In this document: positions 1 to 64,000 of the stretch, in pieces
Numbering within the stretch: position 1 is the stretch's first letter
Layout of the letters: each line of letters opens with the position of its first letter
Translations under genes and position numbers: made by a program
Assembly: GCA_021372615.1 (NCBI GenBank)
Contig: JAJFUB010000143.1
Location: 1 to 64,000, forward strand
Direction of reading: 5' to 3'
Length of the DNA stretch: 64,000 nucleotides
Origin: a bacterium
GTDB taxonomy: Bacteria; Armatimonadota; Zipacnadia; Zipacnadales; UBA11051
Notes under the pieces: generated by a model
What the model was told of the DNA's origin: nothing
The model's database searches: none
What the model saw: the letters and a program-made list of their open reading frames with translations, nothing else

Positions 1-39
1 ACGCGGCACCCACGGCCCGTGTCCGCGCCTCTGCAAACC

Positions 40-1146
40 TCAGCAGTACCGCCCCTCCGCCGCCACCAGCTCCACAATCGCCTTCAGGTTCTCCACCCGC
101 GCATCCCGCGGCAGTTCGTCCGACGTGCTCATGATGTAGCCCCCGCCGGCTTGTGCTGCGTTCAGGCAGCGCCGTGCCTCTGCCCGCGCCTCCGCGACCG
201 ACCCGTGCGCCAGCACCACCGGGCTCAGGTTGCCGATGATGCAGGTGTCCGCCCCGAAGCTCCGCTTGATCTCCGCCAGGTCGCAGTCGCCCAACACGTC
301 GAAGTGCTGGATGCCGTGCGGTCGGCAGGCTACGAGGTCGGGCACGACCGCACGGATGCGGCCGGTCTGGAAGAAGACGATGTACTTGCCCGGCGCAGTC
401 AGCTCCACAGCGCGCCGGGCGCGCGGGATCACGAACCGCCGCACCAGCGCCGGCGACAGCAAGCTCAGCGACGCCCAGCACACGTCGTACACCAGGCACT
501 CGATGCGCGAGGCGTTGAAGGAGCGGATCAGCGCCTCGGAGGTGGGGTCCACTGCCCGCATGATCTCTTCCATGAAGTCAGGCGCCTCGACGAGGTCCAT
601 GATGTAGTCGGTGTCGCGGCGCAGGTGGGCCAGGTGGTACACCGTATCCCCCATCCAGCCGCCGACGAGGCCGTCGTCGCCGATGACGTCATAGGCCGCC
701 AGGCTCTCGCCGATGCTCGGCTCCGCCGTCCGCCCCATCTCGGCGATGTAGTCGGCGTATATCTCCCAGTCGCTGCGCTGCTTGATGAGGTACTCCTGGT
801 GCTTGGAGACGAGGGGATCATGGGGCATGTAGCCGACGAGGTCGGCGGCGTGGAGGCTGCCCTGCGGCGTGGTGATCCGGCGGTGGCTCAGGAACGCGCC
901 GCCGGGCGCGGGCTCTTGCCAGGTCTCCTGCCCGTAACCGGCCCGGGGGCTGCTGCTCAGGCCCGGCCCGATGCCCTGGACGTTGAAGATCGAGGAACCG
1001 AGCATCCGGTGAGCGTCGCAGATGGCGCGCCAGCCGGTCTGGTCACTGACAGTCTGGGCGAAGCGCCCCTCCATCTCCCAGGTGACCGGAACCTGGTCCG
1101 GCACACGGCGCTCCAGGGCGGCGACGAGTCGTTCCTTGTGGGTCAT
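40..1146 (-). CDS. Uroporphyrinogen decarboxylase (URO-D) family protein
   Basis: The 368-residue product has the length and layout of the URO-D superfamily (TIM-barrel decarboxylases and corrinoid-dependent methyltransferases). It opens with MTHKERLVAALERRVPD, a typical start for this family, and has the GNLSP segment followed by a GGGYIMSTSDE-like segment near the C-terminus (about residues 308-345), where family members bind substrate. It is not next to heme genes. Such stand-alone relatives in glycan-rich genomes are usually not true HemE, so a methyltransferase or uncharacterised role is as likely. It is followed by a cupin gene on the same strand about 75 bp away, with a repeat fragment between. 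The superfamily call is firm; the substrate is unknown. Confidence 0.85.
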   Translation of the reverse strand: MTHKERLVAALERRVPDQVPVTWEMEGRFAQTVSDQTGWRAICDAHRMLGSSIFNVQGIGPGLSSSPRAGYGQETWQEPAPGGAFLSHRRITTPQGSLHAADLVGYMPHDPLVSKHQEYLIKQRSDWEIYADYIAEMGRTAEPSIGESLAAYDVIGDDGLVGGWMGDTVYHLAHLRRDTDYIMDLVEAPDFMEEIMRAVDPTSEALIRSFNASRIECLVYDVCWASLSLLSPALVRRFVIPRARRAVELTAPGKYIVFFQTGRIRAVVPDLVACRPHGIQHFDVLGDCDLAEIKRSFGADTCIIGNLSPVVLAHGSVAEARAEARRCLNAAQAGGGYIMSTSDELPRDARVENLKAIVELVAAEGRYC

Positions 1147-1155
1147 ACCGTTTGC

Positions 1156-1222
1156 CTTCCTCCCCTCTCCGCGCGCTCGCGGTGCGAGAGCAGGGGAGAG
1201 GGGCCGGGGGTGAGGAGCCGTT
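1156..1222. repeat. Degenerate copy of the CCTCACCCC/GGGGTGAGG repeat family
   Basis: Between the URO-D-like gene and the cupin gene lies a CCCCTCTCC...GGGGAGAGGGG hairpin followed by GGGGGTGAGGAGCCGTT. This ending nearly matches the terminus GGGGTGAGGACGCCGTT of the full copies at 49629-49788 and 50208-50376. Its last base falls on the stop codon of the cupin gene, so the element abuts a coding end. Confidence 0.7.
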
Positions 1223-1563
1223 CAGCCTGCGACAAACTCATCCTCGGCGTCGAACGCCGGGCAGGTGACCACGATCGTCTCGAAGTCCCCCCAGCCCCGG
1301 TGCTTCACCCCCGGCGGGATGTGCACCGCCGTGCCCGGGGTCAGCTCGTGCTGCTCCCCGTCCAGCTCGATGACGCCATGGCCGCTGAGGATGTAGTAGA
1401 TCTCCGCCGTGCGCCGGTGGAAGTGCAGGTCGCCGCTGACAATGTGGGTGACGTGCAGGCCCACGTGGGGCGACTGGTCGCGGGTGATGATGCGGTGGCT
1501 CTCGCCACAGGGGCACTGGACCGGCGCGACCTGGCTGATGTGACGCACGAGGGGCTTGGACAT
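1222..1563 (-). CDS. Single-domain cupin protein
   Basis: This is a 113-residue small cupin. Motif 1 is visible as GDLHFHRRTAEIYYILSG (about residues 44-61, with the H48/H50 and E54 type ligands), and motif 2 as PGTAVHIPPGVKH (about 76-88). Both are metal-binding signatures of the RmlC-like jelly roll. The CPCGES segment near the N-terminus (about 18-23) is unusual and could bind metal. The ATG at 1563 gives the normal size of a one-domain cupin; the longer open frame upstream has no family similarity and is discarded. Probably a sugar- or small-ligand-binding or isomerase-type protein; the substrate is unknown. Confidence 0.8.
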   Translation of the reverse strand: MSKPLVRHISQVAPVQCPCGESHRIITRDQSPHVGLHVTHIVSGDLHFHRRTAEIYYILSGHGVIELDGEQHELTPGTAVHIPPGVKHRGWGDFETIVVTCPAFDAEDEFVAG

Positions 1564-1601
1564 GCGGAAGGAGTTCCACTCGCGCCCGGCGCCTCCTTCC
1601 A

Positions 1602-1643
1602 GGCCGGCCGGCTTCGCCGCCCCTTGGGAGGGAACGGCCGGCC
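1602..1643. repeat. Inverted repeat between divergent cupin and acyltransferase genes
   Basis: GGCCGGCCG (1602-1610) is matched by CGGCCGGCC (1635-1643), giving 9-bp arms in the short space between the divergent genes starting at 1563 and 1687. It could be an operator or a relict of the dispersed palindromes seen elsewhere. No promoter hexamers could be assigned. Confidence 0.4.
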
Positions 1644-1686
1644 AGCCGGGGAACATGACTTCACTACTCTTTGACGAGGCTGAACC

Positions 1687-2391
1687 ATGTCTGCACGACG
1701 CACTCGACCCGACGAACAGGAATTCGAACTCGTACCCCATACCCGCACGCGCCAGGCCATCGGCGACCGCACCCGGCAGAGCGCCAACGAGCAGCCGCAG
1801 TTCCGCGTGCACAAGCTCGTGGACGCCGCGGCGCTGATGGCAGCCCGCAGCGCCCTGAAGGCCCAGGGGGCCCAGCCGCTGCCCACCTTCAACGACTTCC
1901 TGATCAAGCTGGTGGCGGACATTCTGCCGAACCACCGGCGCTTCAACGCCTGGTGGTCGCCCGAGGGCCTCAAGCTGCTCAAGGATGTCAACGTCGCCTT
2001 CGCCACGGCGACCGATCAGGGGGTGTTGCTCCCGACGGTGCTGAAGGCCAGCGAGAAGAGCCTGGGAGAGATCGCGGCGGAGACGGCGGAGATGGTGGCG
2101 ATGGCGCGGGCGGGGAAGCTGCGGGCCAGCTTGCAGATGGGTGCGGGCTTCACCATCTCCAACATCGGCCCGGTCGGCATAGATGCCTTCGACGCGATCA
2201 TCAGCCCGCCACAGACGGCCATCCTCGCCATCGGCTCGATCATGCCGCGGCCGGTGGTCGAGGGCGACCAGGTGGTCGTACGGCCGACCATGTGGCTGAG
2301 TCTGACGATGGACCACCGCTCGCTGGACGGGGCCGACGGCGGCCCGTTCCTCAACGACCTGGCGGCCGCGATCGGCAACTGCAGCGCCTAG
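1687..2391 (+). CDS. Stand-alone 2-oxoacid dehydrogenase acyltransferase (E2) catalytic domain
   Basis: The 234-residue protein corresponds to the catalytic core of dihydrolipoamide acyltransferases. The active-site motif DHRSLDGADG lies near the C-terminus (about residues 203-212), and the core segments NDFLIK, GVLLPTV and GAGFTISNIG are recognisable. There is no lipoyl domain and no peripheral subunit-binding domain, and no E1 or E3 gene is nearby. Full E2 chains are usually 400-550 residues, so this is a domain-only version of the kind sometimes found as free acyltransferases. A GAGG ribosome-binding site precedes the ATG. The fold call is confident; the acyl donor and acceptor are unknown. 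Confidence 0.82.
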   Translation: MSARRTRPDEQEFELVPHTRTRQAIGDRTRQSANEQPQFRVHKLVDAAALMAARSALKAQGAQPLPTFNDFLIKLVADILPNHRRFNAWWSPEGLKLLKDVNVAFATATDQGVLLPTVLKASEKSLGEIAAETAEMVAMARAGKLRASLQMGAGFTISNIGPVGIDAFDAIISPPQTAILAIGSIMPRPVVEGDQVVVRPTMWLSLTMDHRSLDGADGGPFLNDLAAAIGNCSA

Positions 2392-2403
2392 ACGGGCCGT
2401 CGC

Positions 2404-5124
2404 CTACTGTTGTCGGCTCATGAAGAGCGGCGTGCCGTCCACGACGCCAGTGACCAGCAGTGTCAGCCGCCCGCCCTCCGGCGGGCGGCTCAGCGTTACC
2501 GGTAGGCGCACCGCCTCACCGGGGCCCAGGTTCACGGCGAACTTCCCGGGCGCGGCGCTCCAGCCCGGTGGCAGCTTCAGCTTCACGCTGCCCTCCTTCA
2601 GAGGCTGCGCCCCACGGTTGGCCACCACCAGTTGCGCCTTCGCCGGGCCGGAGCGGGGCGCCCCCGCAGGCACCTCAACGGCCGCTGCGACTCCGCTGGT
2701 GGCGCGGCAGAAGTCGGCGAGCGCCGTCAGCGCGCGTTCCTGCAGCGTGCGATCATGGCCGAGCATGCGGCGCACGCGCAGCACCATGGCGAGCTGACTG
2801 ATGACCCCGAAGTCCCGACAACCGGACGCCGCGAGACTACGGAAGCGATCGGCCGCTCGCGTCAAGGCCGCATCCTGCCCCGCGACCTCGATCTCCGTCA
2901 GCCACAGACGTTGCCTCAGCTCCGGGTAGACAAGACGCAGCCGCTGGTACTCGCCCTCGTCCTTGATGGCAATGGGAGCGGGCAGCTCGCCCGCGCGGCC
3001 GACCGCCGGCAGCGTGGCCAGCTTATGCCATGTCCCCTCGCGGTCCACACCCTCCACGACGGCCTCGGGGGCGGCGCAGCCCTCGCCGGCGCCGGTGTGC
3101 ATCCGCAGCCATTGCAGACGGTGGGGGGCGTTGAGGTCCAGACTGAGCGTGAGCGGTTCGCCGGGAGCGAAGAGCAGCCCCTGGTCGGTCGTCCAGCCGT
3201 CGCACAGGATGGTTGCGGCCCGGACGCCCGCCGGGCTGCCGCCAGCCAGCACTTCCCCCGGGCGGCTGGGCTGCACCGACACCTCCTCTGACGTGAGCGG
3301 CGTCGCCTGCTGCAGGGCCTCGGCAGCATCGAGCAGGGCCCGCTGGCAATAGCGCTCCGTCGGCAGGACCAGGAGCGCCGTCGCCTCGCCCGGCGCCAGC
3401 CGCACCGGGACCGCCAGGCACTTGCCGGAGACGGTCGCCGCCACCGGCGCGTCGGCGACCAGGTCCATGGCCTGGACGAAAGAGGGCGCTGCCGGCAGCC
3501 CGAGCGCCGGGTCCAGCGCGACCGTCGTCGCTAGCGGCTCCTGGCCGACATTGCGGACGGCCAGGCAGAGGTTGCTGTCCGCCAGGCGGCCGTAACGCTC
3601 CACGAGCAGTTCGGGGGCTGGCGCGCGCGCCAGCGTCAGCGGCTCCCAGCCTGCTGCGGACAGCCGCTCGATCACGGGGACGAACTGCAGGTACAGGTTG
3701 CGCTGCTGCGGGGCGTCCGGCTGCAGGTGGGGATAGATGGCGTAGGGGAGGCCGCGATAGAGCATCTCGCGCAGCGGGGCCTCGCCGCGGGTGTCCTGCC
3801 CCGGCGCGCTCCAGAAGCGCAGCAGGCGGCGCCCGGCCGCCGCCCGGAACAGGGCCTCGCCACCGGACGGCGTGGCCAGGCTCACCAGCCCGAGGTCAAA
3901 GCTCGGCCACTGGGCGCAGAAGCCCGGCCCGTCGGCCGCGAAGCGCCGGGCGACCAGCAAGTGGCGCTGCTCGGCCAGGGGAGCGATCAGCTTCGTCTGT
4001 CTCCGCCAGGGGCCGTCCACGCTGCACACCTGTCGCGTGGTGTGCAGGTATGACAACGGCGCCTCGCTGGCCGCGATGGCCTCGGGCGCTGCGGACAGCG
4101 CCTCCGAGCCGGGGTCATCGGCTACGGTCAGGCACCAGCGATACGGCTCGCGGCGCGGCTCCCTGGCCTCGAAGTCGTCCAGCGCCTGCGCCAGGCCCTG
4201 CGCGTCGGCGTCGCGCGAGACCTCCATGGCATGCCCGAAGGAGCCCCCGAAGTCGCCGAGCGCCGGCACGTCGTACAGAGCCACCGGGGTGCGGCGACCG
4301 TCGCAGGCTTCGCCTGGAAGGCAGCCGACGTAGCCCTCATGGGGAGCGCGGCGGGCGAAGTCCTCGGGGAACAGCCGGGCATACCTGTCCGCCGCGCTGC
4401 GCATCCCCCACAGCCCATCATGCGCGTAGAGCAGGAACGAGAACCAGGCCTGGCCGGGAAGCTTCTTCACGCGCGGCGACAGGCCCAGGTGGAAGCGGAT
4501 CGCGAGGCGCCGCCGGGCGTGATCGTACTCGACCGCGAACACGCGCGGGCCCTGCGACAGCGGCACCCCCAGCGAAAGCCCGGCTGCGCCCTTGCTGAGC
4601 GCGCAGAAGGGCCAGGGCTGCACATACCCCGGCCCGGCGTCGCACGGGCGGACGCTGCGGTAGCAGATGGCCTCGGTGATGCGGCGGCCGCCCAGGAGAT
4701 CGTCGCCCCACGTCCAGCCGCCGGCCTCGAGCGGAATCTCGAAGCCAGCCTCGACGGGTCGGTCGCGGCCGGTGTGGTCGGTGAGCTTGGCCGAGAACGA
4801 GAGGTACTCGCCGGCCCCGGCGTAGGAGGTCTCGAAGGTCAGCCCGAGGTCGTCGAAGCGCTGCTTCTGGATGAACATGCCGCTGTCGGGGAGTATCGGG
4901 CAGCGCAGCGGGTGTCGGCCCTCATCCGGCCCCGCAGCCCCCACCTCCGCCACATAGAAGCCCCCGCCGGAAGTGACCGGCACGGGGCGGCCCAGCAGGC
5001 TTAGCCCCGCGACCTGCCCGTCATCGGCCAGTTCGAGGGCGAGACCGTCCGAGGTGCGCAGCGTGGCGGCACACAGGGCGCCGGGCAGGCACAGAATGAG
5101 GGGGAGGACGATGAGATGGCGCAT
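2404..5124 (-). CDS. Large secreted protein with C-terminal NEW3-like beta domain, function unknown
   Basis: The product is 906 residues from the ATG at 5124. It begins MRHLIVLPLILCLPGALCAA, a clear Sec signal peptide; six codons of upstream frame are dropped because the peptide starts there. The middle contains aromatic-rich beta segments (for example GWTWGDDLLGGRR and WFSFLLYAHDGLWGM) reminiscent of secreted carbohydrate-active proteins, but I cannot name a family. The last 90 residues resemble a NEW3-type Ig-like domain (NRGAQPLKEGSVKLKLPPGW). The 3' end lies 12 bp from the convergent acyltransferase gene. Probably exported and involved with a polysaccharide; the activity is unassigned. 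Confidence 0.75.
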   Translation of the reverse strand: MRHLIVLPLILCLPGALCAATLRTSDGLALELADDGQVAGLSLLGRPVPVTSGGGFYVAEVGAAGPDEGRHPLRCPILPDSGMFIQKQRFDDLGLTFETSYAGAGEYLSFSAKLTDHTGRDRPVEAGFEIPLEAGGWTWGDDLLGGRRITEAICYRSVRPCDAGPGYVQPWPFCALSKGAAGLSLGVPLSQGPRVFAVEYDHARRRLAIRFHLGLSPRVKKLPGQAWFSFLLYAHDGLWGMRSAADRYARLFPEDFARRAPHEGYVGCLPGEACDGRRTPVALYDVPALGDFGGSFGHAMEVSRDADAQGLAQALDDFEAREPRREPYRWCLTVADDPGSEALSAAPEAIAASEAPLSYLHTTRQVCSVDGPWRRQTKLIAPLAEQRHLLVARRFAADGPGFCAQWPSFDLGLVSLATPSGGEALFRAAAGRRLLRFWSAPGQDTRGEAPLREMLYRGLPYAIYPHLQPDAPQQRNLYLQFVPVIERLSAAGWEPLTLARAPAPELLVERYGRLADSNLCLAVRNVGQEPLATTVALDPALGLPAAPSFVQAMDLVADAPVAATVSGKCLAVPVRLAPGEATALLVLPTERYCQRALLDAAEALQQATPLTSEEVSVQPSRPGEVLAGGSPAGVRAATILCDGWTTDQGLLFAPGEPLTLSLDLNAPHRLQWLRMHTGAGEGCAAPEAVVEGVDREGTWHKLATLPAVGRAGELPAPIAIKDEGEYQRLRLVYPELRQRLWLTEIEVAGQDAALTRAADRFRSLAASGCRDFGVISQLAMVLRVRRMLGHDRTLQERALTALADFCRATSGVAAAVEVPAGAPRSGPAKAQLVVANRGAQPLKEGSVKLKLPPGWSAAPGKFAVNLGPGEAVRLPVTLSRPPEGGRLTLLVTGVVDGTPLFMSRQQ

Positions 5125-5236
5125 CAGGCAGGACCACACCACTTAGACAACCCGGCGGCGTGAACGGCTCCCCCGGACTGACCGGCCGGGCCGCGTGTCC
5201 GTCCGTCGGCGCAGCGCATGAACCCGGGAAAAGGAA

Positions 5237-5263
5237 AGGCCCGCCACCGATGGTGGCGGGCCT
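5237..5263 (-). terminator. Intrinsic terminator of the Gly/Pro-rich protein gene
   Basis: Perfect 12-bp stem AGGCCCGCCACC / GGTGGCGGGCCT with a 3-base loop. On the minus strand it is followed by TTTCCTTTTCCC. It sits 10 bp past the stop codon at 5273, the correct place and strand for Rho-independent termination of the gene starting at 6691. Confidence 0.85.
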
Positions 5264-5272
5264 GGATGCTGC

Positions 5273-6691
5273 TCAGGGAGCTGGCGGAGCCCCTGCCGGA
5301 CCGCCAGGAGGTCCGCCGGGGGGTGCGCCGCCGGGCGGCCCACCTTCGGGTCCGCCGGGCATCGGGCCCGGCCCGCCGGGTGCGCCACCAGGAGCGCCGC
5401 CGGCCGGCGCCGCCCCACCGCCACCACCGCGCTCCCGCTCGACTGTCTGGCGGATGAACTTCTTGAGGTCTATCCCGGCCTGGATACTGTCGAGGTCTTC
5501 CCACTTCTCAATGATCTGCCCCTGGGCAATGGCCAGGCCCAGCAGCAGCGGGGAGATGAAGCGGGCTTCGGCAGTGTGGATCCGGCGGATCTCACCCCGG
5601 TCCAGGTTGAACGAGAACTCGTACACCCAACCCTTGGTGCCGGAGACCTTCCAGGGCCGACCGTTGAGGCCGACGCCCTCAGGCCAGATGCGTAGCTTGT
5701 AGCGCGGGCTGAAGAAGATGGTGTCGGGGTAGATCATCTTGGCCAGGATGTCGCCGTTCAGGTTTGCTGGCCGCACGTCGCCGGTGATGATCTTGCCGGC
5801 CCTGTCCTTGAGCACGCAGGCCACCATGCTGGTGCTCCACAGCATGCTCCAGATCTCCGCGGCGCCCTCGGGGAGATTGACGGTCCGCGGGTGGTAGAAG
5901 CCGCCCTTGCGGGTGAAGATGCGGAATGGTGCGCTGGAGTTGGTGATGCTGTTGCCCGTGGCGCGCGCTTCGCCGAGGCAGTCGAACTTCTTGAGCCGCC
6001 GCCAGACCTTCTCGCCGTAGTACGACTGCGCAGACGGCTTCACGCGCATGACGACCGGCACGGTCACCGGGACCGCGTTGGCGTCGCCCGTCGCCGACAG
6101 GTTCATGTTCAGCTTGGGGTACCCGATCTCGAAGCGGAAGCTGTCCTGCCCATCGAGGTAGGCCTGCACGAAGGCCACCGCGGAGTGGTACATGTAGGCA
6201 TCCACGCGACCCATGTACCGGTCCATGCCCGCGCCGATGCGGCCGGGCCCGAGCTTCTCGGCGGTGACATCTTCCGCCTTGACGTACAGGCGGTGCAGTT
6301 GGTACCACTCGTTCTTGGTCAGCTTCTCCGGCGTGCCGTCCTGCTTGACCAGGAACGGCTGGGGGATGTCGGCCCGCGGCTGCCCGGTCTGCGCCAGGAA
6401 GTCCGCGTAGGTCATCGTGAGCTCTTCAGGGGCGGGGTAGGTCTTCCACTCGAAGGTGCCGCCACCGCCACCACCGGCGCCCGGGGCCCCGGGCATGCCC
6501 GGACCGCCCTCCGGACCGCCAGGAGGGCCGCCAGGAGGCGCACCGGGCCCACCCGGCCCTCCGGGTGGCCCGCCGGGCCCGCCGGGGGGAGCCCCTTCCT
6601 GCGCGAACGGCACCGCCTGCAGCACCACCAGCGAGACGATCGCCATGGCTGCAACGAGGAGTACGATGAACTGCACGCGTCGGTTGCGCAT
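5273..6691 (-). CDS. Secreted protein with collagen-like Gly/Pro-rich segments at both ends
   Basis: This 472-residue protein starts MRNRRVQFIVLLVAAMAIVSLVV, a signal peptide or anchor. It is followed by a GGP/PGG-rich stretch (about residues 32-80) and closes with a second, longer GGP/PGG-rich tail (last 55 residues). Between them is an ordinary globular region of about 330 residues with many aromatic residues and no domain I recognise. The start was placed at 6691 because the 27 codons upstream show no signal-like character and a promoter lies in them. A good minus-strand promoter and a strong terminator bracket it as a monocistronic unit. The low-complexity tails could be surface or matrix linkers. 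Confidence 0.75.
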   Translation of the reverse strand: MRNRRVQFIVLLVAAMAIVSLVVLQAVPFAQEGAPPGGPGGPPGGPGGPGAPPGGPPGGPEGGPGMPGAPGAGGGGGGTFEWKTYPAPEELTMTYADFLAQTGQPRADIPQPFLVKQDGTPEKLTKNEWYQLHRLYVKAEDVTAEKLGPGRIGAGMDRYMGRVDAYMYHSAVAFVQAYLDGQDSFRFEIGYPKLNMNLSATGDANAVPVTVPVVMRVKPSAQSYYGEKVWRRLKKFDCLGEARATGNSITNSSAPFRIFTRKGGFYHPRTVNLPEGAAEIWSMLWSTSMVACVLKDRAGKIITGDVRPANLNGDILAKMIYPDTIFFSPRYKLRIWPEGVGLNGRPWKVSGTKGWVYEFSFNLDRGEIRRIHTAEARFISPLLLGLAIAQGQIIEKWEDLDSIQAGIDLKKFIRQTVERERGGGGGAAPAGGAPGGAPGGPGPMPGGPEGGPPGGAPPGGPPGGPAGAPPAP

Positions 6692-6742
6692 CGGCAAACC
6701 ACCTGCGCCCCTCACAGTATTTCCGCACCAAGCGCCCGCTTG

Positions 6743-6772
6743 AGTATAGTCGCCGGTCTTGGCGCAAGTCAA
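6743..6772 (-). promoter_or_regulatory. Predicted sigma70-type promoter for the Gly/Pro-rich protein gene
   Basis: On the minus strand TTGACT (6772-6767) and TATACT (6748-6743) are separated by 18 bases. The start site would fall near 6736, about 45 bases before the ATG at 6691. It lies in the divergent spacer shared with the heparinase-like gene at 6838. Confidence 0.6.
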
Positions 6773-6837
6773 GAATGAGGTACGGCGCCGGAGGCCTGCA
6801 GGTAGGCCACCCGCGCCAGACGAACCTGCCTGCCACC

Positions 6838-9612
6838 ATGTGGACCAGACACCGCATCGCGACTTTGATCCTTATCATGGCCGTCGCCCTGTGGGGGTGC
6901 AGCGCCATGGCAGCCGGACAGGCCGTCGGTCTGAAGCATCCTGTGCTCGACCACAAGCTGAGCGCCTCGCAGGTCGGGGCCCTGACGGGCGCCGTGGCTC
7001 CGCTCATGGCCATGACCGAGGAGCAAGCCGTGGCCTTCGTGCCGCCCCACGGCTACGCCCAGTACGTGGAATGCCCCAAGTGCTACGGGGGCGTTGAGGG
7101 CAACGGTGTGCTCACCTGGAGCTTCGACCGGCCCAACGAACTGCAGTGCCGGTTCTGCAAGACCGTCGTGTACCCCAACCCGGACTACCCCGAAACCCGC
7201 ACCCTCACCGGCCAGAACATGCTGGGCGAGACCGTCAGCTACCCTTACTACTTTGATGAGGCACACCAGGCGCCGCACTTCTTCAGCACCCACCTGTGGC
7301 TGTACAAGCGCGCCTGGCTCATCGCGCGGACGACCGAGGCGGCCAAGCTCGTCGCGCTCACCGGCAAGCCCGAGTACGCGCGGCGGGTCGCGGTGGTCCT
7401 GGATGCCTTCGCCCAGGCCTATGCCCACTACCCGGTCCTCCAGAACGGCCCGCGGCGGCTGGCCTTCCGCGAGCAGAAGCTGCACTGGCCGTGGGACTCG
7501 GGGCGCTGGAACTTCTTTCACAATGAGATCCCAGTCGAGGTCCTGCCCGCCTACGACCTCGTCTATGACAGCCCGGTCCTGGATGAGCTGTCCCGGCAGC
7601 GGGGCTACGACGTGCGCGAGAAGATCGAGCGCGACTTCATCAAGGCCGCCGCCGAGTGCGCCATCGCCCGGAAGGACGCCGTGAGCAACGTGTCGGGCTA
7701 CGACATCCGCTCCGCGGCGCTGGCCGGGCGCATCATCAACGACCCGCCGCTGGTGCACTGGGCATATGCCCAGATGATCCAGCACGTGACCGAGGGCTTC
7801 TTCCGCGACGGGGTGTGGAAGGAGGGCACCCCGTCGTACCACGCCATGACCATCGGCGGGCTGAAGTACTCCTTCGACGCCGTGCGCGGCTACTCGGACC
7901 CGCCGGGCTACAAGGACCCGGCCGACGGCACGCGGCTGGACAACGTGCAGCCGGAGGGCGATCTGGCCCTGTGGAGCCGCTGCCAGACCGCCCCTGAGCT
8001 GGTGTGCCTGCCCACCGGCTGCTCCAGCACGATCCATGACACTCACCCGCACGAGCGGCGCAGCGCTCCGCGCGACAGCAGCGTCTCGACCCTCCTGCCG
8101 GGGTTGGGGCAAGCCTCGCTCGGACGCGGGCGGCAGGGCAACCAGATGCTCGCCCAACTGCACTTCTCCGGCGGCTACGGCCACCAGCATGGCGACAACC
8201 TGAACCTGATGCTGTGGGCCAAGGAACGCGAGATGCTCCCCGACATCGGCTACACGTGGACCCAGATGCGCTACTGGGCCACCAGCAGCCTGGGGCACAA
8301 CCTCGTGGTCGTGAACCGCCAGGACCAGAGCACGGGGCCGCAGGGCAACCTGCAGCTCTACCTGCCCGGCGACGTGCATGACCCGGTGTCGCCACAGATC
8401 GCCGCCGTCGAGGCCTCCGCCGAACCGGCCTATGCCGGCATCAAGGGCCTCGACCTGTACCGGCGGCTGCTGGTGATGGTGCCGGTCTCGGCGGATGACG
8501 CCTATGTCGTGGACATCTTCCGCGTGCGTGGCGGCGCCATGCACGACTGGACCCTCGAGGGCGACGCCGACCGCGACACAGTGGCCGACTGCACCGTGCC
8601 GCTGGCGGGCAACCGCAGGTGGCTGCTGGAGGAGGGGGAGGCGTGGCAGGAGCCGACACTGGAGGGCTCCCGGCACAATGCCTACGGCATGGTGCGCGAC
8701 GTGCAGGAGGGCGCGAGCGAGGGGAGCTTCGAGGTCCGCTTCACCGAGGCCGAGGGCGGGCCACGGGGCCTGCGGAGCTGGATCAGGGCCGGCGGGGCCT
8801 GCCAGGTGCTGCTGGGCCGCAGCCCCTCGGTGCGCCGCATGGGCCAGGGTACGTCCGGGGACATGCGCAAGGCCTATGACTTCTGGATGCCCAAGCTGAT
8901 CGTGCGCCGCAGCGGCCCGGACCCGCTGCTGAGCGCCTTCGCCGCGGTCCACGAGCCGTATGCCGGCGCCGGCTTCATCAAGCGCGTCAAGCGCCTGGCC
9001 GTGACACCCGATGACGGGCTGGCCGTGGCGCTGCAGATCGAGCACGCCTCCGGCACCGACACGATTATCAGCGCGCCGCCAGGGGCGACCCGCGAATACG
9101 CCACCGAGACAGGCGTACGCCTGACGGGGCGGCTGGGGGTCGTCCGGCAGGCGCAGGGCAGGATTGCCGGCGCGTGGCTCATTGACGGGGCCAACCTGGC
9201 CGGACCGAACTGGGAGATCACCGCCCGCGATGCCGCCTACGACGGCGAGATCAGCGCGACCGTGCCGGCCGGTGAGGGCGGCCAAGACATGGCCTTCGCC
9301 ACCAGCGCCGTGCTGCCCGAGGGCAGCGTCCTGGCCGGGCGGTGGCTCATCGCCACCTATGCGGGTAATACTACTGAGGGCTATGAGGTCAAGTCGGTCA
9401 GGCGCGAGGCGGGCCGCACTCTCATTCTCCTGGCCGACGACCCGGCGGTGCGCATCGCCGACGGGAAGGCCGAGGAGACGTGCTTCCCACACCGCAAGTT
9501 CGCCGGGCCAGTGCGCTTCCACATCGCCGGTGTCGCTGCCCTGGCCGCGCAGAGCAACGGCCCGCTGCAGGCGCAGGTGACCTCACCCACGGAGTTCAAG
9601 CTCCCACAGTAG
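6838..9612 (+). CDS. Heparinase II/III-like lipoprotein
   Basis: The 924-residue protein begins with a lipoprotein-type leader ending LWGCSAMA (lipobox Cys about residue 21); this places the start at the ATG at 6838 rather than upstream. Two CxxC pairs follow near residues 79/82 and 104/107, a likely zinc knuckle. Then comes an alpha/alpha-toroid region with GYDIRSAALAGR and EGTPSYHAMTIGG segments, then the GYGHQHGDNLNLMLW segment (about residues 440-455), typical of the heparinase II/III C-terminal beta-sandwich. Family members are polysaccharide lyases acting on uronic-acid glycans. The stop codon TAG lies inside a nested-palindrome repeat. The paralogue at 46883-49528 has the same Cys pairs. 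Substrate unknown. Confidence 0.85.
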   Translation: MWTRHRIATLILIMAVALWGCSAMAAGQAVGLKHPVLDHKLSASQVGALTGAVAPLMAMTEEQAVAFVPPHGYAQYVECPKCYGGVEGNGVLTWSFDRPNELQCRFCKTVVYPNPDYPETRTLTGQNMLGETVSYPYYFDEAHQAPHFFSTHLWLYKRAWLIARTTEAAKLVALTGKPEYARRVAVVLDAFAQAYAHYPVLQNGPRRLAFREQKLHWPWDSGRWNFFHNEIPVEVLPAYDLVYDSPVLDELSRQRGYDVREKIERDFIKAAAECAIARKDAVSNVSGYDIRSAALAGRIINDPPLVHWAYAQMIQHVTEGFFRDGVWKEGTPSYHAMTIGGLKYSFDAVRGYSDPPGYKDPADGTRLDNVQPEGDLALWSRCQTAPELVCLPTGCSSTIHDTHPHERRSAPRDSSVSTLLPGLGQASLGRGRQGNQMLAQLHFSGGYGHQHGDNLNLMLWAKEREMLPDIGYTWTQMRYWATSSLGHNLVVVNRQDQSTGPQGNLQLYLPGDVHDPVSPQIAAVEASAEPAYAGIKGLDLYRRLLVMVPVSADDAYVVDIFRVRGGAMHDWTLEGDADRDTVADCTVPLAGNRRWLLEEGEAWQEPTLEGSRHNAYGMVRDVQEGASEGSFEVRFTEAEGGPRGLRSWIRAGGACQVLLGRSPSVRRMGQGTSGDMRKAYDFWMPKLIVRRSGPDPLLSAFAAVHEPYAGAGFIKRVKRLAVTPDDGLAVALQIEHASGTDTIISAPPGATREYATETGVRLTGRLGVVRQAQGRIAGAWLIDGANLAGPNWEITARDAAYDGEISATVPAGEGGQDMAFATSAVLPEGSVLAGRWLIATYAGNTTEGYEVKSVRREAGRTLILLADDPAVRIADGKAEETCFPHRKFAGPVRFHIAGVAALAAQSNGPLQAQVTSPTEFKLPQ

Positions 9613-9659
9613 CAGCGCAATTCATTGCGCTCACTGGGCGCGATGAATCGCGCCGCTAC
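9609..9659. repeat. Nested-palindrome repeat, ATTCAT-core type
   Basis: A 51-bp element runs from GTAGC (9609) to GCTAC (9659). Each half is itself a near palindrome (GCGCAATTCATTGCGC, and GCGCGATGAATCGCGC on the other side), and the halves are inverted copies of each other. The differences between halves fall at symmetric positions and keep pairing (A-T versus G-C). The first GTAG supplies the TAG stop of the heparinase-like gene. The same type recurs at 46819-46886. Confidence 0.85.
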
Positions 9660-9675
9660 AGTGCGTATTGTGTAT

Positions 9676-11076
9676 ATGGACACATCAGACTGCGACATGA
9701 ATGGGTCAGTGACTGAAGAGGCTGGAACGGGCCGGAGCGAGCGGGCACCGCGTGTGCTGCTGGCGCTGGTGCTGGCGGCGTACCTGGCGCTGGCCGTGCG
9801 CCTGCTGGTGCTGCTGCCCCTGTGGGGCGCGGTGCAGGATGAGCCCATCCACTTCGGCTACGCCAAGGTCCTGGCGGTCAGCGGCAAGCTGCCGGTGATC
9901 TCGATGGAGCAGCCCCGCGATGTCTGGGAAGCCTACAGCCTCCCCAGCGCCGGCGACACGGCGCACCATCCGCCGGGCTACTACTTCGTCGTCTCCCTGG
10001 TGCTGCGGCTCTTCGCGCATGCCTCGCTGACGGCGCAGAACTACGCCGCGCGCGGCACCTCGACCCTCCTGGGCCTGGTGGCGCTGCTGTTCATCCACGG
10101 GGCGCTGCGACGGCTCCTGCCGGGCCGGCCGGGCCTGACGGTCGCCGCCCTCGCGGTCATCGCGCTGTTCCCGCATTGGCTGATGGTCTGTGCCATCATC
10201 CACCCGGAGGCGTTCGGGGCAGCAGTCGGCTCGGCGATGCTCTGGGCCCTGGCGCTGGTCCGCGAGCAGCCATCGCGGTGGCAGCGCGTGGCCCTCGTCG
10301 GCCTCCTCGCCGGGCTGCTGGCTCTGGGCAAGATGACGATGCTGCCGTTCTGCCTGGCGGCGGCAGTGACCGTGCTCGTGCTGCAGAGTCGTCACGGGCT
10401 GCCATGGCGCACGCGTGTGGCGCACCTGGCGCTACTGGGCGGGGTGGCGGCGCTCGTGTGCGGCTGGTGGTTCGTGCGCAACGTGCTCCTGTACGGGCAG
10501 CTCATGCCCAGCTCTGACCTGATCCTGGGCACGACGATGCACACGCGGCTCTTCCTGCGTGACGGCTCGCAGGACATGGTCGCCTTCCTGCTCATCCCGC
10601 AGGGGCAGGCCCGTTACCAGTTGGCGATTGCCGGCGCCTTCCGGTACTTCTGGTGCCCCGGCGACTGGCTGCCCCCGGCGGTGCGTCCGGTGATGTACAG
10701 CCTGGGCGGGCTGATCTGGCTGACCGTGCCGGTCGGCCTGTGGGTGGGGCTGCGCCGCCGACAGGCGGACCTGACCGCGCTGTGGCGGCCGTTCGTGCTG
10801 CCCTTCCTGGGGGCGCTGGCGTTGCTGTACTTCATGTACTTGCGCTGGACGGTGCTCGTGGCCATCCAGGCCCATGCGGAACTGGGCCGGTGGCTGATGC
10901 CGCAGATGGGCAGCCTGGCGCTGATGTGGACACTGGCGGCGCAGGGGCTCGCGGGGCGACGGGTGACCGCGGTGCTCGCAGTGCTCGCCGGCTTCCTGCT
11001 CGTGTGGGATGTGCTCGCCATGTTCCACATCGCCACGGTGCTGATCCCGCTGCACAGCGCCCCGGCGGCGCCCTGA
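9676..11076 (+). CDS. Polytopic membrane protein, PMT/glycosyltransferase-39-like
   Basis: About 466 residues with roughly ten hydrophobic segments. After the first membrane segment there is an acidic loop GAVQDEPIHFGYAKVL containing the D-E pair expected for GT-C glycosyltransferases, and a HHPPGYYFVVSL segment follows, as in the PMT/ArnT-like group. This suggests transfer of a sugar from a polyprenyl-phosphate carrier on the outer face of the inner membrane. The open frame extends upstream into the repeat at 9609-9659, so I place the start after it at 9676; 9697 is the alternative. No clear ribosome-binding site is visible. The superfamily is likely; the acceptor is unknown. Confidence 0.7.
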   Translation: MDTSDCDMNGSVTEEAGTGRSERAPRVLLALVLAAYLALAVRLLVLLPLWGAVQDEPIHFGYAKVLAVSGKLPVISMEQPRDVWEAYSLPSAGDTAHHPPGYYFVVSLVLRLFAHASLTAQNYAARGTSTLLGLVALLFIHGALRRLLPGRPGLTVAALAVIALFPHWLMVCAIIHPEAFGAAVGSAMLWALALVREQPSRWQRVALVGLLAGLLALGKMTMLPFCLAAAVTVLVLQSRHGLPWRTRVAHLALLGGVAALVCGWWFVRNVLLYGQLMPSSDLILGTTMHTRLFLRDGSQDMVAFLLIPQGQARYQLAIAGAFRYFWCPGDWLPPAVRPVMYSLGGLIWLTVPVGLWVGLRRRQADLTALWRPFVLPFLGALALLYFMYLRWTVLVAIQAHAELGRWLMPQMGSLALMWTLAAQGLAGRRVTAVLAVLAGFLLVWDVLAMFHIATVLIPLHSAPAAP

Positions 11077-11168
11077 GGCCGGGCAGGAATCGCCGTAACG
11101 AGGAGCGAATTCCTCGCACTATGGGCCGCGCGCCGGCCCGTCAACCGCCGCGACCAGGAGGGGCAGTC

Positions 11169-11621
11169 ATGGACTTGCTGGCCAGGGACATCATGAACGA
11201 GACCGTGATCGCCTGTGTGCCGGAGACGAAGCTGGAGGACGCCGTCCGCACCCTCGCCGAGCATGACATCAGCGGGATGCCCGTGATCAATGCCGCCGGT
11301 CGGGTGGTCGGGATCGTGACCGAGGCGGACCTGCTGCTGGCCGACCACCTCAAGCCGCCACTGATGAAGACCGCCCTGTTCGGGGTCTATGTGCTGCGGG
11401 AGAGTGTGATGGAGCGCATGGCCGAGGCGCGAGGGCTGCGCGTGGACGACGTCATGACGCGGCATGTCATCACCTGCGGCCCGGACACGCCGGTAGATGA
11501 TGTCGCGCGCATCCTGCACGACAGGAAGATCAACCGGGTGCCGATCGTGGACGAGGCGGGGAAGCTGATCGGGATCCTGTCGCGGGCCGACATCATCGAG
11601 GCGATGGCGCACCCGAGATAG
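11169..11621 (+). CDS. Two-CBS-domain protein
   Basis: The 150-residue protein consists of two tandem CBS motifs: DLLARDIMNETVIACVPETK...VVGIVTEADLL (about residues 2-57) and VDDVMTRHVITCGPDTPVDD...LIGILSRADIIEAM (about 92-147). Such Bateman pairs bind adenosyl ligands (AMP, ATP, NAD, SAM) and act as energy or redox sensors. AGGAGG precedes the ATG at a normal distance; the longer frame upstream is the shadow of the membrane protein gene. It ends about 290 bp before the hydrogenase locus, so a sensing role linked to it is possible but not shown. Confidence 0.88.
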   Translation: MDLLARDIMNETVIACVPETKLEDAVRTLAEHDISGMPVINAAGRVVGIVTEADLLLADHLKPPLMKTALFGVYVLRESVMERMAEARGLRVDDVMTRHVITCGPDTPVDDVARILHDRKINRVPIVDEAGKLIGILSRADIIEAMAHPR

Positions 11622-11715
11622 GGCGTCGTGGGGCGGTGAGAGAGGAGGCTGGGAGAGATGTGGAGGGCCAGGAAGACAATCTGCCACTTTCGTCCCGGAA
11701 ATCGCCGTGGGTGTC

Positions 11716-11744
11716 TTGACAGGCTACTTGGGTTGTGCGATACT
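11716..11744 (+). promoter_or_regulatory. Predicted sigma70-type promoter of [FeFe]-hydrogenase locus 1
   Basis: TTGACA (11716-11721) and GATACT (11739-11744) are separated by exactly 17 bases. The predicted start near 11751 leaves a leader of about 160 bases before hydA. The leader contains a perfect 8-bp hairpin (AGCGCGGG at 11786-11793, CCCGCGCT at 11803-11810) and the Rex-like operator. Confidence 0.65.
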
Positions 11745-11826
11745 CCACGCGGCCGGACCACCGGACAACCTGTCGGAAAGCTCTCAGCGCGGGCCATACT
11801 GTCCCGCGCTAAATATTGGGCCGAGC

Positions 11827-11844
11827 TTGTGACTTTTTTCACAA
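11827..11844. promoter_or_regulatory. Rex-like operator upstream of hydA
   Basis: TTGTGACTTTTTTCACAA matches the Rex consensus TTGTGAAnnnnTTCACAA at 13 of 14 fixed positions. Rex is a repressor released at high NADH/NAD+ and is known to control hydrogenase and fermentation genes in several phyla. The same site also contains a perfect TGTGA-N6-TCACA, so a Crp/Fnr-family protein is the main alternative. It lies about 80 bases downstream of the predicted start site, which would imply roadblock repression unless a closer promoter exists. Confidence 0.7.
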
Positions 11845-11910
11845 TGTAGCGGCCCGACCTTCCCGCGAACCCGCGCCCACCCCGGCGCACTCAGTAGTCA
11901 GGTGAACGAT

Positions 11911-13680
11911 ATGGCTGACGTTACCCTCACCATAGACGGCATCGAGGTTACGGTGCCGCAGGGCACTACCATCATGCAGGCCGCCGACCAGGTCGGCATC
12001 CGCATCCCGCGCCTGTGCTATCACCCGCGTCTCTCCATGGAGGGCGCTTGCCGGGTGTGCCTCGTGGACGCGGGGCTGCGCAACCTGGTCGCCTCGTGCT
12101 GCTACCCGGCTGAGAACGGGATGAACGTCAAGACCCACACCCCCGAGGTCCTGCGCCTGCGCCGCGACATCGTGGAGTTGCTGATTGACAACCATCCCGA
12201 GGACTGCAACTCGTGCGAGCGCGACGGCAACTGCGAGCTGCAGCGGCTGGCCGCGTCCATGGGCATTCGCGAGCGCGTCTTCGCCGGCTCCCGCAAGCGC
12301 TATGACAAGGACCTCTCCGGCCCGGCGATCCTGCGCGACCCCGAGAAGTGCGTGCTGTGCGGACGCTGCGTGCGGATGTGTGGCGAGGTCCAGGAAGTCG
12401 CGGCGCTGGGTCAGGTGCGGCGCGGCTTCCACACCGTCGTCGCCCCGGCGCACGAGGGTCCCATCAGCGAGAGCGTCTGCGTCGGCTGCGGCCAGTGCGT
12501 CAATGTCTGCCCGACGGCGGCCTTCCTGGAAGTGGACGGCACGCAGGACTTCCTGAAGGCCATCGAGGATCCCGACACCATCGTCGTCTCGCAGATGGCC
12601 CCGTCGGTGCGCGCGGCCATCGGTGAAGTCTTCGGCTACACCCCGGGCGAGTGCTGGGAAGGCGAGTCCTTCGCCGCCATGCGCCGCATGGGCATTGACT
12701 ACGTCTTCGACACCCAGTTCGCGGCCGACCTGACGATCATGGAAGAGGCCGCCGAGTTCGTCGAGAAGTTCAAGGCGGGGCGGCTGCCCAACATCACCTC
12801 CTGCTGTCCGACGTGGGTGAAGTTCTGCGAGCAGTTCCACCCCGATCTCCTCCCGCTGCTGTCCACCGCGAAGTCCCCGATGAGCATGCAGGGCGCCGTG
12901 GTCAAGTCGTACTTCGCCGAGAAGCTGGGCGTGGATCCCAGCCGCATCTTCTCGGTAGCGATCATGTGCTGCACCTGCAAGAAGGCCGAGGCGCAGCGCC
13001 CCGAGTTGTTCGTGGGCGACCTGCCCGCCGTGGACACGGTGCTGACCACGCGCGAGTTCGGCTGGCTCATCAAGCACATGGGCATTGACTTCCTGCACCT
13101 GAAGCCCGAGGCGCCGGACCATCCGCTCGGCGACTCCACCGGCGCGGCGGTCATCTTCGGCGCCACCGGCGGCGTGACTGAGGCCGCCCTGCGCACGGCG
13201 TACTGGATGATCACGGGCGAGGACCTCTCGCCGGTGGCCCTCGAGTTCCTGCCCGTCCGCGGGCTCAAGGGCGTGCGCGAGGCGACGATCAACGTGGCCG
13301 GCAGCGATCTGAAGATCGCGGTCGCCAGCGGTTTGGCCAACGCCAACGAGGTGCTCGCGAAGCTGAAGTCCGGCGAGATCCACTACGACTGGATCGAGGT
13401 CATGGGCTGCCCGGGCGGCTGCATCGGCGGCGGCGGCCAGCCGTATGCCGGGGCCAACGCCGTGCCGCTGGACGAGTGCCTGCTGCAAAAGCGCGGCGAA
13501 GCGCTCTACGCGCTGGATGGCGACCGGACCCTGCGCTGCTCGCACCACAACCCCGACATCCAACGGCTCTACCGCGAGTACCTGGGCGAGCCGCTGGGCC
13601 ACAAGTCGCACGAACTGCTGCACACGTATTACTACCCGCGGCTGCCCATGGGTGTGCGGCCGCAGGAGGCGCAGATCTAA
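11911..13680 (+). CDS. hydA: [FeFe]-hydrogenase catalytic subunit with altered H-cluster motif
   Basis: The 589-residue protein has the layout of a bifurcating HydA. It has an N-terminal [2Fe-2S] domain (C36, C47, C50, C63/64), a His-Cys [4Fe-4S] site (H95, C99, C102, C108), two ferredoxin clusters (C147-C157 and C190-C200) and the H-cluster domain. Motif L1 is TSCCPTW (296-302) with the proton-relay Cys298; L3 is EVMGCPGGCIGGGGQP with C500 and C504. L2 reads MCCTCKKAE (352-360) instead of the usual MPCTAKKFE, adding two cysteines at the active site. The start is the ATG at 11911 behind AGGTGA, not the GTG three codons earlier. It is the first gene of locus 1, 2 bp before hydC. Confidence 0.92.
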   Translation: MADVTLTIDGIEVTVPQGTTIMQAADQVGIRIPRLCYHPRLSMEGACRVCLVDAGLRNLVASCCYPAENGMNVKTHTPEVLRLRRDIVELLIDNHPEDCNSCERDGNCELQRLAASMGIRERVFAGSRKRYDKDLSGPAILRDPEKCVLCGRCVRMCGEVQEVAALGQVRRGFHTVVAPAHEGPISESVCVGCGQCVNVCPTAAFLEVDGTQDFLKAIEDPDTIVVSQMAPSVRAAIGEVFGYTPGECWEGESFAAMRRMGIDYVFDTQFAADLTIMEEAAEFVEKFKAGRLPNITSCCPTWVKFCEQFHPDLLPLLSTAKSPMSMQGAVVKSYFAEKLGVDPSRIFSVAIMCCTCKKAEAQRPELFVGDLPAVDTVLTTREFGWLIKHMGIDFLHLKPEAPDHPLGDSTGAAVIFGATGGVTEAALRTAYWMITGEDLSPVALEFLPVRGLKGVREATINVAGSDLKIAVASGLANANEVLAKLKSGEIHYDWIEVMGCPGGCIGGGGQPYAGANAVPLDECLLQKRGEALYALDGDRTLRCSHHNPDIQRLYREYLGEPLGHKSHELLHTYYYPRLPMGVRPQEAQI

Positions 13681-13682
13681 AG

Positions 13683-14219
13683 ATGCGTTACCAGCGCGAT
13701 ACTCTGGAACGGCCCGAATGGTGGCGGCAGCTCGACGAGTACATCGCCGAGCAGAAGCAGCGCAATGCCCAGCATGTGCAGAGCGCCCTGATCCCGGTGC
13801 TGCATCACGTGCAGGACACCTTCGGCTACGTGCCGGCCAAGGCCATCAACCATGTGGCCCAGCAGCTCGGCGTGCCGACCGCGTATGTCACCGGCGTGGC
13901 GAGCTTCTACTCGTACTTCTCGCTCACGCCCAAGGGTGTCTTCACCATCAGCGTGTGCCTGGGCACGGCGTGCTATGTGCGCGGCAGCCAGGCAGTGCTG
14001 GACGAACTGTGCCGGCAGCTTGACTGCAAGCCGGGCGAGACGACCGCCGACGGCCTCTTCACAGTCAAGGAGGCGCGCTGTCTGGGCGCCTGCGGGCAAG
14101 CGCCCGTGATGATGGTCAACGACGTGGTGTACGCCAAGGTGACCCCCGAGCAGATCCCGGGGATCCTGGCGCACCTGACCGCCGAGGCCCAGCAAGAGCC
14201 GACTCTCGCACCGGCCTAG
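13683..14219 (+). CDS. hydC: NuoE-like [2Fe-2S] subunit of bifurcating hydrogenase (HydC)
   Basis: The 178-residue protein matches the 24-kDa NuoE family. A helical N-terminal part with LHHVQDTFGYVPAKAI (about 40-55) is followed by a thioredoxin-like domain with the four cluster ligands C92, C97, C133 and C137 (VCLGTACYVRG and CLGACGQAP). In HydABC enzymes this subunit carries electrons next to HydB. The start codon lies 2 bp after the hydA stop, so translation is probably coupled. No missing ligand is seen. Confidence 0.93.
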   Translation: MRYQRDTLERPEWWRQLDEYIAEQKQRNAQHVQSALIPVLHHVQDTFGYVPAKAINHVAQQLGVPTAYVTGVASFYSYFSLTPKGVFTISVCLGTACYVRGSQAVLDELCRQLDCKPGETTADGLFTVKEARCLGACGQAPVMMVNDVVYAKVTPEQIPGILAHLTAEAQQEPTLAPA

Positions 14220-14257
14220 CGGCCACCGCCGAGCCGAGCCGCTGCGCTCGTGGGACT

Positions 14258-15400
14258 ATGGACATTCCGCTGCGCACTCGACTACAGGTTGGCTTTCTGG
14301 GCGTAGCCCTCGTGGGCGCCGCCCTCACTGCCGCCGGGGTGTGGCTGCTCGGCGGACAGTGGCACGGTGTGGGGGAAGGCCACCTGCCGCTGGGAGTCGT
14401 GTTGCTCAGCACGGTCCCCACGCTCATCATGGGCCTGGTGCTGGCCGGGGTGTTGGCCAACCGCCTCACCCGACGCATCCGGCTGGTGACCGGGGCCGCC
14501 GAACAACTGGAGCAGGGCAACCTGGAGGCGCGCGTACCGCAGCCGGCACACGCCGACCAGGACGAGTTGCGGCGGCTGCAAGTCATCTTCAACGAGATGG
14601 CGGCGGCTCTCCAGGAGCGCGACGATGAACTCCGCCAGAGCCACCAGCAACTGGCCGAGACGACCGAGCAGTTGCAGCAGTGGAACGCAGACTATCTGAG
14701 CACCCTGGCATTCATCACACACGAGCTCAAGAACCAGATCGCCTCGGCGAAGCTCAACCTGCTGGCCGTCCGCGACGGCTACGTCGGGGAGCTGAACCCC
14801 GACCAGCATGAGACGCTGGACGATGTGGTGCACACCGTCCACCGCACCGAGGACATGCTGCGCAACTACCTGAACCTCTCGCGCATCGAGAAGGGCGAGT
14901 TGCAGGTGCGGACGCGGCCGGTGCGGATCGGGAACGAGGTCGTCGCGCCCGTACTCCGGGAGCTGAAGGGCCGGTTCCACGAGCGGAACATGCACGTGGA
15001 GACCGATCTGTCGCCCGACCTGGTCACGCTGGGGGACCCGACGCTGCTGCAGACGGTGTATGAGAACCTGCTCACCAACGCCGCCAAGTACGGCCGCGAC
15101 GGGGGAACGGTCAAGCTGTGGGGCCGCCCGGTGAACGGGATGCTCGAGATGCACGTGTGGAATGAGGGCCCGGGGGTGGCCCCGGAGCAGTTGGGCGAGT
15201 TGTTCGGCAAGTTCTGCCGCCTGGCGCCCCCGGGCGAGGAAGCGCGGGGCACGGGACTGGGCCTGTTCATTGATCGGGAGATCGTACGCCGGCATGGGGG
15301 CGAGATTCACGCTGAGAGCCAGTATGGGGAATGGATTGACTTCGTGTTCACCCTCCCCCGACCGGACGAGATCTTGGCACCGCCGCCGGCCGCATTCTGA
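14258..15400 (+). CDS. Membrane sensor histidine kinase
   Basis: 380 residues. Two membrane segments (about 10-32 and 46-68) enclose only a short periplasmic loop, so there is no external sensor domain. They are followed by HAMP (about 68-120), a coiled coil, HisKA with FITHELKNQ (phospho-His155), the N box ENLLTNAAKYG and the G box GTGLGLF. The small loop suggests sensing in the membrane or through the adjacent hydrogenase subunits. It sits between hydC and hydB, 23 bp before a receiver-only response regulator, so the pair is embedded in the hydrogenase operon. Confidence 0.92.
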   Translation: MDIPLRTRLQVGFLGVALVGAALTAAGVWLLGGQWHGVGEGHLPLGVVLLSTVPTLIMGLVLAGVLANRLTRRIRLVTGAAEQLEQGNLEARVPQPAHADQDELRRLQVIFNEMAAALQERDDELRQSHQQLAETTEQLQQWNADYLSTLAFITHELKNQIASAKLNLLAVRDGYVGELNPDQHETLDDVVHTVHRTEDMLRNYLNLSRIEKGELQVRTRPVRIGNEVVAPVLRELKGRFHERNMHVETDLSPDLVTLGDPTLLQTVYENLLTNAAKYGRDGGTVKLWGRPVNGMLEMHVWNEGPGVAPEQLGELFGKFCRLAPPGEEARGTGLGLFIDREIVRRHGGEIHAESQYGEWIDFVFTLPRPDEILAPPPAAF

Positions 15401-15423
15401 AGCCCTGTGAGGGGTATGACGAC

Positions 15424-15819
15424 ATGAGCGACAAGCGCAGAGTACTGCTGGTAGATGATGATGTGGACTTCCTGGAGGCCAACCGTGTGGCCCTGGAGGC
15501 CCGGGGGTTCGAGGTGCTGACCGCCTCCGACTCGCGCCATGGTGTCGAAGTCGCCACCAGGGAGCATCCCGACCTCATCATCATGGACCTGATGATGGAG
15601 CGGCTCTATGCGGGCTTCTCGGCCGTGCAGGCCCTGGCGGCCCACGAGGCGACCGCGGAGATCCCCGTCATCATGGTGTCGGCCGTGACCACCGAGACCG
15701 GGTTCCGCGTGGACGACAAGGAGCAGCGGCCGGAGTGGCTGCGGGTCGTCGAGTTCATCAACAAGCCGATCGATCCCCTGGCGCTGGCGGACAAGGCCAG
15801 CGCCATCGTGGGTGCCTAG
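15424..15819 (+). CDS. Single-domain (REC-only) response regulator
   Basis: A 131-residue receiver domain with the acidic pocket DDD (11-13), phospho-acceptor Asp55 in LIIMDLMME, the Ser in IMVSAV and the Lys in FINKPID (about 115). There is no output domain. It may relay phosphate to another protein, compete as a sink, or act by protein contact. An insertion between beta4 and alpha4 (ETGFRVDDKEQRPEW) is longer than usual. Its place after the kinase gene makes it the cognate partner. Confidence 0.92.
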   Translation: MSDKRRVLLVDDDVDFLEANRVALEARGFEVLTASDSRHGVEVATREHPDLIIMDLMMERLYAGFSAVQALAAHEATAEIPVIMVSAVTTETGFRVDDKEQRPEWLRVVEFINKPIDPLALADKASAIVGA

Positions 15820-15880
15820 TAGCCACAGCAGTACGGTCGCGCCCGCCCCGCCCGCGGCGCGCACAGAGAGGATTCCGGAG

Positions 15881-17776
15881 ATGACCGCTCAGCAGAGCTT
15901 GCAGCAACTGGTGGAGGCCGTCGCACCCCAGGTCCAGGCGCGGGCCGGCAAGATCGAGGTCTTGTTGGGCATCGCCACCTGCTCGCTGGCCGGAGGCGCC
16001 GACAAGACCCTCACGGCCCTGCAGGAAGCCCTGGACGCCAGCAGCGTGAAGGACCGCCTCGACTTCCGGCAGGTCGGATGTGTGGGCCGGTGCAGCCTCG
16101 AGCCGCTGCTGGAGATCCGCCGCCCCGGCGAGCCGCCGCGCCTGTACGTCCAGGTGGACGCCGAGCGCGCCCGCGAGATCGTCAAGCGCGATCTGGGCGG
16201 CGGCGAGGCCATCCGCGAGTGGCTGATTGACGGCGGCGAGACGCCGTCCGTCGCCCCGGCCGGCGAAGACGAGATCATCAACCGCTTCACGCGCGATTAC
16301 CCGCACCTGGACTTCTTCAGCCGGCAGTTCCGCGTGGCCCTGCGCAACGTCGGCCGCATTGACCCCGAGAGCCTCGATGACGCCCTGTCGGTCGGCGCAT
16401 ACGCCGGGCTGGCCAAGGCGCTCGACGAGATAGCCCCGGACGAGGTCATCGCCACGATCAAGGCCTCCGGCCTGCGCGGTCGGGGCGGCGCGGGCTTCCC
16501 CACGGGCATGAAGTGGGAATTCACCCGCAAGGCTGCTGGCGACCTGAAGTTCGTCGTCTGCAACGCTGACGAGGGCGACCCGGGCGCCTTCATGGACCGC
16601 AGCACACTGGAGGGCGACCCCCATGCGGTGCTGGAGGCCATGGCCATCGCCGGGCACGCCATCGGCGCCAACCAGGGCTACATCTACGTCCGCGCTGAGT
16701 ACCCGCTGGCCGTCAAGCGCCTGAACATCGCGCTGGCCCAGGCCCGCGAGCGCGGCCTGCTGGGCCCGAAGGTGCTGGGCACCGACTTCGCCTTTGACAT
16801 CGAGCTGCGGCTGGGCGCCGGGGCCTTCGTGTGTGGTGAGGAGACGGCACTGCTGGCCTCCATCGAGGGCAAGCGCGGCATGCCGCGCCCGCGCCCGCCG
16901 TTCCCGGCCAACAAGGGCCTGTGGGGCAAGCCGACGGTCATCAACAACGTCGAGACCCTCGCCAGCATCGCGCCGATCATCCTCAAGGGCGCCGAGTGGT
17001 ATGCCTCCATCGGGACCGAGACCTCCAAGGGCACGAAGGTATTCGCCCTGGCCGGCAATGTGGTCAACACCGGCCTGGTGGAAGTCCCGATGGGCATGAC
17101 GCTGCGCGAGATCATCTTCGACATCGGCGGCGGCATTCCCGGCGGCCGGCAGTTCAAGGCCGCGCAGACGGGCGGACCCTCCGGTGGCTGCCTGCCGGCG
17201 GAGTATCTGGACACCCCCATTGACTACGAGTCGCTGCGCGCAGCCGGAGCCATCATGGGCTCGGGCGGCCTCATCGTCATGGACGACGGCAACTGCATGG
17301 TGGACATCGCCCGCTTCTTCCTGACCTTCACCCAGGACGAGAGCTGCGGCAAGTGCACCCCGTGCCGCGAGGGCACGATGCGCATGCTCGAGATCATGAA
17401 GCGCATCACCTCCGGCCGCGGCGAGGAGCGCGACTACGAGCGGCTTGAGCGCCTGGGCAAAGCCTGCACGCGCGGCGCGCTGTGCGGCCTGGGGCAGACC
17501 GCCCCCAACCCGGTGCTGAGCACGCTCCGCCACTTCAAGGACGAGTACGAGGCGCATATCAACGAGGGGCGCTGCCCCGCCCACAAGTGCGCGGCGCTCG
17601 TGCACTATGTCATTGACCCCGAGAAGTGCGTGGGCTGCGGTCTGTGCCGGCGCAACTGCCCGGTGAGTTGCATCAACGGCGAGCCGCGCCAGCCGCACGT
17701 CATTGACGACCAGGCGTGCGTGCGCTGCGGCACGTGCTTCGACGTCTGCCGCTTCGGCGCGATCCGGCGCGACTAG
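15881..17776 (+). CDS. hydB: NuoF-like flavin subunit of bifurcating hydrogenase (HydB)
   Basis: 631 residues. It has an N-terminal thioredoxin-like domain (about 1-100), then the FMN/NAD-binding core with GLRGRGGAGFPTG (about 196-208), the SLBB-type domain, the NuoF [4Fe-4S] site SCGKCTPCREG (about 488-498) and a C-terminal 2x[4Fe-4S] ferredoxin (about 580-628). The N-terminal domain shows only three plain ligands (C34, C67, C71) instead of four, so its [2Fe-2S] cluster may be absent or unusual. The ATG at 15881 is chosen over an upstream alternative overlapping the regulator stop, because the first domain begins there and GAGAGG precedes it. The flavin site is where NAD(P)H and ferredoxin electrons bifurcate. 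Confidence 0.93.
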   Translation: MTAQQSLQQLVEAVAPQVQARAGKIEVLLGIATCSLAGGADKTLTALQEALDASSVKDRLDFRQVGCVGRCSLEPLLEIRRPGEPPRLYVQVDAERAREIVKRDLGGGEAIREWLIDGGETPSVAPAGEDEIINRFTRDYPHLDFFSRQFRVALRNVGRIDPESLDDALSVGAYAGLAKALDEIAPDEVIATIKASGLRGRGGAGFPTGMKWEFTRKAAGDLKFVVCNADEGDPGAFMDRSTLEGDPHAVLEAMAIAGHAIGANQGYIYVRAEYPLAVKRLNIALAQARERGLLGPKVLGTDFAFDIELRLGAGAFVCGEETALLASIEGKRGMPRPRPPFPANKGLWGKPTVINNVETLASIAPIILKGAEWYASIGTETSKGTKVFALAGNVVNTGLVEVPMGMTLREIIFDIGGGIPGGRQFKAAQTGGPSGGCLPAEYLDTPIDYESLRAAGAIMGSGGLIVMDDGNCMVDIARFFLTFTQDESCGKCTPCREGTMRMLEIMKRITSGRGEERDYERLERLGKACTRGALCGLGQTAPNPVLSTLRHFKDEYEAHINEGRCPAHKCAALVHYVIDPEKCVGCGLCRRNCPVSCINGEPRQPHVIDDQACVRCGTCFDVCRFGAIRRD

Positions 17777-17802
17777 GCGCACCACGCAGATGATGTTGAC
17801 AG

Positions 17803-17827
17803 CGGGCTGGCCTTCGGAGCCAGCCCG
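17803..17827 (+). terminator. Possible terminator hairpin after hydB
   Basis: Nine-bp perfect stem CGGGCTGGC / GCCAGCCCG with loop CTTCGGA, followed by TTGCGTTGT. It is 26 bp past the hydB stop. The T tract is poor, so it may only attenuate read-through into the downstream kinase and hydE. Confidence 0.45.
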
Positions 17828-17954
17828 TTGCGTTGTCGGCGGCCCTTGCCAGTGGGGAGGGGAAGCAACAGGTGGCGAGGAAGGGGCCAGGCCAGGGACC
17901 CTCTGATCTACACCGGGTCACAAGCCCACTGCGCCGGCGCCGCAGGGATGCACG

Positions 17955-19553
17955 ATGCCAGAAGCTACCGCCAGCACAGCCCAAGTGACCCCCGTCCCGG
18001 CGCCGTCGGCGGCACGCCCCACGCACCAGATTCTGGTGCTGGATGACGAGTCCGGGATCCGGCGCGGCTGCCAGCGCGTGCTCGTCGCCGAGGGGCACGA
18101 GGTCTACAGCGTCGAGTCGGTGGAGCAGGCCCTGGAGACGCTGCGCCAGCATCCCGACATCGAGGTCGCGCTGGTGGACCTGCGGATGCCCGGCGGCCCG
18201 CCTGAGGCGCCGGACATGGGCGGGATGACCTTCCTGGCCGCCGCCCGCGACGAAGCCCCGCTGCTGGTGTGCAACGTCATCACGGCCTACGCGACCATCG
18301 AGACGGCCATGGAGGGGAGCCGGCGCGGGGCCTACGACTTCCTCGCCAAACCCTTCACCCCCGACGACCTGCTGCGACTGGTGAACAAGTCCCTGGAGCG
18401 GTCGCGCCTGCTGCGCGACCACCAGCGACTGGTATCCGAGCGCGAACGGCGCCTGCTGCAGCTCGCTACCGAGCAGAGCCGCCTGCGCGGCATCGTCAAC
18501 TCCATGGCCGACGCCGTGCTGGTATGCAACGCCGACGACGAGCTGGTCCTCTACAACCCGGCGGCGCTGCGCGTCATGCCCGCCCTGGCGCCCGGGCGGG
18601 AAGCCTATCCCCTCGCTGAGGTGCTGCAGTCCCCCGAACTGCTCGAACTAGTCCACGAGGCGGAGGCGAGTCACGGCCGCCTGTCGCGCGAGATCCAGTT
18701 GCCGGAGGCCCTGGGCGCCCAGTGGGTCTTGGCCAACGTGGCCCCGGTGGCCGAGGAGCAGGGCGCAACCTTCCTGGGCACTGTGACCGTGCTGCGCGAC
18801 ATCACCGAGCTGCGGCGCGTCGAGCAGGTGAAGGCGCAATTCGTCAACATGGTGGCGCACGAGCTGCGGGCGCCCCTGTCGGCCATTGATGGCTACTTGT
18901 CGGTGCTGTACGAGGGCCTTGTGCCCTCGGTGGCCAAGCAGCGGGAGATGATCGGGCGGTCGCGCCAGCGGCTGCGCGCCCTACTCGACCTGGTGAGCGA
19001 CCTGCTCGACGTGGCCCGCATGGAGGCCGGAACGGTGCGGCGGCAGATCCAGCCCCAGGAACCGGCGGCCATTGTGGGCGACGTGGTCGAACTGATGGCG
19101 CCCTCGGCCGCGCAGGCTCAGGTGCGGCTGGAGAACCAGGTGCCGGCGGGCCTCCCGCGCATCGAGGCCGACCGCGAGGAGTTGGTCCGGCTCTTCACCA
19201 ACCTGCTGAGTAATGCCATCAAGTACAACCGGCCGGGCGGGATGGTCAAGGCGTATGCCGTGGCCGAGGGGCCGTATGTCCGCTTTGATGTGGCCGACAC
19301 CGGCGTAGGCATCAGCCCCGAGGGTCTGCAGTCGCTGTTCTCCGAGTTCTTCCGGGAGAAGCGCCGCGAGACCGCGCAGGTCACGGGCACCGGCCTGGGC
19401 CTGAGCATCGTCAAGCGCATCGTGGACTTCTACCATGGGCGGATTGACGTGAAGTCCAGGGAGAACGAGGGGTCCACGTTCAGCGTCTGGCTGCCCCAGC
19501 AGCACGACTCGTCAACGCAGGCGGGCGAGGCCGCCACGGGTGACGCGACATGA
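17955..19553 (+). CDS. REC-PAS-histidine kinase hybrid
   Basis: A soluble protein of 532 residues. It has a Pro/Ala-rich start, a receiver domain (about 25-145, phospho-Asp75 in VALVDLRMPGG), a linker, a PAS domain (about 175-290 with GIVNSMADAVLVCNADDELVLYNP-like sequence), HisKA (VAHELRAP, His about 301) and an ATPase with LFTNLLSNAIKYN and GTGLGLSIV. The receiver has an inserted loop after the phospho-site (GGPPEAPDMGG). It may take phosphate from the membrane kinase at 14258-15400 and combine it with an internal PAS signal. Its stop overlaps the hydE start (ATGA), which ties it to hydrogenase maturation. Confidence 0.92.
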   Translation: MPEATASTAQVTPVPAPSAARPTHQILVLDDESGIRRGCQRVLVAEGHEVYSVESVEQALETLRQHPDIEVALVDLRMPGGPPEAPDMGGMTFLAAARDEAPLLVCNVITAYATIETAMEGSRRGAYDFLAKPFTPDDLLRLVNKSLERSRLLRDHQRLVSERERRLLQLATEQSRLRGIVNSMADAVLVCNADDELVLYNPAALRVMPALAPGREAYPLAEVLQSPELLELVHEAEASHGRLSREIQLPEALGAQWVLANVAPVAEEQGATFLGTVTVLRDITELRRVEQVKAQFVNMVAHELRAPLSAIDGYLSVLYEGLVPSVAKQREMIGRSRQRLRALLDLVSDLLDVARMEAGTVRRQIQPQEPAAIVGDVVELMAPSAAQAQVRLENQVPAGLPRIEADREELVRLFTNLLSNAIKYNRPGGMVKAYAVAEGPYVRFDVADTGVGISPEGLQSLFSEFFREKRRETAQVTGTGLGLSIVKRIVDFYHGRIDVKSRENEGSTFSVWLPQQHDSSTQAGEAATGDAT

Positions 19554-20563
19554 CGCCCATGACTGACCGGGAGCTGCGCGAACTGGTTGTGGCGGAGGGG
19601 CCGGCGGCGGCGGAGCTGCGCGCCGAGGCCGACCGGGTGCGCCGCGAGACCGTCGGCGACGACGTCTACCTGCGGGGGATTGTCGAGTTCTCCAGCCACT
19701 GTCGGTGCGACTGCGAATACTGCGGCCTGCGTATCAGCCACCGTGATCTCGCGCGGTTCCGCATGACCCCGGCGCAGGTGGTGACGGCGTGCCGCGACAT
19801 CGCCCGGTTCGGGTTCGGCACGGTCGTGCTGCAGTCCGGCGAGGATCCCTGGTGGACAACGCGCCGCGTGGCGGATCTGGTGACAGCCATCAAGGAGGAG
19901 ACACCGCTGGCGGTGACGCTGTCGCTGGGCGAGCGGGACACGTCGGACTACCGCCGGTGGCGCGAGGCCGGGGCGGACCGGTACCTGCTCAAGCACGAGA
20001 CGGCGAACCGCGAGCTGTACGAGCGGCTGCACCCCGGCGCTTCGTACGACCGGCGTCTGGCCTGCCAGGACGCGCTGTTTGACCTGGGCTACCAGGTCGG
20101 CTCCGGCTGCATCGTGGGCCTGCCGGGGCAGACGCCTGACGTCCTGGTGGAGGACCTGCGGCTGATCGAATCGCGCGGCTACCACATGTGCGGCCTGGGG
20201 CCACTGATCCCCCACCCGGCCACGCCACTGGGGGCGGTACCCGTCGGGTCGGTCGAGACGAGCCTGAACATGATGGCGCTGGTCCGGCTGCTGGTGCCCG
20301 ATATCATGTTGCCAGCCACCACGGCGCTGGAGACCGCCGAGCCCGGAGCGCGCGTGCGCGCCCTGCAGGGCGGGGCCAACATCCTCATGCCCAACCTCAC
20401 CCCCCGCCGGTTCGCCAGCTTCTACGACATCTACCCCGGCAAGAAGGCACCCCAGCTCACCCTCGCTCAGGAAGTCGAGCGGACGCTGGCGATCGCGCGG
20501 GCCGCTGGCCGGCCGGTCGGGTCCGGGCCCGGTCACAGCCGGCGCACTTCCTCAGGGACCTGA
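19550..20563 (+). CDS. hydE: [FeFe]-hydrogenase maturase HydE (radical SAM)
   Basis: The 337-residue protein has the radical SAM CxxxCxxC motif at C51, C55 and C58 (CRCDCEYC), the position and context typical of HydE. The family segments LQSGEDPWW, SLGERD and YLLKHET follow, and the LGPLIPHPATPL segment is characteristic. HydE acts on the organometallic precursor made by HydG during synthesis of the two-iron subcluster. The start overlaps the upstream kinase stop by 4 bp. hydG and hydF are not in this window. The additional Cys53 between the cluster ligands is unusual. Confidence 0.9.
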   Translation: MTPMTDRELRELVVAEGPAAAELRAEADRVRRETVGDDVYLRGIVEFSSHCRCDCEYCGLRISHRDLARFRMTPAQVVTACRDIARFGFGTVVLQSGEDPWWTTRRVADLVTAIKEETPLAVTLSLGERDTSDYRRWREAGADRYLLKHETANRELYERLHPGASYDRRLACQDALFDLGYQVGSGCIVGLPGQTPDVLVEDLRLIESRGYHMCGLGPLIPHPATPLGAVPVGSVETSLNMMALVRLLVPDIMLPATTALETAEPGARVRALQGGANILMPNLTPRRFASFYDIYPGKKAPQLTLAQEVERTLAIARAAGRPVGSGPGHSRRTSSGT

Positions 20564-20861
20564 AACCAATCGCGCGTTCGGCTGTCCAAGAAGGCAGCCA
20601 GGACGACCTCAGGGGCGCGAGAGCCGTATCCAGGGCAAGAAACTGCGTTGTAATTCGCTGTCGTTTGTGATAACGTGTGCGTTTTGAGGGTGGAGCGTCG
20701 CCATCTGCGCCGGCACTCAGGGAAACTAGGACACCTGTGAGCCCAACAGATGATGCCGTCCCTCCCTTGAATAGGCTGGCGGGTCGAGACAGCCGGCTCG
20801 TCGGCCTGGTGTGTGCGGTAGGCAGCTTGAGACAAAGCACAAGTGATGGGAGGCGTACGAC
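20564..20861. other. Intergenic stretch, nothing firmly identified
   Basis: About 300 bp between hydE and the beta-barrel gene. It contains TTGTAA and TAACGT at 17-base spacing near 20648-20676, a weak promoter candidate, and GGGAGGCG before the ATG at 20862. No riboswitch class could be matched and no ORF with family features was seen. Confidence 0.4.
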
Positions 20862-21719
20862 ATGAAGTCGCGATTGGTTGTAGCCGTACTCGTCTGTGTC
20901 GTGCTGGCCAGCGGTGTGTGGGCGCAGCAGATTGCTAGCGTCTCGACGCGGGCCATTGGGATGGGTGGCGCTGGCATTGCCGTAGCCGATGACGCCGCTG
21001 CCTGGTTCCAGAACCCGGCCGGTCTGGCCACGCTCGGCGTGCCGGTCAAGGAAGGCAACGAGTACGGGAATGACCTGTACTTCGCCTATGCCAGCGCTGG
21101 CGACTTCGATGGCTGGGGCCTGAGTTGGTCCGGCTGGAAGCCGTCCGAGCGGCTCGGCTTCGGCGCGGGCTACGCCTCGGCGGATGACCTGGCCGACGTC
21201 TTTGGCGCCGGCTTTGGCGCTGGCCTCAAGGACATCCCGCTGAGCGCGGGCATCAATGTCGCGTCCGTGGACCCCGATGGTGGCGACGAGCACACCATCC
21301 TGAACCTCGGCCTGCTCTACAAGTTGGACCTGGGCGAGGGCAAGGACCCGCTGCGCCTCGGCCTGACCGTTGTCGACCTCGCGGACGAGTTCGAAGTCGG
21401 CCCGTTCTGGAATGCCGGTCTCGCCTGGAAGCCCGTTGCTGACCTCCTGATCGCGGTTGACGTCTGCGATCTCACCGAAGAGATGGGCGACGCCACGATC
21501 AGCGGCGGCGCGGAGTACAGCTTCGGCGAGGCCAAGGAGTGGAAGCTGCGCGCTGGTCTGCTCGACACGAGCACCGTCGCCGGCCTGATGGGCGGCGACG
21601 ACGAGCACAAGTTCACCGCCGGTGTTGGCTACCAGGCCAAGAACTGGCGCGCGGACTTCGGCTATCTCGACATCGAGCCGGACGCGCTGTGGACCCTCGG
21701 CGTGGGCGTGAACCTGTAG
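20862..21719 (+). CDS. Predicted outer-membrane beta-barrel protein (PorV/UPF0164-like)
   Basis: 285 residues with a signal peptide (MKSRLVVAVLVCVVLASGVWAQ), then ARAIGMGGAGIAVADDAAAWFQNPAG-like sequence (about 30-55). Proteins of the PorV/FadL-like group open with this AxGMGGA...D..A...NPA pattern. The rest alternates short amphipathic strands with Gly/Asp turns and ends in a strand (TLGVGVNL). This supports a diderm envelope. It has its own terminator and good spacing to a GGGAGG ribosome-binding site. Transport or scaffold role unknown. Confidence 0.8.
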   Translation: MKSRLVVAVLVCVVLASGVWAQQIASVSTRAIGMGGAGIAVADDAAAWFQNPAGLATLGVPVKEGNEYGNDLYFAYASAGDFDGWGLSWSGWKPSERLGFGAGYASADDLADVFGAGFGAGLKDIPLSAGINVASVDPDGGDEHTILNLGLLYKLDLGEGKDPLRLGLTVVDLADEFEVGPFWNAGLAWKPVADLLIAVDVCDLTEEMGDATISGGAEYSFGEAKEWKLRAGLLDTSTVAGLMGGDDEHKFTAGVGYQAKNWRADFGYLDIEPDALWTLGVGVNL

Positions 21720-21744
21720 TTCAACCTGGACTCACCAAGTGAAA

Positions 21745-21779
21745 GCAGGGCCGCTCGCTGTCAGCGGCCCTGCTTTTTT
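21745..21779 (+). terminator. Intrinsic terminator of the beta-barrel gene
   Basis: Eleven-bp perfect stem GCAGGGCCGCT / AGCGGCCCTGC, loop of 7, followed by six T. It begins 26 bp past the stop and lies 19 bp before the convergent oxidoreductase gene. Confidence 0.92.
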
Positions 21780-21797
21780 GTGCGCTGCCGGGGACCG

Positions 21798-22727
21798 TCA
21801 GCCGGCCAGCAGCCGACTGCACTCCAGGCACAGAGCCAGGGTGCTGCGCCCGGTGGCCAGATCGCACTGCGGCCCGCCGGCGCCCAGGATCTCATCCAGG
21901 AAACTCTCGGCGTCCTCGTCCTGGGAGGTGTCTGGCGGGGGGGTCATCTCACCGGTCTCGCCCCCCTCATTGACCGTCACGATCAGCCCGCCCTCGCTGT
22001 TGAAGCCCACCCAGCCGTCGCTGGTCACGATCGTGCCCATGTACGAGGGCTTGTCGGCAAAGCCCATGGCGAACTCTACTGTGCCCACGAGCCCGCCCTG
22101 CCATTGCATCATCACCGTCGCCCAGACTTGGCCGTCCCGCTCGGCACCATGGGCGTCCAGGCCGTCCGGGTCGCCGAAGAAGTCCACGAACTGGTCAATG
22201 AAGTGGATGTGCAGCGCACAGAACATGTCGCCCCGCAACTCGGGCTGCACGTACCAGCCCGCGCCACCGTAGTAGCGGTAGTAGGCCGCCCGCGGCTCGC
22301 CCAGACCCTGCAGCGCCTCCTTCATCGTGCGGTGCAGGCTCTCGGCGCGCGGGGTCAGGGCGTGGTGGAGGATCAGGCCCCGGGAACGCGCCAGGTTGAC
22401 CAACTCGTCGTACTGGGCGAGCGAGTTGGTCAGCGGGTACTCGCACAGGACGTGCTTGCCGGCGAGCAGCGCCTGCTTCACGTGGGCGTAGTGCAGCGTG
22501 TTGGGCACGCTGATGACGACGGCATCCACGTCCGGGTCGCTGGCGATGTCCTCAGCGTGGGCCACCAGACGGATGTCCTTCTCGGGCACCGCCTCGGCCA
22601 GCCGGCGGATGTCGCGAGCGCAGGCCACCGTGACCGTCGAGCGGGCGTTCACGAAGAACTGCTGCACCCGTCGCTTGCCCATGCCCCCGGACGCGCCGAT
22701 GACACCCACTCGCACCTGCTCACTCAT
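21798..22727 (-). CDS. Gfo/Idh/MocA family oxidoreductase
   Basis: 309 residues starting MSEQVRVGVIGASGGMGKRR, a Rossmann dinucleotide-binding start, then AVVISVPNTLH and KHVLCEYPLTNS (about 85-110), the conserved E(K/Y)P segment of the family. The substrate domain contains HIHFIDQFVDFFG with two His. The ATG at 22727 is preceded by GGGAGGT and begins the Rossmann fold; 57 further upstream codons are discarded. Members oxidise or epimerise sugars and inositols with NAD(P). It is divergent from a second family member at 23214. Confidence 0.88.
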   Translation of the reverse strand: MSEQVRVGVIGASGGMGKRRVQQFFVNARSTVTVACARDIRRLAEAVPEKDIRLVAHAEDIASDPDVDAVVISVPNTLHYAHVKQALLAGKHVLCEYPLTNSLAQYDELVNLARSRGLILHHALTPRAESLHRTMKEALQGLGEPRAAYYRYYGGAGWYVQPELRGDMFCALHIHFIDQFVDFFGDPDGLDAHGAERDGQVWATVMMQWQGGLVGTVEFAMGFADKPSYMGTIVTSDGWVGFNSEGGLIVTVNEGGETGEMTPPPDTSQDEDAESFLDEILGAGGPQCDLATGRSTLALCLECSRLLAG

Positions 22728-23213
22728 CTGCCGTACCTCCCTTCGCACCCAGAGGCGGAGCATTTCCACCGCCTGGCTAAGTCCACCTCTCACGGCGCCC
22801 AGGTCGTCCCCGAACACACCTCTACCGGCCCACTGCGGGCCGTGGTGACCGCCCTCCCGGCACAGACTTTTATGACATCGCGTTTCATATTTCGCCACAC
22901 TGGGTAAAGTATGTTCGATTGACAGATTAGACGCACATTCGCATAATCACACCGTAGCACCCATAGGTCAGGCTAACATGGCCCTTCGGGGGGCCATTGA
23001 AGCCGGGTCAGCCGATGCGACCACCCCCCGGGACGCGTGCTGATCCGTTTTTTTTGCCCTCGTGCCGAAGAATATAACGTAACTATACAGCAGTGTACCT
23101 AGGCACTGCCCCACCCACTTCCCACCCCCCGTACGCCTAACGCAGGTCAGCCCCGCCCCCTTGCGGAATGGACACCCATCGTCCCTATACACACGTGCGC
23201 CAGGAGCCCCATT
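22728..23213. other. Divergent intergenic region, partly AT-rich, with long leader
   Basis: This 486-bp spacer between two divergent oxidoreductase genes contains a strong promoter (22919-22947), a hairpin (ATGGCCC 22978-22984 with GGGCCAT 22991-22997), a run of eight T (23048-23055) and an AT-rich patch around 23069-23090. No ORF is convincing. The leader of about 260 bases before 23214 is long enough for control but I cannot match it to a known riboswitch. Confidence 0.5.
22919..22947 (+). promoter_or_regulatory. Predicted sigma70-type promoter for the 23214 oxidoreductase
   Basis: TTGACA (22919-22924), 17-base spacer, CATAAT (22942-22947), one base from consensus overall. The predicted start near 22954 leaves about 260 bases of untranslated leader. 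Confidence 0.65.
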
Positions 23214-24314
23214 GTGTCCCAGCTCAAGTTCGGCGTCGTCGGCGCCGCCGGCCGTGGCGCCAGCTTCTTCAGCGCCATCAACGGCAACCCCCATGCCCGC
23301 GTCGAGGCCCTGTGCGACCTCAACGAGCCAGGCCTGGCCGACACTGCCGCCCGCGTCGGCGTTACCCAGACCTACACCGACTGCGCCCAGATGCTCGACG
23401 AAGCCGGCCTGGACGCCGTCATCGTCGGCACTCCGATGCCGCTGCACGCCTCACAGGCGGTGATGGCGCTGGAGCGCGGCGTCCATGTCATGTCCGAGGT
23501 GCCCGCGTGCGTGTCGGTGGAGGAGGCGCGCCAGCTCGTGGCGGCCGTGCGCGCGAGCAGGGCCACGTACATGATGGCCGAGAACTACTGCTACATGCGG
23601 CCCAATGTACTGGTGAAGGCCATCGCCCGCGCCGGGCTGTTCGGCGAGATGTACTTTGGCGAGGGCGAGTACCTCCACGAACTAAAGGGCCTCAACGAGA
23701 TCACCACCTGGCGGCGCAAGTGGCAGACGGGGATCAATGGCTGCACCTACCCGACCCACAGCCTCGGGCCGGTGCTGCAGTGGATGGACGAGCGCGTCAC
23801 CAGCGTGATGTGCACGGGCTCTGGCCACCACTACCGCGACCCGCGCGGAGACGAGTATGAGAACGAGGACAGCATCACGATGCTGTGCCGCACCTCGGGC
23901 GGCGGGCTGATCCAGATCCGCGTGGACATGCTGTCGAACCGCCCGCACAACATGACCTACTACTCACTACAGGGGACGACGGGATGCTACGAGGCGGCGC
24001 GCGGACTGGGCGACCAACCGAAGATCTGGCTGGCCGACCGGTCTGAGAAGGTGGAGTGGCTACCCCTGGAGAGCCTGGCCGAGGAGTTCCTGCCCCAGGA
24101 GTGGCTGCACCCGACCGAGGCGCAACTGCAGGCCGGGCATGGCGGCGGAGACTACCTGGAGGTGCAGGACTTCGTGCGCAGCATCCGCGAGAGCACGCCG
24201 CCCCCCATCGGCATCCATGAGGCCCTGGACATGACGCTGCCGGGGCTGGTCAGCCAGCAGTCCATCGCACAGGGCGGGGTGTGGGTGGCGGTGCCGGACT
24301 CGAGGCAGTGGTAG
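23214..24314 (+). CDS. Gfo/Idh/MocA family oxidoreductase
   Basis: 366 residues. It starts with a GTG behind AGGAG (7-base gap) and gives MSQLKFGVVGAAGRGASFFSA, a dinucleotide-binding start. The conserved HVMSEVPACVSVEEA segment (about 84-98) stands where the EKP motif normally is. The substrate domain has TYPTHSLGPVLQWM and GSGHHYRDPRGDEY. The length and arrangement match secreted-glycan-associated dehydrogenases or alpha-N-acetylgalactosaminidase-like relatives. It is only about 35% similar by eye to the neighbour at 21798, so not a recent duplicate. Confidence 0.88.
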   Translation: MSQLKFGVVGAAGRGASFFSAINGNPHARVEALCDLNEPGLADTAARVGVTQTYTDCAQMLDEAGLDAVIVGTPMPLHASQAVMALERGVHVMSEVPACVSVEEARQLVAAVRASRATYMMAENYCYMRPNVLVKAIARAGLFGEMYFGEGEYLHELKGLNEITTWRRKWQTGINGCTYPTHSLGPVLQWMDERVTSVMCTGSGHHYRDPRGDEYENEDSITMLCRTSGGGLIQIRVDMLSNRPHNMTYYSLQGTTGCYEAARGLGDQPKIWLADRSEKVEWLPLESLAEEFLPQEWLHPTEAQLQAGHGGGDYLEVQDFVRSIRESTPPPIGIHEALDMTLPGLVSQQSIAQGGVWVAVPDSRQW

Positions 24315-24324
24315 GGGGGGAAGC

Positions 24325-25209
24325 ATGGACCTGCATCGACAGTCGCTCTGGGCGCTCGGGCTGGCCGCGCTGGTCTGCGGCGCCGGCTGCGGCCATCGCG
24401 CGCCGGCGGGAGAGCCGACCGAGCAACAGAGCGTCGTCTATGGCATCGCCGCCGGGGAGGAGCTGACGCTTGACGTCTACCCGGTGGCCACGCCGGGTCC
24501 CCATCCGGCCTGCCTGCTGATCCACGGTGGCGCCTGGAGTGCCGGCAGTCCGGCGAGCGAACGGGGCCTCGGACAGGCTCTCGCGCAGCGGGGCGTCGTC
24601 TGCTTCGCGGTGGAGTACCGCCTGGCTCCGGAGTACCGCTATCCGACGCAGGTGCAGGACTGTGCCCGCGCGGCGCGGTGGGTGCGGGCGCATGCGGCCG
24701 AGTACGGCGTGGACGCCGACCGCCTGGGGGCGTGGGGCGCGTCCGCCGGAGCGCACCTGGCGCTGATGCTCGGGACCATGGAGCCGGGCGACTACCAGAG
24801 CGCAGACGACCCGAACCGTCAGGTCAGCGGCAAGGCGCGGTGCGTCGTGGACTTCTTCGGACCCGCTGACCTGCGTGGGAGTGCATGCCCGCCGGCGGCG
24901 GCGATGTACCTGACCCGGTTCATCGGTGAGCCGCCCGGCGCCGCGCCCGACGAGTACGCCGACGCCTCGCCTGTCACGCACGTGACCAGCGACGACGCGC
25001 CGGTGCTACTCGTGCACGGTGAGGCGGACCGGCTCGTGCCTCTGAGCCAGTCGCGGGCCATGGCGGCGGCGCTGGACGCAGCGCGCGTGGAGAACGAGCT
25101 GATCGTCGTCAAGCACGCCAGCCACAACCTGCGCGGCGCCACCGGCCCCGACCGCACCGCCGCCTATGACACGGCCGAGCAGTGGCTCGTCCAGCATCTG
25201 ATCCGTTAG
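24325..25209 (+). CDS. Alpha/beta-hydrolase lipoprotein (esterase, HSL/BD-FAE-like)
   Basis: 294 residues with lipobox LVCGAGC (Cys about 22). The oxyanion motif HGGAW (about 72-76), nucleophile elbow GASAG (about 140-144), acid in HGEADRLVP (about 230) and base in KHASHN (about 260) form a complete catalytic set. The arrangement resembles acetyl-esterases and feruloyl-esterase-like (BD-FAE) enzymes that remove acyl groups from polysaccharides. It follows the oxidoreductase by 10 bp and is probably co-transcribed. Likely anchored in a membrane facing the periplasm. Confidence 0.87.
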   Translation: MDLHRQSLWALGLAALVCGAGCGHRAPAGEPTEQQSVVYGIAAGEELTLDVYPVATPGPHPACLLIHGGAWSAGSPASERGLGQALAQRGVVCFAVEYRLAPEYRYPTQVQDCARAARWVRAHAAEYGVDADRLGAWGASAGAHLALMLGTMEPGDYQSADDPNRQVSGKARCVVDFFGPADLRGSACPPAAAMYLTRFIGEPPGAAPDEYADASPVTHVTSDDAPVLLVHGEADRLVPLSQSRAMAAALDAARVENELIVVKHASHNLRGATGPDRTAAYDTAEQWLVQHLIR

Positions 25210-25242
25210 CGTCGTGTCGCGCAGGTTCCTTGCGGCATTGCC

Positions 25243-25290
25243 GTAGCGCGGGCGGCCCGCCCGCGCGGGCAGGCGAGCCGCCTGCCCTAC
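25243..25290. repeat. Nested-palindrome repeat, GGCTCGCC-core type
   Basis: A 48-bp GTAG...CTAC element. The left arm (25243-25266) has core GCGGGCGGCCCGCCCGC, and the right arm (25267-25290), read in reverse complement, has GGCAGGCGGCTCGCCTGCC. Arm differences occur in complementary pairs (C-G for G-C, G-C for A-T). It lies between the esterase and permease genes. Confidence 0.85.
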
Positions 25291-25337
25291 CGGGCCATTG
25301 AGCCTCTCAGTCGGACACAACATTAGCAGACACGACC

Positions 25338-26294
25338 ATGGCGTCCACCCAACCCAACCCGCCAGCTCCAACCCGCCACACCCGACACGACCGGGCCGCG
25401 GTCTGGTTTCTGCTGCCCAATGCCATCGGCTTCCTGGTCTTCACCCTCCTGCCGGTGCTGGCGGCCTTCCTGCTGTCCTTCACCCAGTGGGACGCCGTCG
25501 AGTCCTGGCGGGGCATTCACTGGACGGGGCTGGGCAACTACCGCGAGATCCTCGGCGTCAGCCGTACGCCCGAGGGGCTGCAGGCTTCCGATGAGCAGTT
25601 CTGGAGCACCATGTACAACACGGTGTTCCTGATGCTGGGCATCCCCCTGGGCATGGCGCTGTCGTTCTTCACGGCGCTGCTGATGAACCAGCGCCTGCGG
25701 GGCATCACGCTCTACCGCGTGGTGTTCTTCCTGCCCACGGTGTGCTCGGCGGTAGCGGTGGCGATGGTCTGGCGCTGGGTGTACGACGCGGACTGGGGGC
25801 TCCTGAACCAGTCGCTGCGGATGGTCGGTGTCGCCAACCCGCCGGGGTGGCTGCTCGACCCATCGTGGGCGAAGCCGGCCCTGATCCTGATGGGCCTGTG
25901 GATGGGTGTGGGGGGCTACAACTGTGTGCTGTACCTGGCGGGGCTCCAGAACATTCCGCCGGAGCTATACGAGGCGGCGGACATGGACGGGGCGGGGTGG
26001 TGGCAGAAGGTGCGGCACATCACCTGGCCGATGCTGGCGCCGACCACGTTCTTCATCTTCGTCATGTCCATCATCGCCGGCTTCCAGGGCTACTTCGTGT
26101 CCATCCACATCCTCACCCGCGGCGGCCCCGCCGGCTCGACCACCAACCTGCTGTACTACATCTACCAGTCGGCCTTCGACCATCAGAAGATGGGCTATGC
26201 CTGCGCTCTGGCGATGATCCTCTTCGCCATCATCTTCCTGTGCACGCTGGTGAACTGGAAGTACGGCAAAGAGGCGACGGATGTGAGTTTCTGA
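25338..26294 (+). CDS. Sugar ABC transporter permease (MalF/UgpA type), orphan
   Basis: 318 residues, six membrane segments, with the cytoplasmic EAA loop YEAADMDGAGWWQKVRHITWP (about 212-232) that docks the ATPase. The first segment FLLPNAIGFLVFTLLPVLAAFLLSF is a typical start of the CUT1 family. The second permease, binding protein and ATPase are absent from its surroundings; the next gene encodes a secreted enzyme. It may work with components encoded elsewhere. Nested-palindrome repeats flank it on both sides, consistent with past rearrangement. Confidence 0.9.
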   Translation: MASTQPNPPAPTRHTRHDRAAVWFLLPNAIGFLVFTLLPVLAAFLLSFTQWDAVESWRGIHWTGLGNYREILGVSRTPEGLQASDEQFWSTMYNTVFLMLGIPLGMALSFFTALLMNQRLRGITLYRVVFFLPTVCSAVAVAMVWRWVYDADWGLLNQSLRMVGVANPPGWLLDPSWAKPALILMGLWMGVGGYNCVLYLAGLQNIPPELYEAADMDGAGWWQKVRHITWPMLAPTTFFIFVMSIIAGFQGYFVSIHILTRGGPAGSTTNLLYYIYQSAFDHQKMGYACALAMILFAIIFLCTLVNWKYGKEATDVSF

Positions 26295-26344
26295 CGCCGG
26301 GGACTGGGGACTGGGAACGGCGGGGGGAAGCCATGCGCCGTTGG

Positions 26345-26398
26345 GGGCCGGCTATCAGCCGGCCCGCCGTAACTGGGACCGCGGGCGGCTCGCCCGCG
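26345..26398. repeat. Nested-palindrome repeat, mixed cores
   Basis: Two adjoining hairpins: GGGCCGGCTATCAGCCGGCCC (26345-26365, given as arms GGGCCGGCT and AGCCGGCCC) and CGCGGGCG-GCT-CGCCCGCG (26380-26398). They lie upstream of the secreted protein starting at 26414, and the ribosome-binding site of that gene is weak as a result. Confidence 0.7.
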
Positions 26399-26413
26399 CG
26401 CATCGAGACCACC

Positions 26414-29092
26414 ATGCGACACTGCCTCGCTGTGCTCATGCTCGCCACTTCCGGGGTCCTGGCCGCGGGGCCGGGGGCCATTGCGCCGTTGGGGCAAGCC
26501 TCGCTGCAACTGCCGCGCGGCGATCTGTGCGGCCTGGACGTGTACGATGGCCGTGCCAGGGCCGGCGTGAAGCTCGTCCCCGACGGCCAGGCGTGGCGCT
26601 CCGCCGATGGCGCGCTCTCCCTTTCCCTCACCGCGCAGCCCCTCAAGGATCGCACCAACTGGTTCGTGAAGCTGACCAACAACGGGTCAGAGAACGCCTG
26701 GCTGCTCCTGCGCGCCTACCGCGCATTCCGGCCGTCGGGAGCGAACTGGAAGTACTTCAACGGCAACTTCTCGGCCACACCCCGGCAGCCGGCCGTGCGC
26801 GGTCTGCTGCCCTACACCATGCCCGTGGTGGCGGCATACGACGAGGCGGCAGGAAGCGGGTTGGGCATCGAGCCGCTGCAGATCTTCTCGTACCTGGAGA
26901 ATGGGATCATCCCCCCGGGCCGGCTGGAAGCCGGCGCTCCTACGGCATTCTACTACGGCGTGAAGCTGGTCGTTGATCCCGGCCGGACCGAGACCGTGCA
27001 GTTCGTCACCTTCGGCTTCGATGCCCGCGGCGGCGAGCGCGCGGCCGTGGCGGCTTTCCAGGCACTCTACCCCGCCGCCTTCGCGCCAATCCCCGGCGGC
27101 GACCCGCGCCTGCAGACAGCCGGCGAGGCCGGGTCGGCGGCCACATGGTACAAGCCCTCCCCCGAGGCCATCCGGCGGTCCATGACGCGCTGCGACTGGT
27201 GCTACGCGCCAGTGAAGATCCCCGGTGACTGGTTCGGCCGGCCGCAGTTCTGGGACAGGTACAACGAGGATGTCACCGACGAGAAGCGGCTCAAAGAGTA
27301 CTACGGGACCCTCGACCATTACCATGCCTTCCTGAAGGAAACGTTCGACCGTGTCTCAGTGGACCATGGTGTCGCGCCGTACTTCTACATCATCAACTGG
27401 GCCTACTATCGCCTGGCCGAAGATGAGTACCGCGACGCGATGGTCAACGACCCGCAGGCCCAGAACCGCATCGGCCCGTGGGTCACGAACAAGGGGCCGG
27501 ACCATCGCCTGTTCCTGTGGGGGAACAAGGCCGCGGCGCAGTTCCAGCAGGACCTGCGCGACCTCTGGGCCGCCTACCCGCTCTCCGGCTTCGGACATGA
27601 CGTGACCATGGGCGGTGTGAAGTACCGCGGACCGGCAGTGGCGGCATCGCCGGGCCGCGCCTGGGACGACGAGGGTGAGTACTGCGATGTGAGCGTCTGC
27701 ATCGCCAAGACCGCCGACTTCATCCACAGCCTGCCCCCCAAGCAGTTCCGCGCCGGCTTCTGGGGCAACGGCGCCGAGCACATCTACAGCATCGCCGTGC
27801 GCAGCGACGCCGGCTCGTTCGAGGGCGCCCGCTATGAACTGCCCGGCCTGGACTCGATCAGTCGGTACCGGCGCTACATGCTCGGCAGCAAGGCCATCCA
27901 GCTCTTCTCCGGCGACTCGCGCGACCACACCGCCGACTACTACGACGAGGAGAACACCCCTCCCGAAGACATCAAGCTCATGTACCGCCGCATCCAGATC
28001 GGGGCGATGCAGGCGTGCCTGAAGTGGGGCGCGTTGCCGTGCTCGGACCTGTCGGCAGGCTGGCAGGAGAGCTGGGAGCTGCACGAGCTGGCCGACCGGG
28101 AGCTATATCCCTATCCCTGGCAACTCAAGTGCGCCGCGACGGCCGAGGGACCGGTGGACGTGGCGCAGTACGGCACGGGGACGAACGCACGGTTCGCGGT
28201 GATGAACCCGCGCGGCGTGGAGGCGGCGGCGACGTTGCGTGTCGCGACTCCGGCCCTCTATGCCACTGCCGACGGCGCACCGACAGCCAACACGCTGCAA
28301 GGGGGGAGGCTGGCGATCTCTCTGAAGCTGCCGCCGGCGGGGACGGTCGTGCTGGTGCCAGTGGCGACGCGGGCAGCCGGCGTGACGGCAGGGACGTGGC
28401 GGGCGTCCCGGGTGCAGGACGAGACAGATGGAGTGCGGGTCACGCTGAGTGCCACGCAGGGCCTGCGGCCGGTCCTGCCGCCGGGCTATGGGGTGTGTGC
28501 GGATTCGCCCTGGCACTTCGGCCCGAAGGTGTTCGCGGCGACGGAGAAGGCGCTGGTGGGGTTCTTTGACGGCGTCCTACCCCCTGGCCCCTCCCTGAAG
28601 GGAGGGGGGAAAGGCAACGGCAGCGGCCACGACCTTCCCGCGATCGTCGTCCGCGCGGACGCTGCGCTGATGGAGCGCAAGTCCGGCGAGGCGGTGCAGG
28701 AGTACTTCCGCTTCTACTCCGAGGAAGTGCTCCAGCAGCCGCGCGTGGTGCTGCCTATCGTGGCCGAGCCGACAGCCGGGAAGTTGGTACGCTTCGCCAC
28801 TGCGTCCGCGCCGGCCATCGGCCTCAACGGCGAGACACTCGTCATCGCCGCGCCCGAGGGGCAGTTGCTCGACACGACGCGGGAGCTGCTGCGCCTCCTG
28901 GACCGCAAGTACCCCTTCTACGGGCAGATCGGGCGGTGGGTCCACAAGCGCCCCATCGAGACCGAGCTGCGCAAGAAGCTGGGCCTCGCGGGTGGCACGG
29001 TGCTGCGCGACGGGACGGTCCTGACCACGCCGCTGACCGCCGCGCTGTTCCACCCGACGGCCAAGGGGCCGGCGTATGGGATGAGTTGGTAG
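26414..29092 (+). CDS. Large secreted protein, glycosidase-like, with two repeat-derived insertions
   Basis: 892 residues with signal peptide MRHCLAVLMLATSGVLAAG. The central part (about 230-560) looks like a TIM-barrel glycosidase: RCDWCYAPVKIPGDWFG, APYFYIINWAYY, GFGHDVTMGG and GFWGNGAEHIYS are spaced as in retaining enzymes, but no family could be assigned. The C-terminal third is beta-rich. Residues about 169-177 are encoded by a palindromic repeat (26917-26943) and residues about 719-736 by a copy of the CCTCACCCC family (28569-28620), both in frame. The start is the ATG at 26414; the long frame upstream is the permease shadow. Substrate unknown. Confidence 0.72.
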   Translation: MRHCLAVLMLATSGVLAAGPGAIAPLGQASLQLPRGDLCGLDVYDGRARAGVKLVPDGQAWRSADGALSLSLTAQPLKDRTNWFVKLTNNGSENAWLLLRAYRAFRPSGANWKYFNGNFSATPRQPAVRGLLPYTMPVVAAYDEAAGSGLGIEPLQIFSYLENGIIPPGRLEAGAPTAFYYGVKLVVDPGRTETVQFVTFGFDARGGERAAVAAFQALYPAAFAPIPGGDPRLQTAGEAGSAATWYKPSPEAIRRSMTRCDWCYAPVKIPGDWFGRPQFWDRYNEDVTDEKRLKEYYGTLDHYHAFLKETFDRVSVDHGVAPYFYIINWAYYRLAEDEYRDAMVNDPQAQNRIGPWVTNKGPDHRLFLWGNKAAAQFQQDLRDLWAAYPLSGFGHDVTMGGVKYRGPAVAASPGRAWDDEGEYCDVSVCIAKTADFIHSLPPKQFRAGFWGNGAEHIYSIAVRSDAGSFEGARYELPGLDSISRYRRYMLGSKAIQLFSGDSRDHTADYYDEENTPPEDIKLMYRRIQIGAMQACLKWGALPCSDLSAGWQESWELHELADRELYPYPWQLKCAATAEGPVDVAQYGTGTNARFAVMNPRGVEAAATLRVATPALYATADGAPTANTLQGGRLAISLKLPPAGTVVLVPVATRAAGVTAGTWRASRVQDETDGVRVTLSATQGLRPVLPPGYGVCADSPWHFGPKVFAATEKALVGFFDGVLPPGPSLKGGGKGNGSGHDLPAIVVRADAALMERKSGEAVQEYFRFYSEEVLQQPRVVLPIVAEPTAGKLVRFATASAPAIGLNGETLVIAAPEGQLLDTTRELLRLLDRKYPFYGQIGRWVHKRPIETELRKKLGLAGGTVLRDGTVLTTPLTAALFHPTAKGPAYGMSW
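26917..26943. repeat. Palindromic repeat inside a coding sequence
   Basis: GCCGGCT-GGA-AGCCGGC (26919-26935) followed by GCTCCTAC, so that the complement reads GTAGGAGC then the palindrome. This is a one-arm member of the GTAG family lying in frame within the gene at 26414-29092. Confidence 0.65.
28569..28620. repeat. Degenerate CCTCACCCC-family repeat inside a coding sequence
   Basis: Starts ACGGCGTCCTAC, nearly the terminus AACGGCGTCCTCACCCC of the full copies, then CCCCTCCCT-GAA-GGGAGGGG. It is translated in frame as a Pro/Gly/Lys-rich insert (VLPPGPSLKGGGKGNGSG). Confidence 0.7.
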
Positions 29093-29104
29093 TTGGGAGT
29101 TGGG

Positions 29105-29848
29105 ATGCGACACCTCGTAGCCATCGCAACGGTACTGGTTGGGAGTTCGATCTGGGCCCTCGAGGCCGATGAGCACACGCTCTTCCTGTGCCACTTCGAC
29201 GGCACGGCCGAGGCGAGCTTCTCGGTCGGTTCGCCACACGCCGAGGGTGTGGCTGGCTTCACCGAGGGGCGACACGGACAGGCGCTGTCAGCGCCGCTGG
29301 GGCTGTTGCCCTTCGCGCAGTCGGTCGCGCCGCTGACGACCGGCGTGCAGTACCCCACTGCCGGCAACATCAACCTGCAGCAGGGCACCATCGAGTTGTG
29401 GGTCCGCGTCTATGGCGACATCCTGACGACCACCGACAAGTCCCCGAAGCTGCGCTACCTGGTGAGCAGCGGCAAGTACACCGGCGGGAACCACGGCTGC
29501 GCCCTCGTGTTGAGTCACTTTGACGGCCAGCCGGGCCAACCCTATATGTTGCTGTGGACGCGCCAGAACGGCAGCGACAAGACGAAGACCTGGTCGGTCA
29601 GTTGCCGGCCGAACTGGAAGCCGGGGGAGTGGCACCACGTGGCCGCGACGTACTCGCCCGCTGAGGACCGCCTGTTCGTGGATGGCAAGCAGGTGGGGCG
29701 GACAGCGACCGGCGCGGGGATGGACCTGATCGGCGACAACTTCGCGCTCGGCGCGAGCATCTACCACAGCGGCGTGGCTGACTGCGCGATTGACGAGGTG
29801 CGCATCTCGGACAACGTGCGCTATGCGAGTGACTTTGCACCCGACTAG
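29105..29848 (+). CDS. Secreted LamG/concanavalin-like domain protein
   Basis: 247 residues with signal peptide MRHLVAIATVLVGSSIWA. Almost the whole mature chain is one jelly-roll LamG domain: NINLQQGTIELWVR, the GEWHHVAATYSPAEDRLFVDGKQVG stretch and AIDEVRISDNVRY are the characteristic strands. Such domains bind carbohydrates or act as structural modules. It begins 12 bp after the upstream secreted protein and probably shares its mRNA. The same module occurs at both ends of the 1499-residue protein at 42311-46810. Confidence 0.85.
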   Translation: MRHLVAIATVLVGSSIWALEADEHTLFLCHFDGTAEASFSVGSPHAEGVAGFTEGRHGQALSAPLGLLPFAQSVAPLTTGVQYPTAGNINLQQGTIELWVRVYGDILTTTDKSPKLRYLVSSGKYTGGNHGCALVLSHFDGQPGQPYMLLWTRQNGSDKTKTWSVSCRPNWKPGEWHHVAATYSPAEDRLFVDGKQVGRTATGAGMDLIGDNFALGASIYHSGVADCAIDEVRISDNVRYASDFAPD

Positions 29849-29852
29849 CAGC

Positions 29853-29922
29853 CGCGTGGGCGGGCGTGTCCTCGCACCCGTGATCGGTCTGGAGCGCGCG
29901 TGAGGACATGCGCGCCCACGCG
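29853..29922. repeat. Long imperfect inverted repeat
   Basis: Arms of about 23-25 bases (29853-29877 and 29900-29922) pair with few mismatches around a loop of about 22 bases, just after the LamG gene. It may act as a terminator or mRNA-end structure. No T tract follows. Confidence 0.6.
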
Positions 29923-29950
29923 ACTGGAGCGACATGACAGGTGACAGCCG

Positions 29951-31114
29951 ATGAGTGAACTAGCTGAGCGGTACCGCGACGAGTTCCCGATCCGGGACGA
30001 CCGCATCTTCCTGGACCACGCGTGCGTATGCCCGCTGCCCCGGCGGACCGTCGAGGTCGCCCGGCAGGTGCTGGACCAGCAGCTTGCGCACGGGGGGAGC
30101 CCTGAGAGCTTCAGCACCTGGGGGGAGGGGGTGAGCCGCGCCCGGCACGACGTGGCGAAGCTGATGCGGGCCGCGCCCGAGGAGGTCGCCTTCGTCAAGA
30201 ACACCACCAGCGGGTTGATGATCGCCGCCGGCAGCATCCCCTGGAAGGACGGCGACAACGTCGTGACCGTGGCGGTGGAGTTCCCGGCCAATGTCTACCC
30301 CTGGCTGGCGCTCGAGCGGCAGGGAGTCGAGACACGCTTCGTGGGGCTGCGCGGCGGGCGGCTGGTGATGGACGACCTCATCGCCACCATGGACCGCCGC
30401 ACCCGCGCCGTGGCCCTGAGCTGGGTGCAGTTCAGCAACGGCTTCCGGGCGGACCTGGGCAAGCTCTCGCAACTGTGCCGCGACCGTGGCTGCTATCTCG
30501 TCATTGACGCCATCCAGGGCCTGGGCGCCCTACAGCTTGACCTGTCGCGCTACGCGGTGGACTTTCTGGCCGCCGACGGGCACAAGTGGCTGCTGTCAGT
30601 CGAGGGCTGCGGGGTGCTGTATGTGCGGCGGCAGATCCTCGATGACCTGGTGCCCTTCCACATCGGCTGGCTGGGGGTGCAGAATGCCCTGGACTTCCTG
30701 GACTACCAGCTCTTGCCGCTGCCCAACGCCCAGCGGTTCGAGGAGGGGAGCCACAACACCGTCGGCATCCATGCTCTGGGGGCCTCGGCCGGCCTGCTCC
30801 TGGAGGCGGGGCCGGCGCAGGTGGAGGCGGCAGTCCTGGGTCTGACGGACCTGCTGTGCGCCCGACTGGCCGAGACCGGCTGCGTCGTCTCCTCCCCGCG
30901 CACCGGCAACGAGCGCTCGGGGATCGTGACCTTCCAGCACCTGGAGGCGCCCACGGCCGACCTGCTGCGCGCCCTGTGGGACAGCGGCGTGCGATGTGCC
31001 GAGCGCGCCGGCTCGGTGCGCTTCTCCCCGCACTTCTACAACGACGAGAGTGAGATCAAGCGCGCGGTGGCGGTCGTCGCCGAGGCCGCAGGGCGGTCGG
31101 CAGGTAACCGTTAG
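29951..31114 (+). CDS. Class V aminotransferase / cysteine desulfurase-like PLP enzyme
   Basis: 387 residues. The PLP-lysine lies in ADGHKWLLS (about residue 206), after the cofactor Asp in VIDAIQGLGA (about 180) and the NTTSG substrate/phosphate loop (about 84). The family includes isopenicillin-N epimerases, selenocysteine lyases and cysteine desulfurases. No active-site Cys loop typical of NifS/SufS is visible at the usual place, so epimerase-like or unknown chemistry is preferred. AGGTGACAGCCG precedes the ATG. Its neighbours do not define a pathway. Confidence 0.88.
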   Translation: MSELAERYRDEFPIRDDRIFLDHACVCPLPRRTVEVARQVLDQQLAHGGSPESFSTWGEGVSRARHDVAKLMRAAPEEVAFVKNTTSGLMIAAGSIPWKDGDNVVTVAVEFPANVYPWLALERQGVETRFVGLRGGRLVMDDLIATMDRRTRAVALSWVQFSNGFRADLGKLSQLCRDRGCYLVIDAIQGLGALQLDLSRYAVDFLAADGHKWLLSVEGCGVLYVRRQILDDLVPFHIGWLGVQNALDFLDYQLLPLPNAQRFEEGSHNTVGIHALGASAGLLLEAGPAQVEAAVLGLTDLLCARLAETGCVVSSPRTGNERSGIVTFQHLEAPTADLLRALWDSGVRCAERAGSVRFSPHFYNDESEIKRAVAVVAEAAGRSAGNR

Positions 31115-31156
31115 ACAAACAGCGAACACGATACTGCGGAACACGACAGGAGGGAC

Positions 31157-31717
31157 ATGATGCGAACAGCACACGTGATACTGGCCGTGGCATGTGTTCT
31201 GGGGTTACTGGCGCTGGCGGGCTGCGGGTGTGGGAAGGTGCGGCAGGCCGCCGAGGTGGCGCGGATGGCGCAGGATGCCCAGGACGGCAAGATGACCGTT
31301 ACCAACGAGAAGGGCGAGAAGGCGACCATCGAGACGGACAAGACCGGGGAGAAGGGCGGGAAGGTCACCGTCACGACCGACCAGGGCACAACCACCACCG
31401 AGGTCGGCACGACCAACGTCTCCGAGAAGGACGTAGGGATTGACTTCTACCCCGGCGCCACCGTGGAGACCAGCGCAGCCGCCACCTCGACCGGCAAGGA
31501 CAACGCCCAGTACAGCGCCGTCAGTCTCACCACGACGGCCTCCTTCGACGAGGTCGCCAAGTTCTACAAGGACAAGTACGCCAAGGGCAATGCCCTGGTC
31601 GAGATGCCCAACAACCTCATGATTACCATCAGCACCGGCGAGAACAGCGGCAAGGTAATCATGGTCACCTCCGAAGAGGGCAAGACGAAGATCGTGATCC
31701 ACGCCTCCTCCCAGTAG
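31157..31717 (+). CDS. Small lipoprotein of unknown function
   Basis: 186 residues with leader ending LALAGC (Cys about 23), followed by a charged, Thr/Lys-rich linker with TVTNEKGEKATIETDKTGEK-like repeats (about 46-90). The folded C-terminal half contains FYPGATVETSAA and FDEVAKFYKDKYAKGN, a pattern seen in small periplasmic lipoproteins of unknown role. AGGAGGGAC precedes the ATG. A terminator follows, so the gene ends a transcript. Confidence 0.75.
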   Translation: MMRTAHVILAVACVLGLLALAGCGCGKVRQAAEVARMAQDAQDGKMTVTNEKGEKATIETDKTGEKGGKVTVTTDQGTTTTEVGTTNVSEKDVGIDFYPGATVETSAAATSTGKDNAQYSAVSLTTTASFDEVAKFYKDKYAKGNALVEMPNNLMITISTGENSGKVIMVTSEEGKTKIVIHASSQ

Positions 31718-31738
31718 GTCCCGACACCGCGCAGGACG

Positions 31739-31765
31739 AAAGGCCTCCCCCGACGGGAGGCCTTT
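31739..31765 (+). terminator. Intrinsic terminator after lipoprotein gene
   Basis: Eleven-bp perfect stem AAAGGCCTCCC / GGGAGGCCTTT with a 5-base loop, 22 bp past the stop. The T residues are within the stem, and only short pyrimidine sequence follows. Confidence 0.75.
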
Positions 31766-31806
31766 CCACTTCTGCACGCCCGTGGCACGCCGCACAGGAG
31801 GACAGG

Positions 31807-33120
31807 ATGAGAGCAGGCTTCGCGCAACTCGATGTCACGCCCCCGGTGGGCGTCTACCTCGCCGGCTACCCCGGTCGCGACACGCCCAGCACCGGCGCCG
31901 ACGACCCGCTGTTCCTGCGTGTCATGGCGCTGGAAGATGAGGCCGGCGAGCGCGTCGTCCTGGTGACCGGCGACTTGCTGAAGCTACCGCGCGATCTGAC
32001 CTGGCGCACCAAGCTGTGGGCCGAACGCGCGCTGGGCCTTCCCAGCGCCGCGCTCATCATCAACCTCTCCCACACCCACGCCGCCCCGGGGCTCTTCCCG
32101 CAGACCTGCTACCCGCAGTGGGGCCTGAACGTGGACTACGTGTGCCGCTTCGAGCAGGCGGTGCGGGACGGCATCGCCGCCGCGCTGGCTGACCTGCAGC
32201 CGGCAGAACTGCGCTTCGGCATTCACCAGGCGGACTTCGGCTGCAGCCGCCGCCTGCCATGCGACGACGGCAGCGGCCGGGTGCGCATGGGTGTGAACCC
32301 GGATGGCTACTACGACCCCGATCTGCCCGTGTTCGCCTGCCATGTCGACGGCAAGCTGCGCGCCGTGCTGTACTCGTACGGCTGCCACGCGACCTCGAAG
32401 TCATCGCTGAACATCAGCGCCGACTGGCCGGGGCAGGTGGCGCAGGGGCTGCAGGCCGCACTGGGGGAGAATGTGATCCCGCTGTTCGCGCAGGGCGCGG
32501 CCGGCAGTGTGGCCAACCGCGTGCGCGACTACGGGGGCGAAGGCAAGTACGAGGCCTACTGGCGCGAGGTGGCGGACGGCATCGCGGCCTTCGCGACCTC
32601 GGACCGGGTGCAGCCGCTGGCCCTGCAACTGCGCGCGACGGAGAAGGAGTTCGACCTGCCGTACGACATGGCGCGCGTGCCCACGACCGAGGCACTGCTG
32701 GAGCTGGCCGACCCGGCCGATGGGCCCGTGCCCGATGAGTACCGCCCGGCCAACCGCATGATCCTGCGGCTGTGGGCGCGGTGGGTGCTGGAGCACCAGC
32801 GCGCCGGGACGCTGCCGGAGGCCTTCCGCATGCACCTGACGCGCTGGCAACTGGCCGAGGGGCTGCAACTGCTGGGGATGTCCGGCGAGGTCACGGCCGA
32901 GGTGGGCCGGGCCCTCAAGGACCTGTTCCCGCCCGGTCAGACGGTGTTCCTGGGCTACTGCTCATACACCGATGCGTACATCCCGCGTGCGGCGATGCTG
33001 CCGGAGGGCGGGCATGAGGCGCTGTGCTCGGTGTTCTTCCACGACCGCCCCGCGCCGTTCACGGCCGAGATTGACGACATCCTCGCACGCGAGGTGCGGT
33101 CGCTCGTCGAGGAAAGTTGA
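31807..33120 (+). CDS. Neutral/alkaline ceramidase-like hydrolase
   Basis: 437 residues starting MRAGFAQLDVTPPVGVYLAGY, the usual opening of the neutral ceramidase N-terminal domain family. The motif NLSHTHAAPG (about 84-93) supplies the zinc histidines, and YGCHATSK (about 192-199) and FAQGAAGSVANR (about 224-235) follow. There is no signal peptide, and it is shorter than eukaryotic ceramidases. The family includes many uncharacterised bacterial proteins, so the substrate need not be ceramide. AGGAGGACAGG precedes the ATG. Confidence 0.85.
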   Translation: MRAGFAQLDVTPPVGVYLAGYPGRDTPSTGADDPLFLRVMALEDEAGERVVLVTGDLLKLPRDLTWRTKLWAERALGLPSAALIINLSHTHAAPGLFPQTCYPQWGLNVDYVCRFEQAVRDGIAAALADLQPAELRFGIHQADFGCSRRLPCDDGSGRVRMGVNPDGYYDPDLPVFACHVDGKLRAVLYSYGCHATSKSSLNISADWPGQVAQGLQAALGENVIPLFAQGAAGSVANRVRDYGGEGKYEAYWREVADGIAAFATSDRVQPLALQLRATEKEFDLPYDMARVPTTEALLELADPADGPVPDEYRPANRMILRLWARWVLEHQRAGTLPEAFRMHLTRWQLAEGLQLLGMSGEVTAEVGRALKDLFPPGQTVFLGYCSYTDAYIPRAAMLPEGGHEALCSVFFHDRPAPFTAEIDDILAREVRSLVEES

Positions 33121-33343
33121 GGCGCCCCGTGGGACGGAGGCCGTCAGCGCCGGAGGCGCGGCTCATGCTAGGCGGGCGCGGTAGCGCCCGTCAACCGGGG
33201 CCCCTCCTCCCCCTCCGCCAAGAGCCCCGGAGGGGCGACACACGCGACGCGGCCGGAGAAGGGCGGGCGCCAATCGGTCGCGGGGCCCCGCCCCTGCGGG
33301 GCACCCCGCGACTCCACCTTGCGCCCGCCATCCCACCCTCCTC
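33121..33343. other. GC-rich palindrome-laden spacer between convergent genes
   Basis: Between two convergent genes. It contains the hairpin GGGCGC-GGTA-GCGCCC (33174-33189) and a nested structure at 33277-33312. The Pro/Arg-rich frames across it have no family features and are not counted as genes. Confidence 0.6.
33277..33312. terminator. Probable bidirectional terminator structure
   Basis: Outer arms GTCGCGGGG / CCCCGCGAC enclose an inner GCCCCGC-like hairpin. Placed between the ends of the convergent ceramidase-like and creatininase-like genes, it could stop transcription from both. No T tract is present. Confidence 0.5.
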
Positions 33344-34243
33344 TCACCCGCGGTCGGGGACGCGCCAGTTGGCGTGCCAGACGCTGTCTTCGGGCACCGG
33401 TTCCTGGCCATCCCACAGGTCCTGCATGGAGCGGAAGTCCTTCAGCGCCGGGCGCACGACCTCGTCCCAGAGCTGCTCGACCCGGTCGAAGGTGCGCAGG
33501 CGGTGCTCAGGCTGCACGCGGTCGTACGCGGCCAGCAGCTCCTCCGCTTTCGCGTGCAGATAGCGGATCTCGTCCTCCACCATGCGCTCGCCGGTGCGAC
33601 GGCTGGACTCGCGGGCGTTGGCCCCGGTCGCGAAGTTGGGGAAGGGCACGGGCTCGGCGGGCAGGCGCGACAGGTCCACGCACTGCGGCTCGAGTGCCCA
33701 TAGCAGGCTCGTTTCGACCTTCCCCGCGTGGTCGCCGCCGCTCTGGTTGTTGTTGTCGAAGCCCGGGACATTGGCCTCGAAGTCCGGCAGGCCGTACAGG
33801 CGCGTGCCGACATGGGGCTGCAGCAGCTCCAGCATGGTCTTGAGGTCCTGCCAGTTGGGGCCATAGTGGCCGGTGACGAAGAGCGCGGCCTTGAAGCCAT
33901 GCGAGTCGGCGGTGCGAACGTGGTAGCAGACGTTCTTGAAGTGCTGCCAGGGCGGGAGGCTGGTGAGCCACGTCCGCTGCACCTCACCCACGCAGTTGCG
34001 TGACCAGACCGCGTAGCCGCTCAGCTCGTGGACGTGCCACATGTCCAGGGGGGCGACGATGCCACCATGCCGCCGGGCCGCGGCGCACGCGATGCCGTGG
34101 GCCTTGAGGCCGTCGAGCCCCAGCGTGTCATGCGGGCCGTGCGGCTCGCACAGGCCGTACGTGAAGTAGACGAGCGGGCGCTCGGCGAACGCGGCTTCCA
34201 GTTGGTCAGGGAACATGCGCTCCCAGCGGACTTCCCGGTCCAT
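33344..34243 (-). CDS. Creatininase family amidohydrolase
   Basis: 299 residues with the metal-binding set of the creatininase family: YGLCEPHGPHDTLGLD (about 30-45, Glu/His/Asp), HGGIVAPL (about 59), FVTGHYGPNW (about 122-131) and SGGDHAGKVETSLLW (about 169-183, catalytic Glu). Relatives hydrolyse creatinine, formylated pterin precursors or mycofactocin precursors. A glycan-linked context makes an unknown amide more likely. It is last in a minus-strand group and ends near a convergent gene. Confidence 0.88.
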   Translation of the reverse strand: MDREVRWERMFPDQLEAAFAERPLVYFTYGLCEPHGPHDTLGLDGLKAHGIACAAARRHGGIVAPLDMWHVHELSGYAVWSRNCVGEVQRTWLTSLPPWQHFKNVCYHVRTADSHGFKAALFVTGHYGPNWQDLKTMLELLQPHVGTRLYGLPDFEANVPGFDNNNQSGGDHAGKVETSLLWALEPQCVDLSRLPAEPVPFPNFATGANARESSRRTGERMVEDEIRYLHAKAEELLAAYDRVQPEHRLRTFDRVEQLWDEVVRPALKDFRSMQDLWDGQEPVPEDSVWHANWRVPDRG

Positions 34244-34256
34244 GGTGGGTCACTCC

Positions 34257-37238
34257 TCAGTAGACTTCCAGCTCGTCGAGAAACAGCCAGTCGTCGGTGG
34301 CGGCGGTGCGCCGCTTGGTGAAGCCGAACCGCACCCAGCGTGCCGTCGTGCCGGCGAACGCCACGATCATCGAGTCGTTCACCGCGTCGGCCGTGCGCCC
34401 GACCTCGCGCCACGTCTCGCCGTCGGTGCTGACCGACACGGCCATCACATCGGGCCGATAGCCCGGCGCGCCGCAGTTGTGGTGCAGGGCCCAGGCGATC
34501 TCCTGGGGCCGCCCGAGGTCCACTGTCACGACGACGGCGATCTCCGCGTCGACCTGCGCCAGACGGTAGCCGTACGACTTGCGGTCGCGGTAGGGTCCGG
34601 CGTACACGCCATCGGTCGAGACGCTGTCCCCCGGGTCCGTGAAGGACGGGTGAGGCTGGGGCGACTTCGTGTACTTGCAGCCGCGAGCCTTCGAGGCACC
34701 GCCGGTGCGGACCTGCACGGGGTCACTGGCCGGGCCGGTCTGGCCCAGGCCGTTGGCCGCAACCACGCGGTAGTACAGGTCATTGTCCATCGGCAGTTGC
34801 AGGTCGAGCCACTGTCCGGTGTGGGTCGTGCCGATGAGGTTGCCCGGGCCCGGCGTGAAGCCGGGTTCGGTGGCGCGATGGACGCGGTGGATGAGGACGC
34901 CCGCCTCGGGCACGTCCCAACGCAGCAGCGCGTACGGCGCCCGGCTCGGCTCAGCCCGCAGGCCCGCGACAGCCGACGGCGGCGCCGACAGAGCGGCTTC
35001 CACCGCGTCGGCCTCGGCCCGCGCGGCCTCAGCCAGCGGCTTGAGCGTGGGGTCGGGCTGCGCCGGCAGGCTGAGCAGTTTCGGCTGCAGCTCCATGAGC
35101 AGCCCCAGCCCCAGCGGACCGCACGACCAGCCCGTCTCGGCGCAGTAGGGCCCCCAGCCGATGTCGGCGCTGCTGCCGAAGTACTCCCAGCGCCCGTAGT
35201 CGAAGGCCCGCAGCCACGTGCCGTCATAGAGCGGGTCAGTGTCCGCAAGTTGGATGCGGGCGAGGTAGTCACCCAGGCGGCGATAGGTCTGCCTGATCCG
35301 CGGATCGCCGGTGATCTGCGCCGCCAGGCCCAGGTGCAGCAGCGCGAAGCCGGTGCCGTATAGCTGGTCGCTGATCGGGTCGCCGTTCTGCTGGAACACA
35401 CTGTTCTCGGCGGTGCCGAAGGCGGCGTTGGTGGAGGGGTTGTAGCCGTCCCATTCCTGCATGGCGCCGCAGGGGGCCTGCCGGCCCACAAGGTAGTCCA
35501 CGACGGTGTCGAGCCACGCGCGATGCTCGGGCGAACGTGTCGTGCCATACAGCAGCGCCAGCGGGAGCAACATGCGCCCGTGCTCGCAGGTGCGGCTGGT
35601 GACGATGTGCCAGTCGGGGTAGTCGGTCATCAGCGTGCGACAGCCGCGCTCGGCGATCTGCAGATAGCGCGCCTCGCCGGTGAGGCGGTAGGCGACGAGC
35701 AGGCTGGCCAGCGGCAGGTTCATCACGTGCGGGGCGGCGTGCTTGATCTCCTGGGCGCGCAGCTTCGGCCAGGGCGTCCCCGTGTGCCCGGACCCCTCGT
35801 AGTCGCGGTGCGACATGTAGCCAGGCAGCCCCGACTTGTCGGAAGCCACGTGGCAGAAGAACTCGACCCCGCGCAGGCCCGCCTGCAGTTGCCGGCGGTC
35901 GCCCGTCGCCACATAGCCCAGCAGCGAGAAGAGGGTGCCCGCGCCCGAGTCGTCGTTGAAGACATAGACGGTGCTGCCATCGTCGCGGAACTCGCCGCGC
36001 GACTGCCAGTGACCGAAATACCAGCAGTCCTTCGAGGTGACCGAGAAGGCGCGCGCGGTGTACTCGAGCATGCGCCGGCCACACTCGCGCCAGTCGGCAT
36101 CCTGCGCGACCTGGCCGTACAGGAAGAACAGCAGCCCGCACTCGCTCACACAATCCACGCGCAGGCCCGAGCCGACGGTCGGCTTGCCGCCGGGGCCGAG
36201 GGTCGAGGTCAGCCCCTCGCGCACACCCTGGGAGCCGTCCGGCGCCACGAGCATCGGCGCCTGGCGGAACCAGCGCAAGTTGCGCTGCAGCGTCTCGCGG
36301 TAGCGGTCGGGTCGGGGTGAAAGCGTGACTCGGACGGTCCGTTCGGCCGGGCCGGCGCTCACGCGGAAGTCGTGCCGGCCGGGGCTCAGCTTCAGGGGCG
36401 CGGAGACGAGGAGGCCGGCCTCGTCGTGTAGCGTGAGGGCGCCGCCGGGGCCGGAGGCCGTGACCGCGTGGCCGGCCGGGGCGCGCACGCACAGCCGCAC
36501 GGGCTCACCGACCGCCGCCCAGTCGCGGGGCTCCGTCCAGACCCCCAGGTCCACGAAGCGCCGGCGCGCCGCCGCGGCCTGGTCTGCCGGCAACAAGGCC
36601 AGCAGCACCTCGCGCGTCAGTGCCGCCCATAGCCTCGTGGGCCTATAGCGGCCCGTCTGCCAGTGGCTCAGCGCCGTGGCCGACAGGAGCAGGCGGCCCG
36701 GCCCGCGCGGCAGCTCCACGAGGGCAGCGGCAGTCTCGTCCGGCAGGCCGAAGACGGCGCGGTCCATCCCAGCGACCTTGGCGTAGGTGAGCAGGACGCG
36801 CGCCTGCGGCGCTTCGCCGACCAGGGGCAGGAAGCGGGAGGCGTGCTCTTCGAGGACGGCCAGCTCCGGCACTCCGCGCAGGGCGTCGCCGGGCGCCACG
36901 AGGCGCTCGAAGATCGCCGTCTGCGGCTTGTCCCCCACCAGCCCGGGCAGCGGAGTGTACTCGACGTACACCGCTCTGCCGGCGGCGAGAAAGGCCTCCA
37001 GGGTCTGTTGCGTCGCAGGCGGCAGGGGCTGAACCTGGGGGTACGCGGCCGCACACACGAGGAGGGCGCCATAGTCAGCCGGGGCCGGGGCGTCGGCGGC
37101 CTGCAGGCTGAGGCCAAGCTCGCCGGCGGCGGACGCGAAGGCGTGGCCCGGCGGCGCACCGATGAGCGCCAGGCGGGGGGCGGCGGAGACAACGCCGGAC
37201 ATGGCTATCAGTCCTGTGAGGAGGAAGAGGGTTCGCAA
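34257..37238 (-). CDS. Large secreted six-hairpin glycosidase-like protein with FN3 and discoidin-like domain
   Basis: About 993 residues. The start is a TTG at 37238: it has AGGGA seven bases upstream and gives MRTLFLLTGLIAMSGVVSA, a classic signal peptide; a GTG two codons earlier is the alternative. A GATase-like Rossmann region (about 20-150) is followed by a long alpha/alpha toroid (about 330-700) with repeated LLFFLYGQVA, GTLFSLLGYVATGD and ARYLQIAERGCRTL helices. An FN3-like domain and an F5/8 type C-like domain end the chain (about 860-993). It resembles glycan-degrading enzymes acting on uronates or rhamnose. The frame reads on upstream to 38891 as a shadow of the membrane protein gene. 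Confidence 0.75.
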   Translation of the reverse strand: MRTLFLLTGLIAMSGVVSAAPRLALIGAPPGHAFASAAGELGLSLQAADAPAPADYGALLVCAAAYPQVQPLPPATQQTLEAFLAAGRAVYVEYTPLPGLVGDKPQTAIFERLVAPGDALRGVPELAVLEEHASRFLPLVGEAPQARVLLTYAKVAGMDRAVFGLPDETAAALVELPRGPGRLLLSATALSHWQTGRYRPTRLWAALTREVLLALLPADQAAAARRRFVDLGVWTEPRDWAAVGEPVRLCVRAPAGHAVTASGPGGALTLHDEAGLLVSAPLKLSPGRHDFRVSAGPAERTVRVTLSPRPDRYRETLQRNLRWFRQAPMLVAPDGSQGVREGLTSTLGPGGKPTVGSGLRVDCVSECGLLFFLYGQVAQDADWRECGRRMLEYTARAFSVTSKDCWYFGHWQSRGEFRDDGSTVYVFNDDSGAGTLFSLLGYVATGDRRQLQAGLRGVEFFCHVASDKSGLPGYMSHRDYEGSGHTGTPWPKLRAQEIKHAAPHVMNLPLASLLVAYRLTGEARYLQIAERGCRTLMTDYPDWHIVTSRTCEHGRMLLPLALLYGTTRSPEHRAWLDTVVDYLVGRQAPCGAMQEWDGYNPSTNAAFGTAENSVFQQNGDPISDQLYGTGFALLHLGLAAQITGDPRIRQTYRRLGDYLARIQLADTDPLYDGTWLRAFDYGRWEYFGSSADIGWGPYCAETGWSCGPLGLGLLMELQPKLLSLPAQPDPTLKPLAEAARAEADAVEAALSAPPSAVAGLRAEPSRAPYALLRWDVPEAGVLIHRVHRATEPGFTPGPGNLIGTTHTGQWLDLQLPMDNDLYYRVVAANGLGQTGPASDPVQVRTGGASKARGCKYTKSPQPHPSFTDPGDSVSTDGVYAGPYRDRKSYGYRLAQVDAEIAVVVTVDLGRPQEIAWALHHNCGAPGYRPDVMAVSVSTDGETWREVGRTADAVNDSMIVAFAGTTARWVRFGFTKRRTAATDDWLFLDELEVY

Positions 37239-37270
37239 AGTCACTTCCCTGAGGCCTGTCGCGCGCGACC

Positions 37271-39262
37271 CTAGAAGTAGATCAGCGGGTCGGCCCGGAC
37301 CTTCCATTCGTCGGGTGAGAACAGGGCCCAGAGCGGCCAGACGAGGCTGAGCGCGAAGATCTGGCCCATCACCAGCCCCACGAATACCGGGGCGAGGCGG
37401 TGGTAGAGGCGCACCCCGCCCAGGCGCAGCACGATCGCCTTGAACAGCCAGATCGTCAGGTACGAGCCCCAGTAGGCATAGCCGTACGACATCGTCATGA
37501 CAAAACCCAGCGGGTGGAACGGTGAGCGCGGGAAGCGCGTGCGGATCAGCACCAGCAGGAGCGTCATCCCGAAAGCCGCCAGGGTGAAGCCGTTGCGGTT
37601 CCAGTCGGGCTTCAGCGCGTTGCCATCGGCGATGCGGCTGACCTCCATCCACTCCTGGCGGGCGATGCTGACGCCGTAGCCCCCGGCGGTCGTGCCGCCT
37701 GAGAGCGTGTTGCTGCCCCATTCGTACGCCATGGTCAGGAACATGTAGAAGTGGACGATCAGCCCCACGAGCATGGCGCCCATCACCAGGGCCGTCATGT
37801 GGGAGGTCTTGATGCGCGACTCCTCGCCCAGCCTGAGGCTCTCGATCTGGTACGTCATGCCCTCGGGGTAGTCGCCGAAGTGCACGTAGATGAGGCTGCC
37901 GAGCATCGCCAGGTTGCTGTAGCTGCCCCCCGCCATCAACGGGGCGGAGCCCAGGAAGGACTTGAGCTGCCGGCTGGCCTGCCAGAAGGGATACGAGGCC
38001 GTCGAGGCGACGCCGGTCTCGGCGCGCCCGCGGGTGAAGATCACCGCGAAGAGCAGGATCAGGAAGAAGAAGATGCCGATGACCCACGCGCTCATGCCCG
38101 CGAGCACATACCACAGGCACAGGGCGCAGAAGCCGCAGATGACCCCCAGGGCCGCCAGGCGGTAGCTGAGCGGATCGGCCCACACGCGCTCGCGGGGCTC
38201 GCCCGGCAGCCACGTCCCCTGCCACGCCGCGCTCACGACCCGGTGCAGGTAGCCCCGCCCGGCCCACACATAGAAGATGGCGATGGCCGCGAACGCCCCT
38301 GCACTTTGCTCCCAGTAGAACGGGAAACCCGAGGGCTGCGTGTAGCCGGCGACGCGGTAGAACAAGGCGATGGGCTTGAACCAGAAGACGAAGAAGAACC
38401 ACATCGAGAAGCACAGGTCCTGCGGTGCGAAGTACGCCAGCCCGGCCAGTTGCGGGTTGTAGATGAACAGGAAGAGCGACCGCAGCGCGTCCAGGGGCTT
38501 CTCGGTGAAGAGCTTGCCGACATCGTAGTGGGTGCCCAGCGTCGGGATCGAGGGGTTGCTGGCATGCATCATGATGGACAGGAAGTGCACGAAGGCCAGC
38601 CCAAAGCCCACCCACATCAGGGGCTCGGTCCAGATGGACTGCTTCGGCCGCAGACGGCCCGTTCCCGCCGCGGCGATGTACAGCGGCACCGTGACCATCG
38701 GGAAGGCCAGGTGCTCGTGCTCGACCCAGTGCCGTCGTAACAGCGCCGTGAGGCAGTACAGCGTCCCCCACATCGTCATGAAGAAGAGCGTCCAGAGCCC
38801 CAGAGGCAGCAGCCACGGCTTCAGCGAGACCGGCCCGTCGGCGCCCTCGAAGTACTGGCGGATCACCTCCCGGTCCCTGGGCACGAACCACGAGGGGATC
38901 GTGCGGTCCGCCAGCATCTCCAGGTTGTCCTCAGGCGTGGCAAAGTACTGGGGCGCCGTGTAGCACGGCAGGAACCGATCCACGAGCTGGTAGCTGTGCG
39001 AGGCCACCAGCACGAAGCAGTAGATGACGATGATGTCGGCGTGGGAGAGGCGGAGGGTGCGCTTGAGCAGCGGCTCCAGCGCCACCAACACACCCAGCAC
39101 CGCCAGCGCCAGGGGGATGCCGGCGCCCAGGCCGTTGAGCATGCTGCGGGTGTAGAACACCAACCCGACGACGGTGATGAGCAGAGCCAGGGCTAGCGTC
39201 TTGCGCGAGATGGGCTGCAGTTCGGGCTCGGCAGCCGGTACGGGCGGCTCGGGTGTGTGCAT
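37271..39262 (-). CDS. Large polytopic membrane protein, DUF6784/6785-like
   Basis: 663 residues with around fourteen hydrophobic segments and no binding-protein or ATPase features. Segments LSHADIIVIYCFVLVASHS and FTRGRAETGVASTASYPFW (about 415-435) look like those of DUF6784/DUF6785 proteins common in glycan-degrading Planctomycetota and similar bacteria; that match is from memory and tentative. It may be a transporter for oligosaccharides released by the neighbouring enzymes, which is inference. It lies 32 bp upstream of the glycosidase-like gene, on the same transcript. Confidence 0.7.
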   Translation of the reverse strand: MHTPEPPVPAAEPELQPISRKTLALALLITVVGLVFYTRSMLNGLGAGIPLALAVLGVLVALEPLLKRTLRLSHADIIVIYCFVLVASHSYQLVDRFLPCYTAPQYFATPEDNLEMLADRTIPSWFVPRDREVIRQYFEGADGPVSLKPWLLPLGLWTLFFMTMWGTLYCLTALLRRHWVEHEHLAFPMVTVPLYIAAAGTGRLRPKQSIWTEPLMWVGFGLAFVHFLSIMMHASNPSIPTLGTHYDVGKLFTEKPLDALRSLFLFIYNPQLAGLAYFAPQDLCFSMWFFFVFWFKPIALFYRVAGYTQPSGFPFYWEQSAGAFAAIAIFYVWAGRGYLHRVVSAAWQGTWLPGEPRERVWADPLSYRLAALGVICGFCALCLWYVLAGMSAWVIGIFFFLILLFAVIFTRGRAETGVASTASYPFWQASRQLKSFLGSAPLMAGGSYSNLAMLGSLIYVHFGDYPEGMTYQIESLRLGEESRIKTSHMTALVMGAMLVGLIVHFYMFLTMAYEWGSNTLSGGTTAGGYGVSIARQEWMEVSRIADGNALKPDWNRNGFTLAAFGMTLLLVLIRTRFPRSPFHPLGFVMTMSYGYAYWGSYLTIWLFKAIVLRLGGVRLYHRLAPVFVGLVMGQIFALSLVWPLWALFSPDEWKVRADPLIYF

Positions 39263-39282
39263 GGACTCAGACTGTTCTCACG

Positions 39283-39349
39283 GTAGGTTGTCACGCGGTG
39301 CGCGGGCGAAGCCGCCCGCGCACCTGGGCTCACGACGGGAGAGGGCTAC
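39283..39349. repeat. GTAG...CTAC repeat with one palindromic arm
   Basis: Bounded by GTAG (39283) and CTAC (39349). The left part contains the perfect palindrome GTGCGCGGGCG-AAGC-CGCCCGCGCAC (39298-39323). The right part is degenerate. It separates two genes of the minus-strand group. Confidence 0.6.
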
Positions 39350-39351
39350 TG

Positions 39352-40887
39352 TTAGGCTGGCGTCGGCTGCGGTATCTCCGGGCGCTGCGGCTCGGGCGCG
39401 TAGGGCACGAACTGGAACGAGTACAGGTCAGCATCGCGCAGCACGAAGCGCAGACGCACAGGCCGGCCGGCCAGGGGCCGCACGTCGCCTCCCGCGCCGG
39501 TCCAGCGCACGACGTGCTGGACTGTATCGCCGCGGATCGCCGGGCAGTCATCCAGCGTATAGCCGGGCAGGGCGTTGCCCGCCGCATCCTGGATCTCCAC
39601 TTGCACCCCGCCGGCGCCCGAGGTCTCCAGGTTCAGGGACAGGTTGCCGCCCTCAAACACGAGCGGCGGCGTGACGACTTCACCGCCCGCCTGCGGAGCA
39701 GCCACCGACACGAAGCCATCCAGACGCAGCGTGAAGCGGCGGAAGGCCACGGCCGTGCCCTCCCAGTAATGGTCCACGCCATAGAACGATAGCTCAGGCG
39801 GGGCGTACTCCACGGCCGAGGGCGTCTGCACCATGCCCCAGGCGATCATGTTGTCGCCGTAGACCCAACTGCCGACCTGCTGGGGGCCGGGGCGGATGAA
39901 GGCCTCGGGCCAGCGCTTGAAGGTGAGACCGTCGCGGCTGGCCATGAAGACGCAGTCGGTCACAGCGGTACCATAGCGCGGGTGCGCCTTGGCCCGGGCC
40001 ATGCGCTCCTCCACGCCGGGCAGGTCGAACACCGTGTCCCGCCAGTCGCCCTCGGTGTAGCGCATCGGGAAGCCGACGAACAGGTGCGGGGCGCGGTAGT
40101 AGGGAGTGACCTGGTTGACGTACAGGTGCTCGGGCGTAGCACCGGGATATGAGAGCCACTGCGGTTCGGGGAAGCTGCGCAGGTCGGGCGAGACGGCCGT
40201 CAGGATATCGCGCACGCCGTTGAACTGCCCATAGATGCTGGCGTCGGCCTCGCGGAAGCCCCGGTGGTACTCGCGGTACTCGCCGCGCACCGGGTCCCAG
40301 AAGGCGAGGTTCTGGCTATCGAACGCGCCGTGGGTGACCATCGGCTCGGGGTGCAGCACCGACCAGTGGATGCCGTCGGGGGAGACCAGGCAGTACAGCC
40401 CGCCCCGCCCGACGATGATCGTCTTGTAGCGCTCAGCGGCCGGGCAGGCGGGGTTGGTGTCCAGGACGGTGGACGTGTGTGCCGGGTCGCCGCCGATCTC
40501 GGCGACCTGCGCCCGCGTCAGCACGATGTTGTTCGCCGTCGAGCCGTCCCACTCGCACGCGCCCAGCTCAGGCCGGGTGAAGTGCAGGCCGTCAGTGCTC
40601 TCGGCGTAGCACATCACCGCCTCATGGTCGGCGCGGGCCTGGGCCGGCGGGCCGCTGTGACGGTAGTGCAGGCCATGGTAGTACAGGCGGATTGTCAGGC
40701 CGTCCTGGACGACGGAGGGGTAGCCGCAGGCATTGCCCTCCCACGGGGCGTCGGTCTGGAAGACGATCTCGCGGCGGACGGGCTGGTGCAGTTGCAGCCG
40801 CGCCTCGCCGCCCAGTCGCTCGATCAGCGTATCCTCAACGAAGAGCTCCAGTCGCGAGCCGATGCGAATCGAGGCCTCCGAAGCCAT
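39352..40887 (-). CDS. Five-bladed beta-propeller glycosidase-like protein (GH32/43-like)
   Basis: 511 residues, no signal peptide. Repeated blade-like segments such as VMCYAESTDGLHFTRP, YCLVSPDGIHWSV and VFMASRDGLTFKRWPEAF resemble the S-x-DG-x-x-(F/W) pattern of GH32/GH43/GH130 and related sialidase-like propellers. The C-terminal part (about 400-511) is a beta-sandwich with GGVQVEIQDAAGNALPGY. The ATG at 40887 is selected because similarity begins at IRIGSRLELFVEDTLIE; 39 upstream codons are unsupported. It opens the minus-strand group that includes the transporter-like and creatininase-like proteins. Confidence 0.75.
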   Translation of the reverse strand: MASEASIRIGSRLELFVEDTLIERLGGEARLQLHQPVRREIVFQTDAPWEGNACGYPSVVQDGLTIRLYYHGLHYRHSGPPAQARADHEAVMCYAESTDGLHFTRPELGACEWDGSTANNIVLTRAQVAEIGGDPAHTSTVLDTNPACPAAERYKTIIVGRGGLYCLVSPDGIHWSVLHPEPMVTHGAFDSQNLAFWDPVRGEYREYHRGFREADASIYGQFNGVRDILTAVSPDLRSFPEPQWLSYPGATPEHLYVNQVTPYYRAPHLFVGFPMRYTEGDWRDTVFDLPGVEERMARAKAHPRYGTAVTDCVFMASRDGLTFKRWPEAFIRPGPQQVGSWVYGDNMIAWGMVQTPSAVEYAPPELSFYGVDHYWEGTAVAFRRFTLRLDGFVSVAAPQAGGEVVTPPLVFEGGNLSLNLETSGAGGVQVEIQDAAGNALPGYTLDDCPAIRGDTVQHVVRWTGAGGDVRPLAGRPVRLRFVLRDADLYSFQFVPYAPEPQRPEIPQPTPA

Positions 40888-41015
40888 GAGCGCAATCACC
40901 ACCGTGCCGTTCTGAGTTGCCGAGTGAGGCTGCGGCAGACAGCAGGAGACTGTTCGCGCCAGGCGTCGCCAAACCTCCCTGAGGGGGGCCGGGAGCTTGT
41001 TCAATCAAATGGAGA

Positions 41016-41043
41016 TTGACTTGCGTTTTATTATGCATATAAT
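41016..41043 (+). promoter_or_regulatory. Strong sigma70-type promoter for the DUF2089-type regulator
   Basis: TTGACT (41016-41021), 16-base spacer, TATAAT (41038-41043), in an AT-rich island. The predicted start near 41050 leaves only about 14 bases before the ATG at 41064, so the mRNA would be nearly leaderless. Confidence 0.8.
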
Positions 41044-41063
41044 ACAAGCGAAGCTAAACATAT

Positions 41064-41378
41064 ATGAGTGGGTCCATGGACCAGATGCGCCGCACCAGTA
41101 CTTGGCTGGATCACCTGAGTGACGAGAACATCGCATTCATCAAGCGCTTCATTCTCGCCTCCGGTTCGCTGAAGGCGCTGGCCCAGGCCTACGGCATCTC
41201 ATACCCGACGGTGCGGCTGCGGCTGGACCGGCTGATCGAGAAGATCAAGGTCGTGGACAGCCAGCAGGAGATGACCGAGTTCGAGTTGACGGCGCGGGCG
41301 CTGTACGCCGATGGTAAGCTAGATCTGCAGACGCTCAAGACGCTGCTGGCGGCGCACCAGGAGGCCGATGAGAGATGA
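41064..41378 (+). CDS. DUF2089-type helix-turn-helix regulator
   Basis: 104 residues. The segment LSDENIAFIKRFILASGSLKALAQAYGISYPTVRLRLDRLI (about 18-58) is the hallmark of DUF2089: a sigma-like HTH with SYPTVR at the recognition helix. The C-terminal part is helical. The zinc-ribbon part found in some family members is absent. It is driven by the strong promoter at 41016-41043 and overlaps the next gene by 4 bp (ATGA). The ATG at 41076 is an alternative start. This arrangement of a small HTH protein with a membrane protein suggests a sensor-regulator pair. Confidence 0.85.
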   Translation: MSGSMDQMRRTSTWLDHLSDENIAFIKRFILASGSLKALAQAYGISYPTVRLRLDRLIEKIKVVDSQQEMTEFELTARALYADGKLDLQTLKTLLAAHQEADER

Positions 41379-42238
41379 GCAAGTGGCTTCTTGCGACGGC
41401 CATGGTCCTACTCTGTGGCGGGGCCCTGGCGCGGGCGGCGGAGGTAGTCCGAGAGATCGACTGGGCGACGGAGCGGCACCCGGACTTCGAGGTTCTCCCC
41501 CCTATGCCCGAGACCAATGGCACCCGCGCTCGCGTCACCAACATGGCAACGGAGCCGCTAGACATCAAGCTGCTCACGCTGAACAAGCCAGGCGTTGGCC
41601 AGGCCACGTACGCCATCACCGGGCAGGCGCGTGCTCTGAATGTCCAGGGGGGCGCCTATCTGGAGATGTGGAGCCACCTTCCGGACGGCGGGCGGTACTT
41701 CACGCGCACCCTGGCCGCGAAGGGGCCGATGGCACAGTTGCACGGCACGTCCGAATGGCGCTCGTTCGTCCTACCGTTCCATCTGATCAACGCGACCACG
41801 TTTCCGACGATGATCACCCTCCACGTCGTGCTGCCCAGTCGCGGGACCGTTGAGCTGGGTCCGCTACAGCTGGTGCAGTACGGACCCGGTGAAGACCCGC
41901 TGGCACAGTCAGGTCGGCGGGGGCCGGGACGGGTCGGCGGCCTTGTCGGCGGCCTGCTGGGCTCGCTCCTAGGTCTGCTCGGGGCGGCCGTCGGGGTGCT
42001 GTCCGCCACGGGACGTCACCGGCGGCTGGTGATGGGCCTGCTGTGGGCGGGCATCATCTGCGGACTGACCACTCTTGCCGGCGGACTGGTTGCGACTGTC
42101 GTGTGGCCGGGCGTGAGCGCGGTGCTGATCCTCGCGGGTAGCCTGGCCGCCCTGATCTTCATGCCGTTGCGCACTGTCGTGCGGCGGCGCTATGACGAAG
42201 CGGAACTGCGCCGCATGCAGGCCCTGGACGCAACCTGA
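41375..42238 (+). CDS. Membrane protein with N-terminal extracytoplasmic domain
   Basis: 287 residues. A signal sequence (MSKWLLATAMVLLCGGALARA) leads to a beta-rich domain of about 150 residues (AYLEMWSHLPDGGRYFTRTL), then a Gly-rich linker and three membrane segments (about 187-210, 217-240, 245-265), ending in a basic and acidic tail. The domain is similar in pattern to a carbohydrate-binding jelly roll, but no family is assigned. Translational overlap with the DUF2089 gene indicates joint expression; it may transmit an external signal to that regulator. Confidence 0.75.
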   Translation: MSKWLLATAMVLLCGGALARAAEVVREIDWATERHPDFEVLPPMPETNGTRARVTNMATEPLDIKLLTLNKPGVGQATYAITGQARALNVQGGAYLEMWSHLPDGGRYFTRTLAAKGPMAQLHGTSEWRSFVLPFHLINATTFPTMITLHVVLPSRGTVELGPLQLVQYGPGEDPLAQSGRRGPGRVGGLVGGLLGSLLGLLGAAVGVLSATGRHRRLVMGLLWAGIICGLTTLAGGLVATVVWPGVSAVLILAGSLAALIFMPLRTVVRRRYDEAELRRMQALDAT

Positions 42239-42310
42239 GAGCCCCACGACGCAGGCCGTCGCTTCTCCGGAAGGGAATGGACCTCCCATCCCTGACGGAG
42301 GTCTCTGTCG

Positions 42311-45300
42311 ATGCGCCACCTCACCGCTTGTTCACTCCTCGGACTGCTGGCGCTGGCCGCTTTCGCCCAACCCTACACGCCCGACAGTCGCACGCTTCTC
42401 CTGGACCACTTCGACGAGACCTTCACCCCCGACGGCAAGCTGATGACCAGGCCCGAGGTGGGCAAGGCCGTGGCTGGCCTGACGGGCGGGCGGCCCATGG
42501 CAGGCCTCAAGTTCATCCCCAGCACCGTCGCCCCCGACGCCAGGTTCGGGCGGGCCCTCGAATTCCACGGCCTGGCCAAGATGGACTACCCCGCCGGGCC
42601 GAACCTCAACCTCAGCGCCGGGGTGCTGGAGTTCTGGGTGGCGCTGAACTTCGATGCCGCCGAGGTGAAGAAGAACCCGGGGGTGCTGAGCAACCAGCTC
42701 TTCGCCACCATCGCGGGGCCGGGCGGGTCGCAGGTGCTGGTCTACTCGACCCTGGGCCAGACCTGCCTGGGCGTGTGGGACCGGCAGCGGCAACTGATCC
42801 AGTACGGCGGCGCCCCGGGCGACTGGAAGCAGGACGAGTGGCACCACGTGCAGGTGCGCTGGGGCCGGCAACTGGAGATGTGGCTGGACGAGAAACGGGT
42901 GTTCCAGGCTGAGTGGTTTGGCCTGTTCGGCCCGGTGGATGTCAGCCCCGACGAGGTGCGCCTGGCCTTCGGCAGCCAGATCGGCATGAGCGGCGTGCAC
43001 AGCGAGTTCAAGCTCGACGAGCTGCGCGTGCTGGGGCCGGGTGGGGAGCAGATCACCGACTACCCGACCATGACCGTGTGCCGCATCAAGGCCCCGACGG
43101 TAGACGGCCAGATCGAGGAGGCTGAGTGGGCCGGCGCGGCGCGCACCACCGGCTTCATCCGCCTCAATGAGGCGACCCTCGCCGACGACCAGACCATCGT
43201 CTACGCCGGCTGGGACGACCAGGCCCTCTACCTGGCCTACGACTGCCTCAACCCACAGCGCCGCGACCTGGTCGCGCGGCTGAAGGACCACGACTCGGGC
43301 GTGTATATGGAAGATGCCGTGGACTTCATCTGCCGGCCGAACCCCGAGGCCTTCCCCTACTACCAGTTCGTCTGCAACGCCATCGGCACAGTGTACGACT
43401 CGACGATAGACCCGACGCGGCAGACGAAGGCCGACCTGGCCTACAACCCGGACTGCACCTTCCGCACCAGTCGGCAGGATGATCGCTGGCAGGTGGAGTG
43501 CAGGATCCCGTTCCCGCAACTGGGCGGGCGAGCCGCACCGCGCGAGGGTGAGCGCTGGCGCGTCAACTTCTGCCGCGACAGCGAGAGCGTGAGCAACTAC
43601 TCCTCCTGGGCCTATGCCGCGGGCAACTTCCATACCGTCGAGAACTACGGGGAGCTGATCTTCAGCGCCTCCGACCGCGCCCTCCGCGTCGGGCCGCTGG
43701 GCGACCTGGCGATGGGCAAGGTCGAGGCCGGGGTAGCCCTTACGGGCTTCCTGTTCGACCCGCTGGTCATCGTGAAGGGCACGCTGCTGGGGCCGAACGG
43801 CAAGGTGCTGGCCGAGCAGGAGAACCGCCTGGCCGACTACCGGGCCGTGACCCTGAAGGCCCCGCCGCTGGTGACCGGCGGCTACAACCTCATCATCCGG
43901 GCGACCACCGCCGCCGGGCCGATGGTCTTTCAGCGCCTGCCCTTCCGCGTCAAGAAGGCCTATGACGTGTCCGTCGAGGGCTACCCGTATGAGGGGAAGC
44001 TGTGGATCACCGCCAACGTGAGCGGCCTGGCCAATGCCCCCCGGGGGCTGGTCGCCAGGTCGCGGCTGATGCAGGGCGACAGGGTCGTCGCGGAGTGCAG
44101 CACCGACCGGTTCGCCGCCGGGCTGGGTGCCGCGAGCCTCCCGATCGCGGACCTCGCCCCCGGCAAGTATGTCGTCAAGTCCGAGGCCGTCGCGCCCGAT
44201 GGCAAGGTCCTCGGCAGCGCCGAGGCCGAGTTCGAGCAGTTCGCCAGGCCCGCCTGGTGGCACAACACCATCGCGCTGGACCACACCGTGCCGTTGCCAT
44301 GGACACCCGTGCGCGTGGACCGCGAGGGCATCAAGGTGCTGGGCCGCGTCTACCGCGTCGGGGAGGGCTCGCTACCGCTGCAGATCATCAACCAGGGGCA
44401 GGAGATGCTGACCGGCCCGGTGACGTTGCAGGCCACCAGCGACGGCCGGAGCGCGGATCTGGCGCGCCTGCGGGCCGTGGACGCGGCACACCCGGACGAC
44501 GCCTCCGAGCGTCATGCCTCCGGTGCGCTGGGGCGCGTGCGGGCTGAACTCACCACCACCACGGAGTTCGACGGCCTGCAGCGCTGCGACCTGACGCTCA
44601 CCCCCGACGGCGTCGCCGAGGTTTCCGCGCTCACGCTGGAGATCCCGGTCAAGAGCCAGTACGCCGCCTTCCTGTGCCCGTCCACGGGCCACACGTCGCC
44701 GGCACTGACGACGCCGCCGGAGGGCTGGAAGAGCGCCTTCATGCCGCAGGTGTGGGTAGGGAATGATGACCTGGGGTTGGCGTGGATCGCCGAGAGCGAC
44801 GAGTGGTGGCGGCCGCACGACGACCAGATGGTGGAGGTGCTGCCCCGAGGCGGCACGACGCTCCTGCGCTGCAACATCCTCCGCCAGCCGCTGAAGCTGA
44901 CCCAGCCGGTGACGATCACCTTCGCGCTGATGGCTACACCGGTCAAGGACGCACATGCCGGCGACCCCTTCTGGGTGCGGTTCGGTGAGGGCGAGGGGAA
45001 GACCCAGTGCCAGGAATGGTGCCGCTACCCGGCGACCGGCAACATGGACCTCAAGCAGGGGACGATGGAGTGCTGGTTCGCGCCGTCCGCCGACATGAAC
45101 GGTTCGTGGCGGCAGGTCATGGCCGTCGTCGGAGCCAAGGGCGACATGCAGGTCTACTACCTGCCCGGCCCCGAGCAGCAGTTGGCGATGCTGGTCAACA
45201 GCGGCGGCAAGCAGCTCTCCGCTGCCGTCAACGGCCTGCAACTGGCCCCCGGCAAGTTCGCCCATGTGGCCGTCACCTGGAGCGACAAGATACGGCTCTT

Positions 45301-46810
45301 TGTCGACGGCAAGCTGGCGGCGACGCTGGACACGACGCTGCCGCCGGACCTGGACGAGAGCCCGGCCAAGTTCCGGCTCATGCTCGGCTGCCCCCGCGAC
45401 TGGCGCGGCTACACGAAGGTGATCGTGGATGAGTTCCGCGTCTCGCGGACGGTGCGCTACACGGGCGACTACGCGGTGCCGACCGCGGCGTTCGCCAAAG
45501 ACGCTGACACGCTGCTGCTGGATCACTTCGAGTGCAACTTCCACCCCGACGGCGAGGACGCCGAGACGCAGGCGACGGTGATCTCCGGCCGGTCGGACGA
45601 ACTTGGCGGCGTGCCGAGCCTGAACTGCAGGTTCGTCCCCGGCAAGTTCGGGCAGGGACTGAACCTGACGATGCTGGACCCGATGCCCCGCGCCGAGGCC
45701 GTCAAACGCTGGGGCTTCAATGCCAGCCTGCACTGGTGGTGGCTGGAGGAGGGCGGGGAGAAGTACGGCTGGCCTGCCCCGCTGATGACCGAGCCTGAGA
45801 TCCCGAACCTGCGCGAGACCGTGCGGGAAGACACAGCGCTCGGCCTGCGCCCCTCGACGTACGCGATCTACCCCGCCGTCGGCTCGCCCTCCAGGGAGAG
45901 CGCGCAGTTCGGCTATGAGTGGAGCCGCCGGCCGATGTCCACGCAGCCGTCGGAGCCGCCGAAGGGGCACTACTTCTGGGATGTCTGCGCCCACAGCGGC
46001 TGGGCCGACTACATCGTGGCCGGCAGCCAGTGGCTGCTGAATGACGTCGGCTTCACCAGCCTCTACACCGACGGCGCCGCCCAGGCCTACGCCTGCCGCA
46101 ACACCCACCATGGCTGCGGCTGGACCGATGAGCAAGGGCAAGTGCACGCGACCTTCCCGGTGTTCGCTACCCGCGAGATGCTCAAACGCGTCTACAAGCT
46201 CATTCACGCGCGGCATGCTGACGGCTACCTCGTCAATCACATGTCCTTCAACACGCTCATCCCCACCATGTCCTTCACCGATGTCATGTACAGCGGCGAG
46301 CACGAGCAATACGAGAACCTCACTCGCTTCCGCGTGCGCTGGACGGGCAAGCAGTGGGGCTTCTGGAGCGTCCTGCTGGGCGGCGATGCGCACATCTACG
46401 AGCCACTGCACATGACCTGGTGCCTGCTGCACGGAGTGTCGGTATGGCCGCAGGGGTGGCAGGATCGCAACGACGCCTCCCGCAAGACCGCGAACCTGTG
46501 GCTGACCTACGACCGCTTCGGGTACCGCGAGGCGAAGTGGATCCCGTACTATGAGGCCGGCAAGCTCGTGCGGCCGGTCTCCGAGCAGGTCAAGGCCAGC
46601 CTGTATCTGCTCCGAGGGAAGCGGGCGCTGATCGTGGTGGGGAACCTGGAGCCCAAGGTCGTCCAGGCGCAGGTGGCACTGGACCTGAAGGCGATGGGCC
46701 TGCAGGGCCGGGCGCACAATGCGCTGACCGACCAGCCGGTGAAGCTGGAGCAGGGGAAGCTGTCCCTACGCCTCCGGCCCAGCACCTTCGCGCTGGTGTG
46801 GGTGGAGTGA
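42311..46810 (+). CDS. 1499-residue secreted multidomain protein: LamG, CBM9-like, LamG, GH123-like
   Basis: A signal peptide (MRHLTACSLLGLLALAAFAQ) is followed by a LamG domain (about 25-255, GVLEFWVAL...HHVQVRWG), then a CBM9-like region with PTVDGQIEEAEWAGA and a LYLAYDC strand (about 260-460). Next come Ig-like strands (about 460-630) and a region ending FALMATPVKD (about 870), a pattern I associate with GH123/DUF6067-type chains. A second LamG follows (about 900-1080). The C-terminal part is a TIM-barrel-like domain with DVCAHSGWADYIV and YTDGAAQAYACRN (about 1215-1270). GGAGG precedes the ATG. Likely a surface enzyme for amino-sugar glycans; the specificity is inferred. Confidence 0.78.
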   Translation: MRHLTACSLLGLLALAAFAQPYTPDSRTLLLDHFDETFTPDGKLMTRPEVGKAVAGLTGGRPMAGLKFIPSTVAPDARFGRALEFHGLAKMDYPAGPNLNLSAGVLEFWVALNFDAAEVKKNPGVLSNQLFATIAGPGGSQVLVYSTLGQTCLGVWDRQRQLIQYGGAPGDWKQDEWHHVQVRWGRQLEMWLDEKRVFQAEWFGLFGPVDVSPDEVRLAFGSQIGMSGVHSEFKLDELRVLGPGGEQITDYPTMTVCRIKAPTVDGQIEEAEWAGAARTTGFIRLNEATLADDQTIVYAGWDDQALYLAYDCLNPQRRDLVARLKDHDSGVYMEDAVDFICRPNPEAFPYYQFVCNAIGTVYDSTIDPTRQTKADLAYNPDCTFRTSRQDDRWQVECRIPFPQLGGRAAPREGERWRVNFCRDSESVSNYSSWAYAAGNFHTVENYGELIFSASDRALRVGPLGDLAMGKVEAGVALTGFLFDPLVIVKGTLLGPNGKVLAEQENRLADYRAVTLKAPPLVTGGYNLIIRATTAAGPMVFQRLPFRVKKAYDVSVEGYPYEGKLWITANVSGLANAPRGLVARSRLMQGDRVVAECSTDRFAAGLGAASLPIADLAPGKYVVKSEAVAPDGKVLGSAEAEFEQFARPAWWHNTIALDHTVPLPWTPVRVDREGIKVLGRVYRVGEGSLPLQIINQGQEMLTGPVTLQATSDGRSADLARLRAVDAAHPDDASERHASGALGRVRAELTTTTEFDGLQRCDLTLTPDGVAEVSALTLEIPVKSQYAAFLCPSTGHTSPALTTPPEGWKSAFMPQVWVGNDDLGLAWIAESDEWWRPHDDQMVEVLPRGGTTLLRCNILRQPLKLTQPVTITFALMATPVKDAHAGDPFWVRFGEGEGKTQCQEWCRYPATGNMDLKQGTMECWFAPSADMNGSWRQVMAVVGAKGDMQVYYLPGPEQQLAMLVNSGGKQLSAAVNGLQLAPGKFAHVAVTWSDKIRLFVDGKLAATLDTTLPPDLDESPAKFRLMLGCPRDWRGYTKVIVDEFRVSRTVRYTGDYAVPTAAFAKDADTLLLDHFECNFHPDGEDAETQATVISGRSDELGGVPSLNCRFVPGKFGQGLNLTMLDPMPRAEAVKRWGFNASLHWWWLEEGGEKYGWPAPLMTEPEIPNLRETVREDTALGLRPSTYAIYPAVGSPSRESAQFGYEWSRRPMSTQPSEPPKGHYFWDVCAHSGWADYIVAGSQWLLNDVGFTSLYTDGAAQAYACRNTHHGCGWTDEQGQVHATFPVFATREMLKRVYKLIHARHADGYLVNHMSFNTLIPTMSFTDVMYSGEHEQYENLTRFRVRWTGKQWGFWSVLLGGDAHIYEPLHMTWCLLHGVSVWPQGWQDRNDASRKTANLWLTYDRFGYREAKWIPYYEAGKLVRPVSEQVKASLYLLRGKRALIVVGNLEPKVVQAQVALDLKAMGLQGRAHNALTDQPVKLEQGKLSLRLRPSTFALVWVE

Positions 46811-46818
46811 CGGGAGCA

Positions 46819-46886
46819 GTAGCGGCGCGGTCCATCGCGCCCTCCCCCCCACGATCCGGCACGGGCGCGATGGATCGCGCCGCTAC
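46819..46886. repeat. Nested-palindrome repeat, ATCCAT-core type
   Basis: A 68-bp element from GTAGC to GCTAC. Its arms carry the cores GCGCGGTCCATCGCGC and, in reverse complement, GCGCGATCCATCGCGC, differing by one base, with a 22-bp spacer. Bases 46883-46885 (CTA) form the stop codon of the heparinase-like gene on the minus strand, as in the copy at 9609. Confidence 0.85.
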
Positions 46887-49528
46887 TGGCGTTGCAGGTG
46901 CGCCGCGCCGATGAGCTTCACCATGTGGTCGCCCCGGAAGCTCTGCAGCGGGGCGGTGAACCAGGTGCTGGTCTTCGTCGCGGGCGTCCAGTCGCAGCCG
47001 GGGTCCTCGGCGACAAGCAGCTTCGTGTCCACGCCGTCGAACACGGCCTGCTTGACCGTGTAGGCGCTCGTGTACTGCCCCGCGTGATCCAGGGTGACAA
47101 CCGCCCCTGCGGCGGCCGGGAACTTCCCGGCGACGGTGAGGGACGGCTCCGCACCGTGGGTCATGGCCATCAGCGCCGCGGACATCGTCGCGGGCTCCAT
47201 CTTCAGGTCGAGATCACCCCACATCAGCCACCCGCCGATGACCGTGGCCGCCTGCGGCTTGCCCTCCTGCACGCCCAGGACGGCGAGGTCGCAATGGGCG
47301 CTGAGGGGCTTCCCCTGCCAGCTTCCCGGTTGCTGCTCAGCCCCGACGAGGATGAGGTCGGTGCGCGTGTCGGTTTGCACTTCGAGCGCGAGGCGCGCGC
47401 CCGGCACATCCACGACGCGCACCTGCTGGATCGCCTTGGCCTGGCCGTATGGGGCGACCACGGCGGCGAAGAGGGACTTGCCGCCCGTGCGCCTCAGCAG
47501 CGCGAACTGTCGCCACGTGCTCTCCAGCTTGCTGTCATCGCTGCCCGCCTTGCGGATGGCCGGATCGCGGCCGAGGACGAGCTGGTCGCCCGGCTGGGTG
47601 ACCAGGAACGCCTGCAGCCCGGCGCCGGAGCCAACCGGGGAGTAGTCCAGGGGCGTCACCCCGGCGGTCGGGACGAAGGACTGCAGGTCGCGCAGGTAGC
47701 CGTAGGCATGGTAGGCCGACGAGTCCGTGGACTGCTCGTTGGTGCCCGGGCTGAACTTGAGGCCCGCGGGCAGCAGCGTGGGCAACGGCGTGCCGGTGAG
47801 GCCGGGGGCGGTCAGCGTCTGGGCGTCATCGGCGCTCCCGTGCAGGAAGTAGTCATGCTGCTTCCCGCCCTCCACCTCGAAGCAATCCACCAGGTAGCTG
47901 TCGGTGGGGGAGAGCCGCACCAGCGCCACCGTCCGGCGGTAGACCTGTGTGACGCCGGGGTAGACCTGCGGGTTGTCTACCGACACGGCCTGCACCTCGG
48001 GCCCGGCGGTGAAGTACCGCAGATGCCCGAGGGTCATATGGTCGGCCTTCTGGTTGGCGCCGTCCACGACGACGAGGTTGTGGGACGGGGAGAGCACGGT
48101 GTACTCGCGCCACTTGGTGTGCGTGTAGCCGAGGTCGGACAGCAGCTCCTGGCCGCGCGCGAACAGCAGCAGGCTGAGGCCGTCGAGATGGATGTGGCCG
48201 TAGCCGGGCGACCAGGTCAGGTGGGCCTGCACCTGGTTGCCGCCCTCGCCGCTGCCGAGGATCCCGTGGCCGAGGCCGGGCAGCAGGTCCGGCCGGGACG
48301 CCGTCAGCGCCTGGCCGCCGTTAGTCCACCAGGTGTCGTGGACCGGCGCGTACCGGCCGGTGGGCAGCCGCAGGCGCAGCAGGGCATCGCGCACGCGCGC
48401 CGTCTCCGGCAGGGCCTGCTCGAGGTCCAACTGATCGAGGCGCTCCCCGGTCCTGGGGTGCTTGTATCCAGGCGGGTCGCTGTAGCCTGAGGCGGCGGCG
48501 TAGACGGCCCTGAGGGCGCCGACGACCTGCGAGTGATACGACGGCGTGCCCTCCATCCAGGCCCCGTCGTAGAAGAACTGGCTGCGGGTCATGGCACGCA
48601 GGCGGCCGATCGCCTCATGCACCCACTCAGGCCGCTCCAGCACCCGGCCCGCCTGGATGACATCTGCCCACATGCCGGGGCTCATGTTCGTCAGATCGTC
48701 CTTGTTGCCCAGCGCCTGCTCAGTCATGGACGTGAGCATGGCGCGGACCTCAGCCGGCACGTCGCGCCCCGCCTCGGCCGACAGCTTCTCCAGCTCCCCG
48801 CTGGCGGCGATCAGGTCATACGCCTCGAGCAGCGAGGTCGAGATGTCCATGTAGGCCCACCAGGTCCACCGCGCCACGCGGAAGGCCGGGCTGAAGCCCT
48901 CGGGGGTGATGCTCCCCTCCTTGATGACCTTCTGCCGAAACGGGTAGTCGAAGTGGTAGCAGTACGCGGGGAAGACCTGGGCGAAGCGGGCGAGCAGCAG
49001 CGCGGCGCGCCGGCCGGCCGCGGCGTCTTTGGTCAGCCAGTACAGGCGCGCGAAGTCAACGGCGGCGCGCTCGGTGCAGCGGATCTTGTGGTAGTCCACA
49101 CGCGCCTGGAAGTAGTACCGGTACGGCTCCTGCTCCTTCCACCAGGCGGGCCGCCCCTCGTAGTACGGGTAGCGCGCTACGGACCCGCCAGGGGTCTTCA
49201 CCTCCTGCACCTTGTCCATCGGGTACTTGGCCGACGGGACCTCCTCGCCGCAGTATGCGCACTTGACCACGTCAGGATGCTGGAGGTCCCAGCGGGTGAG
49301 CTGGGTCTCCTGCATCCCCCGCGCGCAGTTCGGGCAGCTCACGAAGAACAGACCGGACTGCTCGGGCACGAGCTTGAGCATGTCGGCCTCGGGCAGCGCC
49401 AGCAGCGGGGCCACCGCCGCACGGAGGCCCGAGGCCTGGCCGGGCTTGAGCTGCACCGGCAGCAGCGGATGCTGGGCCGCGCACGTCAGCGAGGGGAGCA
49501 CGAGGAGGGCAAGCAGCAGCAGACGCAT
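46883..49528 (-). CDS. Heparinase II/III-like secreted protein
   Basis: 881 residues with signal peptide MRLLLLALLVLPSLTCAA. Two CxxC pairs (C65/C68 and C90/C93) follow, then an alpha/alpha toroid with EGTPSYHSQVVGAL (about 330) and the C-terminal sandwich with GYGHIHLDGLSLLLFARG (about 443). The His/Gln-Tyr arrangement fits uronate-glycan lyases. It is a distant paralogue of the protein at 6838-9612, sharing the Cys pairs and the EGTPSYH segment. The DUF559 frame overlaps its 5' end in another register. Substrate unknown. Confidence 0.85.
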   Translation of the reverse strand: MRLLLLALLVLPSLTCAAQHPLLPVQLKPGQASGLRAAVAPLLALPEADMLKLVPEQSGLFFVSCPNCARGMQETQLTRWDLQHPDVVKCAYCGEEVPSAKYPMDKVQEVKTPGGSVARYPYYEGRPAWWKEQEPYRYYFQARVDYHKIRCTERAAVDFARLYWLTKDAAAGRRAALLLARFAQVFPAYCYHFDYPFRQKVIKEGSITPEGFSPAFRVARWTWWAYMDISTSLLEAYDLIAASGELEKLSAEAGRDVPAEVRAMLTSMTEQALGNKDDLTNMSPGMWADVIQAGRVLERPEWVHEAIGRLRAMTRSQFFYDGAWMEGTPSYHSQVVGALRAVYAAASGYSDPPGYKHPRTGERLDQLDLEQALPETARVRDALLRLRLPTGRYAPVHDTWWTNGGQALTASRPDLLPGLGHGILGSGEGGNQVQAHLTWSPGYGHIHLDGLSLLLFARGQELLSDLGYTHTKWREYTVLSPSHNLVVVDGANQKADHMTLGHLRYFTAGPEVQAVSVDNPQVYPGVTQVYRRTVALVRLSPTDSYLVDCFEVEGGKQHDYFLHGSADDAQTLTAPGLTGTPLPTLLPAGLKFSPGTNEQSTDSSAYHAYGYLRDLQSFVPTAGVTPLDYSPVGSGAGLQAFLVTQPGDQLVLGRDPAIRKAGSDDSKLESTWRQFALLRRTGGKSLFAAVVAPYGQAKAIQQVRVVDVPGARLALEVQTDTRTDLILVGAEQQPGSWQGKPLSAHCDLAVLGVQEGKPQAATVIGGWLMWGDLDLKMEPATMSAALMAMTHGAEPSLTVAGKFPAAAGAVVTLDHAGQYTSAYTVKQAVFDGVDTKLLVAEDPGCDWTPATKTSTWFTAPLQSFRGDHMVKLIGAAHLQRQ

Positions 49529-50156
49529 GGTTCACCGAAGGTCCTTCCGCGAATGGCCGGGGGGCCGGCGGGACTAGTGTACCCGAAGCGTCGCGGGGGT
49601 GCAATTGGGGGCGGGAGGCGGCAACGGCAACGGCGTCCTCACCCCTACCCCTCTCCCTCGCTGCGCTCCGGAGAGGGGACGTCGGGTGGCGCTTTGTGGC
49701 TGCGAAGGCACGGAGTGGTCGGACGGTTCCCCTCTCCGGCGCGCAGCCGTACCGCGCGCGGGTGAGGGGTTGGGGTGAGGACGCCGTTAGCCTTCCAGCC
49801 GCTCCCCCCAACACCCTCCGGATCTCATCCACCACCAACACAACATCCCACTCCACCGCCTCGCTCTGGAACCTCATCACACGTATGCCCAGCTCCCGCA
49901 ACTGCCCATCGCGCCAGCGGTCGTACCGCACCTGTTCATCGTGTAGCGGGCCGTCCACCTCGACGGCAAGTTGCGCCGAGACGCAGTAGAAGTCCAGCAC
50001 GAACCGGTCGCACGGATGCTGGCGACGGAAGCGCACACCGAGCTGTCCGTTCCGCAGGGCCTGCCACAGGATGCGCTCAGCCTTCGAGGCGCTATGGCGC
50101 TGTTCGCGGGCGAACTTGATCTGCTCGAGGGGGCGACCGGTAGTGGGTGCCGACAT
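49272..50156 (-). CDS. DUF559 (Vsr-like) endonuclease domain protein with repeat-encoded tail
   Basis: The first 120 residues form a full DUF559 domain: LWQALRNGQLGVRFRRQHPC, FVLDFYCVSAQLAVEVDGP and the DEQVRYDRWRDGQLRELGIRVMRF stretch carry the D-(E)xD-type nuclease residues of the restriction-endonuclease-like fold. From about residue 123 the frame enters the inverted repeat at 49629-49788, so the native stop appears lost and the open frame runs on 172 residues, ending inside the heparinase gene. The functional protein is probably the 120-residue domain with a low-complexity tail. Start at the ATG at 50156. The gene stands exactly between two inverted copies of one repeat. Confidence 0.75.
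   Translation of the reverse strand: MSAPTTGRPLEQIKFAREQRHSASKAERILWQALRNGQLGVRFRRQHPCDRFVLDFYCVSAQLAVEVDGPLHDEQVRYDRWRDGQLRELGIRVMRFQSEAVEWDVVLVVDEIRRVLGGAAGRLTASSPQPLTRARYGCAPERGTVRPLRAFAATKRHPTSPLRSAARERGRGEDAVAVAASRPQLHPRDASGTLVPPAPRPFAEGPSVNHASAAACPPRAPLADVRGPASAAAGAAQARPGLGPPCGGGPAAGAARGRHAQARARAVRSVLRELPELRAGDAGDPAHPLGPPAS
49629..49788. repeat. Left inverted repeat of the DUF559 cassette
   Basis: 160 bp bounded by perfect 17-bp inverted ends AACGGCGTCCTCACCCC (49629-49645) and GGGGTGAGGACGCCGTT (49772-49788), with internal CCCCTCTCC/GGAGAGGGG palindromes. Its interior (49681-49711) matches the reverse complement of 50294-50324 at 29 of 31 bases. Confidence 0.9.
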
Positions 50157-50207
50157 GGTGTGTGAACTCCCCCCTGGGGAACGACATGTGCGCTGCGCGC
50201 ACGGTTG

Positions 50208-50376
50208 AACGGCACTGACTTTCTCCTCACCCCTACCCCTCTCCCTCGCTCCACTTCGTTCCGCTCCGGAGAGGGGAGCTGTGCGACCATTTCGTGCCTT
50301 CGCAGCCACAGAGCGCCATCCGACTTCCCCTCTCCGGAGTGAAGCGAGGGAGAGGGGTAGGGGTGAGGACGCCGTT
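50208..50376. repeat. Right inverted repeat of the DUF559 cassette
   Basis: About 169 bp ending GGGGTGAGGACGCCGTT (50360-50376), identical to the end of the left copy. The start AACGGC is separated from CCTCACCCC by an 11-base insertion. Its interior matches the left copy in inverted orientation. It lies about 52 bp upstream of the DUF559 start. Confidence 0.88.
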
Positions 50377-50394
50377 CGCTGTTACCCCCGCACC

Positions 50395-50826
50395 TCACCG
50401 CCCGACCTCCCGCACGCGGCCGCCGCGCTCCAGCACCACCAGGCTCGTGCGCTGGCCGTGCGGGCGCTGGCCGACCGGGGTCGCGGGGGCCGTGCAGGCG
50501 ACCACGATCTGCCGCATGTCGGCGCCCGTCGGGGGCGCGTAAAAGTACGTGGCGCCGGTGTGGGTGCAGCGCACCATGTCCGGGTCCGTCACGTATCCGC
50601 CCGGCAGCAGGCACTCCAGGCGTGGCGGGTACTGGCCGGTGTCGGCATGGTATGCCTGCAGCGCCAGCGCCAGGTGGCTGAGATTGGCACGGCACTCGGT
50701 CACCCGCGAGCGGTCCGTCACCGAGCTGAGCGACGGCATCAGCATCGCCGACATGATGGCGATGATGGCGATCACGACCAGCAGCTCAATCAGGGTAAAG
50801 CCCTGGCGGGTCGGGCGGCGGGCCAT
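50395..50826 (-). CDS. Type IV prepilin-like protein (GspG/PilA type)
   Basis: 143 residues. The prepilin-peptidase site GFTLIEL (G8 with Phe at +1 and Glu at +5) is followed by a hydrophobic N-terminal helix LVVIAIIAIMSAMLMP. The globular part has RANLSHLALALQAYHADTGQYPP and two Cys (about 86 and 110) that may pair. It is last in the minus-strand pilus/secretion operon and overlaps the upstream gene by 41 bp. As a major or minor pseudopilin it would be extracted into a periplasmic filament by the E/F machinery. Confidence 0.88.
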   Translation of the reverse strand: MARRPTRQGFTLIELLVVIAIIAIMSAMLMPSLSSVTDRSRVTECRANLSHLALALQAYHADTGQYPPRLECLLPGGYVTDPDMVRCTHTGATYFYAPPTGADMRQIVVACTAPATPVGQRPHGQRTSLVVLERGGRVREVGR

Positions 50827-51331
50827 CGTTGCTCACTCCTCCCAGCTTGTCATCCCAGTCCCGGGCGGGCCACACGAAGCACGCGCCGTCGAGCCGCGCG
50901 CCGATCCAGTAGCGCCCCATGTGGCGGGCCGCCTGGTCATCCCCCACGAGTATCGTCCCCGGCGGGTCATCCAGCCGCGCCCACGGGTTGAGCAGGTAGT
51001 CAGCCCGCGTGTCGGCCGGCAGGTTCGGGAAGGCCACGCTGACTCTCCCGGCCGGCTCGCGCTGGGCCGGGCAGACGAGAATCTGCGTGTTCCGGGCGTA
51101 GGGCATCAGCGCCCCGAAGTCGCGCGCGTCCGGCGGCGGGCGATCCCAGTCGGTGCAGTACATCCGCAGGCACAGCGCCAGTTGCTGCACATTGCTGGTG
51201 CACGAGGCGGCGCGGGCGGCGCGGTAGCCCCGCTGGCAGTTGGCCAGGACGAGGCCCCCGCCGATGAGAATGATGCTCATCGCCAGGAACAACTCACCGA
51301 CGGTGAAACCACCGCGCAGTTGCCGCGTCAT
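50786..51331 (-). CDS. Type IV prepilin-like protein with divergent signal
   Basis: 181 residues from the ATG at 51331. The cleavage site GGFTVGEL keeps Gly at -1 and Glu at +5. The helix segment [19 protein letters not shown] is shorter and more Gly-rich than in its neighbours. [25 protein letters not shown] matches the following helix of sister proteins. The start overlaps the preceding gene (ATGA). The upstream extension of the open frame, Gly/Arg-rich, lacks the signal and is excluded. Confidence 0.82.
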
Positions 51332-52089
51332 TCGCCGCCACCCCCCGGCCCCGGCGGGCCGCAAGCCCCTGCGGCAGCGGCGCGCTGCTGCCGGATCTCG
51401 TCCAGCGGCACGAAGCCCTCCGCCCGCCACGGCCCCTCGATCAGCGACTTGAGGCTGCCGTCGCTATAGAGCACATTCGCGCGGTCGTTGTGCAGGCAGG
51501 ACTGATCGGAGCACAGCGCCGCGCGCGGCGTCTCGTTGTGCGCGCGCCCGGCGCGGTAGTAGTAGGAGGTCCGCAGGGCCTCATCGAGCGCGGCGGGGCC
51601 TGCGCTTCCCGGCGGCGGGCCGCCCTGCGTGAACACGATGGTCGGGGGGCCGGGCGCGAGGCTCTGCGGCGGCGCCGGTGGCGGCGGCGGCGGCGGCCCG
51701 CCTGGTCCCGAGGGGCCCGCCGGTCCGCCTGGTCCGCCTGGTCCGCCCGGCCACCCATCGCCGGGCCCCGCCAGCCCCAGCTTCGGGTTTGCCGGGGCGC
51801 CCATCGGGACGGCGGTGTACGAACTGCTCGGGCACATGAAGACCTTCTCGGTGCCCAAGTAGCGCGGGTATAGCGGCGACAGGTCGTCCGCGGTCGGCGG
51901 GTAGCGGCCGTCGCGGTCGAGGGCGTACAGGCGCAGGGCCTGCCCCATCTGCCACAGGTTGTTCAGGCACGAGCCGCGCCGGGCCTTCTCGCGGGCCTTC
52001 GCAAACACGGGGAAGAGTATCGCCGCCAGGACCGCGATCATCCCGATGACCACAAGCAGCTCAACCTTCGTGAAGCCGCGGCGGGTCAT
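51328..52089 (-). CDS. Type IV prepilin-like protein with Gly/Pro-rich insert
   Basis: 253 residues from the ATG at 52089. Signal GFTKVEL, then [30 protein letters not shown]-like sequence, a signature I associate with Armatimonadota-type pseudopilins. A collagen-like PGGPGGPGG...[10 protein letters not shown] insert (about 110-150) interrupts the globular domain. The DG near the C-terminus ([12 protein letters not shown]) is the usual H-x9-DG position. ATGA overlaps join it to genes on both sides. Confidence 0.85.
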
Positions 52090-52730
52090 ATCCGTCCCCC
52101 ATCGCCTTCGTCCGGCGCGTTCTGCGGCGTGAGGTACCCGCGCCCCGACAGCTTCTCCTGCAGCTTGCCCAGCTCCAGCAGGCCGGGGACAGGCCTGCCG
52201 CTGTATCCGTACGACACGCCGGGTGGCCCCGGCTCGGTCGCCTGCTCGAACATGCTGTCCTTCATCCACTTGCCGTGGCCGTCGAGGAACAGGACGTTGC
52301 CGCCCTCGTTGTGCACATCCCGCAAGCGATCGGCCGCGATCCCCTGGTTCGGCGCGTCGTCATCGGACAGGCCGCTCCGGTAGACGTAGTCATAGCCGGG
52401 GCGGGCACTGACGAGCTGCTCGGGCAGTTGCGGCGGGTAGCGCAGGATCTCGTCATCGCGGAGGGTCGGGCAGGTGAGGCAGGCGGGCTCGCCCAGGTAG
52501 CGCGGGTCCAGCAGGGGCGTAAGGTCGTTGTCGGTCGGCGGCAGGTGCCCCCAGTTGTCGGCGGCATACAGCCGCAGCGCCACGCCGATGTTGATGAGGT
52601 TGGTCAGGCAGGAGGCCTGCCGTCCCTTCTCCCGGGCCTTGGCGAAGACGGGGAAGAGGATGGCGGCCAGGATGCAGATGATCGCCCAGACCGTGACCAG
52701 CTCGATGAAAGTGAAGCCCCGGCGGTTCAT
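52086..52730 (-). CDS. Type IV prepilin-like protein
   Basis: 214 residues. Cleavage site GFTFIEL, hydrophobic helix and [16 protein letters not shown] as in the adjacent gene. Ends with the [14 protein letters not shown] segment (H-x9-DG-like). The predicted fold is one alpha-helix plus a beta-sheet, as in GspG. It overlaps both neighbours by 4 bp, consistent with coordinated synthesis of several minor pseudopilins. Confidence 0.87.
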
Positions 52731-53143
52731 CGCTTGCCAGCCTCCCTGTCCAGCAGCGCGGCCAGTTGCGGCCAGCGCGCCGGCGGTTCCTCGCGCCAAT
52801 CCCCGCCCCGCAGGTTGACCGTCACCACCCGCCGCAGCGGCGTCCCCAGCGCCCGTTCCGCTTGCCCCATCGCCACCAGGCGACCGCCGACCCGCTGCGC
52901 GGCATAGACGCCACGGGGCAGCGCCCCCCGCACCGGCCCCGCCTGCCCCGTCTGCAGCAGCACGGCCACCCCGGCCTCGGCCGCGTACAGGGCCTGCGTG
53001 CCGACCACGGCGCGCTCCGTCTGCGCCCCGGCGAGGCTCAGGGTCATCATGTATGTCATGACCATCAGGAACACTACCAGCAGCACCGAGAGGGCGAAGG
53101 TGAGCGCCACGGCGCCGCGCCGCGAGCGGAGGCGAGGGATCAT
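52727..53143 (-). CDS. PilX/GspK-like minor pseudopilin
   Basis: 138 residues from the ATG at 53143. The start IPRLRSRRGAVALTFALSVLLVVFLMVMTYMM has the hydrophobic helix but no Glu at +5, like GspK-type tip proteins and PilX. AGAQTERAVVGTQALYAAEAGVAVL (about 40-65) is the usual YAAEAG region of PilX/GspK. It is shorter than GspK proper (about 320 residues), so it may be a compact tip subunit. The ATGA link to both neighbours supports operon membership. Confidence 0.78.
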   Translation of the reverse strand: MIPRLRSRRGAVALTFALSVLLVVFLMVMTYMMTLSLAGAQTERAVVGTQALYAAEAGVAVLLQTGQAGPVRGALPRGVYAAQRVGGRLVAMGQAERALGTPLRRVVTVNLRGGDWREEPPARWPQLAALLDREAGKR

Positions 53144-53550
53144 GAGCCCCACCTCCGCCGGCACACGACCGTCGTCAGCGTCTGCGACTTGCCCCGCACG
53201 GTGATGGTGCAGAGGCGGTCGCCGCCGGTGAGGCTGAGCGTGACGCCGGGGAACTCCTCGATGTCGTCGCCGGCCCGGCGGCAGGTGCCGTCGGCTGTCC
53301 GGCTGTAGGTCACGCGCCCCTCGGGGCGCTGCACGATCAGCGGAACCCCGGCGCTGAGCGAGGCCGCCGCGCGCACGTCATCGGCGGCCACATGCAGCAG
53401 GCGCAAGGCCGCGCCGGTCGCCGTCGCCCGCTCCGCCTGCGTCTGCAGCGCGCGGTCCCCGGCGAACATCAGGCGCAAGGTGACGGTTCCCAGCGTCGCC
53501 AGCACCGCCAGCGACACCAGCAACTCGATGAGCGAGGTGCCACGCCTCAT
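53140..53550 (-). CDS. GspJ/PilW-like pseudopilin
   Basis: 136 residues. Cleavage site GTSLIEL (Thr at +1, Glu at +5), hydrophobic helix LVSLAVLATLGTVTLRLMF. Then VAADDVRAAASLSAGVPLIVQR and VTYSRTADGTCRRAGDDIEEF, which fit the GspJ/PilW beta domain. Start at the ATG at 53550, 4-bp overlap with the gene before it. It is part of the minor pseudopilin set that initiates filament assembly. Confidence 0.83.
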   Translation of the reverse strand: MRRGTSLIELLVSLAVLATLGTVTLRLMFAGDRALQTQAERATATGAALRLLHVAADDVRAAASLSAGVPLIVQRPEGRVTYSRTADGTCRRAGDDIEEFPGVTLSLTGGDRLCTITVRGKSQTLTTVVCRRRWGS

Positions 53551-53951
53551 CGCGCCGGCCCCCTTGCGGTCATGACGCGGCTCAGCTCCGTCTGCCCCGC
53601 CGGGCCGTCCCCGGCAGCGGGCCAGAACACACGAACCGTCACGGTCTTCGCGCCCGGCACGGGGCCGGCGGCGACGAGCATCTCGCCCGACGCCCCGGCA
53701 GGCGCGGTGAGGGCGACGGGGTATGTCCCCGGGGCCGGTAGTGCCGCATAGCCGCCCGCCTGCAGGGCCTCCAGCCGCCCCTGGCACATCGCGAAGGCCT
53801 CGGCCCGGCAGGCTTGAGCCGCGGCGAAGCGCTGCCCCTGCACGGCGGCATGGACCACCAGCGTCAGGCAGACGACCGTGAGCCCCAGCGCGACCACGGC
53901 GGAGATCAGGCTGGCGCCACGGCGTTCAGTTGCTGCCCACGGGTGTGTCAC
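53547..53951 (-). CDS. GspI/PilV-like pseudopilin
   Basis: 134 residues starting with GTG at 53951 (GGGAG upstream). The leader ERRGASLISAVVALGLTVVCLTLVV has Ala at +1 and Ser rather than Glu at +5, an unusual minor-pilin signal. The rest (ACRAEAFAMCQGRLEALQAGGYAALPAPGTYPVALTAPAG) has the helix-then-strands order of PilV/GspI proteins. It is the first of seven pseudopilin genes after the ATPase. Confidence 0.75.
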   Translation of the reverse strand: MTHPWAATERRGASLISAVVALGLTVVCLTLVVHAAVQGQRFAAAQACRAEAFAMCQGRLEALQAGGYAALPAPGTYPVALTAPAGASGEMLVAAGPVPGAKTVTVRVFWPAAGDGPAGQTELSRVMTARGPAR

Positions 53952-53966
53952 GGCTACGCTCCCGAT

Positions 53967-55502
53967 CTACCGCGTAGGGCTGCCCAGCACCGCGCGCACC
54001 TCGGCGAGGGTCGTCTCGCCCTGCCGCACCTTGTCCAGCCCCGCGCGCCAGAGCGTCTCGACCGCCCCCTCCGCCGCCAGCGCCTCCAGCTCGTGCGCCG
54101 GCCGCTTGTCGAGGATCGCCCGGCGCAGGGCCTCGTTCACCGGCAGCAGCTCGAACAGGCCGGTGCGTCCCCGGTAGCCGGTGCCCTCGCACGCCTCGCA
54201 CCCGCCCGGCTCGCGCAGCGTCACCCCCGACAGCGCCACGGCCAGCGGGCCCAGGTCGGCCAGGTCCGCCGCCGCCGGCGACGCGGGCCGCGCGCACGAG
54301 GGGCACAGGCGCCGCACGAGGCGCTGCGCCAGCACCGCCGTCACCGACGACACCACCAGGTACGGCTCCAGGCCCATGTCGGTGAGCCGGGCGAAGACGC
54401 CACCGGAATGCGGCGCGTGGATGGTGCTGAAGACCAGGTGTCCGGTCAGGCCCGCCTGCACGGCGATCTCGGCCGTCTCGCGGTCGCGGATCTCGCCCAC
54501 CATGATGACCTGCGGGTCCTGCCGCAGCACGGTGCGCAGGCCCTCGGCGAAGTCCAGGCCCGCGCCGCGGTTGACCTCGGTCTGAGCCACGCCCTCGAGC
54601 CGGAACTCGACCGGCTCCTCGACGGTGCAGAGACTGCGGGGCGGGGTCTGCGCGGCGATGTGCTCCAGGCAGGCGTACATGGTGGTGGACTTGCCCGAAC
54701 CTGCCGGGCCGGTCACGAGCAGACAGCCCCGGGGCTCGGCGCAGAGGGCCGTGACGGCCGCCAGCACGCCCGGCGACATGCCCAGGGCGAGCAGGTCCAC
54801 GACGCGGGTCGCGGGGTCGAAGAGGCGAGCGGTCAGCTTCTCGCCCTCGACGGTCGGCAGGCTGGTGAGGCGAACCTGCACGCTGCGCCCGCCCACGTCA
54901 TAGATGAGGCTGCCGGTTTGCGAGATGCGGCCCGGGTAGGCGGGCATCTGCGCCAGGATCTTCAGCCGCGCCAGCGCCCGCTGGCCCGCCTCCCGCGGCA
55001 GCGTGGCGAGGGTGAGCAGTTGCCCGTCCTTGCGCACGCGCGCCTCGTAGCCCTCGGGGGTGGGGAGCAGATGCAGGTCGGTCACTTCGTGCAGGATCGC
55101 CTGGGCCAGCAGCACCTCGGCCAGCAGCGCCGGCTCGCGGCCAGAGGGCTTCGCGAGGGGCTTGAGGGCGGCGGCGAGGTCCTCGGGCGAGAGGACGCCC
55201 TGGAAGGCGGGCGCGGCGGTCTGCTCGCGCCGCCAGAGGACTTCACCGATCACCTCTTCGGCCCACCGCGCCTGCATCGGGCGCAGCGCCACCACCCACG
55301 GGCTGCGCCCGTCCCCGAAGGTCAGCACCAGGGAGCGGCCGCCATGCGACAGGCCGACCGAGGCGATGTCCTCGTAGCGAGCGGCCTGTGGCGGGGGGCG
55401 CCGCCGCCAGCCGCCGCCGTGGAGGGCCAGGCCCTCGGGCGAGAAGTGCAGGCTGGCTCCGCGTCCCTTCAGTACATCGCTGACGGGCTGGATGACTGCC
55501 AT
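53967..55502 (-). CDS. gspE: Type II secretion / type IV pilus assembly ATPase (GspE/PilB-like)
   Basis: 511 residues. Walker A GPAGSGKST (about 264-272), the Asp box with GEIRDRETAEIA, the His box HLVFSTIHAPHSG and the arginine region are in the order of GspE/PilB ATPases. The tetracysteine zinc element CPSC...CEAC (about 396-440) is present. The N-terminal domain is shorter than in canonical PilB. It powers pseudopilus extension with the F protein encoded just upstream. The gap to the GspF gene is 29 bp. Confidence 0.93.
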   Translation of the reverse strand: MAVIQPVSDVLKGRGASLHFSPEGLALHGGGWRRRPPPQAARYEDIASVGLSHGGRSLVLTFGDGRSPWVVALRPMQARWAEEVIGEVLWRREQTAAPAFQGVLSPEDLAAALKPLAKPSGREPALLAEVLLAQAILHEVTDLHLLPTPEGYEARVRKDGQLLTLATLPREAGQRALARLKILAQMPAYPGRISQTGSLIYDVGGRSVQVRLTSLPTVEGEKLTARLFDPATRVVDLLALGMSPGVLAAVTALCAEPRGCLLVTGPAGSGKSTTMYACLEHIAAQTPPRSLCTVEEPVEFRLEGVAQTEVNRGAGLDFAEGLRTVLRQDPQVIMVGEIRDRETAEIAVQAGLTGHLVFSTIHAPHSGGVFARLTDMGLEPYLVVSSVTAVLAQRLVRRLCPSCARPASPAAADLADLGPLAVALSGVTLREPGGCEACEGTGYRGRTGLFELLPVNEALRRAILDKRPAHELEALAAEGAVETLWRAGLDKVRQGETTLAEVRAVLGSPTR

Positions 55503-55531
55503 CTCGGTCTCCCTCCAGCTTGTCCGACGAA

Positions 55532-56731
55532 CTACGAACTGAGTTCACCCACGATCGCCACCAGCGGCAGGTAGAGCGAGGTGCCGATCCACCCGACGAT
55601 GACGCCCAGGCCAACGATGATCGTCGGCCCTGCCACGAGCAACCACAGGCGCGCCGAGCCGGCCGCGTAGTCAATGTAGTGGCGGGCCAGGCGGTCCAGC
55701 ATCATCGGCAGGTCGCCGCCGGCCTCGGCCGAGGCCACCTGGAACAGCCACGACTCCGGCCAGCGCTGCCACACCCGCAAGGCCTCGCCGAGCGGCGCGC
55801 CCAGGCTCACGCGGTGCGCCGCCTGCTTGGCCGCCAGGGACATGACATTGTTGTCGCTGGCCTCGGCCGCCAGGAGCAGGGCCTGCGGCGTCGGCACCCC
55901 CTGCCGCAGCAGCAGCGCCAGGGACGACGACAGGCGCGCGATCCCCGTGAGCACATCCAGGTTGCCGAAGATCGGCAGCCGCATGCGGAAGAGCTGCACA
56001 TCGAAGTTCCCGCGCAGGGCGCTGCGGCGGGCGCAGTAGACGATGGCCAGCGCCAGCAGCGGCACCACGACCAGGCAGAAGATCCACGGCGCCACATGGG
56101 TGAGCTTCAGCAGGAGCAGCGTGGGGAGCGGGAACTTGTCGTCCGTCATGCCCAGCTCTCTGTAGAGCTGCAGGTACTTCGGCACGATGAACGCGACGAG
56201 GAACAGGACGATGAGTGAGAACCACGTCAGGATCGTGAGGGGGTAGGCGAGGGGCAGGGCCACCTTGGCGACGAGGTGCTCCAGGTCATGCTGCTGCGCG
56301 CCCAGCGCCCGCAGCGCCGCGGCCGGATCGCCGCCCTCCTCACCGGCGCGCACCGCCGCCACGATCATCGGGCGGAACAACCGCGGCTGCCGCGCCATGG
56401 CCTCGTGGAGGCTCAGGCCCTGCTCGACATCGTGCGCCAGCGCCAGCAGCGGCCGGCGCGCCGCGGCGGACATGTCGCCCGCCAGCAGCAGCAGCGCCCG
56501 CGGCAGCGGGACGCCCTCCTCAAGGAGGTTGGCGAGTTGCTCGTAGAGCGAGGGGAGCAGCGCCCGCAGCCTGACCGTGGGCTTCAGCTCCCGCGTCGGC
56601 TCGGCGGAGCCGCAATCCACCACCGTCACGCGCTCGGCCCGAAGCTCCAGCAGGAGCGCCGGCAAGTCGCTCGCCTCGGCGATCTCCCGAACGCGAGGCG
56701 CCTGAAACGTCGTGTACCAGAACCGGCCCAT
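55532..56731 (-). CDS. gspF: Type II secretion / pilus inner-membrane platform protein (GspF/PilC-like)
   Basis: 399 residues with two GspF repeats: LYEQLANLLEEGVPLPRAL (about 80-98) and IARLSSSLALLLRQGVPTPQAL (about 260-280), each followed by membrane segments. The N-terminal part (GRFWYTTFQAPR) matches the cytoplasmic domain. The ATG at 56731 is preceded by GGGGAGGG. It opens the operon F-E-pseudopilins. GspD, C, L and M or PilM-Q are not in the window, so the outer-membrane partner must be encoded elsewhere. Confidence 0.93.
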   Translation of the reverse strand: MGRFWYTTFQAPRVREIAEASDLPALLLELRAERVTVVDCGSAEPTRELKPTVRLRALLPSLYEQLANLLEEGVPLPRALLLLAGDMSAAARRPLLALAHDVEQGLSLHEAMARQPRLFRPMIVAAVRAGEEGGDPAAALRALGAQQHDLEHLVAKVALPLAYPLTILTWFSLIVLFLVAFIVPKYLQLYRELGMTDDKFPLPTLLLLKLTHVAPWIFCLVVVPLLALAIVYCARRSALRGNFDVQLFRMRLPIFGNLDVLTGIARLSSSLALLLRQGVPTPQALLLAAEASDNNVMSLAAKQAAHRVSLGAPLGEALRVWQRWPESWLFQVASAEAGGDLPMMLDRLARHYIDYAAGSARLWLLVAGPTIIVGLGVIVGWIGTSLYLPLVAIVGELSS

Positions 56732-56955
56732 GGCGCGACCCTCCCCGGGGTGGTGCGGGCTCACTCGTGATCTGACACGGTCAGGATAACAATGCGCCGG
56801 ACGGGAGGTTCCACCGGATGCGGGGCGCGCTCCGGCAAGAGTCCTGTAGACTGGCAGGCCGAACCGAACAGGCAGCGGGGCCGGGGACGTGCCGCCGACT
56901 TCTTTCTTTTCACACACCACAGGGGGGGCCTGCAGCCGTGCAGCCCAGGGCCCGC

Positions 56956-57030
56956 GTGGGCCGGGACATCCTGGACCGGCCCCCGACCGCAGCTCCTGCA
57001 GTGCAGGGGGGTAGGCAAGTAAAAGAAAAG
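56956..57030 (+). repeat. Direct repeat copy 1 with poly-G and A-rich tail
   Basis: Its first 26 bases are identical to 57341-57366. Then comes a short hairpin segment, GGGGGGTAGG and an A/G-rich tail (AAAAGAAAAG, ending 57030). Confidence 0.7.
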
Positions 57031-57127
57031 TACAGATATATATCTATATTATATTTTATTCCTGCATAGGAGGGGCTGGGGACATGCAGGCAGTGCTGGC
57101 CCGCGAGGGGAGAACGGGGGAGTGACT

Positions 57128-57411
57128 CTTTTCTCACACACCCACCCCCCGTTGCGCGGCGATGCAGGCGAGCGATCAGCGGCCGACGCTGAAGGCTATC
57201 CCCAGGCAGGGGGGTGTGGGAACGGGGTAGCCCGAGGTGCTGCGGGAGCCGCGTGGGACCGGCCGCGTGGGCCATGTATATATACACCCCCCCCAGGCAG
57301 CCCTGAGAGCGGCGGTTGCGGGCCAGGCCGGGAGAGCCGTGTGGGCCGGGACATCCTGGACCGGCCAGCAGCCGCTGCCCCGGCAGGGGGGGTAGGTGTG
57401 TGAGAAGAAAG
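57128..57411. repeat. Element with inverted purine/pyrimidine ends
   Basis: The left end CTTTTCTCACACACCCACCCCCC (57128-57150, described as a 23-base pyrimidine tract) is the inverse of the right end at 57386-57411. The shared core TTCTCACACACC(T/C)ACCCCCC differs at one position. The interior includes CATGTATATATACACCCC near 57272-57292 and the second copy of the 26-base repeat (57341-57366). The right end stops 10 bp short of the PP2C stop codon. Confidence 0.6.
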
Positions 57412-57421
57412 CTGCCGGGGG

Positions 57422-58570
57422 TCAGGCGTACTCGATGGTGACCAGCTTGCCCATCTGCCGGAGCTTCTCGGCCAGTAGGGGGACGATGTGGCTGCGGGTG
57501 AGTAGGCCGCGCTGGCGGAAGGTGATGTCGCCATGCGCCGGGTTGCGGGCCTGGCCGAACAGGAAGTGGATGCGGTCGGCGTCGCGCAGCAACTGCTGCA
57601 GCTCGGCCACGCCCGTCTCCTCCTCCAGCATGGCGGGGTCTTCGTCCAGCACGTTGTAGACCTGGTTGAGGGTGATGGCGCCCTCGGTGACCAGGTCCAC
57701 CTCGTCGAGGTAGTAGCGGGGCGGGGCCAGGTGGCTGGGAACGTCCTGCTGCACGGACAGCGGGTGGCCCAGGTAGTCGGCCACGATCTCGGCGGTGGTG
57801 GAGCCGGCCACGACCTTCCAGCCCTCCATGAGCAGGAAGCGGTGGACGATCTCGCGGTCCTGCATGCGGTTGGCGGGCGGGCCGGTAAAGATGTTGAGGG
57901 TCTTGCCCCGGCGCGCCAGCGCCATGGCCACCGTCACGTCGTCCCCGCCGACGCCCTCCCACAGGGCGCGGGCCCGCTCGTGGATGGCGCGGGGCAGCTC
58001 CCGCAGCGGCGTGCGCTCGGACAGCAGCTCGGTCAGGTGGTGCTGCACGCCCTCCACGCGCCAGCCCAGCCGCTGGCTCAGGCCCAGGCCCGCCTGCGTC
58101 ACGCCGTCGCTGACGACGATGAGGCCGTCGCCGGGCGCGAGCTGCAGTTGGGCCTCGCCGATGAGCGCGTTCTCGACGGTGTGGGTGCGCTGGGGCAACA
58201 GGGTGGCGTGGTTGGCGGTGACGAAGAGCGGCTGGGGCATCTCGTAGGTCAGCACCGTGGCCTGCCCGTCGTTGAGCACGCGGACGACGGTGAAGCAGGC
58301 GTACGGCAGGTCGGTGCCGCGCACGTGGATCATCTCGCGCACGAGGCTGGCAAAGGCCCGCCGCAAGGAGGCGCCCCCGCGCAGGGCCTCCAGCAGCCGC
58401 GAGGCGCACATCGTGGCCGCGAGGTTGGCCTTGATGCCCGAGCCCAGGCCGTCGCACAGCACGAGTGTCGTAGCCGCCGGCGAGCGGTCGGAGGCCACGA
58501 CATCCCCGCACGGGGAGCCGGGGTGCTTGGACGACTGGGCCTGCAGGATGTCTACGTGGGTGTAGGCCAT
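57422..58570 (-). CDS. SpoIIE-type PP2C phosphatase linked to sensory hydrogenase
   Basis: 382 residues. PP2C metal-binding motifs: VLCDGLGSG (Asp40), VVSDGVTQAG (about 158) and GGDDVTVAMA (about 212). The remaining 165 residues (from about GKTLNIFTGPP) form a second conserved domain seen in phosphatases next to [FeFe]-hydrogenase sensors. Such enzymes usually dephosphorylate an anti-anti-sigma-type or Ser/Thr-phosphorylated partner. It follows HydS on the minus strand. No clear ribosome-binding site precedes the ATG; the segment before it holds a poly-G motif (58590-58595). Confidence 0.88.
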   Translation of the reverse strand: MAYTHVDILQAQSSKHPGSPCGDVVASDRSPAATTLVLCDGLGSGIKANLAATMCASRLLEALRGGASLRRAFASLVREMIHVRGTDLPYACFTVVRVLNDGQATVLTYEMPQPLFVTANHATLLPQRTHTVENALIGEAQLQLAPGDGLIVVSDGVTQAGLGLSQRLGWRVEGVQHHLTELLSERTPLRELPRAIHERARALWEGVGGDDVTVAMALARRGKTLNIFTGPPANRMQDREIVHRFLLMEGWKVVAGSTTAEIVADYLGHPLSVQQDVPSHLAPPRYYLDEVDLVTEGAITLNQVYNVLDEDPAMLEEETGVAELQQLLRDADRIHFLFGQARNPAHGDITFRQRGLLTRSHIVPLLAEKLRQMGKLVTIEYA

Positions 58571-58589
58571 CGGTGTTCACTGCCCCGAC

Positions 58590-58618
58590 GGGGGGTACCC
58601 CTGTGAAAAAAGAAAAGT
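58590..58618 (+). repeat. Third copy of poly-G / A-rich motif upstream of phosphatase gene
   Basis: GGGGGGTACC then CTGTGAAAAAAGAAAAGTG, preceded by CCCCGAC. It resembles the right ends at 57386-57411 and 57006-57030 in sequence order (poly-G, TA, then A/G-rich), so the phosphatase gene is bracketed by two copies in the same orientation. Confidence 0.5.
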
Positions 58619-58690
58619 GAAGACAGAAGAGGGAAGGCCGGCGCGGGCCGGGCCCCACTGCTGCCAGTAGCGCGGGCCCCACGATCCTCC

Positions 58691-58715
58691 GTAGCGCGGG
58701 CGGCCTCGCCCGCGC
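58691..58715. repeat. One-arm nested-palindrome repeat, GGCTCGCC-core type
   Basis: GTAG followed by GCGCGGGCG-GCCT-CGCCCGCGC. It ends at the base next to the hydS stop codon. Confidence 0.75.
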
Positions 58716-60494
58716 TCACCGGGGCGTGTAGGTATCCCACAGCCAGTCGGACCCCTCGGCACTCCGCTTCTCCTCGTCCTCGCCGGTCAGCTCCACCAGG
58801 TGCTCCACCAGTTGCTCGCCCTGGGCGGTGCTTTCGCCGAGGAACTGGGCCATCTTCTGGGCCATGCTGAGCTGGTGTTCGAGCAACTCGCGCGCCTGGG
58901 TGAGGGTCTGGGCGCGCAGTTCGGTCAGCTTCTTCTGGCTGTCGTGGGTGGAGGTGACGTTGACGAAGATACCGGCGTACTGGTGCTCCTCGCGCAGTGC
59001 GTACATGATCTGGTGGGTGACCAGCTTGTAGCGATCGTGGCGCGCGGTCATCTCCACGATCTCCTCGGCGCCCGACGCGAGCCGCTCGAAGGGGTCGGGG
59101 TCCATTAGGTAGGAGATGGGCTTGCCCAGGCAAGCCTCCGAGCACATGAAGAAGCGCCGGAAGGCCGGGTTCATGGCGATGATGGTGAGGCGCTCGTCGA
59201 GGATCACGATGCCGTTGGGGCTGGTCTCGATGATGCGGTCGGTCCGCTGCTCGGCCAGGCGCCGCATGTACGGGATGCACATCTCGGGCTCGGCCATGCC
59301 GCGCAGGACCGCGATGGCCTTGTCGCGGCAGGAGTTGTAGCCGCAGGCCCCGCAGTTCAGCTCATCCTCGGGGGCGACCTTGCCCGTCAGTGCCAGGATG
59401 CGCTTGATCTCTTCCTCGCGGATCGGCTGATCGGCGTCGAGGCCGGCCGGGGTGAACTCGGTGCGCAGCGCCGGGCGGGCCGGGACCTCGCCCTCCGGGG
59501 TTCGGCCCTGGTGGTCGTGCGCATAGCCCATGAGGTCCTGCCGCCGGTCGTACACATTGGCGTCGCAGGTGATCGCCGGGCCGTTGATGCAGCCCTGGGC
59601 GCAGAACAGCGGCTCGATGATGACGGGGCGCGGGTGCTCCTTGAGGCTGTCGAGGGCGGCGCGGATCTCGTCTATGCCGGTCACCGGCACCACGTCCGCG
59701 GCGAGCAGGTCGGTGTTCAGATGGGAGGTGCGGATGCTGCCGCCGGTGACGGGGAAGAACCGCGCCTCGCCCTCCGGCTCGTCGTCGAAGTCACTTTCCT
59801 CGCAGGCAGCCAGCGAGATGCCCTCGCGCTCCATCCATTCGGCCAGCTCGCGGAAGGTCAGGACGCAATCCACCAGCCCGGCGAACTCCGGCCGGTCGGC
59901 CTCGGCCTTCTTGGCGACACAGGGGCCGATGAAGACGACCCCCGCCTGGGGGCCCAGCTTCTCCCGGATATGGCGGGCGTGGGCCATCATGGGCGAGACG
60001 ATGGGCGTGAGGCTCGGGACCAGCTCGGGGTCGTACTTCTCGACGTAGCTCACCACGGCCGGGCAGGCGGTGCAGACGTGCGCCCGGTCCGGCTGGTGGC
60101 GCACCAGCTCGGCGGTCATGGCCGCGACCTGGTAGGCGCCGATGGCCGTCTCGGCGATATGGCTGAAGCCCAGCTTGCGCAGGGCCGAGGGCAGCCGCTT
60201 GCGCTCCCAGTCCGAATACGCCGCCGCAAAGGAGGGGGCCAGCGATACGGCCACCGGCCGGCCCGAGCCGATGAGGCGCACGGCGCACTCGATGTCGTTG
60301 CGGAACTGCTTGGCGCCCTGGGGGCACTCGCGGATGCACGTGCCGCAGGCCAGGCAGCGCTCCGGCTCGACCATCGCCTGGCCCTTGTGCATCGAGATGG
60401 CCTTCACCGGGCAGACGCGCACGCAGCGGTAGCAGTCACGGCAGCGCGCCTTGTTCGTGAACACGACCTGATTAGGCGGACGCTCGGAGGTCAT
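58716..60494 (-). CDS. hydS: Sensory [FeFe]-hydrogenase with PAS domain (HydS, group C-like)
   Basis: 592 residues. A two-cluster ferredoxin domain (C18-C28, C47-C57) leads to a divergent H-cluster domain. L1 is CTACPAVV with Ala143 where catalytic enzymes keep the proton-relay Cys; L2 is GPCVAKKAEADR (C192); L3 is EPLFCAQGCINGP (C298, C302). A FeS domain (CGACGYNSC, C381, C384, C389, with C406) and a PAS domain (about 418-520) follow, then a coiled-coil tail. This is the organisation of sensory HydS proteins that report H2 to a downstream output. The PP2C gene 145 bp after it is the likely partner. Turnover is expected to be low. Confidence 0.92.
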   Translation of the reverse strand: MTSERPPNQVVFTNKARCRDCYRCVRVCPVKAISMHKGQAMVEPERCLACGTCIRECPQGAKQFRNDIECAVRLIGSGRPVAVSLAPSFAAAYSDWERKRLPSALRKLGFSHIAETAIGAYQVAAMTAELVRHQPDRAHVCTACPAVVSYVEKYDPELVPSLTPIVSPMMAHARHIREKLGPQAGVVFIGPCVAKKAEADRPEFAGLVDCVLTFRELAEWMEREGISLAACEESDFDDEPEGEARFFPVTGGSIRTSHLNTDLLAADVVPVTGIDEIRAALDSLKEHPRPVIIEPLFCAQGCINGPAITCDANVYDRRQDLMGYAHDHQGRTPEGEVPARPALRTEFTPAGLDADQPIREEEIKRILALTGKVAPEDELNCGACGYNSCRDKAIAVLRGMAEPEMCIPYMRRLAEQRTDRIIETSPNGIVILDERLTIIAMNPAFRRFFMCSEACLGKPISYLMDPDPFERLASGAEEIVEMTARHDRYKLVTHQIMYALREEHQYAGIFVNVTSTHDSQKKLTELRAQTLTQARELLEHQLSMAQKMAQFLGESTAQGEQLVEHLVELTGEDEEKRSAEGSDWLWDTYTPR

Positions 60495-60531
60495 GGGTGT
60501 TGTCCGTGGGCCCGTGGAATGTACGCAGCGC

Positions 60532-62541
60532 TCAGACAGCCACTGCGGCCAGTTGCGCCGTCAGGGCCGCCATAACCTTGTCTAGATTGGTCCGTTCCAG
60601 GATCTGCTCGCCGACGCGCACCGTCGGCCCGCGGTCGCAGCGCTCGAAGCAGAAGGTGGCCTTGACATCCACCTGGTCGGCCAGCCCCTCGTCCTCCAGC
60701 CGGTGGATCAGGGCGCGCAGCAGGTCCTGCGAGCCGCGCAGGTAGCAACTCGTCCCCACGCACACGCTGATCTGCAGCTTGTGCTGGGCGCCGCTGACCA
60801 GGTCCACGTCCTCATCCTGGATGCGCCGGCGGCTGTGGTAGCCGGTGTGCAGCAGCGCGTGCGCCTTGTGCCCGCCCACCTCGCCCAGAGTCGTCTGGTA
60901 GGCCTCCTGGACGTAGGGGTTCTCCTGCGCCTTGTGCAGTTGCAGCGTCTTGTCGGCCTCGTACAGGCCCGCGGCGCGGCGCTGCCGCACGTCATGCTCG
61001 AACGAGACGGGCTGCCCGGCCCCGCCGATGCAACCGCCGGGGCAGGCCATGACCTCGATCAGATCATACTGGCTCTCGCCGGCCTTGACCTGCTCGGCCA
61101 CGCGGCGGGCGTTGGCCAGTCCGTTCACCAGCGCGAGGCGGATGGTCTGGCCGTTCACTGTGACCTCCGCCTCGCGCAAGCCCTCCAGCCCGCGCACTTC
61201 GTGGAAGTCCACGGCCTCCAGCTTCACGCCGCCGAGCTTCTCGGCCGCCAGCCGCAGCACGGCCTCGGTGACGCCGCCGGTCACGCCGAAGATGACGCCC
61301 GCGCCGGTCTTGAAGCCCAGGGGCAGGTCCAGCGACTCGGGCTGCAGCTTGTTGAACTTCAGGCCGGCCTCGTCAATCATGTGAGCCAGTTCCTGGGTGG
61401 TCAGCACGAAGTCCACCTCCGGCACGCCGTCGTGGATGAACTCCGAGCGCTGCGCCTCGAACTTCTTGGCGGTGCAGGGCATGATGGAGACGATGACGAG
61501 GTCCTCGTTCGCTACGCTGAGCTGCTCGGGCAAGACCTCGCGGGCCAGCGCCCCGAACATCTGCTGGGGCGACTTGCACGAGGACAGGTGCGGCAGCAGC
61601 TCCGGGTAGTACTGCTCGGCGAACTTGATCCAGCCGGGGCAGCAGGAGGTGAACTGCGGCAGCTTGCCGCCCTGCGCCACCCGGCTGAGGAACTCGTTGC
61701 CCTCCTCGACGACCGTCAGGTCTGCGGCGAAGGAGGTGTCGAACACCTTGTCAAAGCCGAGGGCCTTCAGCGCCGCCACGATCTGGCCGGTGGTCACGAC
61801 GCCGGGCTCCAGGCCGAAGGCCTCGCCGAGGGCGACGCGGACGGCCGGCGCAATCTGGGCGACGACCTTCTTCTGCGGGTTGTGGAGCACTTGCCACACC
61901 GGCTCGACCTGTGACTTGGGGGTGATGGCGCCGGTGGGGCAGACGCTGGCGCACTGGCCGCAGTTGACGCACTCGACCTGCGCGAGGTCCTTGTCGAAGG
62001 CCGGGGCGACCTGTACGTGGGCGCCGCGATGCGTGAAGTCAATCGCGCCGATGCCCTGCACTTCCGCGCACATGCGCACGCAATCACCGCACAGCACGCA
62101 CTTGTTCGGGTCGCGCACCAGCGAGGGCGAGGAGGTGTCGAGCGGGAAGGCCGGCTGGGTGGCGTGGAAGCGCACCTGATCCAGGCCCAGCCGCCGCGAG
62201 ATGGCCTGCAGCTTGCAGGTGGCGCTCTTGGCGCACGTGGGGCAGGCCTGCTCGTGGTTGGCCAGCAGCAGCTCCACGGCGATCTTGCGGATCGCGCGGA
62301 TCTTCTCGTTGTTGGTCGTGATCTTCATGCCCGGCTCGGGGGCGGTGGAGCAGGAGGTGACGATGCCCCGGCCCTCGATCTCCACCAGGCACAGGCGGCA
62401 AGCGCCGTACACGCTCAACTCCGAGTGGTAGCAGAAGGTCGGGATCTCGATGTTGGCCTTGCGAGCCAGCTCGAGGACATTGGGCTCGCCCTCGATCGGT
62501 ACTTCCCGCCCGTCTATGATCGCGACATCCGTGCTCTTCAT
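60532..62541 (-). CDS. hydA: [FeFe]-hydrogenase catalytic subunit with C-terminal [2Fe-2S] thioredoxin-like fusion
   Basis: 669 residues. N-terminal [2Fe-2S] (C37, C48, C51, C64), His-Cys cluster (H96, C100, C103, C109), two ferredoxin clusters (C148-C158, C191-C201), then canonical H-cluster motifs: TSCCPGW (298-304), MPCTAKKFE (354-362) and EVMACPGGCIGGAGQP (C500, C504). The last 80 residues are a NuoE-like thioredoxin fold with C594, C599, C631 and C635, i.e. a HydC-type domain fused on. It lies between hydB and hydS, and the fusion may replace a separate hydC. Locus 1 HydA differs in motif L2. Confidence 0.93.
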   Translation of the reverse strand: MKSTDVAIIDGREVPIEGEPNVLELARKANIEIPTFCYHSELSVYGACRLCLVEIEGRGIVTSCSTAPEPGMKITTNNEKIRAIRKIAVELLLANHEQACPTCAKSATCKLQAISRRLGLDQVRFHATQPAFPLDTSSPSLVRDPNKCVLCGDCVRMCAEVQGIGAIDFTHRGAHVQVAPAFDKDLAQVECVNCGQCASVCPTGAITPKSQVEPVWQVLHNPQKKVVAQIAPAVRVALGEAFGLEPGVVTTGQIVAALKALGFDKVFDTSFAADLTVVEEGNEFLSRVAQGGKLPQFTSCCPGWIKFAEQYYPELLPHLSSCKSPQQMFGALAREVLPEQLSVANEDLVIVSIMPCTAKKFEAQRSEFIHDGVPEVDFVLTTQELAHMIDEAGLKFNKLQPESLDLPLGFKTGAGVIFGVTGGVTEAVLRLAAEKLGGVKLEAVDFHEVRGLEGLREAEVTVNGQTIRLALVNGLANARRVAEQVKAGESQYDLIEVMACPGGCIGGAGQPVSFEHDVRQRRAAGLYEADKTLQLHKAQENPYVQEAYQTTLGEVGGHKAHALLHTGYHSRRRIQDEDVDLVSGAQHKLQISVCVGTSCYLRGSQDLLRALIHRLEDEGLADQVDVKATFCFERCDRGPTVRVGEQILERTNLDKVMAALTAQLAAVAV

Positions 62542-62570
62542 GGTCGTGCTCCGTGGTTCTCAAACTCTTC

Positions 62571-62594
62571 GTAGAGCAGGCGGCTCGCCTGCCC
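62571..62594. repeat. One-arm nested-palindrome repeat
   Basis: GTAG followed by AGCAGGCGGCTCGCCTGCC between hydB and hydA of locus 2. It matches the right arm of the element at 25243-25290 at all but one base. Confidence 0.75.
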
Positions 62595-62611
62595 GGTCCC
62601 CGCGCCGTCTT

Positions 62612-64000
62612 CTAGATCCCGCTCACGGCGCCGAACTTGCAGGCCCGCGCGCACTCGCCGCACTTGATGCAGAGGGCCTCGTCAATCGTGTGCGGCTGCT
62701 TCTTTTCGCCGCTGATCGCCCCGACCGGGCACTTCCGGGCGCACGCCGTGCAGCCCTTGCACTTGGTCGGGTCAATGACCGGCATCGCCAGGGCCTTGCA
62801 CTGGCCGGCCGGGCACCGCTTCTGGATGACATGGGCCTCGTACTCGCTGCGGAAGTACCGCAGGGTCGAGAGCACCGGGTTCGGCGCGGTCTTGCCCAGC
62901 CCGCACAGCGAGCCGACGCCGACCGCCGAGGACAACTGCTCCAGCAGGTCGAGAGTGTGCTCGTCGGCGCGGCCCTGGGTGATGTCGTCGAGCAGGGCCA
63001 GCATCTGCTTGGTGCCCTCGCGGCACAGCACGCACTTGCCGCAGCTCTCGCTCTGGATGAAGGTCATGAAGTAGTGGGCCATCGAGACCATGCAGGTCTG
63101 CGAGTTCATGACCACCAGGCCCCCGGAGCCGACCATGGCGCCGACCCCGCGCAGGCTGTCGAAGTCCAGCGGCAGATCCAGGTGCTCCTCGGTCAGGCAG
63201 CCGCCGGAGGGGCCGCCGATCTGCACGGCCTTGAAGGCCTCGCCCGTCAGGCGGCCCGCGTTGTCCGTCACGCCGCCGCCGATGTTGTAAACGATCTCGC
63301 GCAGGGTCGTGCCGAATGGCACCTCGATCAGACCCGTGTTCGCCACGTGGCCGGTGAGGGCGAAGGTCTTGGTGCCGGGCGACTTCTCGGTGCCTCGGGC
63401 GCGAAACTCCGCCGCCCCCAGCCGCATGACCAGCGGCACGGTCGCCAGGGTCTCGACGTTGTTGATGATGGTGGGCTTGCCGCACAGACCGCTCTGGGCA
63501 GGGAAGGGCGGCTTGGGGGTCGGCATGCCGCGCTTGCCCTCGATCGAGGCGATCATCGCGGTCTCCTCGCCGCACACGAACGCCCCAGCGCCCTCCATGA
63601 CTTGCAGCCACAGGCTCCGGCCCGAGCCGAAGAGATCGTCACCCAGGAGGCCCAGGGCCTCGGCGTCGGCGATGGCCTTGCGGATACGCCGCACGGCCAG
63701 CGGGTACTCAGCCCGCACGTAGACATAGCCCGCATTGGCCTCGATGGCCCGAGCCGCGATCATCATGCCCTCGATGACAGCATGGGGGTTGCCCTCCATC
63801 AGGCTGCGGTCCATGAAGGCCCCGGGATCGCCCTCGTCGCCGTTGCAGATGACGTACTTGACGTCACTCTCGTTGGCGAGGGCCATCTGCCATTTGCGGC
63901 CGGTGGGGAACCCGGCGCCGCCACGGCCGCGCAGGCCCGCGACGAGGATCTCCTCGCAGACCGCGGCCGGGGCCAGCTCGGTGTAGCACCGGCGAGCGGC
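62612..64000 (-). CDS. hydB: NuoF-like flavin subunit of bifurcating hydrogenase (HydB), truncated by window end
   Basis: At least 462 residues; the 5' end lies beyond 64000. The visible part begins in the thioredoxin/NuoF linker, with GLRGRGGAGFPTG (63899-63937) for FMN, CNGDEGDPGAFMDR, the SLBB domain, the cluster ESCGKCVLCREG, and a C-terminal two-cluster ferredoxin (CKGCTACARKCPVGAIS, CIKCGECARACKFGAVS). It is a paralogue of the locus 1 HydB. No stop interrupts the frame up to the window edge. Confidence 0.93.
   Translation of the reverse strand, partial: AARRCYTELAPAAVCEEILVAGLRGRGGAGFPTGRKWQMALANESDVKYVICNGDEGDPGAFMDRSLMEGNPHAVIEGMMIAARAIEANAGYVYVRAEYPLAVRRIRKAIADAEALGLLGDDLFGSGRSLWLQVMEGAGAFVCGEETAMIASIEGKRGMPTPKPPFPAQSGLCGKPTIINNVETLATVPLVMRLGAAEFRARGTEKSPGTKTFALTGHVANTGLIEVPFGTTLREIVYNIGGGVTDNAGRLTGEAFKAVQIGGPSGGCLTEEHLDLPLDFDSLRGVGAMVGSGGLVVMNSQTCMVSMAHYFMTFIQSESCGKCVLCREGTKQMLALLDDITQGRADEHTLDLLEQLSSAVGVGSLCGLGKTAPNPVLSTLRYFRSEYEAHVIQKRCPAGQCKALAMPVIDPTKCKGCTACARKCPVGAISGEKKQPHTIDEALCIKCGECARACKFGAVSGI

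Follow-up and report, generated by a model that had tools for sequence, protein, structure and literature searches.

The leader of an [FeFe]-hydrogenase operon in a bacterium of the phylum Armatimonadota was found to carry a palindrome, TTGTGACTTTTTTCACAA, that is very probably an operator for the repressor Rex. Our best explanation of the data as a whole, which we regard as likely, is that Rex bound to this leader operator would act as a roadblock to RNA polymerase and would thereby place the hydrogenase under a control that is relieved by NADH. The operon lies in the window, by which we mean the whole stretch of 64,000 nucleotides that was analysed. The window is part of contig C143, and the genome concerned (G000; 6.4 Mb, 97% complete), which has its closest named relatives in the Armatimonadota, was searched by pattern and by protein family. 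A preliminary description of the window, made from its letters, had interpreted the palindrome as a Rex-like operator in the leader of a hydrogenase operon, and this interpretation is supported by the sequence comparisons reported here. Identification of the palindrome as a probable Rex operator rests on exact sites in the host genome, three in number and all at hydrogenase loci, taken together with the presence of Rex genes, the failure to find a PF00027 protein in the host and the conservation of the site at orthologous genes.

The palindrome and the hydrogenase operon

As claimed in the preliminary description, TTGTGACTTTTTTCACAA matched 13 of the 14 fixed positions of the Rex consensus TTGTGAANNNNTTCACAA, and for a match of this quality base composition predicts only about 0.0004 chance occurrences in 64 kb and 0.04 in 6.4 Mb. 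The accompanying statement that the site is an 18-bp palindrome except for one base holds within the 14 consensus positions, where there is a single departure, but fails over the full 18 bp, where six of the nine base pairs are symmetric; two perfect 6-bp arms flank an asymmetric 6-bp middle, CTTTTT. No second sequence in the window matched TTGTGAN6TCACAA without mismatch.

The operon downstream of the site (Table 1), in which hydA starts at the ATG at 11911, holds HydA together with NuoE-like and NuoF-like subunits, the subunit set of an electron-bifurcating [FeFe]-hydrogenase, although the class given to HydA is its NCBIfam name (NADH-dependent, group A6) and bifurcation is not a property that can be read from sequence. 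Genes for a histidine kinase and a receiver (14258–15819) and for a hybrid kinase (17955–19553) are interleaved with the hydrogenase genes, an arrangement that suggests a second signal input.

Table 1. Features of the hydA leader and the hydrogenase operon in the window.
Feature	Position in window	Strand	Basis
Predicted promoter: -35 TTGACA (11716–11721), 17-bp spacer with TTGTG, -10 GATACT (11739–11744)	11716–11744	+	Sequence; conservation in 8 genomes
Leader hairpin AGCGCGGG-N9-CCCGCGCT	11786–11810	+	Perfect 8-bp stem
Rex-like operator TTGTGACTTTTTTCACAA	11827–11844	+	13 of 14 fixed consensus positions
Likely ribosome-binding site AGGTGA	11900–11905	+	Sequence; 5 nt before ATG 11911
hydA, catalytic subunit, NADH-dependent [FeFe]-hydrogenase group A6	11911–13680	+	NF040763, 778.7 bits (cut-off 765)
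NuoE-like [2Fe-2S] subunit (true start within open frame)	13623–14219	+	TIGR01958, 3e-43
HAMP-type sensor histidine kinase, within operon	14258–15400	+	NCBIfam histidine kinase families
Receiver-only response regulator	15424–15819	+	NCBIfam response regulator families
NuoF-like (HydB) subunit with C-terminal ferredoxin domain	15812–17776	+	TIGR01959, 3e-148
Receiver-PAS-histidine kinase hybrid	17955–19553	+	NCBIfam histidine kinase families
hydE, H-cluster maturase	19550–20563	+	TIGR03956, 312.6 bits (cut-off 254.6)

Sites and Rex proteins of the host

Exact TTGTGAN6TCACAA sites numbered three in the 6.4-Mb host genome in comparison to about 0.03 expected, and every one of them was at a hydrogenase locus. 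In addition to the window site, the identical 18-mer was found at C18:10555 (L019 10555–10572), 46 nt before a second [FeFe] operon that encodes ferredoxin-like, NuoE, NuoF and HydA2 proteins, and the third exact site, at C19:11763, is flanked by hypA and by a gene for a HydG-like radical SAM protein (both named from their translations). The best explanation of these sequences would be a small hydrogenase regulon of one Rex that includes the window hydA operon, the second [FeFe] operon and the hypA/HydG-like locus. A long hairpin can also form in the leader at C18 of G000, with 20 nt between it and the 18-mer, although neither this hyd2 leader nor that of G275 passed the strict hairpin test, and both were left out of the hairpin counts given below.

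The preliminary description had made its interpretation depend on the presence of a Rex gene in the host, and two were found, both matching solved Rex structures (E ≤1e-31). One of them, at C143:65086–65826 just beyond the end of the window, heads a third [FeFe]-hydrogenase cluster (window 56913–64000, minus strand), a linkage that recurs in G254, G260–G262 and G209. Its product retains the two main DNA-contacting residues, has a changed wing (GIVGRPKVGY) and is a divergent paralogue. The other Rex gene, at C92:154604–155284, adjoins nuo-like genes and its product carries QVRKDLSYFGEFGRRG, in which the DNA-contacting residues of T. maritima Rex are kept. The C92 protein is favoured as the binder because genome G001 has the C92-type Rex only and yet keeps its sites, and on this comparison it is most likely the canonical Rex on C92 that binds the palindrome. 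A search of G000 with up to two mismatches revealed no Rex-type site near the third hydrogenase cluster or either rex gene except for one within a coding region on C92, and a site controlling that cluster or either rex gene was rejected on this ground.

Conservation of the site in the class and the phylum

The preliminary description had also staked its reading on conservation of the palindrome upstream of orthologous hydA genes, and such conservation was observed in other genera and families, with sites upstream of hydA orthologues in families f1–f4, f9 and f10. The right half of the site, TTTCACAA, was invariant in eight orthologous hydA leaders of f1–f3, and the left half-site was weak in five of these eight, all of them from f2 and f3. 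The sister genus (G002–G006) was without this HydA, without Rex and without an exact site.

A survey of 20 further genomes of the class identified 11 exact sites in comparison to none for the reversed control motif. By translation, nine of the 11 precede hydA, hyd2, hypA or a hypE/[NiFe] operon, and the remaining two were located before an HdrC-like gene and within a flagellar gene. Rex was present in 19 of the 22 genomes of the class that possess HydA in comparison to 8 of the 24 that lack it. Rex-type sites were also observed directly upstream of the TTGACA -35 element of hyd2 or hypA (L168 1990, L165 10395, L176 7070, L186 4380 and L181 6635), a placement that is odd for a repressor.

Across 291 Armatimonadota genomes the exact motif occurred in 72 of 153 with Rex and in 16 of 138 without it (p = 2.6e-11, a value to be taken as a guide only, as related genomes are not independent). 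Exact sites numbered 115 versus 5 control sites in the genomes with Rex, and 17 versus 7 in those without. In G257, G258 and G271 the motif was present and no Rex was detected; the assemblies of these genomes are 84–91% complete. Genomes of family f29 (G185–G194) mostly have a Rex gene and none has the exact site; the Rex of this family may read another sequence.

Order of promoter, hairpin and site

The elements of the predicted promoter put the predicted transcript start at approximately 11750–11751 and TTGTGACTTTTTTCACAA thus at approximately +77 to +94, in agreement with the earlier estimate of about 80 bases past the start. The perfect 8-bp hairpin that had been noted near the site is present, 16 nt upstream of it. 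The leader position had been called unusual, and the same order of predicted promoter, hairpin, 16–23 nt, site and gene recurred in eight genomes from three families (f1, f2 and f3, the window's genome included), which upholds the observation. An exact TTGACA with 17-bp spacing was found upstream of orthologous hydA in seven of the eight genomes, in seven leaders a distance of 118–133 bp separated this promoter from the centre of the site downstream, and the f1–f3 leader sites were mostly at approximately +77 to +107 from the predicted start, with site ends at approximately +92 to +107. The same promoter–hairpin–site order was found at hypA of G274. Families f4, f9 and f10 differed in that the hydA site overlaps the -10 element or comes immediately after it, as is usual for a repressor. 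TTGTG, or a sequence close to it, is present in the promoter spacer beside the -10 element (window 11733–11738, and the corresponding place in the other f1–f3 leaders) and may represent either an extended -10 or the remains of a half-site.

All eight f1–f3 leaders had a hairpin score of -12.7 or stronger, in comparison to the 3–6% of random places in the same genomes that reach -12. The stems (AGCGCGGG, AGCGGACTG, GGCTGGCCG and GGCCGGCTGAGA) differ in sequence with their pairing kept, a covariation judged by comparison of stems rather than by a formal score, as MAFFT leaves the f1 hairpins unaligned with the rest. Because the stem sequences vary while pairing stays, the leader stretch between promoter and site appears to be transcribed. 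Individual leaders depart from the common form. In G262 the site is further down a leader that is about 150 nt longer and that has two site-like stretches, each behind a potential hairpin, as if a hairpin–site unit had been duplicated, and in the hydA leader of G001 (L053, C24 ~61030–61100) the hairpin, located 16 nt ahead of the site, runs into TTTTTT in the manner of an intrinsic terminator.

That every Rex-type site has a hairpin nearby was rejected as a general rule, as the phylum-wide rate of such hairpins (2 of 62 directions) was that of the background (2.8%), and the promoter–hairpin–site order is therefore a feature of this lineage. A known riboswitch or leader RNA was likewise rejected; the Rfam search gave no family above threshold, and the sole match, which was on the other strand, reached 20 bits where the gathering score is 33.

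Mechanism and alternative explanations

By analogy with known repressors, we favour with some confidence the reading that Rex acts by roadblock on transcription from the conserved upstream promoter. At low NADH, Rex with NAD+ would bind the leader DNA 77–94 bp downstream of the predicted start and would halt RNA polymerase that is already past the promoter, which is a transcriptional roadblock. A rise in NADH would release Rex and allow the NADH-linked [FeFe]-hydrogenase operon to be made, and surplus reductant would then leave as H2. We infer Rex binding, the direction of control and roadblocking from Rex elsewhere and from roadblocking repressors. Weighing against the explanation as a whole are the weak left half-site in five of the eight f1–f3 leaders, the occurrence of the motif in G257, G258 and G271 with no Rex detected, and the lack of such a site at the third [FeFe] cluster even though a rex gene heads it.

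Two alternatives concern the palindrome itself. Its arms fit the consensus of a CRP/FNR-type activator (TGTGAN6TCACA) as well, and a site for such a regulator was the main rival for the motif; it is removed by the finding that no CRP/FNR-type protein with the cNMP-binding fold (PF00027) matched in the 97%-complete host, in a search that did match in 10 of 14 control genomes. As TTGTGA is followed by A in 81 of 144 half-sites, in keeping with the Rex consensus, and as the motif tracks Rex, the probability that we leave to a CRP/FNR operator is close to nil. A further reading, in which TTTCACAA acts at the RNA level, for instance through base-pairing to the ribosome-binding site, and the palindrome is incidental, is very improbable. 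Several leaders do have a GUGAA in the ribosome-binding site with which UUCAC could pair, and the left half is degenerate in some leaders, but G001 has GGAGAA at its ribosome-binding site and still keeps the site, other families have the full palindrome at the promoter, the identical 18-mer precedes the second operon, and no Rfam family reached its threshold.

The remaining alternatives accept Rex and concern the geometry of the leader. An ordinary Rex operator would simply cover a second, closer promoter located between hairpin and site, as would be suggested by the -10-like AAATAT directly after the hairpin, by an AT-rich stretch at this place in most of the eight leaders and by the sites of families f4, f9 and f10, which overlap the -10 or come just after it. 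We consider this unlikely but worth retaining, as no conserved -35 was found at the right distance, the conserved promoter is the upstream TTGACA one, and hairpin pairing despite changed sequence implies that the hairpin is transcribed. The role of the hairpin may be mRNA stabilisation, a pause or assistance to the roadblock. The view that operator and hairpin are unrelated, with Rex roadblocking or repressing and the hairpin merely stabilising the 5' end of the mRNA, falls just short of an even chance; neither the stem sequences nor the loops are conserved, a U tract is absent from most of the hairpins and hairpins occur at background rate near Rex-type sites elsewhere in the phylum, but against this the hairpin-to-site distance is 16 in both f1 genomes and 20–23 in f2 and f3, and the order recurs at hypA of G274. 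Conversely, hairpin and Rex operator could form one evolved device in this Armatimonadota order, in which a polymerase stalled by Rex with NAD+ would be held or released by the hairpin just upstream, a proposal that we put forward as speculative and rather doubtful.

Comparison with known systems and significance

In Caldicellulosiruptor, FeFe and NiFe hydrogenases and hydG are already known to be controlled by Rex; the parts of the Caldicellulosiruptor bescii study used here describe a Rex regulon with the consensus TTGTGAANNNNTTCACAA in which FeFe and NiFe hydrogenase genes and hydG are under Rex (PMC6391272). The window host has this consensus and the hydrogenase targets in common with C. 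bescii and belongs to another phylum. The same parts of that study treat the C. bescii sites as promoter sites and describe no leader position or hairpin, whereas the window site is in the leader (PMC6391272). T. maritima Rex with NAD+, in the sections of the report drawn on here, occupies a TM0201 operator of which one half is strong (ATCACAA) and the other weak, and its DNA-contacting residues are the same as those of the host C92 Rex (PMC8836258, 7WB3). The TM0201 operator is thus one-sided, like the f2 and f3 leaders with a weak left half, while the window site has two strong halves; those sections report no leader hairpin for TM0201, in contrast to the window leader (PMC8836258). Roadblocks by LacI, PurR, CcpA and CodY, as outlined in the portions of the literature cited, involve a repressor that is bound downstream of the start and stops elongating polymerase, the polymerase then often being removed by Mfd (PMC10310618, PMC4132739). 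These portions do not name Rex as a roadblock protein, and the window adds a leader hairpin at a near-constant distance before the site. Our literature search found no paper combining Rex and hydrogenase for Armatimonadota and nothing on a roadblock together with a leader hairpin. What is new is the occurrence in this phylum, together with a leader position for the site and a hairpin at near-constant distance from it.

In summary, the analysis would add the Armatimonadota to the phyla in which [FeFe] and [NiFe] hydrogenase genes are under NADH-responsive control, and it gives a testable regulon. Comparison within one class can trace the change in location of the site, which is at the promoter in f4, f9 and f10 and in the leader in f1–f3. 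If the leader position works as it looks, it would provide a natural example in which Rex targets polymerase during elongation, and the hairpin at near-constant distance would, if this is true, link roadblocking to leader RNA structure. Should hairpin and operator indeed be a joint device, the NADH level would set the conditional termination of hydrogenase transcripts and, in G274, of hypA transcripts.

Follow-up and report, generated by a model that had tools for sequence, protein, structure and literature searches.

What two additional cysteines would do beside a cluster ligand of an [FeFe]-hydrogenase is the question raised by locus 1 of the window, i.e. the whole 64,000-nucleotide stretch of Armatimonadota DNA analysed here. 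The first-pass annotation had noted that the L2 loop of the catalytic subunit HydA reads MCCTCKKAE, and translation together with alignment to CpI of Clostridium pasteurianum (MPCTSKK) bears this out, with cysteine at both 354 and 357 (residue numbers are those of CpI, counted on the alignment of the window HydA with CpI). The window HydA departs from the group A signature of this loop, MPCxxKxxE, which is printed as a description in the accessible text of PMC5506873 and PMC11926857; C355, K358 and E361 are retained. The plus-strand frame 11902-13680 is translated without interruption into a HydA of 592 residues, the likely start being the ATG at 11911, with the GTG at 11902 as the alternative. 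The protein passes both TIGR02512 (group A [FeFe]-hydrogenase; 466 bits, cut-off 405.95) and NCBIfam NF040763 (NADH-dependent group A6, HydABC type; 778.7 bits, cut-off 765). The genes of the locus are:

11911 to 13680, plus strand: hydA, catalytic subunit of an A3-type (HydABC) [FeFe]-hydrogenase (NF040763, TIGR02512, PF02906 at 3.1e-87)
13683 to 14219, plus strand: hydC, NuoE-like [2Fe-2S] subunit (PF01257 at 5e-52; frame open from 13476, ATG at 13683 likely)
14258 to 15400, plus strand: HAMP histidine kinase within the operon (profile match)
15424 to 15819, plus strand: response regulator within the operon (profile match)
15881 to 17776, plus strand: hydB, NuoF-like FMN/NADH subunit with a ferredoxin-type C-terminus (frame open from 15812, ATG at 15881 likely)
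17955 to 19553, plus strand: receiver-PAS-histidine kinase (profile match)
19550 to 20563, plus strand: hydE, radical SAM maturase of the H-cluster (TIGR03956, 312.6 bits, cut-off 254.6)

A NuoE-like HydC and a NuoF-like HydB, whose co-encoding is the mark of the HydABC type, are both present, and locus 1, typed from its genes, would be an NAD(H)-linked [FeFe]-hydrogenase of that type. A histidine kinase and the response regulator (14258-15819) lie between hydC and hydB, with the receiver-PAS-kinase after hydB; among relatives the kinase content differs, and HydA, HydC, the response regulator and HydB are constant. The maturase set HydE, HydF and HydG is complete in the genome of the window, with HydE in the hydA operon, HydG on contig C152 (712.8 bits) and HydF on contig C28 (543.5 bits, both pieces), each above its cut-off. 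A second HydG-like protein (genome G000, contig C19, 12121-13425, plus strand) scores 266.6 bits, below the cut-off of 312, and its gene is ~8 kb from an Fe_hyd_lg_C protein at C19:3742-4422. The predicted structure of the window HydA has the expected fold, with a mean pLDDT of 73.6 and most of the H-domain of good quality.

The altered residues are distributed over all three active-site loops:

12796 to 12816, plus strand: L1, TSCCPTW; C299 and C300 retained, G302 replaced by T
12964 to 12984, plus strand: L2, MCCTCKK; P354 and S/A357 replaced by C; M353, C355 and K358 retained
13396 to 13422, plus strand: L3, EVMGCPGGC; A498 replaced by G; M497, C499 and C503 retained

The block T302/C354/C357/G498 stands in place of the normal G302/P354/A357/A498, each changed site being one or two residues from a ligand of the cubane (C300, C355 or C499), and the three loops together hold seven cysteines against five in the normal TSCCPGW/MPCTAKK/MACPGGC. 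In the alignment all five H-cluster cysteines of CpI (C299, C300, C355, C499 and C503) are present, as are E279, E282 and S319 of the proton path, with lysine at R286 (proton-transfer residues as named in the available portion of PMC11803613). An earlier description of L1 and L3 as intact holds for the cysteine ligands but not for G302 and A498, which move with L2. The thiols had also been placed beside the two-iron subsite, which appears not to hold on the published evidence: C354 and C357 stand on either side of C355, which binds the [4Fe-4S] cluster, and PMC11926857, in the part available, puts S357 near [4Fe-4S]H. Taking homology and published work together, all four sites probably lie near the [4Fe-4S] half of the H-cluster.

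The same genome encodes a HydA of normal type, as had been stated, so that the two forms coexist:

60532 to 62541, minus strand: HydA of locus 2, with normal TSCCPGW/MPCTAKK/EVMACPGGC loops and a C-terminal NuoE-like [2Fe-2S] region (translation and profile match)

Its L2 in full is MPCTAKKFE. A third catalytic-type HydA on contig C18 (row L002 of the HydA set below) has TSCSPGW/MPCVAKK/EIMCCPGGC, and the six Fe_hyd_lg_C proteins of the genome comprise these three and three others with a shorter match. One of the latter three, an [FeFe]-hydrogenase of sensory type in which FeS and PAS domains are found (58716-60494, minus strand; GPCVAKKAE, TACPAVV), adjoins the locus 2 HydA. L002 has a different additional cysteine beside the cubane, at 498 in L3 (EIMCCPGGC); it recurs in 20 other rows, all 21 being TSCSPGW/MPC and none having C354.

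The motif is recurrent. MCCTxKKxE is found in 10 of the 46 genomes of the class, every one reading MCCTC with synonymous codons that vary, and MxCTCKKxE is found in 10 of the 291 genomes of the phylum, all with C354; C357 without C354 was not seen in the MxCTCKKxE context among these 291. Scanning of genome contigs for MCCTxKKxE gave 113 stretches, i.e. 106 HydA, five without a motif-bearing frame and two unrelated short frames. Of the HydA, 99 have MCCTA and seven MCCTC, and all seven of the latter are labelled Armatimonadetes, Armatimonadota or Armatimonadia; the MCCTA records are chiefly from Phycisphaerae and other Planctomycetota, Omnitrophota, Armatimonadetes, Auribacterota, Margulisbacteria, Elusimicrobia, Spirochaetales and others.

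Coupling among the four sites was followed in a HydA set of 227 rows with recognisable L1 and L2, reduced to 190 by deduplication; because the MCC rows were partly collected by motif, its counts are joint states and not natural frequencies. C357 occurs in 10 of the 190 rows, and all 10 also have T302, C354 and G498. Of the 108 rows with C354, 107 carry A or T at 302, and G498 is present in all 104 in which L3 was read. T302 and C354 occur together with A357 in two rows, and the block is thus not indivisible beyond the Armatimonadota subclade described below. A hypergeometric value of 1.8e-6 for the joint states assumes independent columns among 23 preselected loop columns and is not relied on. 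At the position of the cubane ligand C300, 158 of the 190 HydA have serine (TSCSPGW, TSCSSAW, TSCSAAW etc.), including most of rows L047-L159 and many paralogues. Selenocysteine was considered for Planctomycetota HydA with one internal TGA and rejected, since the TGA is at the extreme end of the match and these are ordinary stop codons.

Comparison with known enzymes supplies precedents for parts of the block. CpI agrees with the window HydA (~35% identity) in ligands and proton path and has no natural cysteine at 354 or 357. The best matches by sequence and by fold are HydA1 of the electron-bifurcating HydABC complexes of Thermoanaerobacter kivui (8a6t; sequence E 2.3e-182, 48% identity in the fold search) and Acetobacterium woodii (7q4v/7q4w; 2.7e-153 and 44%), which have the same domain order but neither extra cysteine, L2 and L1 being MPCIGKK and TSCCPSW in the former and MPCTAKK and TSCSPGW in the latter. 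HydA2 of the H2-dependent CO2 reductase (7qv7_D) shares Cys357 (MPCTCKSYE) but differs from the window HydA in having P354, L1 TSCCPAW and L3 EVMTCPEGC and in belonging to a CO2-reductase complex. CpIII, of group B, carries a naturally occurring additional cysteine in one of its H-cluster loops (TSCCCP) with an effect on catalysis, according to the portion of PMC12138974 available; unlike those of the window HydA this cysteine is in L1, distal to the cluster. L1 of the window HydA, TSCCPTW, does not have the three cysteines of the CpIII-like group B. The HydA with MCCTAKK (Planctomycetota, Omnitrophota, Armatimonadota and others) are 55-60% identical to the window protein and share its C354 and G498, but retain A357 and have an L1 that is mostly TSCSSAW or TSCSAAW, with TSCCPTW in two rows. 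The solved T. kivui and A. woodii complexes have NuoE- and NuoF-like partners, as at locus 1, and T. kivui is the source of the CO2 reductase (HDCR) as well. CbA5H-type O2 tolerance is survival through a cysteine that binds the distal iron; the window HydA has C299, as group A enzymes generally do. A survey of 195 BfuA of Hydrogenedentota prints the P2 motif as xxMPCxAKK (PMC11406978, in the part available), and no hydrogenase paper carrying the loop motif strings of the window HydA or of the MCCTA enzymes was found in a search that covered little of the subscription literature. C357 alone has precedent in a solved enzyme; neither C354 and its clade nor the switch at all four sites turned up in the literature so searched.

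The history of the block was traced on a tree of 132 of the 190 rows, in which 30 of the 87 TSCSSAW/MCCTA rows were kept at random (57 omitted) and one short fragment was dropped. All 51 MCC rows gather in a single group of 59 rows, the other eight of which are MPC (quick tree, SH-aLRT 91), and C354, judged by this tree, is the mark of one multi-phylum HydA clade. Within the MCC group L242 and L243 (genomes G354 and G316, Phycisphaerae-type class sample) are further P354 rows that have G302 but keep G498, possibly partial reversions to the normal block. The window HydA belongs to a 16-row Armatimonadota subclade (support 100), of which 10 rows have T302/C354/C357/G498 and six have the normal G302/P354/A357/A498; the six are L016 (family f6) and five rows of family f5, at two places on the tree. 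The MCC-TC pattern, which had been put forward as the possible mark of a clade, accordingly defines a recognisable group that falls short of a strict clade, since six of 16 subclade rows are normal.

The two placements persist when the three motif loops are excised. In a careful search with 22 rows (9 of the 10 MCCTC, all six normal and seven others) L016 pairs with the MCCTC row L010 (99/98), and forcing the six normal rows into one clade costs 43.9 units of lnL (p-AU 0.002, a value weakened by the choice of the six-row group after the first tree), the minimum number of changes being two. Since the six normal rows are not one clade, all four sites have apparently switched jointly, as a unit, at least twice; only two switches are known, which is a small number. 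The nearest outgroups carry C354 and G498, which makes reversion to the normal block the simpler direction. Ten MCCTC and five normal operons, compared without the incomplete L260 over 1,550 columns of HydA, HydC, the response regulator and HydB, show the four sites as the only fixed-versus-fixed differences, with none in the partner subunits HydC, response regulator and HydB of these 15 operons. In a control in which L256 was swapped for each of the ten MCCTC rows, at most two fixed differences arose in HydA and at most one in HydB; further columns that separate the forms without being fixed number three in HydA and six in HydB. The MCCTC rows are 71-76% identical to the window protein, and the block is invariant in all ten. 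L010 and L016 share 79% of their residues and differ at all four cubane-side positions.

As to what the block does, the tentatively favored explanation, possible rather than probable, is that the four coupled residues rebuild the protein shell at the [4Fe-4S] half of the H-cluster, with a shift of potential and catalytic bias in an enzyme of the HydABC type. T302, C354, C357 and G498 would act in concert: G498 would provide the space, and the threonine and both thiols would alter how the cubane is packed and hydrogen-bonded. The redox potential of [4Fe-4S]H would then shift, and with it the balance of H2 production against uptake, so that the MCCTC enzyme would be fitted to a task other than that of its normal paralogues within one cell. 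It is the literature on the surroundings of 302 and 357 that leads us to hold that the block may repack the cubane pocket and change potential and bias. In the available text of PMC11926857, citing Artz et al., S357 is near [4Fe-4S]H, M353 and S357 tune reactivity and S357 the bias; G302 is near the [4Fe] subsite in what is accessible of PMC12138974; and a residue beside [4Fe-4S]H of T. maritima HydS shifts the potential by 50 mV and changes activity (PMC10055695, in part). Redox tuning by the block would thus be extrapolated from residues other than cysteine at these positions. Two of the four positions have been engineered and solved in CpI, to judge by the titles of entries 7qhf (G302S) and 8cjy (S357T).

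The hydrogenase complement differs between the two sets of hosts. Two or more A3-type HydA are found in 8 of the 10 hosts of the MCCTC block, and just one HydA is matched at E 1e-100 in 5 of 6 MPCTA hosts against 2 of 10 MCCTC hosts (Fisher p 0.035); since the five f5 hosts are probably one event, this contrast does no more than hint that the altered enzyme is retained where a normal HydA is also present. No host trait examined accounts for the double loss of the block.

Shielding from O2 or other oxidants is the chief alternative to redox tuning, a serious one though less likely: T302 and C357 would narrow a water and O2 path by the cubane, and the thiols would serve as a sieve or a sacrificial guard. 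G302T and A357C are bulkier and go in the same direction as G302S and S357T of CpI. The latter two are reported to withstand O2 better by way of a water channel next to the cubane. The phyla in which MCC rows are common are usually regarded as anaerobic, which counts against shielding, and bulk leaves P354C and A498G unexplained. The CpI variant T356V/S357T was the most O2-tolerant of a library, according to the part of PMC9919214 available. Cytochrome bd is encoded in 7 of the 46 class genomes: five of these are among the 10 MCCTC hosts (three strong matches and two at E near 1e-18), none is among the six MPCTA hosts and two are genomes without this orthologue. This contrast between hosts, the one correlate of an altered oxygen sensitivity and a weak one, is not significant (Fisher p 0.09, and 0.25 when strong matches alone are counted) and ignores kinship. 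Haem-copper oxidase subunit I was detected in two of the 46, one an MCCTC host (G044) and none an MPCTA host, and in the genome of the window neither oxidase was detected.

Neutral epistasis, in which four compatible packing partners would have drifted jointly and silently, would accord with the retention of ligands and operon in both forms and with the lack of a clear host correlate. We regard it as doubtful, since the change is joint across three loops and has apparently happened two or more times, the four sites are alone in being fixed differences among the 1,550 columns, and the block is invariant among ten rows as divergent as those above.

Alternative ligation, i.e. binding of a cubane iron by C354 or C357 in a ligand-swapping or cysteine-rich [4Fe-4S]H, has a model in the six-cysteine proximal cluster of O2-tolerant [NiFe]-hydrogenases. 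Both cysteines flank the ligand C355, the loops have the two cysteines in excess already noted, and other clade members have serine at 300 and yet keep C354. However, all four usual ligands are retained in the window HydA, and S300 occurs without C354 in 62 of 82 P354 rows, so that C354 is no simple replacement ligand; as a general stand-in for C300 it was rejected. Such ligation is therefore improbable. In a more elaborate form, also improbable, T302/C354/C357/G498 would be a switchable cassette giving a cysteine-rich [4Fe-4S]H with hemilabile thiolates, toggled by the hydrogenase complement and parallel to the [NiFe] proximal cluster.

Gene conversion from a normal paralogue would account for the MPCTA block of L016 and family f5 with few events, and these could produce a joint change. 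It is very improbable. When the alignment is cut into 40-column windows, the row nearest to L016 is almost always L010 (MCCTC), L1 and L3 included, and over L2 row L017 is only slightly closer (0.80 against 0.78), so that no tract is shown by the window-wise identities and conversion was rejected for L016. Its operon layout is that of the MCCTC rows L010 and L043, which together with the closeness to L010 argues against replacement or conversion. The paralogue of L016, L172, has TSCSPGW and cannot donate TSCCPGW, and the f5 hosts with the block lack a second HydA match at E 1e-100. A sequencing or assembly error, which had been allowed for and which only the oddness of the motif would suggest, is excluded by its occurrence in 10 of the 46 class genomes with synonymous codon differences and in seven Armatimonadota-type records.

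Studies of the influence of the protein shell on potential, bias and O2 sensitivity of the H-cluster have relied mostly on engineered point mutants, and the four-site block draws attention to combinations of 302 with 354, 357 and 498 that would escape work on single sites. L010 and L016 constitute a near-matched natural pair at all four cubane-side sites, and with such pairs the second-sphere effect of [4Fe-4S]H would be directly testable.

Follow-up and report, generated by a model that had tools for sequence, protein, structure and literature searches.

A DUF559 nuclease gene with a predicted Vsr fold, framed by two copies of one palindromic repeat, was identified in the window (the whole 64,000-nucleotide stretch of DNA analysed here). 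The gene and its paired palindromes probably constitute a small mobile element, in which the nuclease cuts its cognate repeat and recombination copies the gene; we place the probability of this reading at about 0.62. The features of the locus are collected in Table 1.

Table 1 Features of the nuclease locus, in window coordinates.
Feature	Position	Strand	Basis or remark
Left palindromic repeat, perfect 17-bp terminal inverted repeats	49629-49788	.	Arm matching, folding, own-genome copies
17-bp end AACGGCGTCCTCACCCC	49629-49645	.	Inverted copy at 49772-49788
DUF559 (PF04480) nuclease domain, predicted Vsr fold	49809-50120	-	Profile search, structure model
Nuclease open frame, ATG 50156	49272-50156	-	Reads through left repeat; stop 49272-49274; frame end may not be protein C-terminus
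Right palindromic repeat, core 50224-50376, inverted versus left, left end degenerate	50208-50376	.	
17-bp end GGGGTGAGGACGCCGTT	50360-50376	.	

The two repeats had been described in the first-pass annotation as inverted copies of each other, and the match of 29 in 31 bases given there proved exact. A repeat search of the window showed that the arms at 49629-49781 and 50224-50376 are 85% complementary over 153 nt, whereas the best of 2000 random ungapped 153-nt pairs taken from it reached 46%. The common 17-bp end reported for both copies was likewise exact; it is found at both termini of the left repeat and only at the outer terminus of the right one, and the ends AACGGCGTCCTCACCCC and GGGGTGAGGACGCCGTT pair with each other. 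Each repeat is a two-level palindrome with an outer pair CCTCACCCC/GGGGTGAGG and an inner pair CCCCTCTCC/GGAGAGGGG, and the DNA folds of the two repeats gave z = -10.6 and -10.8 relative to shuffled sequences. Because the repeats are palindromic, the two copies also match in direct orientation (71%), and they are read as inverted because the centre is asymmetric. A search of known RNA families returned only a chance match, and PADLOC defence annotation returned just a weak, partial DpdF match. As read, the nuclease frame does not stop at the left repeat but runs on into the next gene, the start of which it overlaps in another frame, so the position of the protein C-terminus is uncertain. A neighbouring heparinase-like gene (881 aa, 46883-49528) belongs to a large paralogous set, for which each genome of the family has 28-72 matches; it has homologues in relatives, but the genes next to them are without a match and there is no synteny with the window locus.

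The description of the enclosed gene as a Vsr-like nuclease was borne out by profile search, in which its domain matched DUF559 (PF04480) with 98.6 bits against a cut-off of 20.6. The structure model of the protein (pLDDT 90.5) matched NGO0050 (3hrl, Z 14.6), I-Bth0305I (3r3p, Z 11.8) and Vsr (1cw0, Z 9.8), and as modelled the nuclease is a Vsr-fold enzyme of the PD-(D/E)XK type. The nearest solved folds are accordingly those of NGO0050 and then of the homing endonuclease I-Bth0305I, which was also recovered by Foldseek (5e-5) and by sequence-profile matching (E 2e-5). Five residues, E27, D55, E66, H72 and D79, are invariant in the DUF559 alignment and would fit an active metal-dependent nuclease in which they have a presumed catalytic role; three rows from plasmid records were left out of the structure and conservation set.

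Elsewhere in the window genome (6.4 Mb, 171 contigs), 46 non-overlapping copies of the repeat were found at about 40 sites. The unit is 145-190 bp long with 17-bp terminal inverted repeats in most copies; most of 20 aligned copies start with AACGGCGTCCTCACCCC and finish with GGGGTGAGGACGCCGTT, and the flanks beyond these ends differ. Target duplications were not evident by eye in the 20 aligned copies, for which there was no base-exact empty site to compare. Each of six family relatives contained 0-2 matches to the window repeat, so this variant is, as judged from the sequences, one that expanded in its own lineage. Four DUF559 genes are present in the window genome: that of the window, a second (L001) framed by the same repeat type, a third (L002) framed by a different palindrome with GTAGG ends, and a fourth cut by a contig end. 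Loci of the relatives (L035, L036, L037 and L039) are framed as well, each by its own repeat variant.

Framing by repeats recurs in many phyla. The best 80 of 559 loci from a GTDB genome scan were taken, so the sample is biased toward the query's near relatives; a repeat was common to both 500-bp flanks in 51 of 74 scan loci and in 13 of 375 random positions on the same contigs. One palindromic repeat was present on both sides within 500 bp at 121 of 160 DUF559 loci and at 11 of 214 control genes (Fisher p 2e-49, a guide only since related loci are not independent). In the genome-contig set alone the proportion was 46/69 (p 3e-25), and by group it was 23/28 in alphaproteobacteria and 24/28 in Nostoc. 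About one quarter of the 160 loci were without a detected repeat on both sides, and the repeat-end motif was found on at least one side in 139. These repeats are built to a common plan, in which a C-rich hairpin is enclosed by an outer arm of CCTCACCCC/GGGGTGAGG type or a variant of it. The proposal that gene and bracketing repeats form a unit had been staked on an excess of flanking repeats and on the existence of empty sites, and both were found. CGTC REPs, reported to be without a dedicated transposase (PMC3733652), were considered as cognate repeats and rejected in alphaproteobacteria, in which the DUF559 genes are bracketed by C-rich CCCTCTCC types.

Repeat type is found, by sequence comparison, to follow the nuclease tree, also across phyla and among clades in one genus. 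On a tree of 154 nucleases, computed from about 110 columns and with many forks unresolved, the repeat end type requires 45 changes against a shuffled mean of 78, with 0 of 200 shuffles as low, a difference that is inflated by near-copies. Comparisons free of host kinship are provided by the genus Nostoc, in which three nuclease clades correspond to three repeat types, and by L002 and L035, from the window's genome and family, which fall with the Nostoc TAGG clade in the tree (SH-aLRT 99) and, like it, have TAGG repeats.

The nuclease-palindrome unit is gained and lost, both as a cassette and as a bare repeat. Among 53 Nostoc genomes, matches number 0-8 per genome and some are truncated. A Nostoc cassette of 590-680 bp is 88-97% identical in unrelated surroundings; the shared sequence ends just past the right repeat and starts upstream of the left repeat, which in Nostoc is part of the coding region. 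The earlier suggestion that the repeats are the ends of the element therefore holds for the discrete, 17-bp-ended element of the window genome and does not extend to the left side of the Nostoc cassette. At an orthologous Nostoc intergenic site, G180 is occupied and G166 is empty (714 versus 98 bp, with flanks 88-91% identical). A site within a plasmid methyltransferase gene is found in three states, since Planktothrix (L246) has it empty, Pseudanabaena (L245) has an in-frame repeat pair there, and Synechocystis (L184) has repeat-DUF559-repeat, with the host frame broken. The MetH linker in one bacterial family contains an in-frame cassette in G212, only a repeat in G226 and G220, and neither in G215 and G227; the far side of the site is less sure in G226, whose contig begins nearby. 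Of the two things that the first-pass annotation proposed to look for in close strains, empty sites were found (Nostoc, methyltransferase and MetH) and target duplications were not evident by eye.

Cassettes lie in frame in MetH, HrpA, HsdM, HsdS, a GmhB-like gene and many R-M/BREX-type methyltransferase genes (host names beyond MetH, HrpA and HsdM were read from sequence), with insertions counted only where the host gene was recognisable on both sides. Long open frames through repeats were rejected as evidence of in-frame insertion, the genome being high in G+C. In-frame cassettes are strikingly frequent in DNA methyltransferase genes of restriction/BREX-type systems (L046, L049, L052, L062, L073, L082, L094, L104, L122 and L036), and those of L049 and L104 occupy the same place in the methyltransferase, just before the NPPF motif.

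Cleavage followed by copying is the simplest model that accounts for sites found in three states, for cassettes in frame within genes and for the likeness to a homing endonuclease fold. We infer that the nuclease moves the unit, most likely by cutting its repeat, after which recombinational copying takes place. The nuclease would nick or cut its cognate palindrome, which might be in the form of a cruciform or of a single-stranded DNA hairpin. A cut at or beside the palindrome would then allow recombination between repeats to copy the nuclease gene into repeat-bearing sites in a homing-like manner, and rarer repair at new sites could seed new repeats. Repeat-only copies would represent a non-autonomous (MITE/REP-like) form.

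The alternative that survives best, although we consider it fairly unlikely, is that another enzyme (a RAYT/Y1 transposase or an IS) or replication slippage moves the repeats, and that DUF559 is a homing-type passenger that uses them as landing pads and homology arms and makes no new repeats. Such a passenger would suit the MetH site, where the single repeat of G226 and the left repeat of the cassette in G212 coincide in position; the gene may thus have been inserted into a repeat that was already there, or recombination between repeats may have removed it. It would also suit the place of a homing endonuclease as the closest solved fold after NGO0050, and the situation in E. coli. The E. coli gene ycjD (L183/L185, MG1655 1351407-1351760) belongs to DUF559 and adjoins, on one side only, a repeat built to the same plan, GGGAGAGGGTTAGGGTGAGGGG, which probably is the classic box C. 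Almost every E. coli genome contains box C-like repeats, several phylogroups have no ycjD, and the repeats persist in strains without the gene. The interval between sapF and fabI has ycjD and the eefRABCD efflux operon as alternative occupants (PMC12817139). The passenger account is countered by the tracking of nuclease clade by repeat type and by a search, covering Y1_Tnp, in which no other gene was found tied to these repeats. RAYTs were rejected as the mover in the window genome: all seven of its Y1_Tnp genes have unrelated repeats of their own, none of which matches the window repeat. These genes (L272-L278) are ordinary RAYT-type loci, and L278, near a contig end, allowed a partial test.

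In a further, doubtful alternative, DUF559 would serve its host in repair or restriction (for example in VSP repair or as part of an R-M system), the repeats would be no more than common terminators or REPs that collect near small intergenic genes, and the methyltransferase fusions would be functional. The many in-frame cassettes in DNA methyltransferases are in keeping with such a role, as is the Caulobacter DUF559 protein VsrA, which has been linked to DNA damage in vivo in cells without a cytosine methyltransferase (PMC12907096). As read from the ORF list, no cytosine methyltransferase is encoded among the neighbours of the window gene at 46-54 kb, and Caulobacter VsrA is likewise unlinked to one. 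A host function is, however, hard to reconcile with the rarity of such repeats at control genes (11/214), with cassettes in MetH, HrpA and the GmhB-like gene as well, with host-gene homologues that lack cassettes, and with the patchy copy number and truncated copies in Nostoc. Chance flanking of the gene by G+C-rich palindromes, or an artefact, is extremely improbable in spite of the many repeat sites of the window genome, given the complementarity of the arms against random pairs and the excess across phyla.

The mobile-element reading can be set beside known systems. In REP/RAYT systems a small nuclease gene is flanked by palindromes, many bare repeats lie elsewhere, and enzyme and repeat co-diverge (PMC2817692). 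The DUF559-palindrome unit would work like a REP/RAYT pair, its nuclease gene also being bracketed by copies of one palindrome with which the enzyme co-diverges, but it is no REPtron: the window enzyme is assigned to DUF559 (PF04480) with a modelled PD-(D/E)XK Vsr fold and not to HUH/Y1, the ends of the window repeat are paired and have no unpaired GT(A/G)G head, and DUF559 cassettes lie in frame in genes. The EDxHD/Vsr-like homing endonucleases, such as I-Bth0305I (PDB 3r3p), have the same predicted fold and are compatible with break-driven copying; in contrast to them, DUF559 units are framed by palindromes and occupy many unrelated sites, with no intron or intein in view. Rickettsia palindromic elements, likened here by description and not by sequence, are also palindromes in frame in protein genes. 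The window repeat resembles bacterial MITEs in being a discrete unit with 17-bp terminal inverted repeats and differs from them in having no target duplication evident by eye.

It is an even call whether these units form a separate class of mobile elements, widespread among bacterial phyla, that can enter conserved genes in frame and whose palindromes are recognised and spread by a Vsr/PD-(D/E)XK nuclease of their own in place of an HUH or DDE enzyme. Such a class would explain a widely scattered family of C-rich palindromes, to which E. coli box C may belong. Some short bacterial palindromes have a proposed mover (RAYTs) and others have been reported without a dedicated enzyme (PMC3733652); here, a candidate enzyme is put forward for one large repeat family, and the two are found as matched pairs in many phyla. 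DUF559, a large family often labelled as a repair nuclease, gains another likely role, and the element is seen entering enzymes in frame, methionine synthase among them. No report of a link between DUF559 and repeats was found in the open-licence literature on DUF559, COG2852 and ycjD. Testable partners exist in laboratory organisms, namely E. coli ycjD and Nostoc.

Two further arrangements were observed. In Nostoc sp. FACHB-110 (L077), two tandem DUF559 cassettes lie 691 bp apart and have 334-bp flanks in common at 96.7%. In N. gonorrhoeae (L182, NZ_CP119142.1), a DUF559 gene close to NGO0050 (PDB 3hrl) is flanked by direct repeats of 114-122 bp that are ~88% alike, the downstream one of which has further tandem units.
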